From Phycisphaeraceae bacterium (GTDB lineage: Bacteria; Planctomycetota; Phycisphaerae; Phycisphaerales; Phycisphaeraceae): DNA of 39,915 bases. The notes beneath the pieces were generated by a model. It was not told where the DNA came from. It ran no database searches and saw only the letters and a program-made list of their open reading frames with translations. How positions within the stretch are numbered: the stretch's first letter is position 1; every line of letters begins with the position of its first letter. Shown here one piece after another: positions 1 through 39,915 of this stretch. Made by a program: the position numbers and the translations under genes. The stretch is from contig NYZC01000185.1 in the NCBI GenBank assembly GCA_002686995.1, positions 1 to 39,915 on the forward strand, in the 5' to 3' direction.

Positions 1-34
1 GACGTTCGACCTTCGACCTTTGACCTTCGACTTC
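1..34. repeat. Short degenerate tandem repeat (TTCGACC-type)
   Basis: The first bases repeat units close to TTCGACC or TTTGACC four to five times. A hairpin-like ACTTCT...AAGAAGT pair follows at about 30-54. The same style of repeat recurs at 32452-32492, and a related one at 21951-22008, so this looks like a dispersed intergenic simple repeat. It lies just past the stop of the ATPase gene and has no coding potential that I trust. Confidence 0.5.
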
Positions 35-68
35 TCGTCACCGCGACAAGAAGTGATGCCGGAAGAAT

Positions 69-1745
69 CTAGACCCCGTTCACGTACTGATGCCGGCGCG
101 TCACGCGGCGCTGGACCGGCTCGACGGCCACGATGTCCATGTCCTGCGGCAGGTCCGCGAGGTACTGCCGCACGTTGTGCAGGGCGAGCTGGCCGCGCAG
201 CTTGTCCAGCGTGTCCGCCAGGGCGTGCTCGACGTCGTCGAGGCAGACGCCTTCGACGCCGCCCGCCACCTCGCGGAAGGCGGCGCGGCGCCGCGCCTCG
301 CGGCAGACCTGCTCGAGGATGCGCCCGCTGACCACCTCGCGGCAGTTCACGACCCGCTGGGTGTTGTCGCGGAACCGGATCGTGCACAGGTCGTTGTCCG
401 CGTTCGGGGCGTACAGCCGCGAGACGACCAGCTCGATCAGGTCGAGGCGCGTGCGCGCCGCCTGGTCGCCGTTGGGGTGGTACGGGAACTGCTCCTGCAG
501 GTGAATGGGCAGGATCTGGCGCGCCGAGCGCATGTCGGGCCGCCGGATCTCGAACTGCATCTCGAGTCGCTCGACGAGCGCCGGATCGATGAGATCGACG
601 CGATTCGTCGCGGCGATGACGACGATGCCCGAGTCGCCGTCGGTGGCGAACCCCTGCATCTCCGCGAGCAGGGCGGCGAGGAACTTGTCGCCGTGCTGGC
701 TCATCGACCCGCCGCGGACCCGCGCGATCGACTCGACCTCGTCCAGGAACAGCAGCCCGAACTCGCCGGCGTCGCGCAGGGCCTTGAAGCACTCGCGGAT
801 GCGGCGCTGGGTGACGCCGACGTACGGATCCTCGAACTGGCCGGGCTTCACGACGCAGATGTTGCACCGGCGGCCGAGGTTGCGCTGCACCTGTGCGGCC
901 GAGACCCGCGCCATCAGGGTCTTGCCGCACCCGGGGGGGCCGATCATCAGGATGCCGAGCTGCTTGCCGTCGAGCAGCCCGTACTTGCGCGCGACCTTCT
1001 TCTGCGACATCATCAGCATCAGCGCCGAGACGAGCTGATCGAGCGTCTGCCGCGCCCGGCCGCCGACGCGATCGGCATCGATGTCCTCCACCTGCTCCAC
1101 GCGGAACTCCTGGCCCTCGGCCCGCCGGATGCGCTCGAAGCCGAGGCGCGCGGTGCGATCCCAGCGCACCAGGTCGCCGGGCTGCCAGTCCTCCCGCGGG
1201 ACGCCGTCCGCCAGGCCGATGACCTCCTCCTGCTCGCCGCGCCGCACGAGCATGCGCCCGTCCTCGGTGAAGTGATCGAACGCCGCGACCTCGCCGAAGC
1301 AGACGACCATCGGGGACTTGCGGATCACGGCGGAGAGGTCCTGGTTGAGCAGAACGGCGTCGCCGACCGCGAGGCTCTCCGGATCGAGATCGTCGGCGAT
1401 CGGAATGACGCGCCACGCGTTGCCGTGGGCGATCATCGCCGTGGGCACGGCGCCGGTCTCGGCGGACGCGACATAGATCGCGGGGTGCAGCGGCGGCTCG
1501 GTGAGCTTCGCCAGCACGTTCTCCATCTCCTTGAAGCTGCGCTCGGCGCGGCGCAGGCCCTCCGACTGCGCCGACATGCGACCCAGCAGGTACCGGTCGA
1601 CGTGCGTCGCCAGCTCCGGCTGGTTCTGCCGGAACTCGCTGAGCATCGCGTATCGGGCTTCGAGCGGAAGGCTCTCGTCGCACAGCATCTTCGTGACGTC
1701 GTCGGGAATGGTCTGGCGCGAGCTGGAGCTAGTGCGTCGGGGCAT
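69..1745 (-). CDS. AAA+ ATPase of the Mpa/ARC proteasomal-ATPase type, last gene of the ubiquitin-like operon
   Basis: A 558-residue hexameric-type unfoldase candidate. An N-terminal helical, likely coiled-coil segment (about 20-85) is followed by one or two OB-like beta regions (about 95-215) and an AAA domain. The AAA domain has Walker A GPPGCGKT (269-276), Walker B LLFLDE (331-336), sensor-1 Asn381 and a candidate Arg finger at 393. The segment at about 300-320 (FEDPYVGVTQRRIR) matches the pore-loop neighbourhood of proteasomal ATPases. After the AAA core, TIRFRD (455-460) and the following helix resemble the Mpa/ARC-specific insertion, so I place it in that family rather than Vps4/Cdc48. 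It ends YVNGV, so neither the Mpa GQYL tail nor an HbYX tail is present. The start at 1745 is chosen for a GGAGGT seven bases upstream; a longer reading to 1811 lacks this. It overlaps the JAMM gene by 17 bases. By inference it unfolds tagged substrates; its protease partner is unknown. Confidence 0.88.
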   Translation of the reverse strand: MPRRTSSSSRQTIPDDVTKMLCDESLPLEARYAMLSEFRQNQPELATHVDRYLLGRMSAQSEGLRRAERSFKEMENVLAKLTEPPLHPAIYVASAETGAVPTAMIAHGNAWRVIPIADDLDPESLAVGDAVLLNQDLSAVIRKSPMVVCFGEVAAFDHFTEDGRMLVRRGEQEEVIGLADGVPREDWQPGDLVRWDRTARLGFERIRRAEGQEFRVEQVEDIDADRVGGRARQTLDQLVSALMLMMSQKKVARKYGLLDGKQLGILMIGPPGCGKTLMARVSAAQVQRNLGRRCNICVVKPGQFEDPYVGVTQRRIRECFKALRDAGEFGLLFLDEVESIARVRGGSMSQHGDKFLAALLAEMQGFATDGDSGIVVIAATNRVDLIDPALVERLEMQFEIRRPDMRSARQILPIHLQEQFPYHPNGDQAARTRLDLIELVVSRLYAPNADNDLCTIRFRDNTQRVVNCREVVSGRILEQVCREARRRAAFREVAGGVEGVCLDDVEHALADTLDKLRGQLALHNVRQYLADLPQDMDIVAVEPVQRRVTRRHQYVNGV

Positions 1746-2847
1746 TTTCGTGACCTCCAATGGTGGCGAGGGGGGCGTCGGCGGGACCGATCGCTTCGGG
1801 TGAGCCGTCAACGTGGAAAGCGCGCGCGCGGATCATGCCGCGGCGCCAGCCGAACAGGGTCGGGATGATGCCGTCCGTCCGGTCGGTCAGCAGCAGGCCG
1901 ACCTGGTAGGCGCGGGGAAAGACGGTCCTGTGCAGGCTGCAGTCGTCGGTGGAGAAGAAGATGCGCCGCAGGGGACACACCTCCTGCCGCTCGCTTGGGC
2001 ACTTGCGGCACCAGTCGGGGTGCGAGTGCCACCAACCGACGAAGATTTCGTCAGACTGCCGCAGCTGAAGTGCAGCCCGGGCGTCGGACCAGGTCTCGTG
2101 CGTGAACGTCAGCTTCATCGAGGCGCTGCGGGTGTGGCGCGCCGGGACCTGGGCGGTGATTTCCAGGCACAGCCGTCCGCCGGCGGCGTCGCGGGCGAGA
2201 CGGCCGAGCAGGACGCCGCCCGTTTCGACCTCGCCGGCCTCGCGCACCCGCGCCCGGGTCTCCTCGAGCACGTCGGGCCGAATCAGCACCGGGACGTCGT
2301 CGGGATCACCGGCACCGATGACGGTCGAGCGATCCAGGCGCGACGCGAGGTCGGCATCGGCGATGTCGAGGACGAGGGGCTCCTCCACCACGTCCCGGTC
2401 GTGGCCGTCGGTCCCGGGCGGCGCCGATTCGCGGACGAACGCCAGCGTCCGGTACTCGAACGTCTGGCCGGACTCGAGTCGGCCCTCGTCAACCAGCGCC
2501 GAGGAGACCTTCTCGGCGGCGCTGCGGAAGTAGTCGACGGGAATCGACTCGGACCACGGACGGCCGTCGTCGGTGGCGATCGATATCCGGATCGATTGGA
2601 CCCAGGGCGCGCCGCGGTCCTCGAGCCATTCGGGCTCGAGCAGGTAGTCGGGCGTCGCGAGCACCGGCGCCACGCGGCCGGCGGCGATCGCGGCGAACTG
2701 CAGGTGCTCGACGGCCGGCTTCCAGTCGATCCGGATCGGCCACTGGCCGAGCGGTCGACCCTGGTCGTCCTGGATCTCGACGGCGAGCTGGTATTCGGTC
2801 CGACTTCGGCGGTTCTTCGCTTCGCTTCGATGTTCGGTGGTCGGCAT
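1729..2847 (-). CDS. JAMM/JAB metallo-isopeptidase with Cys-containing insert
   Basis: A 372-residue protein with an unrecognised N-terminal region (about 1-190) and a C-terminal JAB/MPN domain. The JAMM metal site is complete: Glu208 before GGVLLG (210-215), His274-Ser-His276-Pro, and Ser299-x-x-Asp302. Between the HxH and SxxD parts sits an insert with three Cys (280, 283, 291) and a fourth at 303, which may bind an extra zinc. JAMM enzymes cleave isopeptide bonds to ubiquitin-like proteins. Here it lies between the ubiquitin-like gene and the ATPase, so it probably removes the tag from substrates, as Rpn11 does at the proteasome (inference). The start at 2847 has GGAGAC upstream; an upstream in-frame ATG at 3018 lies inside a palindromic repeat and is less likely. 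Confidence 0.9.
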   Translation of the reverse strand: MPTTEHRSEAKNRRSRTEYQLAVEIQDDQGRPLGQWPIRIDWKPAVEHLQFAAIAAGRVAPVLATPDYLLEPEWLEDRGAPWVQSIRISIATDDGRPWSESIPVDYFRSAAEKVSSALVDEGRLESGQTFEYRTLAFVRESAPPGTDGHDRDVVEEPLVLDIADADLASRLDRSTVIGAGDPDDVPVLIRPDVLEETRARVREAGEVETGGVLLGRLARDAAGGRLCLEITAQVPARHTRSASMKLTFTHETWSDARAALQLRQSDEIFVGWWHSHPDWCRKCPSERQEVCPLRRIFFSTDDCSLHRTVFPRAYQVGLLLTDRTDGIIPTLFGWRRGMIRARAFHVDGSPEAIGPADAPLATIGGHENAPTH

Positions 2848-3099
2848 GGCGGTGTCTCCGTGGCAGCGCGTCGTCGGCGCGCACCGCCCCCGGCGGGGGG
2901 TGAACCCGGTCCTTTCGGGCCGGACGATCACCCCCTTCGGTCGAACCCCTAACGCGGCCCTGCCGCACCGGGGAAGAACCACGGATGAACACGGATGTTT
3001 CGGATCCGGACGCCGCAAGGAGTCCGGTCCGTAAAAAAACCGTGCCCATCCGAGTTCATCCGTGGTTCTCCCGCGGCGGCTTTCGGCGCGGTCGGACCC
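2848..3099 (-). other. Structured 252-base spacer between the ubiquitin-like gene and the JAMM gene
   Basis: The rest of the operon has gaps of 24 bases or less, so this spacer stands out. Besides the palindromic element at 2976-3068, the JAMM leader contains two GC-rich hairpins. At 2882-2902 CACC/GGTG and C4/G4 arms pair. At 2906-2923 the minus-strand RNA reads CCGGCCC-GAAA-GGACCGG, a seven-pair stem with a GNRA tetraloop. No U-tract follows. It may attenuate, process or stabilise the transcript between the tag genes and the isopeptidase/ATPase pair. That role is inference. Confidence 0.5.
2976..3068. repeat. Palindromic intergenic element, copy 1
   Basis: Arms 2976-2997 (begins GAACCACGGATGAACACG) and 3047-3068 are inverted copies, 22 bases with one mismatch. 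The loop holds a second stem, CCGGAC...GTCCGG. The same element, with the same GGACGCC-rich inner hairpin, recurs at 11172-11294. It behaves like a REP/MITE-type dispersed element. Confidence 0.8.
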
Positions 3100-3375
3100 T
3101 CAACCGGCGTCGATGCTCGGCGAGATCATCAGCTCGTCATCCTCGCGCAGCGCGTCGACGACGCGCTCGGACGCGTGAAGGTGACGGCCTTCCCGCTCGA
3201 GACGGGCGGCGTAGCTCAGGCGCTCGCCGCGCGACTCCGACGGCAGTTCGAGGTCCGGCAGCAGGCGATCGACCAGCTGGCCGATCGTGCCTTCGCCGTG
3301 CTCACGGACCCGGATGCGCTTCTGGCCCGTGGCATCCGAAACGTGCAACGACATCCTGTCAGTGGTGCTCACCAT
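3100..3375 (-). CDS. Ubiquitin-like (beta-grasp) protein with C-terminal Gly
   Basis: A 91-residue protein whose layout fits a ubiquitin-like beta-grasp fold. It has an N-terminal beta hairpin (about 8-26, with alternating hydrophobics), a helix around TIGQLVDRLL (30-39), then strands ending in a VVDALREDDELMISP segment (72-86) that resembles the last strand of ubiquitin-like proteins. The chain ends ...PSIDAG, so the terminal residue is a single Gly with nothing after it. That suits direct adenylation by the neighbouring E1 without proteolytic maturation, and the JAMM protein may act only as a deconjugase (inference). It is not Pup: the length, fold pattern and C-terminal Gly differ. AAAGGAGG lies just upstream of the ATG. 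Assignment rests on pattern plus its place among E1, E2 and JAMM genes. Confidence 0.82.
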   Translation of the reverse strand: MVSTTDRMSLHVSDATGQKRIRVREHGEGTIGQLVDRLLPDLELPSESRGERLSYAARLEREGRHLHASERVVDALREDDELMISPSIDAG

Positions 3376-3389
3376 GGTGGGGCCTCCTT

Positions 3390-4299
3390 TCAGGCGGAAC
3401 GGGCGACGGCTCGCCACGGAGAACGACTCCGCAGAAAGGCCTTCGCGATGACGGAATCCCGGCAGAGCGCCCGCGCTTCCCGGCCGCAGCAGTCGACGGC
3501 GACCGACAGGCCGGAAAGGCAAGCGGCAAGATCGGTCTCGCGGCATGGGGCGGGCGGCCGCGACTGGAACCGGATCGACCACCCGCCGTCCTCCTCCGTG
3601 GCGGCGGCGCGGGCGAACCGGACGGCGGCGGTGACCTGGAGCAGGAGCACGCCGATTGCGCGCCGCCGCGGGGCGGGCAGGCGCTGCTCGCCCCGGGCGA
3701 TCTCGACGTCGACGAGCAGGCGCCGCCGGTCGTCGGGGCCGTCGTGCAGGATCCGCGCGCTGGCGGCCTGGCGCGACGGTGAGGGGTCGGGCCGCGTCGT
3801 CCTGTGCGGGCCAGCCCGACTGGCGGCACAGGGTCGCGAGGCCGCTTTGCTCCTCTTCCGCCCCGGATTCGTCGACGGCAGGTGAGTCTTTTCGCGTCGA
3901 CCCGCGCTTCGAAGGCGCCAGCGCCTGGCGCAGGTCCGTGAAGAGGGCGCCGACCCGATCGATCAGCGCGTCGGCCCCGTCGTCCGCGACGGTCAGCTCG
4001 CCGATCAGCATCGGGCTCGGGGCGCCCTCGGCTGCACTGATCGCGTGTTTCACCCCCCAGTCGGCGTCGGCGTTGCGGCGCAGGAATCGCCAGGCCGGAC
4101 AGCGGACGGGCGCCGCCGATCCGGCGACGGGGATCTCGACGGTCAGGCCGAGATCGTCGAGGCGGGCCGAGCCGCGGTGCATCGCGCCGTTTGCGATCGT
4201 GATCGCCCAGTGGTCTTCCGAGACCGCGCGCACGCTCGTGGCGTGCGTCTTGAGGGCCGTGACGAGGTCACCGCGCGGGGATGGCGACGGAAGCTGCAT
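3390..4299 (-). CDS. Unrecognised protein of the ubiquitin-like operon; reading requires one frameshift
   Basis: Translation starts at 4299 (MQLPSPSPRG), with GGAGG eight bases upstream and two bases after the E2 stop. The first frame reads well to about 3790 but never closes before the ubiquitin-like gene. From about 3780 down to a TGA at 3390 a second frame has clear coding character (ILHDG..., then VLLLQVTAAVRFARAAAT). The join needs one base skipped, and a CCCC run (GGGG at 3783-3786 on plus) is the natural place. The corrected product is about 302 residues. I recognise no family. Both halves share a loose pattern of beta strands, a hydrophobic strand ending in an acidic turn, then a helix, so an internal duplication or an adaptor fold is possible but weakly supported. 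It may be an assembly error, a real lesion, or +1 programmed frameshifting at CCC-C. Confidence 0.6.
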
Positions 4300-4301
4300 G
4301 A

Positions 4302-4787
4302 TCAGGCCCTCCATCTCAGGGGTCGCGGGTCGATCGGAAAGCGGTCGCGCGGCTGGTTGCGCGCCCACTGCGCCGCCGCCGCGTTGAGCGGGTCGTGAGG
4401 CGAATACTTCTGCCAGGTGATGATCTCGAACAGCTGGTAGAGGATCGACGTCAGCGTGATGGCCGGGCCCACGTGCCCGATGCAGACGTACGGGACGCGA
4501 TCCGAGATGTTGGGGTGCCAGGGGTTGCGCGGCCCGCCCCAGCACAGGAGCTTCACCGGATCGACGAAGCGGAGATGGTCCTCCGTGAACCAGATGTGGA
4601 CCGCGAACTCGTCGGCCTCCCGGACCTCGCCGCCGTCGTCGCGCACCAGCCCCCTGCAATGAAACAGGGCCATGTAGCGCGACGGCGGCCCGACGGGTAC
4701 GAGGTCGACCAGCTCGCTGTCCTCGACGAGCGGGATGGTCTGCTCGAACGTCTCACGGAGAAAGCTTTCCAGGATGACGTCAGGCAT
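4302..4787 (-). CDS. E2-like (UBC-fold) conjugating protein
   Basis: A 161-residue protein with the E2 hallmarks in order: HPN at 91-93, candidate catalytic Cys102 (PYVCIG) 11 residues after the His, a helix ILYQLFEII (115-123), then DPLN at 132-135 followed by an Ala-rich helix. In eukaryotic E2s the HPN Asn supports isopeptide formation and the Cys carries the thioester; the spacing here is nearly the same. It would take the ubiquitin-like protein from the adjacent E1 and pass it to a substrate, perhaps with the RING-type protein. The start overlaps the last eight bases of the E1 gene, and the GAGGAG binding site sits inside the E1 C-terminal codons, so the two are translationally coupled. 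Confidence 0.92.
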   Translation of the reverse strand: MPDVILESFLRETFEQTIPLVEDSELVDLVPVGPPSRYMALFHCRGLVRDDGGEVREADEFAVHIWFTEDHLRFVDPVKLLCWGGPRNPWHPNISDRVPYVCIGHVGPAITLTSILYQLFEIITWQKYSPHDPLNAAAAQWARNQPRDRFPIDPRPLRWRA

Positions 4788-5973
4788 GGGGGATCTCCTC
4801 GGGAGCCGGGTCAGAGTGGTTTCTGGACGTCTCGTTGCCGGCGCAGTCGGGCCCGATCAGCAGGTGGGCGTCCGGGTGACCTTCGCGCGCGACGGACACG
4901 ATGTCGCCGTCGCGCAGACCCACGCGGGCGAGGGGCCAGGCAAGGTGGCGGTCGGATAGCGAGGGCGCATCCAGCCGTTCGAGCTGCTGCGACGCGACGG
5001 GCACCATGCCGGGCTGACCGCAGCGGCGGCAGCGACTCTGCGCGGCGGTCAGGCGCGATTCGAGGCGCAGCACGCTCCGCGTCGCGCCGCAGTCGGCGCA
5101 GACGAGCGCGCGGGTGAACGCTCGGCCGGCAATGCGCACGGTCGTGCCGTTCGGGGCGTCGAGGACCTGTCGGAGCGTGGTGGTCCGCGCTGATCCGCCG
5201 AGGGGGAGCACGTCCCAGTGCTCGTGGCCACTCAGGCAGTCCTCGCGACGGTCGAACGCGGTGACGACGTGCCGGTGCGTGCGCGTGCAGAACGTGACCT
5301 GGCGACGCGCGGCGGCGTCGTCCCAGTCGCCTCGGACGACCTTGTCGGCCTCGACGACCATGAGCGAGGCCGCCAGGGCGCCCAGCGAGGCCGGGGCGTT
5401 CGTCGGCGCGGCATCCGGCGTCGCGCGATCGCAGGGGTGGCGCGCCGACAGTGCCGCGTAATCCACGGGGGACATGGCGCACTCCAGGCACGGCTCGTCC
5501 GGGCCCTGCCGGTAGACGTTGACGCGCACGAGGTGAAGGTCGGGATCCACGCCGGCATCGATCCACGGGATGCCGAGCCGCTGGCACGTGCGGTTGAGAT
5601 AGAGACGGGGGCCGCGGCTGTCGAGGCACGAGAGCAGTGCCGTGACGCCGCGCACGGCGCCGAGCGGCACGTCCTCGACGCGCGCCGCGATCGGGACGAC
5701 GTCGAGCGCGGGGTTGATCCGGTGGGCGAGCGCCGCCATCGCCCGCACCTTCGGCCGGCCCACGTCCGTGCGCAGGATGCACTGACCGGACAGGTTGCGC
5801 GCCTCGTACGCGTCGGGATCGATGAGTATGAGCGTCGAAACGGCCTGCGACCGCGCCATCATGGCGACGACGGCGGAGCCGATGTTGCCGCAACCGACGA
5901 TGCACACGCTGAACGGGGATGCATCATCCGCGCGCTGCGGGTTTTCCCGGATTTCCGTGCTGAGTGCGGTCAT
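4780..5973 (-). CDS. E1-like (ThiF/MoeB-fold) ubiquitin-activating enzyme with extra C-terminal zinc-ribbon region
   Basis: A 397-residue adenylating enzyme. The nucleotide-binding GxGxxG (27-32, GCGNIG) is followed by Asp52 (LIDPD) and a NLSGQ motif (60-64). Known E1/MoeB/ThiF proteins have NLxRQ here, so the usual Arg is replaced by Gly63. A structural zinc site is likely made by Cys162-x2-Cys165 and Cys246 plus His249. Cys181 (HPCDRATP), in the crossover region, is my best candidate for the thioester Cys. Beyond the E1 core (about 265-397) lies a CxxC pair (292/295) and another (315/318), a zinc ribbon, then GLRDGDIVSV, which looks like a beta-grasp or E2-docking element. AAAGGAGG precedes the ATG. 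The RING-type gene ends 24 bases upstream; the E2 gene overlaps downstream. Confidence 0.92.
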   Translation of the reverse strand: MTALSTEIRENPQRADDASPFSVCIVGCGNIGSAVVAMMARSQAVSTLILIDPDAYEARNLSGQCILRTDVGRPKVRAMAALAHRINPALDVVPIAARVEDVPLGAVRGVTALLSCLDSRGPRLYLNRTCQRLGIPWIDAGVDPDLHLVRVNVYRQGPDEPCLECAMSPVDYAALSARHPCDRATPDAAPTNAPASLGALAASLMVVEADKVVRGDWDDAAARRQVTFCTRTHRHVVTAFDRREDCLSGHEHWDVLPLGGSARTTTLRQVLDAPNGTTVRIAGRAFTRALVCADCGATRSVLRLESRLTAAQSRCRRCGQPGMVPVASQQLERLDAPSLSDRHLAWPLARVGLRDGDIVSVAREGHPDAHLLIGPDCAGNETSRNHSDPAPEEIPHA

Positions 5974-5997
5974 GGTGGCCTCCTTTCGCAGGGCGTG

Positions 5998-6528
5998 TCA
6001 CAGGTCCTCGGGCGTCCAGCGGTAGCCGCCGTCCAGCGCGGTCGGATGATCGACGCATGCCGCGCAAAGGTCGCTGTAGGTCCAGCAGGGGCGCTTCGCG
6101 GTCTGGTGATGCGCGACGTGGCACGTCGGACACCGCACCGAATCCGTCTCGTGCTCGATTTCGAGCATGCATCTGGGGCATTTGGCGCCTTTCGGGCCCG
6201 CAAACGGTGTGATGACCGGCAGGGTTTCGGTGCTGAACAGGGCGCGACCGGCGTCCAGGCGCAGCTCGTCGCGGTGCTCGAGCATGCGCAGGCCGAACAC
6301 GGGCGCCCCGTTGACGCGCACGCGCTTCGGGTCCGCGCAGACGAGCGCCCATTCCTGGCGTTCGTCGCTGTCGCTGCGCACCAGCGTCACCAGCGCTGCG
6401 TCGCCCTGCGCGTCGCAGACATGAACCGCGTGCGCAGCGTCTTCGGAGGCGCGCAACCCGAGGCGCGCGCCGTCGATTGCGCGATGGCGCCAGCTTTCGT
6501 CGTCGTTCTGAGTCCAGATGTTGGCCAT
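5998..6528 (-). CDS. FHA-like domain plus RING-type treble-clef zinc protein, candidate E3
   Basis: A 176-residue protein and the first gene of the operon. Residues about 20-105 look FHA-like: RVRVNGAPV (69-77) and MLEHRDELRL (82-91) fit the conserved NG and hydrophobic-x-HGDxL patterns, although the fold call is tentative. The C-terminal part has a RING-like ligand ladder: Cys117/120, Cys133/136, His140/141, Cys148, Cys155/158. Prokaryotic RING families found next to ubiquitin, E1, E2 and JAB genes are known from comparative genomics (the Prok-RING families of Burroughs, Iyer and Aravind). So a ligase or scaffold role is a reasoned inference, not shown. No membrane segment is seen. The start at 6528 is favoured (AAGGA upstream); extension to 6639 would run through the intergenic promoter. 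Confidence 0.78.
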   Translation of the reverse strand: MANIWTQNDDESWRHRAIDGARLGLRASEDAAHAVHVCDAQGDAALVTLVRSDSDERQEWALVCADPKRVRVNGAPVFGLRMLEHRDELRLDAGRALFSTETLPVITPFAGPKGAKCPRCMLEIEHETDSVRCPTCHVAHHQTAKRPCWTYSDLCAACVDHPTALDGGYRWTPEDL

Positions 6529-6873
6529 GGGTGTAGATTTCCTTCGCTTGCGCTTGACAGTTCGTAGCGCGGTGCTTACACTGGCTGATTCGTCGCGCAG
6601 ATAAGTTGCTGCACGACCTTCCGTTTTTTTGGCTGACAAAGAGAAGAATAGACCCCCTTGTCAAGGGTCCACCGCGATGGGTATGTCAACGGCTCGAGTA
6701 AGGTTGTGTGCAGGCGCGCCGAAAGCGAGGCGAGCGCACACGGAAGCGCGCATCGCGCGAAAGAAATTCCGAATAGAGGTCATACAAATCGGGAAAAAGA
6801 TCACGTCCAGCACACACGCCGGCCGGGCGGAAGAGCAGGCCGGCATTCAAAAACCCATGAAGGGAGGCAAGTC
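6529..6873. other. Divergent control region between the ubiquitin-like operon and the HTH gene
   Basis: A 345-base stretch without a trusted gene, visibly poorer in GC than its surroundings. It contains the rightward promoter at 6554-6582 and a perfect palindrome CCCTTG-T-CAAGGG (6655-6667). Read on the minus strand the palindrome includes TTGACA, a possible -35 box for the operon, though the hexamer 17 bases on (CTTTGT) is a poor -10. A TGACAA...TTGTCA inverted pair (6634-6663) encloses the same site. TGTGTGC and GCACAC arms at 6705-6711 and 6736-6741 are weaker. The palindrome is a candidate operator for the HTH protein (inference). Confidence 0.5.
6554..6582 (+). promoter_or_regulatory. 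Sigma-70-type promoter toward the HTH gene
   Basis: TTGACA (6554-6559), a 17-base spacer and TACACT (6577-6582) give a near-ideal vegetative promoter pointing right. It implies a leader of about 285 bases before the HTH gene at 6874. It lies in the shared control region with the divergent operon, only 26 bases from the RING-type start codon. Confidence 0.6.
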
Positions 6874-7992
6874 ATGCGTCTGATGTTTCGTCTCGCGCCC
6901 GCGGTTGCCAGCGTGAACGGCGGCACCATCAGGGGAGCGCGCAAGCTCATCGTGCGGGAAACCGGGCTTGCGCCGGATCGCGTCGGCAAGATGCTGGCGG
7001 GCAGGTACGTCAACTTCAGCCGGCGTACACTCGAAAAGATCTGCACCTGGCCCGAGAAACGCGGCTACAAGGGCGATCTGCCTGACGATCTGTTCGAGCC
7101 CTGCACCTCGTCGGCGTGGGAATACGTTGCCGAATCGAGGGCGGTGATCCTGTTCGTCGGCGGCTACACCTGGCCCCACAACCGGGTCGGTCCGTTCATC
7201 CACGAGCAGGACAACTTCGCGGCCAACCACATCGGCGGGCCGCTCAACGATCCTTCGATCGTGTACGTGCCTTTTGTCACGATGGCCGAGAAAGGCACGC
7301 CCAGCAAGGCGACGTGGACGCCGTACGCGAAGATCGCGCAGGAGACGCTGGATTCGAGCCGTTGTTGCGCCGGCAGGAAGACGCTGTTCTTCGTCGGCTC
7401 GCAGAAGGTCAATTACGCGCTCGAACTGGTCATCGGAGAGCTGTTCACCTCCTGCAAGCCGTTCAGCGCGCACCGTGACCCGGAAACCGTGCCGTTCTAC
7501 CTGTACTTCGGGGACGGGCGGTGCGACCTGCCGAGCATGTTCGGCGGTTGCGTGGCGCCGAAGGGCGCGGCGCGGGGGCGCAGGGTGCCGACGGTCGGCC
7601 TCTACCATTACGACCTCGACAAGCGGAGCTGGGACGTCGTCGAAACGACGTCCGGATCGCGCGAGGGCGGCATGATCGTGGTGTCGGTGGACCAGAAGAC
7701 CGGGTCGACGGAGATCGCCCTCCTCGGCATGACGGCCAACGGCACCGAAGCGATGGCGGCGGCGTTCGTCGACGATCCCGACCGGTTCTGGCCGGCGCAC
7801 CTGATCGCGAACGAGTCCACGGGCACGCGCAGGCCGCCGACGCACCAGCTGGATCGGGGCGTCGGGGATGGGCGCGTCCTGCAGATCAGCGTCTGCGACA
7901 TCAAGTACCGGCGGTCCGACCACCACCGCGTAGTGGTCGACGGATGCAACATCGTTCGGAAGTACGTGAACTGGGACAAGGTGGCCGCCTGA
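6874..7992 (+). CDS. HTH protein with unrecognised C-terminal domain, divergent from the ubiquitin-like operon
   Basis: A 372-residue protein. Residues about 16-75 look like a Cro/CI-type helix-turn-helix, with a recognition-helix-like stretch at GRYVNFSRRTLEKIC (43-57). From about 88 a separate alpha/beta domain begins with AVILFVGGYTW. A second hydrophobic strand and Ser-containing turn, LFFVGSQKVNYALELVIGEL (171-190), looks like a Rossmann-type nucleotide-binding loop, but I recognise no family. A beta-rich tail follows. GGGAGG is six bases upstream of the chosen ATG; the in-frame upstream region reads through non-coding control DNA. Its divergent position suggests that it regulates, or senses a ligand for, the conjugation operon (inference). 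A six-pair hairpin at 7992-8009 follows the stop but lacks a T-run. Confidence 0.72.
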   Translation: MRLMFRLAPAVASVNGGTIRGARKLIVRETGLAPDRVGKMLAGRYVNFSRRTLEKICTWPEKRGYKGDLPDDLFEPCTSSAWEYVAESRAVILFVGGYTWPHNRVGPFIHEQDNFAANHIGGPLNDPSIVYVPFVTMAEKGTPSKATWTPYAKIAQETLDSSRCCAGRKTLFFVGSQKVNYALELVIGELFTSCKPFSAHRDPETVPFYLYFGDGRCDLPSMFGGCVAPKGAARGRRVPTVGLYHYDLDKRSWDVVETTSGSREGGMIVVSVDQKTGSTEIALLGMTANGTEAMAAAFVDDPDRFWPAHLIANESTGTRRPPTHQLDRGVGDGRVLQISVCDIKYRRSDHHRVVVDGCNIVRKYVNWDKVAA

Positions 7993-8182
7993 TCGCCGGC
8001 CGCGGCGATACATCGGGTTCGGATCCCGGAGCCGGCGATGCCGAACGTTTGCGCGAGGACGTGCGCCCGGCTCGCACCGTGCGCGCATCCTCTTACGGTG
8101 AACCGCGTTCACCCTGACGGAACCGGAACCCGAGACCCGCTCCCGATCGCCCCGGCACCGCGTTCCCGCTAAGGTTGGGCCC

Positions 8183-10192
8183 ATGACCACCCGACCCTTC
8201 ATCCACTGCGCGGGCGTCGTCGATCCGTACCTTCCCGGCGGCACCGAGGGCGAGACGCACACCTACGCGCCCGGCGAGCGGCTCGAAGGGCTTCCGGCTG
8301 AATGGGCGCCGCTGATGCACGACCTCGGCGTCACGATGATGCAGATTGACGCCCCGCACGTGACGACGCCCGAGGTCGCCGAAGGGGAATGGGACTGGAG
8401 CGCCATCGATCGCTGCACCGCCGAGTGCCGGAGCCTCGGCTTCGAGGTCATGCTCTTTCCCCACTGGCACTGGCCGCCCGACTGGTATGAGCGGAAGTAC
8501 GGCCTGGAGGGCATCCGTTGCCTCGAGCACGACGAGCGCCTGCCGTGCCTGTCGGTGTGGGATCCTGCGACGCTGCCGTGGTTCGAGCGCTGCATCGCCG
8601 CGCTGGCCGCCCACTACACCGCGACGCATGGCCGCCTGGAGGGCCTGTTCCTCGGTATCCACGGCGACTACGGCGAGTGCATGTTCCCCATGAGCAGCGC
8701 GGCGGAGCTGGCCGATCGGTTCCGCTTCGAGCGCGGCGGCACCGTGTCGCACGGTCATTGCGGATACTGGTGCGGCGACCGCTTCGCCCGCGCCGACTTC
8801 CCGCGCTGCCTGATCGAGCAATACGGCAGCCTCGACGGGCTGAACGACGCCTGGTCGAGCCGCTTCGCCCGCGCCGAGGACGTCGCGTTTCCGCACTGCG
8901 GGACGGGACCGCGCCGGCCGTGGCTCGACTTCGTGACCTGGTATCGGGCGTCGATGACCCGATTCTCGGGCGCGGTCGCCGACATGTACCGCCGCCACTT
9001 CCCCGACACCGTGCTGACGGTGCCGCTCGGCGGCGGCGTCGAGCCTCCGGAGTTCGGCCAGGACAACACCGCGCTCGCGAAGGTCATGCAAGCCAGCGGC
9101 ACGGCGATCCGCTCGACGGCGAACACGTGCCTGTACCGGTCGCCCGATCTGGAAGGGCGCGTCAATAAGTTCGGCCGCAGCTACGCGATTCTCAAGCGAG
9201 TCAAGGGGGCGTGTCGCCTGTACGACATGCCGATGTGGCTCGAGCCGCCGTACCCGCCGAGCCGTGATGCGTTCTCGGTGACGGTGGGCATCTTCGAAGC
9301 GCTGTCGTGCGGCGTGGCGGGGTGTCTCGACTGGGGCCGCACCTTCGAGCGCCGCCAGGAGCAGTATCGGAAGTTCAAGGGGCTGCTTCGGGGCGTCGAT
9401 CCGCGCGTCGACACCGCGGTGTACTTTCCGATCGCCTCTCACTTCCTCGCGGACAAGGCGTCGACGTACCGGGGGAACATGCCCGCGCGATTCTGGGATG
9501 GCTGCACGCTGCTGCGGGCGGTCTGCGACTACGACGTGGTGGACGATCTGCTGATTCGCGAGGGCGCCCTCGGTCATTATCGGCGGCTGATCGTGTTCGA
9601 GGCCGACATCATCGAGCGGGACGTCGTCGAGGCGCTCGCGTCGTGGTTGCATGACGGGGGGCGCATCATCGCCTCCGTCGGCGAGCGCATGGAGACCGTC
9701 GAAGGCGACGAGGCGCCGATGCGGCAGCTTCTCGGCGTGGGCGGCGGGCGTCGCGTCACTGAACTGAGCGAATCCGTCGTGCTGGGCGATGATGCGGCAT
9801 TCGAGGGCGTGGGCGCCGCGGACCTGGAGGCGCTGCGCACCGGCTGGATCGGCATCGGCGGTTCGGCCACGCCCCTCGTCACGCGCGGCGATGCCCACGT
9901 CGCCTGGCGGCACGCAGCAGGTGGCGGAAGCGTGATCGCGATCGCCGACGACGCGGCTCAGCTACCAGGCCTGGTGAAGATGATTCACGCCGCAGGTCGT
10001 GCGGCCGGCGACCTCCCCGGCGCATTCGACCTCTGTCGTGACGCGCAGGCCGCCGAATCGGTCTTCGTGACGCACTTCGAGGACGGCGTGGGCGTGCTGA
10101 ACCTGAACGAGTTGCCGGTGCAGATCAGCGTCGGCGAGCGCGTGGAGACCGTGGCCGGCTCGGACCTGGCGTGGCTGGCCGTGGAGCGCTGA
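8183..10192 (+). CDS. Glycoside hydrolase, GH42/beta-galactosidase-like
   Basis: A 669-residue protein with an N-terminal TIM-barrel hydrolase layout. Residues 68-100 (EGEWDWSAIDRC, then a strand ending in FPHWHWPPDW) match the opening of GH42-type barrels. Glu165 (GDYGEC) is my candidate acid/base and Glu354 (MWLEPPYPP) the candidate nucleophile; both are inferred from position. After about 400 an alpha/beta domain with YRRLIVFEADIIERDVVEAL resembles the GH42 trimerisation (Rossmann-like) domain, and a small beta domain ends the protein. There is no signal peptide, so it should be cytoplasmic. The substrate is not readable from sequence. It stands alone, convergent with the dioxygenase gene 26 bases away. 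Confidence 0.72.
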   Translation: MTTRPFIHCAGVVDPYLPGGTEGETHTYAPGERLEGLPAEWAPLMHDLGVTMMQIDAPHVTTPEVAEGEWDWSAIDRCTAECRSLGFEVMLFPHWHWPPDWYERKYGLEGIRCLEHDERLPCLSVWDPATLPWFERCIAALAAHYTATHGRLEGLFLGIHGDYGECMFPMSSAAELADRFRFERGGTVSHGHCGYWCGDRFARADFPRCLIEQYGSLDGLNDAWSSRFARAEDVAFPHCGTGPRRPWLDFVTWYRASMTRFSGAVADMYRRHFPDTVLTVPLGGGVEPPEFGQDNTALAKVMQASGTAIRSTANTCLYRSPDLEGRVNKFGRSYAILKRVKGACRLYDMPMWLEPPYPPSRDAFSVTVGIFEALSCGVAGCLDWGRTFERRQEQYRKFKGLLRGVDPRVDTAVYFPIASHFLADKASTYRGNMPARFWDGCTLLRAVCDYDVVDDLLIREGALGHYRRLIVFEADIIERDVVEALASWLHDGGRIIASVGERMETVEGDEAPMRQLLGVGGGRRVTELSESVVLGDDAAFEGVGAADLEALRTGWIGIGGSATPLVTRGDAHVAWRHAAGGGSVIAIADDAAQLPGLVKMIHAAGRAAGDLPGAFDLCRDAQAAESVFVTHFEDGVGVLNLNELPVQISVGERVETVAGSDLAWLAVER

Positions 10193-10218
10193 GTGCCGCG
10201 ACGCCACCGGTTTCCGCG

Positions 10219-11103
10219 TCAATCCTCCGGAAACGTTTCTTCCCATTTAGGCTCGTAATCCGACTCGGACAGCCAGTCGAACCGGTCCGGGGCGATGTGC
10301 CGGCGCTCGGGCCGCAGGCGCTTGCGCAGCTCGGGGAAGAAGGTCATCAGCCGGTCGCGCTGGTCCTTCGGAAGCCCGCAGCGCACGCCCTCGGCGACCC
10401 AGGACGTGCCCAGCGCCTTGCGCGGCACCGTGTCGCGATTCTGCCACGCCGAATGGAGGCCGGCGCTGCACAGCAGCAGGATCTGGCCGCGCCGCGCGAC
10501 GGCAGGGGTCGGCTGCTGGTCGACCCACGGGGTGTCGCTCAGCTCCGGAATGTGCTCGGGGAAGGCGGCGTCGCCCGGATCGACCGGCGGCGGTCGCAGG
10601 CCGTGCACCCGGGGCAGCATCGCCTTGTGGGCCGGATGCAGCACCCGGCTCCAGTGCGCCATGATGGTTCGGTGGCTGCCGTGCAGGATGCGCATCGCCC
10701 CGCGATGCTCGGGCACCTCGTTGAGCCAGATCCACAGCTCGGCCCGCATGCGGCGCGGCGTCGACTCGAAGTCCTCGAGCGTCGCCTGGATGTCGACGTG
10801 GCAGCCCTGGCTCCATTGCTCGCGCGGCTCGAGATACGGCGGCTCCGCCGGTCCCCGCTCGTGCGGCGCGAGACCCCACCACAGGTGCGCCGCGTCGGCG
10901 CGCAGCAGTCGGCGCGCCACCTCCTCGAAGAACGGATGCTGGATCACGTCGACGTAGTCGGGTTCGGCCCACGGCGGCGTCCTGCTGGCCCGCAGCCGGT
11001 CCCATGCCGCCTCGGCCCGGTCAAGCTCGGCGTCGGTGAACGGCCCGTCGATGGTGACGGCGCCGTGGCGCTCGTATCGTGCGATCTGCTCCTCGCTCAG
11101 CAT
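10219..11103 (-). CDS. Phytanoyl-CoA dioxygenase (PhyH) family Fe(II)/2-oxoglutarate oxygenase
   Basis: A 294-residue protein with the facial triad pattern: His102-Val-Asp104 (QGCHVD) and distal His217 (AGLHSAW), with Arg223 as a likely 2-oxoglutarate contact. Strands around AELWIWLNEV and GAMRILHGSH fit the double-stranded beta-helix of PhyH proteins. The family hydroxylates many small molecules and the substrate here is unknown. It starts at 11103, with the palindromic element 11172-11294 upstream. There is no operon partner. Confidence 0.85.
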   Translation of the reverse strand: MLSEEQIARYERHGAVTIDGPFTDAELDRAEAAWDRLRASRTPPWAEPDYVDVIQHPFFEEVARRLLRADAAHLWWGLAPHERGPAEPPYLEPREQWSQGCHVDIQATLEDFESTPRRMRAELWIWLNEVPEHRGAMRILHGSHRTIMAHWSRVLHPAHKAMLPRVHGLRPPPVDPGDAAFPEHIPELSDTPWVDQQPTPAVARRGQILLLCSAGLHSAWQNRDTVPRKALGTSWVAEGVRCGLPKDQRDRLMTFFPELRKRLRPERRHIAPDRFDWLSESDYEPKWEETFPED

Positions 11104-11171
11104 CGTGCCGTGATCTTATCGCCCCTGGACTCTTCGGGTGTCACTTCTCGTCACGGTGGCGAGAAGTTGAA

Positions 11172-11294
11172 GAACCACGGATGAACACGGATGAACACCG
11201 ATTTTTCGGACCGGACGCCTCGCGGCGTCCGGGTCCGAGCTCCCGTCCGTGTCCATCCGGTCCATCCGTGTTCATCGGTGTCCATCCGTGGTTC
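11172..11294. repeat. Palindromic intergenic element, copy 2
   Basis: The left arm from 11172 (GAACCACGGATGAACACGGA...) and the right arm ending at 11294 are inverted copies, 24 bases with two mismatches. An inner hairpin has GGACGCC/GGCGTCC arms around TCGC (within 11208-11236). It shares its outer arm sequence and inner stem with the copy at 2976-3068. A small CTTCTCG/CGAGAAG hairpin (about 11146-11166) precedes it and resembles one near base 30. Confidence 0.82.
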
Positions 11295-11374
11295 CTGATC
11301 GTTGCGGCTCAGCCGCGTCAGGTCGAGAGGGCATTCAGGGCCCGGGGGCCGCGCCGCCGCCTCCTGAACCCGAC

Positions 11375-11402
11375 TTTACGCGTCGGCGTAGGACCATAGA
11401 AT
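11375..11402 (+). promoter_or_regulatory. Candidate promoter of the MoxR/Bat operon
   Basis: TTTACG (11375-11380), a 16-base spacer and TAGAAT (11397-11402). Transcription would start near 11409, about 60 bases before the MoxR ATG. Confidence 0.5.
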
Positions 11403-11469
11403 CTGGGCGTTTTCGGGGCAATGAACGTCCGCTCACCCCTACAGGCCGGGATCGCCCAGGGAAATATCG

Positions 11470-12522
<1,053 letters not shown>

Positions 12523-12600
12523 GGGCGCGGGATGGGCGCGGGCGAAACGACGGCCGTCTCACGCACCTGAAACCTGGCAACTTGCCCTTTCTCCCGATCC

Positions 12601-13566
12601 ATGCTGACGCGCGAGCTGATAGAACGGGTCCGTCAGATCCAGATTCGCACCGGCCGCCAGGTCGCGGATGTGCTTGCGGGTGAGTACGTCTCGGTGTTTC
12701 GCGGCACCGGCGTCGAGTTCGACGAGGTGCGTCCGTACGTCCCCGGCGACGACGTCCGCACGATCGACTGGAACGTCACCGCCCGCGTCGGCGCGCCGTT
12801 CGTCAAGCGCTACGTCGAGGAGCGGCAGCTCACGGTGATGCTGCTGATCGACGTCTCCGCATCGCAGGACTTCGGATCGGCGGGCCGCTCCAAGCGCGAA
12901 GCGACGGCGGAACTCTGCGCGCTCCTCGCGTTCTCCGCCATCCAGAACGACGACAAGGTCGGCCTGACGCTCTTTCACGGCGGCATCGAGCAATACATTC
13001 CGCCGAGGAAGGGCCAGCGTCACGTCCTGCGCGTCATTCGCGAGATCCTCGGCCACGGTCTGGACACGGACGAAACCGGCGACCGCGACGGCACCGCCCG
13101 GCCGCGCCGGTGGCGCCCCTGGCAGCGGGCGTCGGCGAAGGCCGAGCCGCGGCAGGCGACGGACATCGCGTCGGCGATGGAGTTCCTGCTTCGGGGCACG
13201 AAGCGCCGCACCGTCTGCTTCGTGGTCAGCGACTTCTTCGACGAGGGCTACGAGCGGGCGCTGCGCACGGCCAACCGCAAGCACGACGTCATCGCAGTCC
13301 GTGTGACGGATCCGCGCGAGCGCACGATTCCGGACGTCGGCCTCGTCACGCTGACCGACGCCGAGACCGGCGTCACCGGCGTCTTCGACACGGGCTCGAC
13401 GGCGACGCGCGAAACCTTCGAGCAGCTCACCGACCGTCGTCACGAGCGGCTCGAGCAGATGTTCCGTTCCAGCGGCATCGACTTCATCACCGTCGATCCC
13501 TCCGCTCCGGTCGCGGATCCGCTGGTTCAGTTCTTCCGGCAGCGCGAGCGAAGGATGAGAAGGTGA
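12601..13566 (+). CDS. DUF58 (vWA-like) protein
   Basis: A 321-residue protein with the DUF58 signature RPYVPGDDVRTIDWNVTAR (44-62), followed by a vWA-like strand with an incomplete MIDAS (LLIDVSAS, Asp84). DUF58 proteins nearly always follow MoxR genes and are thought to be its partners. A 78-base gap follows the MoxR stop. The stop overlaps the next start by four bases (GTGA). Confidence 0.9.
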   Translation: MLTRELIERVRQIQIRTGRQVADVLAGEYVSVFRGTGVEFDEVRPYVPGDDVRTIDWNVTARVGAPFVKRYVEERQLTVMLLIDVSASQDFGSAGRSKREATAELCALLAFSAIQNDDKVGLTLFHGGIEQYIPPRKGQRHVLRVIREILGHGLDTDETGDRDGTARPRRWRPWQRASAKAEPRQATDIASAMEFLLRGTKRRTVCFVVSDFFDEGYERALRTANRKHDVIAVRVTDPRERTIPDVGLVTLTDAETGVTGVFDTGSTATRETFEQLTDRRHERLEQMFRSSGIDFITVDPSAPVADPLVQFFRQRERRMRR

Positions 13567-14732
13567 CTGGAGGGCGGCTCCAATCCTGTTCGGCGCGAAA
13601 CGCGCGTGGCGTTCATCGGGATCGCCTCACCGAGCCGGGCCGTCCCCGGGCCGAGACGGACCGGCTCGGCAACGGACCTCGAACCTGCGAGGCCCTGCTC
13701 GTCCTGTTGTGCGTGTCCGTCATCGCCATGGGCGCCGACGACGAGGTCGCGAAGCGCGAGCTCACGTCGCGCAAGGGGCCGGTCGTCGCCACCGTGCGGA
13801 TCGATCCGGAGAAGCTCGTCATCGGTGACGCCGTCACCTTGATGCTCACGGTGACGGCGGAGAAGGGCGTCGAGCTGATCATGCCCGAGTTCGGTCGCGT
13901 GCTGGAGCGGTTCGCGATCATCGATTTCACGACGAAGCAGCGCATCGACGACGAAGGGCGCACGACGGCGACGCAGACCTACGTGCTGCAGCCGCCCCGA
14001 TCCGGCCGTCAGCGCATCCCTTCGATCATGGTCGAGTTCGTCGATCGCCGCGACGGCGCGCAGGCCGCGCCGGAGGATCTCGACGCCTGGGAGCTTCTGA
14101 CCGAGCCGATCGCCTTCGAGGTCGCGTCGGCGCTGCCGCAGGAGATCAAGGCGACGCTGCACCCGGAGGCGGACGAACTGCCGCTCATCGATCGAACCGG
14201 CGGCGCCCGGTGGCCGTGGTGGATCGCGGCGGCGGTCGTCGTCGTCGCCGCGCCGCTGCTGTGGCGTTACTGGTCGGCGTCGCGCAGCCGGGCGCGCCGG
14301 CACAGCGCGTACGAGCTTGCGATGAACCGGCTGGACCGCCTGCTGGCGCGGCCGCGCGCCGAGCCGGAGCAGGTCGACGAGTTCTTCGTCGAACTGTCCG
14401 CGATCGTGCGCTGGTATCTCGAGACCCGGTTCGAGCTTCGCGCACCGGAGCTGACGACCGAGGAGTTCCTTTCGCTCGTGAGCAGCTCGTCCGAGCTGAA
14501 CCCCAGTGTCGTCGGCGACTACCGACTGCTTCTTCGCGACTTCCTGAACCGTGCCGACCTCGTGAAGTTCGCGAACTTCCGGCCGGCCGAGCGGGACATC
14601 GAGGAGTCGGTCGCGGCGGCCCGTCGCTTCCTCAACGAGACGCGGCGCGACGCGCCCATGGTGGACATGCGGGCCTGGCGCGCGGGCGCGGAGGGGACCG
14701 GTCGGGCGTCGACGGGAGGCGCGCATGGTTGA
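13563..14732 (+). CDS. Small membrane-anchored BatD-like protein
   Basis: A 389-residue protein if it starts at the GTG overlapping the DUF58 stop, which has AAGGA about seven bases upstream. The N-region is long (about 40 residues) before a hydrophobic segment CEALLVLLCVSVIAMGA (42-58) that looks like a signal peptide; a shorter non-ATG start is possible. A beta-rich periplasmic domain of BatD type (VATVRIDPEKLVIGDAVTL, as in Bat immunoglobulin-like repeats) follows. Then come a transmembrane segment at about 217-232 (WPWWIAAAVVVVAAPLL) and a cytoplasmic helical tail. It shares the operon with BatA and BatB and probably acts in the same complex. Confidence 0.75.
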   Translation: MTGGRLQSCSARNARGVHRDRLTEPGRPRAETDRLGNGPRTCEALLVLLCVSVIAMGADDEVAKRELTSRKGPVVATVRIDPEKLVIGDAVTLMLTVTAEKGVELIMPEFGRVLERFAIIDFTTKQRIDDEGRTTATQTYVLQPPRSGRQRIPSIMVEFVDRRDGAQAAPEDLDAWELLTEPIAFEVASALPQEIKATLHPEADELPLIDRTGGARWPWWIAAAVVVVAAPLLWRYWSASRSRARRHSAYELAMNRLDRLLARPRAEPEQVDEFFVELSAIVRWYLETRFELRAPELTTEEFLSLVSSSSELNPSVVGDYRLLLRDFLNRADLVKFANFRPAERDIEESVAAARRFLNETRRDAPMVDMRAWRAGAEGTGRASTGGAHG

Positions 14733-15759
14733 CTGGGAGTTCCGCGATCCATGGTTCCTGCTCCTCGTGCTGCTGGCACCGTGGATCTATCGCCTGCTCA
14801 CGCAGCGCACGAGGTCGACGCTCGTCTACTCGACGCTCGCCGTATTGAACCAGACGCGCCGCTCGTTGCGCGCGCGGCTGTGCCACCTGCCGGCCGCGCT
14901 ATCGGCGCTGGCGGTCGTCGCGATGGCCGTGGCCCTCGCCGGACCGCGCACCGGGGATGACCAGACGCGCGTGCGTCGCGAGGGGATCGCGATCGTCATG
15001 GTCGTTGACCGGTCGGGTTCGATGCAGGCCCGCGACCTGGTCAAGGGCGACCTGAACGTCGACCGTCTCCACGTGGTCAAGGACCTTTTCGAGAAGTTCG
15101 TGCTGGGCTCGGGCGACGGCCAGATCGGTTCCGGACGCGGCGACGACATGATCGGGCTGGTGGGTTTCGCGCGGTACGCGGATGCGCTCTGCCCGCTGAC
15201 GCTCGATCACGGCAACCTGGTCAACATCGCGCGATCGCTCGAGATCGTCACGCGGCGCAGCGAGGACGGCACGGCCCTCGGCGAGGGGCTTGCCCTGGCC
15301 GTCGAGCGCCTGCGGAAGCATCCGGCGCGCTCCAAGGTCATCATTCTGCTTACCGACGGCGTCAACAACGCGGGCGACATCGATCCGACGCAGGCCGCAG
15401 ATCTGGCGCGCGGGCACGGAATCCGGGTCTATTGCATCGGGGCCGGGACCAACGGCCCGGCGCCGGTGCCGGTGATGAACCGCTCGGGGCGCACGGTCCT
15501 GCGGGCGATGCGGGTCGAGATCGACGAGCGAACGCTCCAGATGATCGCGAGGAAGACGGACGGGAAGTACTTCCGAGCGCTCGACGCCGACGGGCTCGCG
15601 AAGATCTACGGACAGATCGACCGACTCGAGCGCACGGAGATCACGGAGGTGCGCTACATGCAGTATCGACAGTGGTACGGACCGTTCGCCACGGCGGCGC
15701 TCGTGCTCATCGGCGCGGCCAGCATGCTGTCTGGCACCCTGTTCAGGAGGCTGCCGTAG
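14725..15759 (+). CDS. BatA-like von Willebrand A membrane protein
   Basis: A 344-residue protein with two N-terminal transmembrane segments (about 9-25 and 56-73), a vWA domain with a full MIDAS start (Asp95-Arg-Ser-Gly-Ser99) and downstream LTDGVNNAGD, and a C-terminal transmembrane segment (about 319-339). This is the BatA layout. Metal-dependent protein binding by the vWA domain, driven by the MoxR ATPase, is the family model. The ATG overlaps the previous gene by eight bases. An AGGAGG near its end (15745-15750) may serve the next gene. Confidence 0.92.
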   Translation: MVDWEFRDPWFLLLVLLAPWIYRLLTQRTRSTLVYSTLAVLNQTRRSLRARLCHLPAALSALAVVAMAVALAGPRTGDDQTRVRREGIAIVMVVDRSGSMQARDLVKGDLNVDRLHVVKDLFEKFVLGSGDGQIGSGRGDDMIGLVGFARYADALCPLTLDHGNLVNIARSLEIVTRRSEDGTALGEGLALAVERLRKHPARSKVIILLTDGVNNAGDIDPTQAADLARGHGIRVYCIGAGTNGPAPVPVMNRSGRTVLRAMRVEIDERTLQMIARKTDGKYFRALDADGLAKIYGQIDRLERTEITEVRYMQYRQWYGPFATAALVLIGAASMLSGTLFRRLP

Positions 15760-15815
15760 GAATTGTTGAATCCAGGAACCCTGCCATCGATTTTCAGTTC
15801 GCCCAACCCCAGTTC

Positions 15816-18800
15816 GTGCACCTTATCTGGCTCGTCCTCGCGGCCACGGCCTTGCTGTTCTGGCTGGACCGACGGGGAGCGCGACGGCTGGACCGTTTCG
15901 TCTCCGCGCTGATGCAGCAGCGTCTCGTCGCGCGGCCCGTCACCTGGCGGCGCGTCGCGACGATTTCGCTGCTCGGCCTCGCGGGTGTGGCGCTCGTGCT
16001 CGCGCTGATGCGGCCGCAGTCCGGCCTGCGCAGCGTGACCACGCCGCGCGTCGGGGCGCAGATCATGATCTGCCTCGACGTGTCGCGATCGATGCTCGCC
16101 GAGGACGTGGCGCCGAGCCGGCTGGGACGCGCGAAGGTCGAGATCCAGGACCTGCTCGGCCTGATCGACCGCGACCACGTCGGACTCATCGCGTTTGCGG
16201 GCAAGGCCACCGTGCTCAGCCCCATGACCCCCGATTTCGGCTTTCTGCGCCTCGTGCTCGAGTCGACGGGGCCCGCCAGCGTCGCGCTCGGCGGGACGAA
16301 CCTCGAGGCGCCGATCCGCATGGCCGTCGACGGGTTCCGCGGCCAGTCGGACCTGTCGCGGGCGATCATCCTGATCACCGACGGCGAGGATCACGAGTCG
16401 TATGCGATGGAAGCCGCGCAATACGCGTCCGAACGGGGCATCCGCATCATCGCGATCGGCTTCGGCGACGAGCAGGGCAGCGAGATCATGGTGACCGACC
16501 CGGGCACCGGCGCCCGCGCGAGCGTGACCGATGCGGACGGCAGGCCGGTGGTGTCGCGTCTCGATGGCGACCTGCTGCGCCGGGTCGCGCTGGAGACCGG
16601 TGGGGTCTACATTCCGGCGGGTACCGGCGCGCTCGACCTGGATGCCATCTACATGGAGCACATCGGGCCGTTGGTGCGGGGCCGGCTCGACGGCGGCACG
16701 CGGATGATCAGGCAGGAGCGATTCCAGTGGCCGCTGCTGGCGGCGCTGATCTGCTTGTTCGCGTCGGCGGCCGTGGTGCAGCGTCCGACAGCGCGCGCCG
16801 CCGCGCCGGCACGGGCGGCGACCGTCAGCGCAGTGACGGCGGCGGTCCTTCTCTCCGCGATAACGCCGGCGACGGCCCAGACGGGCGGCGGTGCACCGGC
16901 GCTCGCGCCGGCTGCGCAGGCGGCGCAGGAGGCGGACGATCCGCCTGCGTCGCAGGCTTCCGGGATGGGCGAGGCGGACGAGATCGAGGCGGACGAGATC
17001 GAGGAAGACGAGGGCGCCGATCCACGCGAACTGTACAACGGCGGGCTGGCGATGCTCGCGTCGGGGGAGCTTGACGATGCCGAGCGGCAGTTTCGGCGCT
17101 CCCGGCGCCGGGCCGGTTCGGACGGTTTGGCGCGGTACCGCGCGACGTACAACCTGGGCATCGTGGCGTGCCGGCGCTACCAGCAGATCAGCGAGCCGAG
17201 CGCCGAAGCGCTGGCGCATCTTCACGAAGCAGCCGACTGGTTCCGAGAGGCCGTGCGACTCCAGTCGGACGAACCGGCGCCTCGCGAGAATCTCGAGATC
17301 GTGTCGCGCTGGGCGCTGGCGCTCGCCGACACGCTGTCGCGCGAGCAGGACGGCGATCTCACCGCGCGTCTGGATCAGCTGATCGACGGACAGCGTCAAC
17401 TGGTGCAGCTTCTGAAGAAGACGGTCGAGCAGGTCGACGAATCGGAGGTGCCCGAGCACCTGCGCGAGCGGTTCGCCGGACTGGAGGTCGAGCAGCGCAT
17501 GGTCCTGTCCGACCTCGAGGCCGTCGCGGACGACGCGCGCAGCCGGGCCGAGCAGATCGATCAGGTGCCCGAGGACGAGCGGAAGCCCGAGCAGTCGATC
17601 GAGCTGGCGAAGCTGGCCGGCGTCGGCGCCTACCTGTACCAGTCCTCGCAGCGCATGGGGCAGACGCGCCGACACCTGCGTCGGCGCCAGGCGGACCGGG
17701 CATATCGGCGCGCGGCCGCGGCGCTGGGTGAGCTGAAGCGCGCGCGGGACCAGATGCGCGACCTGGTCGAAGCGCTCGCCGCGGTGATCGACGACGCGAT
17801 GCGCCTGACCCGGCACGTCGGGCAGCTCGCAGGGGACCGCGGACCCATCGTGGGTGGCGCGGACGAGGCGCGCGATGCGTTGCCGAAGTGGCTCACGCGG
17901 GAGTACCTGCAGGACCAGACCGCCACCGTGAAGGGACGCACCGACGAGCTCGCCGCGCGCGTCGAGGCGGGCATCGCGCACATCGGCGACAATGACGATG
18001 AGAAGCAGGACGCGGCCGCCGGGCCGGCTCCTGGCCCGGCGGGCGATCCGGACCAGGCGGACGACGAGGCGTCGAAGGCGCTGCTCGAGCTGCTGCGGGA
18101 GGCGGCACCGGAGATGCGCAAGGCGCAGGCTGGGTTCGGGGACCTGTCCGAGGCCCTGGCCTCGCAGCGCGACCAGGAGGCGTACCGTGCCGGCGCCGAC
18201 GCGACGGTCGCGCTCATCGAGGCGCGCGAGCTGTTTCTCGATCCCAAGGGACTCGTCGAGCTGATGTACGCGACACAGAACAAGATGAAGCAGATGCTCG
18301 CCGGCGCCGGAGATGATGACCTGAGGGCGCTGGTGCCGGTGCTGGTTGCCGGCCAGCTCAAGAACGACACGCGGGCGGCGCGCATGGACGGACTGCTGGA
18401 TCGCGCTCTGAAGCGCCTCGACGCGCCCGAGTCCGCCGCTGCGGTGAGCGGCGCCGCCGGCGGGGCCGCCGCGCCGTCTGACGCGGAGAAGCAGCGACAG
18501 CGCTTCGAAACGGCGCGAACGCTGCTCGGCGAGGTCAGGGCGACGTTCGAATCGATCGGAGCGGAGCTGCCCGACGTGGAGCCGGACGCGACAGCGCCGG
18601 TTGATCTGCGCCGCGACGCGCTGAAGGCGCACGTCGATACGAGCGTGACGCAGATCGAGGCGCTGCGCCGACTGTTCTTCTCGATCCTCGAGCACCTGCG
18701 CGACACGGCGCAGCGGCAGATGGCGCTCGCCGACGAGACTCGCGACGCGTCAGCGATGGTCGAGCCCGACGCGTTGAGCCAGGCGATGGGACCGCTCGCC

Positions 18801-19316
18801 GAGCGGCAGCGCGGGCTGCGCCACCTGGCGGACCAGATCGCCGAATCGTTGCTCGAGCAGTCGCAGATGGCTCCGGCGCCGTCTCAGGCGGCGCCGACGG
18901 ATCCGGCCGCGGCGGAAAAGTCCGCGGCCATGGCGCAGCAGATGCAGCAGGCGTCCGGGATCGTGACCGAGGCCGGCCAGGCCATGGGCGAGGCGGCGAT
19001 GGCGATGACCGCCGACCCGGTCGACGGCGACGTCGCGGGGACGCAGCAGCAGCTTGCGGTGGAGAAGCTTTCCGAAGCGCTGCGCCTGCTCTCGCCCCCG
19101 CAGGATCAGCCCGAGTCGCAGCAGGATCCGTCGAAGGGACAAGGATCCGAAGGGGACGGGCAGCAGGGCGACCAGCCCCCGCAGGCCCAGCGTCAGCAGG
19201 GTCGGATGGACATGGATCGCCTGCTGCAATCGGTGCGGGATCGCGCCGCGCAGCGCGAGCGCGCCCGGCGCCGCGGCGATCCGGCACGCTACGCCCGGCC
19301 GGAGAAGGACTGGTAG
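15816..19316 (+). CDS. Giant BatB-like vWA protein fused to TPR and long coiled-coil region
   Basis: About 1166 residues from the GTG at 15816. The frame is open upstream, and FQFAQPQF just before it fits BatB N-termini, so an unusual start (for example ATT at 15762 after AGGAGG) is possible. The order is: membrane segments (about 3-16 and 47-64), vWA with MIDAS Asp88-Val-Ser-Arg-Ser92, membrane segment about 305-321, a second hydrophobic stretch (about 329-352), an acidic linker, a TPR-like region (about 402-500), then over 600 residues of Ala/Glu/Gln/Arg-rich helix with several coiled-coil candidates and a Gln-rich tail. In other bacteria BatB and the TPR protein BatC are usually separate genes; here they appear merged with a long helical extension. 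The next gene starts one base after the stop. Confidence 0.82.
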   Translation: MHLIWLVLAATALLFWLDRRGARRLDRFVSALMQQRLVARPVTWRRVATISLLGLAGVALVLALMRPQSGLRSVTTPRVGAQIMICLDVSRSMLAEDVAPSRLGRAKVEIQDLLGLIDRDHVGLIAFAGKATVLSPMTPDFGFLRLVLESTGPASVALGGTNLEAPIRMAVDGFRGQSDLSRAIILITDGEDHESYAMEAAQYASERGIRIIAIGFGDEQGSEIMVTDPGTGARASVTDADGRPVVSRLDGDLLRRVALETGGVYIPAGTGALDLDAIYMEHIGPLVRGRLDGGTRMIRQERFQWPLLAALICLFASAAVVQRPTARAAAPARAATVSAVTAAVLLSAITPATAQTGGGAPALAPAAQAAQEADDPPASQASGMGEADEIEADEIEEDEGADPRELYNGGLAMLASGELDDAERQFRRSRRRAGSDGLARYRATYNLGIVACRRYQQISEPSAEALAHLHEAADWFREAVRLQSDEPAPRENLEIVSRWALALADTLSREQDGDLTARLDQLIDGQRQLVQLLKKTVEQVDESEVPEHLRERFAGLEVEQRMVLSDLEAVADDARSRAEQIDQVPEDERKPEQSIELAKLAGVGAYLYQSSQRMGQTRRHLRRRQADRAYRRAAAALGELKRARDQMRDLVEALAAVIDDAMRLTRHVGQLAGDRGPIVGGADEARDALPKWLTREYLQDQTATVKGRTDELAARVEAGIAHIGDNDDEKQDAAAGPAPGPAGDPDQADDEASKALLELLREAAPEMRKAQAGFGDLSEALASQRDQEAYRAGADATVALIEARELFLDPKGLVELMYATQNKMKQMLAGAGDDDLRALVPVLVAGQLKNDTRAARMDGLLDRALKRLDAPESAAAVSGAAGGAAAPSDAEKQRQRFETARTLLGEVRATFESIGAELPDVEPDATAPVDLRRDALKAHVDTSVTQIEALRRLFFSILEHLRDTAQRQMALADETRDASAMVEPDALSQAMGPLAERQRGLRHLADQIAESLLEQSQMAPAPSQAAPTDPAAAEKSAAMAQQMQQASGIVTEAGQAMGEAAMAMTADPVDGDVAGTQQQLAVEKLSEALRLLSPPQDQPESQQDPSKGQGSEGDGQQGDQPPQAQRQQGRMDMDRLLQSVRDRAAQRERARRRGDPARYARPEKDW

Positions 19317-21164
19317 ATGAAGTCGCTGCGCCGTCATCCTGTTGCGCCGTCCGTGCGAGCCCTGGCCTTCGCTGCGGCGCTGTGCTGCGCGACGGCGACC
19401 GCGCCGGGCCAGCAGGTGCAGGTCCGGATGCAGCGGGCCCCGCACTACGCGGGCGAGCCCGTGCTCGTACGTTTCGAGGTGCGGGGCTTCGACGATCAGC
19501 CGGAGGCCGTCCCCGCTGCGGCGCCCGCAGGAGCCTCGATCCGATTCGGCGACATCGGCACCAGCCGTTCGAGCTCGACGATCTGGCTCAACGGCAGGGC
19601 CCGGACGCAGCATCGCAACACGTACAACTTCGACTACTACATGACGGCGAACGAACCGGGCACGCTCTTGATCGGCCCCTTCACGTTCCGGGCCGGGAAT
19701 CGCAAGATCACGTCGGATCCGTTCGAGATGTCGTTCCAGGCCATTGACATTGACAGCGACACGCGCGTCGCGTTGATCTTCCCGTCGGCGCCGGTCTACC
19801 CCGGCCAGCGGGTGCCGGTGAAGATCGAATGGATGTATCCGCGCGATTTCGATACGAGCACCCTGCAGAGCCTCGTCGTGCGCTCCCCGCTGTTCGACCG
19901 ATTCAGGTTCGAGGACGTGCGGGCGAAGCGCGGTGACACTCAGCTTCCGATCACGGTCGGCACCGAGACGATCGCGCTCAAGGCGACCGTGAGCAATCGC
20001 GTACTGGACGGTCGCCGTTTCATCGTGCTGTCGGCGGAGCGGCAGATGTGGGTGGGTTCGATCAAGCCCGGCGAGCAGTTCGGCATCAGCGCGGTGACCG
20101 AGAAGGTGACGTCCTGGCAGCATGGTGTCTTCGGACGCCGGCCCCGTGCCACGGCCCGCTTCCGGGCGGTCGGCGCGTCCCAGACCCTTCAGGTTCGGCC
20201 GATTCCGCTCGACGACGCGCCGTCGGCCTTCGCCGGCACGATCGGACGGGGGTTCTCGATGCTGGTGACGGCGGACCGCACGGTCGTGCGGGTGGGCGAT
20301 CCCATCACCCTGCGCGTGATGGTGCGCGGCGACGGCAACCTCGACTCGGCGGTGCTGGCTCCGCTGGACCGGATGGGGCTCGACCCGGCGCAGTTCCGGC
20401 TGCCGACCGCCGACATCGCCGGGACGTACGAGGCGAAGGAGCAGGGCGGCGTCAAGACGTTCGAGTTCACGGTGCGAGTGATCGACGAGGCGGTCAAGGC
20501 GATTCCGCCACTGACGTTCGCCTGGTTCGGCCCGGAGACGCAGAAGTTCGCGACCGTGCAGTCCTCCCCGATTGCGCTGAACGTGCTCGCCACGCAGATG
20601 GTGACGGCGGCCGACGTCGTGGGCCAGCCGGCAGGTCCCGGCGGGCCCGGCGCGGATGCCGATCGCGCCGAAACGCCGGCGCCCGATGTCGCGGCGAAGC
20701 GCAGTGCGTTCGACCTGACTTCGGCGGACCTGGCGATCGAGGTCCGACCGGCACTGCTCCTGGTCGATCCGATGCGCGGCCTCGGCGGACCCGGACTGAT
20801 CACGGCCATCTATGCCGGCTCGGTCCTGGCCGTGCCGCTGGCCTGGCGTCGCCGCCGGGCTCGCGACGCCGATCCAAAGGTGCTCGAGCGACGCCGGGTG
20901 ATCCGGGCCGAAGTGCAGACGATCGTGCGCGCGAAGGGACAGTCGGGCCAGGCGTCGGCCCGCGCCGTCGCCGGCGCGCTGCGCCGCATCGGCGCGGAGG
21001 CCGGCGCGGTGGACGGGGCGCAACGCGACGAAATCGACCGTGTGCTGGCCGATATCGACGTGCACGCGTTTGCGCGCGGCGGCGATGATGATCCGGCGAT
21101 CGATGCTGCACTTTACGACAGGGCGCTGGGCGTTGCCCGGCGCATCGCGAGCGCGCACCTTTGA
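19317..21164 (+). CDS. BatD-like oxygen-tolerance protein
   Basis: A 615-residue protein with a signal peptide (about 1-31, ending near APGQQ). Repeated immunoglobulin-like beta domains follow: RFEVRG, then the FDYYMTANEPGTLLIGPF segment typical of BatD, then TVVRVGDPITLRVMVRGDGN. A late transmembrane segment lies at about 489-508, with a cytoplasmic helical tail. BatD proteins are periplasmic partners of BatA/BatB. The start directly follows the previous TAG, and the stop overlaps the next ATG (ATGA). Confidence 0.88.
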   Translation: MKSLRRHPVAPSVRALAFAAALCCATATAPGQQVQVRMQRAPHYAGEPVLVRFEVRGFDDQPEAVPAAAPAGASIRFGDIGTSRSSSTIWLNGRARTQHRNTYNFDYYMTANEPGTLLIGPFTFRAGNRKITSDPFEMSFQAIDIDSDTRVALIFPSAPVYPGQRVPVKIEWMYPRDFDTSTLQSLVVRSPLFDRFRFEDVRAKRGDTQLPITVGTETIALKATVSNRVLDGRRFIVLSAERQMWVGSIKPGEQFGISAVTEKVTSWQHGVFGRRPRATARFRAVGASQTLQVRPIPLDDAPSAFAGTIGRGFSMLVTADRTVVRVGDPITLRVMVRGDGNLDSAVLAPLDRMGLDPAQFRLPTADIAGTYEAKEQGGVKTFEFTVRVIDEAVKAIPPLTFAWFGPETQKFATVQSSPIALNVLATQMVTAADVVGQPAGPGGPGADADRAETPAPDVAAKRSAFDLTSADLAIEVRPALLLVDPMRGLGGPGLITAIYAGSVLAVPLAWRRRRARDADPKVLERRRVIRAEVQTIVRAKGQSGQASARAVAGALRRIGAEAGAVDGAQRDEIDRVLADIDVHAFARGGDDDPAIDAALYDRALGVARRIASAHL

Positions 21165-21952
21165 TGAAACTGGTATCGGTCACGCTCCTCGTCGCTTCGA
21201 TCTTCAACGGCGCGTTCGCTGCGGCGGCGCCGACCATGCTGGAGGATGCGATCGGCGCTTACCAGGCGGCACTCGATCAGCAGGAGCCCGATGCGCGGCT
21301 TGCCGGATTCCGTCGCGCGCATCAACTGTTCGCGCAGGTCATCGAAGAGCAGGATGTCCGCAACGCGCAGCTCTACGTGAACGCCGGGAACGCGGCGATG
21401 CAGGGCGAGCTGGTCGGTCCGGCGATTCACGCCTTCCGATGCGCGCTGGAGATCGATCCGGATCACGAGCAGGCGCTGCGCAATCTCGATCATGCGCGGG
21501 AACTGCTGCCGTCATGGGTGCCCCGGCCGGCGGGCCGCTCCCTGCTCGATTCGTTCTTCTTCTTCTACCGGCTGCTCGCGCCAGCGGCGCGAGTGCTGCT
21601 GGCCGCCGTTTGCTTCGGCGTCGCGGCGCTGCTGGTGGCGGTGGCAATCGGTTGGCGACGGCCGTGGGCGCGGAATCTCGCGATCGTGCCGGCGGTGATC
21701 TGGCTGGGTTTTGCGGGAACCGATTTATGGCGGTGGTGGTTTCCGGCCGACGATGATGTAGTGGTCGTGGCGGTCGAAGCGCTCGCCCGTTCCGCCGATT
21801 CGAACGGGGCGCAGCCCCGGTTCGCTCACCCCTTGCCAGGCGGCACGGAGGCACGGGTCGTGGAGCGGCGCGAGGGTTGGATTCGCATCCGGCTGGCCGA
21901 CGACCGCGACGGCTGGATCCGGGCGTCGACGGTGAAGACGGTGGGACTATAG
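21164..21952 (+). CDS. BatE-like TPR/SH3 membrane protein
   Basis: A 262-residue protein starting at the ATG that overlaps the BatD stop. A signal peptide (about 1-22) is followed by TPR-like helices including AQLYVNAGNAAMQGELVGPA. Two transmembrane segments (about 138-160 and 166-185) come next, then a C-terminal bacterial SH3 domain ending EGWIRIRLADDRDGWIRAS. TPR plus SH3 at the end of a Bat operon matches BatE. It closes the operon, and a tandem repeat begins at its stop codon. Confidence 0.85.
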   Translation: MKLVSVTLLVASIFNGAFAAAAPTMLEDAIGAYQAALDQQEPDARLAGFRRAHQLFAQVIEEQDVRNAQLYVNAGNAAMQGELVGPAIHAFRCALEIDPDHEQALRNLDHARELLPSWVPRPAGRSLLDSFFFFYRLLAPAARVLLAAVCFGVAALLVAVAIGWRRPWARNLAIVPAVIWLGFAGTDLWRWWFPADDDVVVVAVEALARSADSNGAQPRFAHPLPGGTEARVVERREGWIRIRLADDRDGWIRASTVKTVGL

Positions 21953-22008
21953 GACGTCGGAGGACGTCGGAGGACGTCGGAGGACGTCGAAGGACGCCAG
22001 GACGTCGG
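21951..22008. repeat. Tandem AGGACGTCGG repeat
   Basis: Three perfect ten-base units (21951-21980), a fourth with one change (21981-21990), then two partial units to about 22008. Each unit contains the palindrome GACGTC. It begins in the stop codon of the BatE-like gene. Slippage in copy number is likely. Confidence 0.9.
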
Positions 22009-22110
22009 AAAACGGACAAGGGGGGCGCGACGCCTGCGCCGCTGGATCGGTCCCAGACGTGCGGTCCGGCCTAGAATCTTCCCGAGAGACGCGCGCCACG
22101 GGAATCGACG

Positions 22111-24231
22111 ATGTCTCGAAAGCTCGTCCGATATGAATCGGCGCCCTTGCCGGCGCCCCCCGGCACGACCATCGCGCTGCCGGCGGAAGCGGCGCCGCCG
22201 CCGCGCGGTCGCCCCGGGGCGCGGGCGCTCACGTTCCTGATCATCGTCACGTGCTTTCTCGTTCCCGCCGCCGCCTACCTGCTTCTGGCCACGCCGATCC
22301 ATCGCAGCACCGCGCGCCTGACCGTCGAGCAGAACGACCCGTCGGCCCTCGAAAGCGTCGAAACGTTCCTCTATCGCCATCGCGAGCTCATCCAGTCGGC
22401 GCCCGTGCTCACCGACGCGCTGGAGCGCGTCGGCATCGCGGACATGGAGATGTTCGCGCAGACCACGGATCCGGTGGGCGACGCGCTCGAGGCGCTCGAC
22501 GTCACCGTGGGCGATCGCCAGGAGGTCGTGGTCGTCTCGGTGGACTCGCAGCGGCCGCGCGAGGGTGAGGCGCTGGTCGGGGCCATCATCGAGGCATACC
22601 GCGGGTACCTCGTCGTCAAGACCGACAGCGACGCCGACGAGCATCGGACGCTGCTGCAGGCCGAGATGCAGCGATGGGACGAGCAGCGCGACGCGACGCG
22701 CCTGAAGATCCAGGCGTTCGAGTCCGAGCACGGCGAACTGGACTATGAGGGCAGCACCGTCGAGGCGCTGGCCGGGCGCGTGCGGGATCTTGGACGTGCC
22801 TTGACGAAGGCCGAACAGGGAGCGCAAGGTGCCGAATCGGCCTATGAGTTGGCACGCGTCGCGATGTCCGATCCTCAAGAAGCGCGACTCTATATCGATT
22901 CGCTATTTCGAAATGAGACGATTACCGATGACGCCTACGGGAAAGCTCAGAACGAGGTCGCGATACGGCTCGCCGAACTGAAGCACCCAAGTCAGAATCG
23001 AAAGCCAAATCACCCTCGAATAATTACACTCAAGAAGGAAATAGCGGCATTTCAGAAGGAATTGGATCGGAAGATTGAAGAATATAGAACGTCCATTCCT
23101 GCCGAGTTTGACCGCATACGCCAGGCTGCGCATCGTGATCTGGAGAAAGCTCGTAAGACATACGAAGAGAATAAGCAGATGCTCGCCGATCAAGCTGAAG
23201 TCGCGCGGGCCGTCAAGGCGAAGGCCGCGGAGCTCAACGAGCTGAAGCGGGACCTGGAGCAGATCGAGATCGTGCGCCAGGATCTGTTCGAGAAGTTCAA
23301 CGCGCTCGCCGTCGAGCAGCCGCAGACCGCGGTGCAGATCGACGCGTTCGATCCGGCGCGCAGCCGCGTCGTGTGGCCGAGGCCGACATGGGTGCTCGGC
23401 GGCGCGCTCGGGATCGGCGCGGTGGTGGGGCTGCTGGCGGTCCACGTGCGCGAGCTGCGTCGCGGACGGCCGGTCGAGCCAAAGGACACGGGCGGCTCCG
23501 CGGTTCTCGCGGTCGTGCCGCGCATCGGAGACGAGCCGACGGTCGCGCGGGCCGCGCGGATCGCGTGGGACGAGCCGGGGCACGTGGTCTCGGAAGCGAT
23601 TCGCGCCGCGCAGACGAGCATCGCGTACGCGCTCGAATCCCGAAGGAGCCGCACGTTGCTCGTCAGCTCGCCGTCGCTGGCCGACGGCAGGACCACGATC
23701 GCCGCGAACCTGGCGATCGCGATGGCGCAGCAGGGTCGGCAGGTGCTGCTCGTGGACGCCGACCTGCATCACCCGGTGCTTCACGACGTCTTCGAGATCG
23801 ACGGCCGGGCCGGCCTGGTCGACGTCCTTTCGGGGCAGCTCGATCTCGACGACGCGGTGTGCCCGACGGGCGTGCCCCAGCTTTCGGTGATGCCGCGCGG
23901 CGGCGCCCGTTCCAGCCCGCTCGAGGTCGCGGGTCTCGGCGCGTTCACGCAGATGGTCGCGCAGCTCGAAGAGCGGTTCCACTACGTCGTCATCGACACG
24001 ATGCCGGTGCTGGCGGCGCCCGACGCCGCGGAGCTGGGGCGCGTGTGCGACGCCGTCCTGCTCGTCGGACGCTCGACCGGGTCAAGCCCGCTGCTCGCCG
24101 ACCAGGCCCGCCAGGTGATGGCCCAGGCCGGGGCGCAGGTGCTGGGCGTCGTCGTCAACGGCGCGCCGCAGATGATGGGCGCACCGCAGGTCGGCCGCGA
24201 AGGCGCGGACGTCAGCCGCCGCATCTCTTAA
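22111..24231 (+). CDS. Wzz/BY-kinase-like polysaccharide co-polymerase with degenerate P-loop
   Basis: A 706-residue protein of the chain-length determinant plus BY-kinase type. A Pro/Ala-rich cytoplasmic start, transmembrane helix 1 (about 40-62), a Wzz-like periplasmic region with long coiled coil (about 190-410), transmembrane helix 2 (about 428-446) and a C-terminal ATPase domain. The ATPase motifs are uneven. Walker A' (LLVDADLHHP, Asp549/551) and Walker B (VVIDTMP, Asp629) are intact. The Walker A place reads SPSLADGRTT, with Arg527 where the family has Lys, and no C-terminal Tyr cluster follows (ending DVSRRIS). It may bind nucleotide poorly or act as a structural co-polymerase. Bases about 22830-23200, coding for coiled coil, are clearly poorer in GC than the rest. 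Confidence 0.88.
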   Translation: MSRKLVRYESAPLPAPPGTTIALPAEAAPPPRGRPGARALTFLIIVTCFLVPAAAYLLLATPIHRSTARLTVEQNDPSALESVETFLYRHRELIQSAPVLTDALERVGIADMEMFAQTTDPVGDALEALDVTVGDRQEVVVVSVDSQRPREGEALVGAIIEAYRGYLVVKTDSDADEHRTLLQAEMQRWDEQRDATRLKIQAFESEHGELDYEGSTVEALAGRVRDLGRALTKAEQGAQGAESAYELARVAMSDPQEARLYIDSLFRNETITDDAYGKAQNEVAIRLAELKHPSQNRKPNHPRIITLKKEIAAFQKELDRKIEEYRTSIPAEFDRIRQAAHRDLEKARKTYEENKQMLADQAEVARAVKAKAAELNELKRDLEQIEIVRQDLFEKFNALAVEQPQTAVQIDAFDPARSRVVWPRPTWVLGGALGIGAVVGLLAVHVRELRRGRPVEPKDTGGSAVLAVVPRIGDEPTVARAARIAWDEPGHVVSEAIRAAQTSIAYALESRRSRTLLVSSPSLADGRTTIAANLAIAMAQQGRQVLLVDADLHHPVLHDVFEIDGRAGLVDVLSGQLDLDDAVCPTGVPQLSVMPRGGARSSPLEVAGLGAFTQMVAQLEERFHYVVIDTMPVLAAPDAAELGRVCDAVLLVGRSTGSSPLLADQARQVMAQAGAQVLGVVVNGAPQMMGAPQVGREGADVSRRIS

Positions 24232-24250
24232 CGGACGGGGCCCGAGAAAG

Positions 24251-24271
24251 CCCCCCCTTTATAAGGGGGGG
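24251..24271. repeat. C7/G7 hairpin element
   Basis: Seven C, TTTATAA and seven G form a nine-pair stem with a three-base loop, followed by TTGGGGGGG. It could end transcription of the preceding gene or be a dispersed palindrome; there is no T-run. Confidence 0.6.
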
Positions 24272-24339
24272 TTGGGGGGGTATCCCAATGACGGACTCGG
24301 GTGTCGAACGGTAGGACCAGGTTACGCGTCCACCCCGCG

Positions 24340-25140
24340 CTACCCCTCCGGAAACATCCCGATCGTGTCGCAGCAGTCGGCGAGGATCAAGGCGTCGTCG
24401 ACGTCGGGCGGAGCGCGGTGGACGAGATCTTCGACCATCGCGTCGGCGGATTCCTGCGTCCGATCGATCCAGGCGAGCGCGAACAGATCCCATGGCCGTG
24501 CGGATTCACCCGGGTCGCCGAGACGGCGCGGCTGCACGAGCATCGCGACGCGACGCGACCAGGACTCGTTTCGGGCGAGCAGCGCAAGGCGGCAAAGAGC
24601 CTGCAGCGCGGCAGCGCGGCTGGTCGGGTCGCCGACGAGTGCCGACTGTCCGACGACCTGGTGCACGACGGCGTCGACCCATTCGGCGTCGATGTCGCGG
24701 CGCAGCATCGCGGCCTGCTCGAGAATGCACAGCGCCTGCCAGAGCACGACGTCAGCGCGATCGTCCGGCGGCGGGCTCTCGGCAAAGCGCTCGCAGGCGC
24801 GAAGCGGCTCGATGAGGGCGGGTATCGCCTCCTCGCATGCGCACCACTGGCCGTCGCTCAGCGCCTCGAAGCGACGGGCGAAGGCTGCGAGGTGAAGATG
24901 GGCGGTGAAGGCAAAACCGCGATGCGGTGCCGGGTCGTCGGTCCGTGGATCGGGAGCCAGGTCGCAAAGCGTACGAAATCCGTCGACGAACGGCGCGTGC
25001 AGCGATTCGTCCTGCTCGAGCAGCAGAAGGGCGGCCGTGCTCGCGAGTTGCGCGGCCCCGTCACGCGCTGCCACCGCCTGGCGCAGCACGGGCGCGGCGA
25101 GCGCGGCGAGCGTACGGCAGTGTCCATGAAGGCGTTCCAT
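24340..25140 (-). CDS. Hypothetical all-helical protein
   Basis: A 266-residue protein that I do not recognise. It is rich in Ala, Leu and Cys, and predicted almost wholly helical, with repeated helix pairs (ASTAALLLLEQDE, CILEQAAMLRRDID, AALQALCRLALLARNE) suggesting a HEAT/ARM-like or alpha-solenoid fold. There is no signal peptide or membrane span. GGAG lies five bases before the ATG. It is divergent from the Rieske gene, so the two may share control. Base composition matches its neighbours. Confidence 0.68.
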   Translation of the reverse strand: MERLHGHCRTLAALAAPVLRQAVAARDGAAQLASTAALLLLEQDESLHAPFVDGFRTLCDLAPDPRTDDPAPHRGFAFTAHLHLAAFARRFEALSDGQWCACEEAIPALIEPLRACERFAESPPPDDRADVVLWQALCILEQAAMLRRDIDAEWVDAVVHQVVGQSALVGDPTSRAAALQALCRLALLARNESWSRRVAMLVQPRRLGDPGESARPWDLFALAWIDRTQESADAMVEDLVHRAPPDVDDALILADCCDTIGMFPEG

Positions 25141-25176
25141 CGTTGCTCCGGCCGATTCTTCCGATTCTTCCGATTC

Positions 25177-25204
25177 TTGTCGATCGCTGCATCCTTCATA
25201 TAGT
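25177..25204 (+). promoter_or_regulatory. Candidate promoter of the Rieske gene
   Basis: TTGTCG (25177-25182), a 16-base spacer and TATAGT (25199-25204), about 70 bases before the ATG. Three tandem CGATTCTTC units (25153-25177) lie just upstream. Confidence 0.5.
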
Positions 25205-25275
25205 AGGTGGGACGCGAATCGCCCCCCGATGGTGACGGTGGAGCGTATCTGGACTTCTGAATCCAAGGAGCAGAC

Positions 25276-25590
25276 ATGGCGAACTGGATCGATGTGGGCG
25301 AGGTCGGCGAGGTGCCCGACGGCGAGATCAAGGTGTTCACCGCCGAGCAGGATTCCGTGGTCGTCTGTCGCGTCGAGGGCCAGTTGCACGCCGCCGCGAA
25401 CGTCTGCCCCCACGCGGGCATGCCGATCGGTACGGGCACGCTTCAGGGTTGCGTGCTGACGTGCCCGTTCCACGGATACGCCTACAACATCACGGACGGC
25501 AGAAACGTCGATTTCGCTGACGACGTGCCCCTGAGCGTCGTGCCCGTCCGTGAGACGGACGGCAGGATCGAGGTCGAGATCGAGGATTGA
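25276..25590 (+). CDS. Rieske-type [2Fe-2S] ferredoxin
   Basis: A 104-residue soluble Rieske protein with both ligand boxes: Cys44-Pro-His46 (CPHAG) and Cys63-x2-His66 (CPFHGY). The length and lack of signal or membrane segment fit a NirD/ferredoxin-type electron carrier rather than a bc1 subunit. No oxygenase partner is adjacent. The M20 peptidase gene follows 57 bases on, possibly co-transcribed. Confidence 0.92.
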   Translation: MANWIDVGEVGEVPDGEIKVFTAEQDSVVVCRVEGQLHAAANVCPHAGMPIGTGTLQGCVLTCPFHGYAYNITDGRNVDFADDVPLSVVPVRETDGRIEVEIED

Positions 25591-25647
25591 CGGCAGGCGC
25601 GAGCGCGATTTCCCTGGATCACGAGATCTGACTTTCTCCTGAAACCC

Positions 25648-27018
25648 ATGCTCGAACCGGTGCTCAAGTTCCTGGACGACGACGCTTCGAACGCGCTGGA
25701 GCGTCTGCAGACGCTGCTTCGCATCCCCAGCGTCAGCACCGATCCGCAGTACGGCGATCAGGTCGCCGAGGCGGCCGGCTGGGTGGCCGACGCCATGGCC
25801 TCGATCGGACTGGACGCGCGCATCGAGCAGACCGACGGCCACCCGATCGTGCTGGGTCACGCGCGACCGGATGACGTGATGGCCGACGGGCCGCGCGTGC
25901 TCTACTACGGCCACTACGACGTGCAGCCGCCGGATCCGATCGACGCCTGGACCTCGCCACCGTTCGAGCCGCAGGTCCGCGACGGCGCGCTGTACGCGCG
26001 CGGCGCTTCGGACGACAAGGGGCAGGTCTGCACGATCCTGGAGGCGCTGCGCGCGTGGCGGCAGGTCCACGGCAAATGGCCCGTGCCGGTATCGGTGATC
26101 ATCGAGGGCGAGGAGGAGTGCGGAAGCGTCAACCTGCCGAAGTTCGTCGCGGCGCACCGCGACGAGCTGAACGCCCAGTTCGTCGCGATCAGCGACACCG
26201 GCATGTGGGACCGGCAGACGGTGGCCATCACCTATGGCCTGCGCGGCGTCCAGTTCTTCAACGTGGAACTGCACGGTCCGAACCGCGACCTGCACAGCGG
26301 CGTCTACGGCGGCGCCGTCGCGAACCCGGCGGTCGTGCTGTGCCGGGTGCTCGGCGGCCTGTTCGATGAGCATCGCCGCGTGACGATTCCGCAGTTCTAC
26401 GACGACGTCGCGACGCTGACCGAGGCGCAGCGCGAGGCCTGGCGCGGTCTCGGCTTCGACGAGCACCGTCAGCTTCTGGGGCCGGCTGGCGTCGATCGCC
26501 CGATCGGCGAGGCCGGCTTCAGCACGCTCGAGCGGCGCTGGGCGCGACCGAGCTGCGATATCAACGGTCTGTACGGCGGCTACATGGGCGCGGGCACGAA
26601 GACCATCGTGCCGAGCTTCGCCGGCGCCAAGGTCAGCTTCCGGCTCGCCCCCAACCAGCGTTCGGAGCACATCGGCCGCCAGTTCCACGCATGGCTCGAA
26701 TCGCATGACGTCGAAGGCTGCCGGTGGAAGATCGAGCAGCTCGGCAGCGCCGACCCGATCATCATGCCGACCGACGCGCCGTACATGGCGGCGGCGCAGC
26801 GGGCCGTCGAGCGAACGTCGGGGCGTTCGGCGGTGCTCATCCGCGAGGGTGCGACGCTGCCGATCCTCACCGACTTCAAGTCGATTCTCGGTCTCGACTG
26901 CCTGTTGCTGGGCTTCGGGCTCGCCGACGATCGCATTCACGCCCCGGACGAGAAGTTCGATCTCGCCTGCTTCGCGCTGGGCTGCCGCACCCACGCGGCC
27001 CTCCTCGCCGAACTCTGA
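25648..27018 (+). CDS. M20-family metallopeptidase (dipeptidase-like)
   Basis: A 456-residue M20 enzyme. Metal and catalytic motifs: His89 in YGHYDVQPP, Asp122 in RGASDDKG (bridging position), Glu156/157 in IEGEEECGS, and a late His at IHAPDEKF. Length and the HYDVQPPDPIDAW motif fit the ArgE/DapE/CNDP-like dipeptidase branch. It cleaves dipeptides or acylated amino acids; the exact substrate is not readable. Cytoplasmic, no signal. Confidence 0.92.
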   Translation: MLEPVLKFLDDDASNALERLQTLLRIPSVSTDPQYGDQVAEAAGWVADAMASIGLDARIEQTDGHPIVLGHARPDDVMADGPRVLYYGHYDVQPPDPIDAWTSPPFEPQVRDGALYARGASDDKGQVCTILEALRAWRQVHGKWPVPVSVIIEGEEECGSVNLPKFVAAHRDELNAQFVAISDTGMWDRQTVAITYGLRGVQFFNVELHGPNRDLHSGVYGGAVANPAVVLCRVLGGLFDEHRRVTIPQFYDDVATLTEAQREAWRGLGFDEHRQLLGPAGVDRPIGEAGFSTLERRWARPSCDINGLYGGYMGAGTKTIVPSFAGAKVSFRLAPNQRSEHIGRQFHAWLESHDVEGCRWKIEQLGSADPIIMPTDAPYMAAAQRAVERTSGRSAVLIREGATLPILTDFKSILGLDCLLLGFGLADDRIHAPDEKFDLACFALGCRTHAALLAEL

Positions 27019-27082
27019 TCCACGAACGGCTTCCGAAACAACAAATAACCAATAGACGGAATGAAAGGAAGAAACGGAATGG

Positions 27083-28201
27083 TCACGGCCCGAACAGGCT
27101 GACCTGGTGAAGCATGCCGTTGCGGTCGAAGAAGGCGAGCGCCTCGTCGGTCGATCCGAACACCTCCGTCGCGGTCTCGGTGATGAAGGGGCTCGGGTTG
27201 CGGTCCGGTTTCCAGATGACGTAAACGTCCTTGCTGTGCTCGAACGCGTGCTGGAGCTCGCGCTCGACGCCGCTGCTGAGACCGGGCACGCCGCCGGAGA
27301 GCTGGGGGATGTAGCTGACGATCATGTCGCTCTGATCGATCATCTTGAAGTCGCGGGCGTAGATCTGGCCGTCGACGTCACCGGCGATGTCCAGAACCTG
27401 CTTGACGGGCACGTTGATCGTGGTGAGCGCCCCCGCGTCGTTGCGCACTTCCGCCTCGATGAAATCCCGACCCTCCTTGGCGGCCTCGATGGATGAGTCG
27501 AGCAGCAGCTTCTCGTCGACGTCGCCTGGATCGAAGCTGATGAAATGGCGCGCGAGCACCTGGCGGAACGCGTCGAGCTCGGCGAGCACGTCCGGCATGT
27601 CGACGACGTGCGACATCGGAAACGAGGGATAGACCTTGGTCAGCTGCGGATGGCAGATGAGCCGGTAGCAGGTCTCGAGCGTGTCGACGCGGCGGCCGCG
27701 AGAGACGATGTAGAAGTCGTTGGCGCAGCCGAGCGGCTGGGCGAGCAGCTCCGTCGCCATGATCTCCTCTTCGCGCCAGACCATCAGGTCCTTGAGCGTG
27801 GCGTCGATCGTGTGCTCGTCGTGCAGGCGATGGTGAATGACCTCGATGTTGTCCAGCAGGCAGATCATCGTGTCGATCTCGAGCTTCTGAACCTGGTCGA
27901 AGTCGAAGGCGCTGAACAGTCCGTGGCGCCAGCGGAAGGTGGCGTGCGTATTGACGATGATGTGCTCTCGGCCCGTGGAGTCGGCGATGATGTCCTTGAA
28001 CACGGCGCGGCGCAGGGCGTTCAGACGTGACAGGGGCAGGTCGAGGATGCGACGCGACTTCACGTCGGGCGCCTCGGCGTACATCATGTCGCCGACGTTG
28101 TAGAGATCGATCGCATCGCCGCGATCGCGGGCGAGGCGCACGACCGCCTCGAGGTAGCTCTTCTTGTCCATCCCGACCTGGCCGGTGACGATCGCTCTCA
28201 T
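27083..28201 (-). CDS. P-loop protein with C-terminal deoxyribosyltransferase-like domain
   Basis: A 372-residue protein. The N-terminus [16 protein letters not shown] has a short P-loop-like turn (GQVGMDKKS, 7-15) as in adenylate-kinase-like proteins, followed by a helical nucleotide-kinase-like region in which [11 protein letters not shown] is notable. From about 285, a strand SDMIVSYIP (291-299), then [20 protein letters not shown] (309-328), resembles the nucleoside 2-deoxyribosyltransferase fold, with Glu313/315 in the catalytic-Glu region. A kinase plus deoxyribosyltransferase-like fusion suggests nucleotide metabolism or salvage, or nucleotide-signal handling; I cannot choose. CAGGAG precedes the start. 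It is divergent from floA. Confidence 0.65.
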
Positions 28202-28282
28202 GACGACTCCTGGATCTCATTGGATTATAAGTCGAATGACGGGGGTCGGGGCCTCGGGACGGCGCGCGTCTCGCACCGCGCC

Positions 28283-28312
28283 TTGACCAGTGCCCCCGTG
28301 GAGGCGGATAAT
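28283..28312 (+). promoter_or_regulatory. Candidate floA promoter
   Basis: TTGACC (28283-28288), an 18-base spacer and GATAAT (28307-28312), 48 bases before the floA ATG. Confidence 0.55.
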
Positions 28313-28360
28313 GACATTCGTATCGACAGGTGGTTTTCCCCTCCGGTTCGAGGTGACGAA

Positions 28361-29389
28361 ATGGGCCAGATTCTGCTGATCATCGCCATCGTGTTCGCCA
28401 GCCTGATCGCGCTGTTCGTGTTCGGGCTGATCTTCCGCGAGCTTGCGCTGTGGATCCAGGCGTTCGCGGCCGGCGCCGGCGTCAGCTTCTGGGACCTGAT
28501 CGCGATGCGCTTCCGGAAGGTGAACTCGACCGTGATCGTGCACTCGCGGATCAAGGCCGTGAAGGCCGGCCTGGACGTCGCGACGCGCGACCTCGAGACC
28601 CACTACATGGCGAGCGGTCGCGTGCCCAACGTCGTGAACGCGATGATTGCCGCGGATCGCGCGACGATCCAGCTTCCGTGGACGACCGCGTGCGCGATCG
28701 ACCTTGCGGGGCGCGACATCGTCGAAGCGGTCCAGACGTCGGTCAATCCGAAGGTCATCGACTGCCCGGCGATCGGCGGGGGCGTAGACAAGCTCGATGC
28801 GGTCGCCAAGGACGGTATCCGCCTTCTCTGTAAGGCTCGCGTCACCGTGCGTGCCAACATCGCCCGTCTCATCGGCGGCGCCACCGAGGACACGGTCGTC
28901 GCCCGCGTCGGCCAGGCGATCGTCAGCGCCATCGGTTCGGCCCCCACGTATAAGGACGTGCTCGAGAACCCCGACCACATCGCCCGCAAGGCGCTCGAGT
29001 CGGGCCTGGACACCGGCACGGCCTACGAGATCCTGTCGGTCGACATCGCGGACATCAGCGTCGCAGGCGTCTCGACCGAGGCCAACGTCGGTGCGAAGCT
29101 GCAGGCCGAGCAGGCCGAGGCCGACAAGCGACGGTTCCAGGCCGAGGCGGAGAAGCGGCGCGCGATGGCCGTCGCGCAGGAGCAGGAGTTCCAGGCCGAG
29201 GTGCAGAAGAACCGTGCGCTGGTCGTGCTGGCCGAAGCGGAGGTGCCCAAGGCCATGGCCGAGGCGTTCCGAAGCGGCAATCTCGGAATCATGGACTACT
29301 ACCGCATGCGGAACATCCAGGCCGACACCTCGATGCGCTCGAGCATCGCGGACGACGACCAGGACAAGACGTCGGAGAATCGGTCGTAG
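28361..29389 (+). CDS. floA: Flotillin-like protein FloA
   Basis: A 342-residue protein with the FloA layout: N-terminal hydrophobic hairpin (about 3-24 and a re-entrant stretch to 45), a PHB/SPFH region with [20 protein letters not shown], and an Ala/Glu/Gln coiled coil ([20 protein letters not shown]). It scaffolds membrane microdomains at the inner membrane. AGGTGA lies just before the ATG; an upstream in-frame start would cover the promoter. Confidence 0.92.
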
Positions 29390-29395
29390 CCTCAT

Positions 29396-29470
29396 CCGTA
29401 GCCGAAGTGGCACTTCGGAGAAGCGTTGCTCCCTGAACGATCATCTGAAGTCTACCGACTTCAGCTACGG
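29396..29470. repeat. Three-stem palindromic element between convergent genes
   Basis: The outer arms CCGTAGC (29396-29402) and GCTACGG (29464-29470) pair. Inside are a hairpin CCGAAGT-GGC-ACTTCGG (29402-29418) and a hairpin CTGAAGTC-TACC-GACTTCAG (29445-29464). It lies between the ends of floA and the MnmE-like gene and could fold as a branched terminator-like RNA in either direction, or be a dispersed element. Confidence 0.6.
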
Positions 29471-29493
29471 GGGCGCCTCGATTCTCGAGCGAT

Positions 29494-30528
29494 TCAGCTG
29501 CTCTTCGCGCCGACGTAATCCCTCATCCCGTCCAGGTCGTTCGACTCCAGCAGCGCCACCAGGCGATCCGAGAACGCCCAAAGCTCATCCTGCAGCGCGT
29601 CGAGGTCGAGCAGCTCGAGCACGCGGCGCTTCAACACTTCGATCTGGTGGCCCTTTGCGGCACTGATCGCGAGCGGGTCGTCACGAACGCCTTGTCCGAT
29701 CAGGCTGCCGTCGTCGATCTTGCCCAGGAGCCAGAGATCCGGCGCGCGCGGCAGCAGGTCGTTGTCGAGCCAGGTCGAATCCGGATCGCGCATGGCGATC
29801 AGGACGTCCGCTTCGCCGATCACCTGTCGCGCCAGATTCGCGGCGCGGCGCTCGACCGGATCATCGGTCGAGCGAAAGCCCGGCGTGTCGAGCCAGCGCA
29901 CCGCGATTTCGCGATCCGGCGATCCCAGCTCGACCAGCCCCGCGACCCAGTCGCGCGTCGTGCCCGGCAGATCGGCCACGACGCTCGCCGTCCGCCCGAG
30001 CATCTCGTTCGTCAGCGTGCTCTTGCCGACGTTGGGCGCTCCGACGACCACGACCGTGGCCGGTTCGAGCAGGCGCCGCAGCGCACGGCTGCGCACGAGT
30101 ATCGGTTCGCGCCGGACCGGCGCGCCGACGGCCTCGTTCCAGAGCGCGGGCTGCTCCATCAGCAGGTCGAGGGCAGCCGGGCTTGCTGCTTGCGACATCG
30201 CGCGCAGCATGTCGGCTTCCAGTGCGGTCTCCGCTTCGGGATACATACGCCGTGCGTCGACCGCCTGCCCGTAAACGCAACCTGCATCGACGAGCGCGTC
30301 GATCAGCCTGCTGACCACCCTTGGTCCGCCGTGCGGCATCAATTGCGCCAGGCCTTCGGATCCCGAGCGCAGCACGACGGCACACCCCTCGTCGATATCG
30401 GCGAAGCGAACGAAGCGCAGACGCGCCTCCGGCCAGTCCTGAACCCCGCTGAGCCCTTCCAGGACCGATTCCACCTGCGGCCCGTCGACCTGGACGATTG
30501 CGATCGCGCCGGGGTTCGCCGCCGTCAT
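29494..30528 (-). CDS. Compact MnmE-like GTPase lacking the C-terminal Cys motif
   Basis: A 344-residue protein; MnmE is normally about 450. The N-terminal part keeps MnmE-like GAIAIVQVDGP (7-17) and HGGPRVV (66-72). The G domain has G1 GAPNVGKST (163-171), the K-loop-type GTTRD (189-193), G3 DTPG (214-217) and an altered G4 (LGKIDD instead of NKxD). The chain ends GAKSS, and the CxGK motif used in tRNA-wobble-U modification is absent. So modification activity is doubtful, although relatedness to MnmE is clear. No clear ribosome-binding site is seen. Confidence 0.8.
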   Translation of the reverse strand: MTAANPGAIAIVQVDGPQVESVLEGLSGVQDWPEARLRFVRFADIDEGCAVVLRSGSEGLAQLMPHGGPRVVSRLIDALVDAGCVYGQAVDARRMYPEAETALEADMLRAMSQAASPAALDLLMEQPALWNEAVGAPVRREPILVRSRALRRLLEPATVVVVGAPNVGKSTLTNEMLGRTASVVADLPGTTRDWVAGLVELGSPDREIAVRWLDTPGFRSTDDPVERRAANLARQVIGEADVLIAMRDPDSTWLDNDLLPRAPDLWLLGKIDDGSLIGQGVRDDPLAISAAKGHQIEVLKRRVLELLDLDALQDELWAFSDRLVALLESNDLDGMRDYVGAKSS

Positions 30529-30580
30529 GATCGAGACGTGTGGGGGATTGTCGGTTTTTGTTTCTTGATTCTCGATTTGA

Positions 30581-30976
30581 TCAGGTCGGCGGTTGAAGCG
30601 GATGGCCGTGCGGGTGGTTCACGAGGATCAGCGCGGTCGCCAGGAGGCCGGGCAGAATGGTCGCCACGCGCGGCGCACCGGCCAGGGACGCTATCAGGCA
30701 CGTGATGACGATTGCACCGAGCCCGGCGAACAGAACCATGTTGCCGGCGACGTAGCCGCGCCCGGTCACGACGTCTCCGCGCCAGTAGCGCTTGTAGATC
30801 TGTCCCCTCAGAAGAATGCCGACGGGGGCGGCGACGAACAGGACAACCCATGGCGCCAGGGCGAGACCCGCCCCCGCACGGTCACCGCGATCAGGGGTCA
30901 CCAGCGCGACCAGCACGATGAGCGCACCCGCCAGGAGCAACCCCCAGACCACCCTCAAGCCAGCCAGCGCGCGCAT
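30581..30976 (-). CDS. Small four-helix membrane protein
   Basis: A 131-residue protein with four predicted transmembrane segments (about 5-23, 37-55, 72-95, 97-117). I recognise no family. The ATG at 30976 is chosen over a TTG two codons upstream. It precedes the MnmE-like gene by 52 bases and follows coaX, so the three may form a loose operon. Confidence 0.65.
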   Translation of the reverse strand: MRALAGLRVVWGLLLAGALIVLVALVTPDRGDRAGAGLALAPWVVLFVAAPVGILLRGQIYKRYWRGDVVTGRGYVAGNMVLFAGLGAIVITCLIASLAGAPRVATILPGLLATALILVNHPHGHPLQPPT

Positions 30977-31022
30977 CCGCAAATCAACAATCGGGAATCA
31001 GAATCAGGAATCGGGAACGTCC

Positions 31023-31787
31023 TCACCCTCGGGGCACGCTGGCCATCGCGACCAGCATCCCGCGGAGGACGAGATCATCGACGATGCGATCCACGAGTTC
31101 GTAGCCTTCGAACAGCAGCGCGGCGTCACCGCCGGTCGCGATGACGATCGGATAGTTGCCCGCCACCTCGGCGTAGCGCTCGGTCAGCTCGCGCACCATG
31201 CCGCGCAGGCCGTGGAACACCCCGCACCGAATGGCCTCGACGGTGTTGTGCCCGATCACCTCCTGGGGCGCCGCAAGCTCGACCTCGGGCAGGCTTGCAG
31301 TGCCGCGGGCGAGCGCGTCGAGCATGAGTGCCGCTCCGGGCGCGATGGCGCCGCCGTGGAACGTGCCTGCGCCGTCGACGAAGTCGACCGTGATCGCCGT
31401 GCCGGCGTCCACGACGACGCACGCCTGCTTCATCACGTCGTAGGCGGCCGCCGCGTTGAGCAGCCGGTCCTCGCCCACGATCGCTTCCGGATCCAGCTGC
31501 CGACCAATCGGAATGGGAACTTCCTGCTCGATCCGAAGCACGGGCAGGCCGAGCGACTGGTCGATCGCGTCGACCACGCGTTCGGCGACGGGCGGACAGG
31601 CCGAAGAAAGCAGCGCGAGCGGTCGCTCCTCGTTGCGAATGAAGTAGAAGCCGTCCTCGAGCAGCTTCGTGATCGCGGAGAAGTTCTGGTGCAGCGCCGC
31701 GGCGGATTCGACGAGCTTGCCGTTCACCACCGCGCCGATGCGGCATCGCGTGTTGCCGATGCTGATGGCCAGCATGCTGGTCGCCAT
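31023..31787 (-). CDS. coaX: Type III pantothenate kinase
   Basis: A 254-residue enzyme of coenzyme A synthesis (pantothenate to 4'-phosphopantothenate). It keeps GEDR (105-108), DAGTAITVD (127-135) and the GGAIAPG motif. The first ATP-binding motif, usually DxGNT, reads SIGNT here with Ser9 in the place of the Asp. The rest is canonical, so I keep the name but flag the change. The start is either Met1 or Met5. Confidence 0.88.
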   Translation of the reverse strand: MATSMLAISIGNTRCRIGAVVNGKLVESAAALHQNFSAITKLLEDGFYFIRNEERPLALLSSACPPVAERVVDAIDQSLGLPVLRIEQEVPIPIGRQLDPEAIVGEDRLLNAAAAYDVMKQACVVVDAGTAITVDFVDGAGTFHGGAIAPGAALMLDALARGTASLPEVELAAPQEVIGHNTVEAIRCGVFHGLRGMVRELTERYAEVAGNYPIVIATGGDAALLFEGYELVDRIVDDLVLRGMLVAMASVPRG

Positions 31788-31922
31788 GAGGCCGATGCTA
31801 TCACCGATCGGTATACCTGGCCATCTGTCGGTCAGTTTCGAGACTGCGTTGAGAGACGATGAGATTCCGATGAGCAGGTCCCGGCCATCCTGTCGTCGGC
31901 AGCGCGCGCCTGGATCGCGACT

Positions 31923-32444
31923 TTATCGAGAGCGCGGTCGATCCGATTGCTTGAACATGAATATCTTGGCGCTGCCGAGCAGATCGAAGTGCACCGGCCC
32001 GGCCTCGATCGATCTCGATAGCAGTGCATAGCGCCATCTCCTCCCACGATAGGTCGTCGTCGAAAACGCATCCGTGTGCAGGCGCCAACCCTGATCCGTG
32101 CAGCGCCGGAGCTCATCGTCGGTCACGTTCGTCCTGTCTCGCCAGACGGTCATGACCGCGACGAACATCCTGCAGTCCCGCGCAACGGAAATCTCACCCG
32201 AGAGACCGCGACGGACGTCCCGTCGCGGGCGCTGAAGATAGACGGCGCCGTCGAGCTCGTCCGGAATCTCCTTGAATGCGTAGCTGCGATCCGTGTCCGT
32301 GGGCTGACCGAGTTTCACCGCCTTGATGTGATAAGGCAGACGATCGTCGTCCAGGTACACGAGCGACGCCTTCGCGCCATCTCGTTGGGTGCAGGCGCAC
32401 GCTGGAAGCAGCAACGCCATCGCGACAAGCATCAGTGACCTCAT
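31923..32444 (-). CDS. Predicted lipoprotein
   Basis: A 173-residue protein with a lipoprotein signal: hydrophobic MLVAMALLLPAC with lipobox L-P-A-Cys16. The mature part is mixed alpha/beta with no family that I recognise. GGAAGG lies ahead of the ATG. A tandem GGTCGGAA-type repeat lies between its start and the obg stop. Confidence 0.65.
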   Translation of the reverse strand: MRSLMLVAMALLLPACACTQRDGAKASLVYLDDDRLPYHIKAVKLGQPTDTDRSYAFKEIPDELDGAVYLQRPRRDVRRGLSGEISVARDCRMFVAVMTVWRDRTNVTDDELRRCTDQGWRLHTDAFSTTTYRGRRWRYALLSRSIEAGPVHFDLLGSAKIFMFKQSDRPRSR

Positions 32445-32451
32445 GAGGCGA

Positions 32452-32492
32452 CCTTCCGACTTTTCGACTTTCCGACCTTCCGACCTTTCGAC
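32452..32492. repeat. Degenerate tandem CCTTCCGAC repeat
   Basis: Five or so units of CCTTCCGAC or CTTTTCGAC run between the obg stop and the lipoprotein start. They resemble the repeat at 1-34. Confidence 0.65.
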
Positions 32493-32495
32493 GCT

Positions 32496-33515
32496 TCAGC
32501 CTTCCCCCCGCACCGCCGTCCAGCACCTTTCGAGCAGCGGCGCGACGCCGAATCCGGTCGCGGCGCTGACGGGCGTCACGTCCTCGCCGATAGCGCCGGC
32601 GATCAGCGCCGCCGCCTCGCGTCGGTCCTCGTCGCTCGGAAGCAGGTCCATCTTGCTCAAGGCGACGATCTGCGGCTTCGCGGCAAGCTCCCGGGAGTAG
32701 CGCGAGAGCTCGTTGCGAATGACGCGATAGTTTTCGACCGGGTCGGAGCCCTCGGCCGGATCGAAGTCGACCAGGTGCACGAGCAGGCGCGTGCGCTCGA
32801 TGTGACGCAGAAACGACGTGCCGAGCCCGTGACCCTGGTGGGCGCCTTCGATGAGGCCGGGAATGTCGGCGATGACCAGCCGCCGCGGCGAACCGGCGAG
32901 CCGGGCGGGCAACTCGGCGATGCCGAGGTGAGGCTCCAGCGTCGTGAAGGGATAGTCGGCCGTCTTGGGCCGCGCCGCCGAGACCGCGGCGAGCATGGTG
33001 GACTTGCCGGCGTTGGGCAGGCCGACGAGCCCCACGTCGGCGATCAGCTTCAGCTCCAGCCGCAACTCGCGCTCCTCGGCCGGCTCGCCGTCTGTCGCGT
33101 AATCGGGCGTCTGGTTCGTCGCCGACTTGAAGTGCTCGTTGCCGAAGCCGCCGCGCCCGCCCCTGGCGGCGACGAGCCGCTTGTCCGGCTCATCGAGATC
33201 GGCCAGCAGGTCGTCGGTCACGGCGTCGTGCACGAGGGTGCCCGGAGGCACCTGCACGTGAAGATCTTCGCCGTTGGCACCGTGTCGCTGCTTCGGGCCG
33301 CCCGGCACTCCGTTCCCGGCATGCCAGTGATGGCGTCCCGCGAGGTCGAGCAGCGTGTCGACGCCGTTCGTGGCGATCAGCACGACGGAGCCGCCGTTGC
33401 CGCCGTCACCGCCGTTGGGCCCGCCCTTCGGGACGTACTTCTCGCGCCGATACCCCACGTGTCCGTTGCCGCCCTTGCCGCTTCGGACGTGGATGTTGGC
33501 TCGATCGACGAGCAT
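32496..33515 (-). CDS. obg: Obg/CgtA ribosome-assembly GTPase
   Basis: A 339-residue protein with the Gly-rich Obg fold ([19 protein letters not shown], then GGDGGNGG), followed by a G domain with GLPNAGKST (G1) and [10 protein letters not shown] (G3). The optional C-terminal OCT domain is absent. It acts in late 50S assembly. It follows rpmA by 22 bases, the usual pairing. Confidence 0.97.
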
Positions 33516-33537
33516 TCGTCGAACCGGGAATTGTGGG

Positions 33538-33786
33538 TCAGCCCGCCTCGGCCGGTCGGATGTGCACCTTCCGACCCTGGAACTCGACCACGCCTTCGGT
33601 CAGCGCGAAGAGGGTGTTGTCACGGCCCATGCCGACCTGGTATCCGGGCTTGAACGGCGTGCCGCACTGGCGAAGGATGATCGCGCCGGCCTTGGCCTTC
33701 TGGCCGCCGTACAGCTTGACGCCACGGTACTGGGGGTTGGAGTCCCGCCCGTTCTTGGTGCTGCCCTGCCCTTTCTTGTGTGCCAT
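33538..33786 (-). CDS. rpmA: 50S ribosomal protein L27
   Basis: An 82-residue L27 beginning [16 protein letters not shown] and containing the conserved [15 protein letters not shown]. The N-terminus is the plain form without a cleaved extension. The usual upstream rplU gene is missing here; instead a promoter and a divergent gene lie upstream. Confidence 0.98.
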
Positions 33787-33849
33787 GGCGATCCTCGATC
33801 TGTCTGGTCATCAGGTGCTCGGAAGGTCCGAGATTGGTCGAAACGACTA

Positions 33850-33877
33850 ATCTTAGCCGATCCGTATCAATGGTCAA
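33850..33877 (-). promoter_or_regulatory. Promoter of rpmA-obg
   Basis: On the minus strand TTGACC (33877-33872), a 16-base spacer and TAAGAT (33855-33850), about 64 bases before the rpmA ATG. Confidence 0.55.
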
Positions 33878-33978
33878 TCCCGGGCGCATGCCGCGGCTTT
33901 CCGCCGAGCCTTGCCGGCCCGGGCCAGGCCGCCATGCGGCACATCGGGTCGATGAGCCCGCACTGCTGGATAAATGCC

Positions 33979-35028
33979 ATGACCCAGTCCCGAAATGCGA
34001 TGGCCCGGACCGTCTCCGTCATGACGGCGGCCGCGCTGCTCTTCGCGACGGCGGCCTGTCAGTCCGGGCCCTCGACGTCCCAGGGTGCGCCGCCGACCCC
34101 GGTGGCGAACGCCACGGTGAACCCGGGCACGGCCCCGGAGCCCGAGGCCGGATCCTTTATACAGACCGAGCCGCTCGAGATCGGCGAGGTGATCCGTCCG
34201 CGCGACCGGATCCTGTTCCTCGGCGACGAGCTGACTCAGCAGATGCACTACACGCGGGCGATCGCGACGGCGCTGCTGCCGCTGTACCCAAGGGGTGATC
34301 TGCGCTTCTTCAACGGCGGTCTGGACGGCGCCACGGCGGCCAGCCTGGGCGACCGCGCGGAAGAGCTGATCGAGCTGACCCGGCCGACGCTGGTCTTCGT
34401 CTGCCTCGGGCTGAACGACGCCGCGGCGACGCGCCCGGCCCGCGAGATCGAGGCCGGGTTCAGGACAGACCTCGCGGCGCTGGTCGAGCGGATCCGCGCG
34501 GCGCGGCGGCCTCGGGTGGTGCTGATCAGCCCGCCGCCGCTCGAGCGCGAGTCCTATTCGGCATCGAACGCGACGATCTACCGGCTTGCGATCGCGACGC
34601 GCGACGTCGCGGCGGCAGCCGGCGCGGGCTTCGTCGACATGCACGTCCCCATGAGCAAGGTCTACTCGAGCTCGACCACGGCGCTCACCTTCGACGGCCG
34701 GATGCCGACCGAGCAGGGGCACGTCATCCTCGCCAGCATCGTCCTCTACGGCATTGGCGTCGAGGCGGAGAAGCTCGATGCGGTCGGCTGGTCGCCGCTG
34801 CTGCCACTGAAGATGGGACAGATTCGCGGTGCGCTCGGTCTGCCGCTGCGCCCGGTGGAGCCCGTGGCGGCCACCCGCAGCCGGCGGCTCTACGAGAGCA
34901 TGATCCAGTTCGATCAGCAGGTATTCCGGGCCTGGCGGCTCGAAAAGGGGGAGCGGCGCAGGGATGTGCTGACCCAGGCGGACGGCGACTGGAAAGCCGT
35001 GCGCGAAGCGCTCGCTCAATACCGATAA
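33979..35028 (+). CDS. SGNH/GDSL-hydrolase-fold exported protein with altered active site
   Basis: A 349-residue exported protein. A signal segment (about 11-26) ends TAAC27, a weak lipobox. The SGNH order is visible: block I reads LGDE (81-84) where GDS should stand, block II NGG (112-114), block III GLND (144-147), and a late His in QGHV. The catalytic Ser is replaced by Glu84 and the Asp of the DxxH block is not evident. It is probably a non-hydrolytic or strongly altered member. ATG 34000 is an alternative start. Confidence 0.72.
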   Translation: MTQSRNAMARTVSVMTAAALLFATAACQSGPSTSQGAPPTPVANATVNPGTAPEPEAGSFIQTEPLEIGEVIRPRDRILFLGDELTQQMHYTRAIATALLPLYPRGDLRFFNGGLDGATAASLGDRAEELIELTRPTLVFVCLGLNDAAATRPAREIEAGFRTDLAALVERIRAARRPRVVLISPPPLERESYSASNATIYRLAIATRDVAAAAGAGFVDMHVPMSKVYSSSTTALTFDGRMPTEQGHVILASIVLYGIGVEAEKLDAVGWSPLLPLKMGQIRGALGLPLRPVEPVAATRSRRLYESMIQFDQQVFRAWRLEKGERRRDVLTQADGDWKAVREALAQYR

Positions 35029-35357
35029 GTGTTTGAAATCAATGAAGATGTGGCGCCGGACGACCGGGTGGGGGCCCCCGGGGACGTTGGCCGTGCGCGA
35101 TCGCTTCGCCCCCGTGGCCGGGCCGGTGCCGGTTCGCTCGAGGGAACTCGGGCGGGCGGGCGGCGATCCGTTGAGCGGAACCAGATTGTGGGCCGAATCG
35201 CTTGCAGGGCCGACCCTCGCATATTACACTCCGACCCCGGTTCGGAATTGCCGGACCGTCCGGCCGGTAAGCGCGGACCTGATCGTCGACCCCCACAACG
35301 CGTCGCCTCGCACCATCCCACGCGAAACGCGACACCTCGATTGACGGAGGCTGGCCT
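35029..35357. other. 329-base leader region of the secretin gene
   Basis: It carries the promoter at 35202-35230 and the GGAGG before the GTG start. I see no gene in the rest. Confidence 0.65.
35202..35230 (+). promoter_or_regulatory. Promoter of the secretin gene
   Basis: TTGCAG (35202-35207), a 17-base spacer and TACACT (35225-35230). The -10 and spacing are the same as in the promoter at 6554-6582. The leader is about 120 bases. Confidence 0.55.
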
Positions 35358-38300
35358 GTGCACAAGCGTTACACGCTCATCGCTACGTTCGTATGTCTCT
35401 GCGTGATCGCCGGACTCGGCTCTCGGTGGGGAAACGCGCACGAGCATACGTCGGCCGACCAGTTCGCGCAGGCTCTCGAGCTTCAGAATTCCGGCGACCT
35501 TGAAGAAGCGAAGAAGATGCTGCTTGCCGTGGATCCGGCGGATCTCGACAAGGACCAGCGCGTACGGCTCTGGCAAACGATCAAGGCGGTCGACCAGCGC
35601 CTCGTTGGGCAGACTGACCCTGCGCAGCTTCTCGATCAGGCGGAGCGGCAGGTCGAGGAAGGCAGGCTGATCGAGGCGGCACGCGACTACCACCGACTTG
35701 CATCGCACAAGCGCGCGAGCCCGGCGCAGCGGCGCGAGGCCAAGGCGCGACACGCGGAACTCTCGAAGTCGGTACTGCCGGTGCTCCGCGCCCGGCTCGA
35801 CGAAGCGGAGGTCGACCGCAAGGCGGGGCGTTACGCGGACGCCGAGCGCAAGCTCGAGACGATCGCGACGACGGGCGTGGATCTCGGCTTCTTCGACAAC
35901 CGGCGCCTGAAGCAGCAGCAGGCCGGCATTGCCGGACACCACGAGCAGATGTCGGTGATGGCGGTCTCCGCCGGTCAGGGCGACGAGGGCGAGGTGCCGC
36001 GCGTCGAGGGTGACGCGGAGTACGCGGTTGAAATCGATGTAGCGCAGCCGGACCGTCCCAGGGCCGCCGATCCGGAGCCGGCCCCCCGGCCGGAGCCCGT
36101 GATCGAGAAGGCGCCCGATCCGGTCGTCGAGGCGCCCCCGGCGAAGGATCCGACGCCGCGCGTCGAGGACATGCTGGGCGACGATGTCGAGCTGATCACC
36201 GAGGGAGGCGTCGTGCAGGTCGAGACGCGCCCCGCGGCGCCCGCGGCGCCCGCGGCGAAGGACGAGGCGCCCGCGCGACAGCCCGTCGTCGAGCCCGTGC
36301 CGGTGGTCGAAATCTCCGAGCCGACTCCCGTCCGGATCATCGAGGAGCCTGTGGTGATCGAGTCCGCCTCGGCGCCGGCCGTGCCGGACCTTATCGAGCG
36401 TCTCAAGAAGCTCGAGGCGCAGCGCCGGCTGTCCGAGGGCCGCCAGGCCGAGCTGCGCAAGGAATACGCGGTCGCGCGCAGGAAGTTCGAGAAGGCCGCC
36501 GAGCTCGACCCGGCCAGCGAGGAGGTCCAGGCCGCGCTCGAGCGGGCGAAGGCGCGCGGCACGACGGCCTCGGGGCCCCGGAACGTGCTCGATCGCCAGA
36601 TTCAGCAGGAGGGCCTGGAGCGTCAGAACGTCTACGCCGAGTTCGAGCAGCTGATGAAGCAGGCGAGCGACCTGCTCGTCAAGCGCAGCTTCAACCAGGC
36701 GCAGGAGGCGGTGCAGCAGGCTAAGAGCGTGCTCGACAGCCGCCAGAGCATTCTGCCGCAGGAGGACTACAGAAATCGGCGCAACCGCGCCGAGGTGCTG
36801 GACGCCGAAATCGACGCCAGGCAGCGCGAGACCGAAGCGAAGCAGATGCTGGAGGTCGAGGAAGCGAAGGCCCAGGCCGAGCGCGAGCTGCGCGAGAAGG
36901 AGGAGATGGACCGCGATCGCGAGGTGGATCGCCTCCTGCGGCGCGCGATCGAGTTCCAAATGGAGCTGCGGTTCGACGACGCGCTCGCGGCAGTAAACCA
37001 GGCGCTGTTCCGCGACCCGAACAACGAGGCCGCGATGGCGCTCAAGAGCATGATCGAGATTCACCAGCAGACCGACCTGACCCGCCGGATGCGGGAAGAG
37101 CGGGCGATGCAGGTCACGCGCCACAGCACCGAGAACCTCGAGGCGACGATTCCGCCGACCGAGATCATGGTCTACCCGACCGACTGGGTGCGCATCACCC
37201 GGGATCGCTGGCTGGCCAGCGGCGAGGACTCCGCCGACACCCGGATCAACAACGAGGTGAAGCTCAAGCTGCGCAAGCCGATCCCGATCAACTTCGACGC
37301 GAATCCGCTGCTCAGCGTGATCGAGTTCTTCCGCACGACGACGGGCGTCAACTTCTACGTCAACTGGAACGCCCTGCGCGACGACGCCAGCGTCGACGAG
37401 GAGACGCCGATCACCCTGACGCTCAGCGACATTCCGGCGTCCGACGCCCTGGACCTGGTGCTCCGGCAGATCTCGACCGACGTGGAGCCGGTGCAGTACA
37501 GCATCATCAAGGGCATCGTGCAGGTTTCGACCAAGCGCGAGCTGACGACGACGACCGTCATTCGCAGCCACAACATCCGTGACCTGCTCATCCAGGTGCC
37601 CGACTTCCGCAACGCCCCCGAGTTCGACCTGAACTCGGCCCTGAGCAACACCAGCAGCGGTGGCTCCGGCGGCGGCAGCAGCAGCGGGGGCGGCAGCAGC
37701 GGCGGCGGGAGCAGCAGCGGCGGTGGCGGCGGTGGTTCCGGCGGCTCGATCAACGTCTTCGGCGACTCCGACTCCGACGACGAGGAAGAGGACCTGCTGA
37801 CCCGCGAGGAGCTGGTCGAGAACATCTCCGAGCTGATCCGCAGCAACGTCGGCGACCCGGACGAATGGCTTGCGGCCGGCGGCGAGGTCAGCAGCCTGAC
37901 CGAGCTCAACGGCACCCTCATCGTCAAGACCACGCCGGACAGCCACATCGAGGTCGAGAAGCTGCTCGCGGAGCTTCGCCAGCAGCGCGCCCTGCAGATC
38001 TCGGTCGAGGCGCGGTTCCTGCTCGTCGACCAGAACTTCCTCGAGGAGGTCGGGGCCGACGTCGACATCATCGTCGACACCGGTTCCAACTTCGGCCCCC
38101 TGGTCATCAGCCAGGATTCGTTCGGCATCACCGGATCGCCCTCGACGGGCCTGCCGGGGTCCTTCCTTGCGGCGACCGGCGGCGACGCGGCCGCGGCTGC
38201 GGGTGAAGCCGGCGACGCCCTGGAAGGCCTGACGACCGGCAGCGGCCGCGCGCTGGATCTCAGCGTCAGCTACCTCGACGACATCGCGGTGAACCTGCTC

Positions 38301-38981
38301 GTTCGCGCCACGCAGGCGCACCGGCGCTCGATCAGCCTCACGGCCCCGCGCCTGACGCTGATGAACGGCCAGCGGGCGTTCGTGCTCGTGGCCCAGCAGA
38401 TCACGTTCATCAGCGACGTCGAGCCGGTCAGCGACGGCATCGGCTTCGACCCGACGCTCAGCGTCGTCTCCTCGGGCGCCGTGCTCGAGGTCGAGGCGAC
38501 CGTCAGCGCCGATCGGCGCTACGTCACGCTCACGACCGAGCCGCGCCTGGCTCGCGTGAACCAGCCGATCCGCCGCATCCCGCAAACCGGCGTCTTCAAC
38601 ATCGACGAGATCCTCGGCGACGACAACCAGGACGGCGGCGCTGACCAGGGCTCGGTGCTGTTGAGCACGTTCATCGAGGCGCCCGAGATCGAAATTACCG
38701 AGATCAAGAGCACGATCAGCGTGCCCGACAAGGGCACCCTGCTCATGGGCGGCCAGCGCCTGGTCGGCGAGATCGAGGTGGAGGCGGGCGTGCCGGTGCT
38801 GTCGAAGGTGCCGCTGCTCAACCGGATCTTCACCAACCGTTCCAGCGTCAAGGACGAGCGCACGCTGCTGATCCTGATCAAGCCGACGATCATCATTCAG
38901 AGCGAGCAGGAAGACCAGAATTTCCCCGGACTGCGCGAGAATCCGGAGGAGTACGGACTCGACAGTCGGTTTACTTATTAG
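35358..38981 (+). CDS. Long secretin (type II/III secretion or pilus outer-membrane channel)
   Basis: A 1207-residue protein starting at a GTG with GGAGG seven bases upstream. A signal peptide (about 1-28) leads to TPR/coiled-coil repeats (about 33-640), including a Pro/Glu/Val-rich stretch (230-340) and charged helices. Next come a secretin N0/STN-like domain (about 640-735), a Gly/Ser-rich linker (about 767-797) followed by an acidic run, and an N1/N3-type domain (about 845-885). The secretin beta domain (905-1180) ends with the hallmark VPDKGTLLMGG and VPLLNRIFTNR. Ordinary GspD/PilQ proteins are near 650-750 residues, so about 600 extra N-terminal residues are unusual. No other secretion gene is adjacent. 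Confidence 0.92.
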   Translation: MHKRYTLIATFVCLCVIAGLGSRWGNAHEHTSADQFAQALELQNSGDLEEAKKMLLAVDPADLDKDQRVRLWQTIKAVDQRLVGQTDPAQLLDQAERQVEEGRLIEAARDYHRLASHKRASPAQRREAKARHAELSKSVLPVLRARLDEAEVDRKAGRYADAERKLETIATTGVDLGFFDNRRLKQQQAGIAGHHEQMSVMAVSAGQGDEGEVPRVEGDAEYAVEIDVAQPDRPRAADPEPAPRPEPVIEKAPDPVVEAPPAKDPTPRVEDMLGDDVELITEGGVVQVETRPAAPAAPAAKDEAPARQPVVEPVPVVEISEPTPVRIIEEPVVIESASAPAVPDLIERLKKLEAQRRLSEGRQAELRKEYAVARRKFEKAAELDPASEEVQAALERAKARGTTASGPRNVLDRQIQQEGLERQNVYAEFEQLMKQASDLLVKRSFNQAQEAVQQAKSVLDSRQSILPQEDYRNRRNRAEVLDAEIDARQRETEAKQMLEVEEAKAQAERELREKEEMDRDREVDRLLRRAIEFQMELRFDDALAAVNQALFRDPNNEAAMALKSMIEIHQQTDLTRRMREERAMQVTRHSTENLEATIPPTEIMVYPTDWVRITRDRWLASGEDSADTRINNEVKLKLRKPIPINFDANPLLSVIEFFRTTTGVNFYVNWNALRDDASVDEETPITLTLSDIPASDALDLVLRQISTDVEPVQYSIIKGIVQVSTKRELTTTTVIRSHNIRDLLIQVPDFRNAPEFDLNSALSNTSSGGSGGGSSSGGGSSGGGSSSGGGGGGSGGSINVFGDSDSDDEEEDLLTREELVENISELIRSNVGDPDEWLAAGGEVSSLTELNGTLIVKTTPDSHIEVEKLLAELRQQRALQISVEARFLLVDQNFLEEVGADVDIIVDTGSNFGPLVISQDSFGITGSPSTGLPGSFLAATGGDAAAAAGEAGDALEGLTTGSGRALDLSVSYLDDIAVNLLVRATQAHRRSISLTAPRLTLMNGQRAFVLVAQQITFISDVEPVSDGIGFDPTLSVVSSGAVLEVEATVSADRRYVTLTTEPRLARVNQPIRRIPQTGVFNIDEILGDDNQDGGADQGSVLLSTFIEAPEIEITEIKSTISVPDKGTLLMGGQRLVGEIEVEAGVPVLSKVPLLNRIFTNRSSVKDERTLLILIKPTIIIQSEQEDQNFPGLRENPEEYGLDSRFTY

Positions 38982-39015
38982 GCGCAGGACCGGCGCTTGG
39001 GCGGGGAGAAGACTA

Positions 39016-39114
39016 AGCTATGAGTCAATAAGCCAATCGTTTTTTGCCATGTCGGACGCGACTTCCAACGCGCGTCCGAATTGACAAATGACGATTGGCT
39101 AATGACTAATAGCT
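39016..39114. terminator. Long inverted repeat between convergent genes, probable bidirectional terminator
   Basis: Arms of about 45 bases (39016-39060 and 39071-39114) pair imperfectly, including AGCCAATCGT (39031-39040) with its complement at 39090-39099, and CGGACGCG/CGCGTCCG around the loop. It lies between the secretin stop and the stop of the opposing transferase gene. A T6 tract sits within the left arm. Confidence 0.6.
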
Positions 39115-39123
39115 TCATCTAAT

Positions 39124-39915
39124 TTAATGGCCGGGTTCTCCCGGCCCGAAGTCCAGCAGGGCAAGGACCGCGATCATCGCCGCGGTCTGGACGGCGACCA
39201 GCACCGCCTGCCACGGCGCGAGCGTCGTGAACATCACGCCGCCGAGGCTCGTGGCGAGCGTGATCAGCCAGATCAGCGCGACTGCGGCGGGGCGGCTCAT
39301 GCCCCGGCGGACGAGGCGATGCGAGAAGTGGTTCTGGTCGCCGACGAAGGGGCTGCGACCCGCGCGCAGGCGCACCACGCAGACGCTGATCAGGTCGTAG
39401 AGGGGGACCGCCATCACCACGAGCGGCATGAGCACCACGTACCAGTGGGTGTCCGTGGCGATCCGGGTGTCCGGATTGAAGTACGTCGTGCGGATGCTGA
39501 TCACCGCGAGCAGCATCCCGACGACGAGCGAGCCGCCGTCCCCCATGTAAAGGCGCGCGCGGGGATAGTTGAACGCAAGGAATCCGACCAGGGCGCCCAG
39601 GAGCAGCGCGCACAGCGAGGCGACGAACCATTGCTGGCCGATCAGCGTCGCCGCGAGGTACGTCGCCGCGATCACGGCGCTGACGCCTGCGGCGAGCCCG
39701 TCCATGTTGTCGAGCATGTTGACGGCGTTGGTGATGGCAACCATCCACAGGCACGAGATCGCGATGCTGGCGGCGATGCCCGGCGCGCCGTACGTCTCGA
39801 GTAGCTCGAAGATGCGGATGTCGAGCGGACCGGCGAGGATCGCGGCCACCGTGAACTGGGTCAGCAGCTTGATCCGCGGCCCGAGGCTGCGCCGGTCGTC
39901 GACGAGCCCCAGGAC
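39124..39915 (-). CDS. WecA/MraY-family undecaprenyl-phosphate sugar-1-phosphate transferase, N-terminus cut by window edge
   Basis: 263 residues are visible and the frame runs off the right edge. The motifs in order are: DD in LGLVDDRRSLG (visible 3-13), NAVNMLDNMDGLAAG, LYMGDGGS, and the catalytic-loop DQNHFSHRL. Several transmembrane helices are present. The DxxHxxHR form and overall layout fit the WecA-like branch (N-acetylhexosamine-1-phosphate to undecaprenyl phosphate) better than MraY. It would start envelope polysaccharide synthesis. Confidence 0.88.
   Translation of the reverse strand, partial: VLGLVDDRRSLGPRIKLLTQFTVAAILAGPLDIRIFELLETYGAPGIAASIAISCLWMVAITNAVNMLDNMDGLAAGVSAVIAATYLAATLIGQQWFVASLCALLLGALVGFLAFNYPRARLYMGDGGSLVVGMLLAVISIRTTYFNPDTRIATDTHWYVVLMPLVVMAVPLYDLISVCVVRLRAGRSPFVGDQNHFSHRLVRRGMSRPAAVALIWLITLATSLGGVMFTTLAPWQAVLVAVQTAAMIAVLALLDFGPGEPGH

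Follow-up and report, generated by a model that had tools for sequence, protein, structure and literature searches.

A stretch of 39,915 nucleotides from a Phycisphaeraceae bacterium (the window) carries seven genes that we read, with moderate confidence, as the leading part of an operon that comprises ten genes in five of six related loci and is predicted to specify a ubiquitin-like and, separately, a Pup-like protein tag, both likely recognised by a common AAA+ unfoldase. Sequences, predicted folds and the arrangement of the genes show that one operon encodes two cascades, of the ubiquitin type and of the Pup type, grouped around a single ATPase. Ubiquitination and pupylation are a textbook example of convergent evolution, in which unrelated tags attached by unrelated ligases do a similar job. 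No description of their pairing was found in the literature searched, outside the scope of which lie two key papers of 2009 and 2011.

Gene Order in the Window and in Related Genomes

The seven minus-strand genes that an earlier note had reported at 69–6528 are all present, in the order RING-type protein, E1, E2, YbjN-like protein, ubiquitin-like modifier (Ubl), JAMM peptidase and ARC-like ATPase. The continuation of the operon is hidden from the window because the contig, C185, stops 68 bases after the ATPase (1..68, no strand), truncating the operon at its edge. Relatives were sought with the ATPase as query in 392 genomes of the phylum and 397 of the class, which yielded six other genomes. 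Past the ATPase, the neighbourhoods of all six hold a Dop-like, a Pup-like and a PafA-like gene, so that the full order in the relatives is RING-type protein, E1, E2, YbjN-like protein, Ubl, JAMM, ARC-like ATPase, Dop-like, Pup-like and PafA-like. Genes matching PF03136 adjoin the ATPase in G013, G016 and G050, and also in G819, G885 and G927; in two loci, L130 and L131, the ATPase gene shares a few bases with the Dop-like gene. Gene order and strand are the same in six genomes, which the tool used places in six different families, and the conserved synteny on which the earlier note had made its proposal depend was found.

All ten genes occur in five of the six relatives. The exception, G927, keeps the RING, YbjN-like, JAMM, ATPase, Dop, Pup and PafA genes; E1, E2 and Ubl are absent from its locus, and E2 was not found elsewhere in its genome at 1e-5 either, which indicates that the two halves of the operon can occur separately. 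G909 and G1010, which belong to one genus and are more loosely related, have RING, E1, E2 and JAMM together with an ATPase, and within the stretch read no Dop, Pup or PafA was matched. The window's own genome (G000) is an incomplete assembly, in which a PafA-like gene lacking its 5′ end lies at the start of another contig, C242 (L144:3-1262), and falls within the operon PafA-like clade of the tree (98/88). C185 and C242 are not physically joined in the assembly and would be neighbours in the genome. Neither Dop nor Pup was detected in the assembly, where the Pup-like profile scored 150 of 274 candidate places; both being missing, their presence in this genome is presumed.

A contig scan with the ATPase alignment returned at least 80 loci, by patterns common to AAA proteins, and a viral scan 17 loci with partial AAA matches. 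Scanning all 97 loci with profiles at 1e-4 recovered the ATPase and Dop/PafA-type genes, the loci bearing the latter serving as comparison set, and gave no match to E2, Ubl, RING, JAMM, the YbjN-like protein or the operon Pup, besides one weak E1 match (L069, 5e-6); hence none of the 97 loci holds the operon. In a phylum presumably on the Verrucomicrobia side, lower-scoring ATPases (E 4.6e-79 to 2.3e-68) were found in 9 of 288 genomes; in the two neighbourhoods read, those of G565 and G407, Dop/PafA-type genes adjoin the ATPase and no ubiquitin-type matches were obtained. Searching the classes of G016 and G013 added no further loci.

The Ubiquitin-Type Genes

The first operon gene encodes a putative RING-type zinc protein of 176 aa, a candidate E3 (5998..6528, minus strand), whose orthologue is also first in 6/6 relatives; its match to Prok-RING_1 (E=4.9e-6) is below the cut-off, as are those of the four relatives scanned (E 3.6e-6 to 0.12). 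An FHA domain in this protein, considered on account of its motifs, was dropped as no Pfam match was obtained. The E1-like activating enzyme, of 397 aa (4780..5973, minus strand; ThiF 1.9e-28), finds MoeB, MccB, UBA5 and ThiF in the PDB and ends in a set of zinc-ribbon-like Cys pairs; its Cys181, invariant in the six sequences aligned, lines up with a Cys of MoeB. In the E2-like conjugating enzyme, of 161 aa (4302..4787, minus strand), the HPN motif and Cys102 are likewise invariant (6/6 aligned). The UQ_con match (0.0042) is below the cut-off and the alignment with UBC12 around the Cys is a weak match (0.0064); the HPN and Cys nonetheless line up with UBC proteins, as the earlier note had expected, and the sequence argues for an E2 with its catalytic Cys in a UBC-type domain.

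The Ubl, of 91 aa ending in ...DAG (3100..3375, minus strand), is predicted to be a beta-grasp protein with one ubiquitin-fold domain and a C-terminal Gly, in agreement with the fold first suggested for it. Ala-Gly occupies this position in all 35 sequences aligned, followed by 2–17 further residues in 27 and by none in 8; the alignment used 29 of 31 matches, leaving out its own cluster (P0121) and the short P0151, and VIA-align was applied to the Ubl only. The Ubl cluster of the window is also represented on a longer contig, of 46,745 bases. The JAMM/JAB peptidase, of 372 aa (1729..2847, minus strand; Prok-JAB 1.5e-6, JAB 1.2e-5), has an N-terminal domain and a Cys-rich insert within the JAMM motif, and its orthologue occurs in 6/6 relatives. 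Of the components by which a bacterial ubiquitin-type conjugation operon is recognised, an E1-like ThiF enzyme, an E2, a Ubl and a JAMM peptidase are found, and the RING-type zinc protein gives a match below the cut-off.

Between E2 and Ubl lies the gene of a two-domain protein resembling YbjN and secretion chaperones (3390..4299, minus strand), which in this assembly is interrupted by a single frameshift, located somewhere from about 3792 to 3725; each half matches the profile of the family in a frame of its own (62.2 and 63.9 bits). In the relative at L168, YbjN PF10722 matched at 9e-4, below the cut-off, and the best fold matches of the AF2 model (pLDDT 84.8), none of them under E 0.001, are YbjN-family proteins and type III secretion chaperones. 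The alignment comprised 6 of 8 matches, P0152 and P0154 being left out since their loci were already included; the proteins of L129 (start codon uncertain), L131 and L169 were identified by position and then aligned.

The Pup-Type Genes

Pup has been described as a protein of 50–90 residues with a G[EQ] end, encoded adjacent to PafA (the available part of Iyer 2008, PMC2588565), and such a gene was found in 6/6 relatives, between the Dop-like and PafA-like genes. Its product has 61–73 residues and ends in GG[E/Q] or, in one case, SGE, so the G[E/Q] end is kept in all six, with Q64 and G67 invariant. In the 10 genomes searched, the Pup-like profile recovers all six at 8e-23 to 5e-30, the next-best match being no better than 0.026. 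Compared profile to profile with 10 canonical Pups, it reaches 91% probability over 24 columns, with 42% identity up to the last residue; the Ubl profile gives 0.3%. The Pfam Pup model PF05639 matched one of the six tags weakly (E=0.12) and five not at all, and its whole-genome search recovered none; it also missed G565 and G407, so this model is not sensitive. The Pup-like profile, at 1e-4, matched no canonical Pup in the 97 comparison loci, and it is only through profile-profile comparison that these predicted tags are joined to canonical Pup. A second view, of GS-fold enzymes without any Pup, was dropped once the gap between both genes was translated.

The Dop-like enzyme of L130 is nearer in the PDB to Dop (5e-66) than to PafA (2e-40). 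In the tree, the Dop-like and PafA-like operon enzymes form separate clades (100/100) on long stems, of 1.3 changes per column, and the PafA-side grouping is weak (60/96). Canonical enzymes have 82 conserved columns, of which 60 are retained in most Dop-like rows and 57 in most PafA-like rows. Asp replaces the leading Glu of the ExE motif in 6/6 Dop-like enzymes, and Ser replaces the Asn of the HxN motif in 6/7 PafA-like ones; the activity of both may therefore be altered.

The ATPase and the Search for a Proteasome

The ARC/Mpa-like AAA+ ATPase, of 558 aa (69..1745, minus strand; C-terminus ...HQYVNGV; AAA 2e-28, OB 5.9e-10), has its best match among PDB structures in Mpa/ARC (2.9e-46). Against pup_AAA (TIGR03689) it scores 230 bits, where the curated cut-off is 504.75, and it is accordingly a relative rather than an equivalog. 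Together with the window ATPase, 49 of 120 listed matches were aligned. The HbYX motif is absent from the C-terminus in the window and in the six relatives; this is not decisive because three of four comparison ATPases also lack it, two of them from genomes with 20S-like pairs. A PF00227 search of the seven operon draft genomes found no 20S proteasome pair: four have single matches, which are HslV by sequence, and three have no proteasome-fold match whatever. Neighbouring 20S pairs were found in three comparison genomes, one member of the G407 pair being below the cut-off. An initial view of the ATPase as serving a 20S proteasome was consequently dropped. The proposal of the earlier note, that a cascade with an ARC-like ATPase mixes eukaryotic and Pup logics, gains from the Dop-like, Pup-like and PafA-like genes beside the ATPase in the relatives, but degradation by a 20S proteasome, genes for which it proposed to seek in the same genome, is not supported in these seven.

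Comparison With Known Systems

Prokaryotic RING-E1-E2-Ubl-JAB operons, with Prok-RING_1, were reportedly described by Burroughs in 2011 and, like the operon studied here, would hold a RING-type protein in addition to E1, E2, Ubl and JAMM; they are not known to include a Pup pathway. The Pup-proteasome system shares with this operon Dop, Pup and PafA by an ARC-type ATPase, and the size, end and position of the tag. It differs in its 20S proteasome, not found here, and in its ATPase, whose model cut-off exceeds the score of ours; furthermore, a ubiquitin-type cascade precedes the Pup-type genes here, which the available part of PMC2588565 does not mention. In the type 6d Ubl-E1-E2-JAB operons (Iyer 2006, PMC1779556, as far as available), a C-terminal-Gly Ubl, stand-alone E1 and E2 and a JAMM with an N-terminal domain also occur, whereas row 6d in the table of that paper includes an alpha-helical protein, names none of RING, ATPase, Dop, Pup and PafA, and has an E2 without the usual His, unlike the E2 here, which retains HPN. 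The Caldiarchaeum operon likewise brings together a ubiquitin-type modifier, JAMM, E1, E2 and a RING protein: its ubiquitin precursor is cleaved by the JAMM enzyme, and E1, E2 and a small RING protein lie in or beside one operon. Its ubiquitin has a di-Gly end instead of Ala-Gly, and AAA+ and Pup-type genes are not mentioned in the available text of PMC5654768, in which “AAA” occurs 0 times. BIL also has Ubl, E1, E2 and JAMM within one bacterial operon; among the BilABCD parts, as described in the available part of PMC11354881, BilA has two ubiquitin-like domains in contrast to the single 91-aa domain here.

Proposed Mechanism and Alternative Explanations

In the mechanism that we propose, the JAMM peptidase would cut any tail off the Ubl to expose its ...DAG end, E1 would adenylate it, with Cys181 as candidate thioester residue, and the Ubl would pass to Cys102 of E2, the RING-type protein helping its transfer onto the target, from which JAMM could remove it again. 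In parallel, the Dop-like enzyme would deamidate the Gln-ended Pup-like tag, and could also take it off, and the PafA-like enzyme would link the C-terminal Glu of the tag to a lysine. Proteins tagged with either would reach the ATPase ring and be pulled apart, and the YbjN-like protein may hold the unfolded clients. Because a 20S chamber was not found in the operon genomes, the ring would most likely unfold or extract its clients in a segregase-like manner without one. More tentatively, the operon may be a dual-tag machine, in which independently arisen ubiquitin-type and Pup-type systems have fused and a single AAA+ ring reads both without a proteasome; one tag may mark and the other commit to unfolding, or one may modify the other.

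Several other explanations were weighed. The kinship of the ATPase with Mpa/ARC, and the HslV of four operon genomes, would also suit a ring that feeds proteins tagged with Ubl or Pup into a chambered peptidase, e.g., HslV or ClpP replacing the 20S; this is unlikely, given seven draft genomes in which no 20S was found, three of them with no proteasome-fold match, and ATPases without HbYX. An anti-phage system akin to BIL or Bub, with additional components, seems rather improbable. Related bacterial operons with E1, E2, JAB and Ubl have been linked to phage defence, and L130 has, downstream, a HigB-like toxin as well as a DUF6088/AbiEi-like gene, but among the flanks looked at toxin-type genes were seen in that locus only, the neighbouring genes in the window encode a GH42-like protein, a PhyH-like protein and a MoxR ATPase, and all PADLOC matches were partial, to generic E1-E2, JAB, IetA and TRIP13-type models, which leaves the defence link drawn by the earlier note without backing.

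The altered active-site positions and long stems of the Dop-like and PafA-like enzymes could instead mean that both now act on the Ubl, as second ligase and eraser, the Pup-like gene being a relic or a regulator; we find this decidedly doubtful, as the Pup-like C-terminus is kept in six of six and matches canonical Pup there, and the conserved end of the Ubl is Gly, not Glu or Gln. Two independent operons side by side without shared function would explain why parts occur apart in G927 and in the looser relatives, but are very improbable in view of an order and strand constant in six genomes of different families and of the overlap between the ATPase and Dop-like genes in L130 and L131.

Significance

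The two tagging gene sets keep a conserved arrangement about a single ATPase, and no 20S protease was found. If the dual-tag reading were true, it could be tested whether one motor reads both codes, whether tags of differing chemistry can act one after the other and whether a ring of the ARC type can serve as a segregase, the ten-gene set being compact enough for reconstitution. Such a machine would then represent a third way to organise the handling of tagged proteins.

Gene Organization and Distribution of the Operon

Seven minus-strand genes occupy positions 69-6528 of the window and encode, in transcription order, a RING-type zinc protein (5998-6528), an E1 (4780-5973), an E2 (4302-4787), a YbjN-like protein (about 4299-3390), a ubiquitin-like protein (Ubl; 3100-3375), a JAMM peptidase (1729-2847) and an AAA+ ATPase (69-1745), whose closest solved structures are Mpa/ARC (2.9e-46). 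The E1 and E2 genes overlap, as do those of JAMM and the ATPase, and AGGAGG is read in the sequence ahead of the E1 and Ubl genes. Upstream of the operon, a divergent 372-aa gene (6874-7992, plus strand), for which family matches are weak at most (HTH_26, E = 0.036), is possibly a regulator.

Contig C185, which constitutes the window, belongs to a draft genome of 7.8 Mb, G000 (446 contigs, 87.6% complete), and stops 68 bases beyond the ATPase gene. Relatives were sought with the ATPase in 392 genomes of the phylum and, by profile, in 397 genomes of the class, two draws that partly overlap. In the phylum, the ATPase was matched in 350 genomes (E 1e-20 or better) and, among the matches listed, only those of G000, G050, G013 and G016 extended over >500 residues; in the class, the profile reached 1e-90 or better in four genomes, namely our own, G819, G885 and G927. 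The family of the operon ATPase is therefore rare, with seven distinct genomes across both draws among the matches listed. ARC-type ATPases were also present in records titled Akkermansia muciniphila (G392, locus L051; 7.9 Mb, large for this species) and Nanoarchaeota (G399, locus L049), bins that are possibly mislabelled or contaminated.

In five loci of the relatives (L129, L130, L131, L167 and L168) the gene order is RING, E1, E2, YbjN-like, Ubl, JAMM, ATPase, Dop-like, Pup-like and PafA-like; in G013, G016 and G050, genes of the GS-fold family PF03136 adjoin the ATPase. The sole PF03136 gene found in G000 lies on another contig, C242 (locus L144, bases 24-1148), its frame open from base 3. 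Short repeats of type AAGGTCGAA occur close to where the contig ends in the window (1-60) and, single or as GTCGAA runs, downstream of this PafA-like gene (L144, about 1300-1500), and may be the cause of the assembly break. The gap beyond the window ATPase may be closable by another assembly holding cluster P0121, to which the Ubl of the window belongs and which occurs on 7 contigs, the longest of which (46,745 bases) exceeds the window. The longest contigs are of equal length for ATPase cluster P0013 and Ubl cluster P0124 (206,959), and for ATPase cluster P0041 and YbjN-like cluster P0153 (31,698), so that each pair is probably on the same contig. Directly downstream of the operon in L130 (14823-16204) are a HigB-like toxin gene (1.4e-19) and a DUF6088/AbiEi-like gene.

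The Ubiquitin-Type Side

The window Ubl (91 aa) is predicted to adopt the ubiquitin fold. Ala-Gly is invariant in an alignment of 35 Ubls, eight of which end there, while the other 27 carry a variable tail of 2 to 17 residues. This pattern would fit a precursor trimmed by a JAMM enzyme, by analogy with Caldiarchaeum, in which an Rpn11-like enzyme cuts a ubiquitin precursor (PMC5654768).

The YbjN-like gene, whose product the earlier note had called unknown, is broken in the window: one frame fits the family profile over the first part, as far as about 3792 (62.2 bits), and the fit resumes at about 3725 in the next frame, over the last part (63.9 bits). In the relatives it is unbroken, in a single frame; the frameshift is either genuine or an assembly error. 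The model of the L168 protein (pLDDT 84.8) has two alpha-beta halves resembling each other, and its best fold matches come from the YbjN family and from type III secretion chaperones, none below E 0.001; PF10722 matches this protein below its cut-off (9e-4).

The Pup-Type Side

Between the Dop-like and PafA-like genes, 61-73 residues are encoded in all six relatives, ending in GGE (L129, L168), GGQ (L130, L131, L167) or SGE (L169); no other stop-to-stop frame of at least 40 residues ending in [GSA]G[EQ] was found in these loci. With a profile of these proteins, each of the six was the top match in its own genome (8e-23 to 5e-30); across 10 genomes no match beyond the six was better than 0.026, and nothing in G000 was better than 0.177 (150 of 274 candidate places scored). 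Against a canonical profile of ten Pups drawn from ARC loci, the last 24 columns aligned through the final residue (91% probability, 42% identity), the Ubl profile giving 0.3% probability. The Pfam Pup model recognised one of the six, weakly, and in whole genomes found canonical Pup in the comparison genome G395 only, the rest being at chance level; the operon profile, at 1e-4, found no canonical Pup in 97 comparison loci. At most, the gene would encode a very divergent Pup.

Searched against the PDB, the first GS-fold enzyme of L130 is closest to Dop (5e-66; PafA, 2e-40), and the second is also nearer Dop, by a smaller margin (1e-39 vs 1e-32). In a 37-row tree each operon enzyme forms its own clade (100/100), the first (Dop-like) on the Dop side and the second (PafA-like) next to PafA, a placement that is weakly supported (60/96); the PafA-like clade includes the C242 copy (98/88). 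The rows L050 and L172, labelled PafA beforehand, are placed elsewhere, and these labels are therefore unsure. Asp104, Glu109, Glu114, Asp157, His166, Arg219 and Arg235 (Dop_L035 numbering) are retained in every operon row reaching them; all six Dop-like enzymes carry Asp at the first Glu of ExE, and six of the seven PafA-like ones carry Ser at the Asn of HxN. Of 24 canonical rows, at least 22 agree at 82 columns; most Dop-like rows retain the conserved residue at 60 of these columns, and most PafA-like rows do so at 57.

Modularity and Proposed Working

In L169 (G927; 4325-13865) the Pup-side genes stand with RING, YbjN-like and JAMM; the locus lacks E1, E2 and Ubl, and a search of the genome for E2 at 1e-5 found none. 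Two looser relatives of one genus (L206:2633-12184 and L207:2764-12039) encode RING, E1, E2 (motif HSN in L206 vs HPN in the window), JAMM, an AAA+ ATPase, a second P-loop protein, a weakly matching Ubl (0.006-0.008) and, at the YbjN-like position, a protein with no profile match; Dop, Pup and PafA were not matched within 20 kb. Theirs is a sister operon, with the second P-loop protein where the Pup genes would stand. L204 and L205 are further Ub-type operons in the same order, encoding Ubl, E1, JAMM and E2, with no ATPase match and a weak RING match in L205 only; L204 additionally encodes proteins with membrane-like stretches. From these gene subsets, the tagging system looks modular.

In the literature searched, as far as its accessible parts go, we found no pairing of the Pup pathway with an E1-E2-Ubl operon, and an earlier mention is possible. 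Iyer 2008 (PMC2588565) ties Pup to PafA and, for the most part, to 20S; the sections and tables consulted of Iyer 2006 (PMC1779556) list no operon of this kind; and a 2020 paper (PMC7947786) reports single-copy Dop/PafA relatives in some Planctomycetes.

The 20S/HslV family search (PF00227) gave no match in the draft genomes G013, G016 and G050, and one match each in the draft genomes G000, G819, G885 and G927, proteins that we take to be HslV from their N-terminal motif. Neighbouring pairs were found in the comparison genomes G395, G565 and G407, the second G407 member being under the cut-off.

The steps that we infer for the Ub-type and Pup-type halves are transferred from known families. 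That both tags would feed the same ATPase is suggested by the shared operon, by the kinship of the ATPase with ARC, which reads Pup, and by the looser operons, where the Ub-type set is accompanied by an ATPase but not by Pup genes. Most likely, two tags and two conjugation chemistries would lead to one ring, whose role without a chamber would be that of an unfoldase or segregase.
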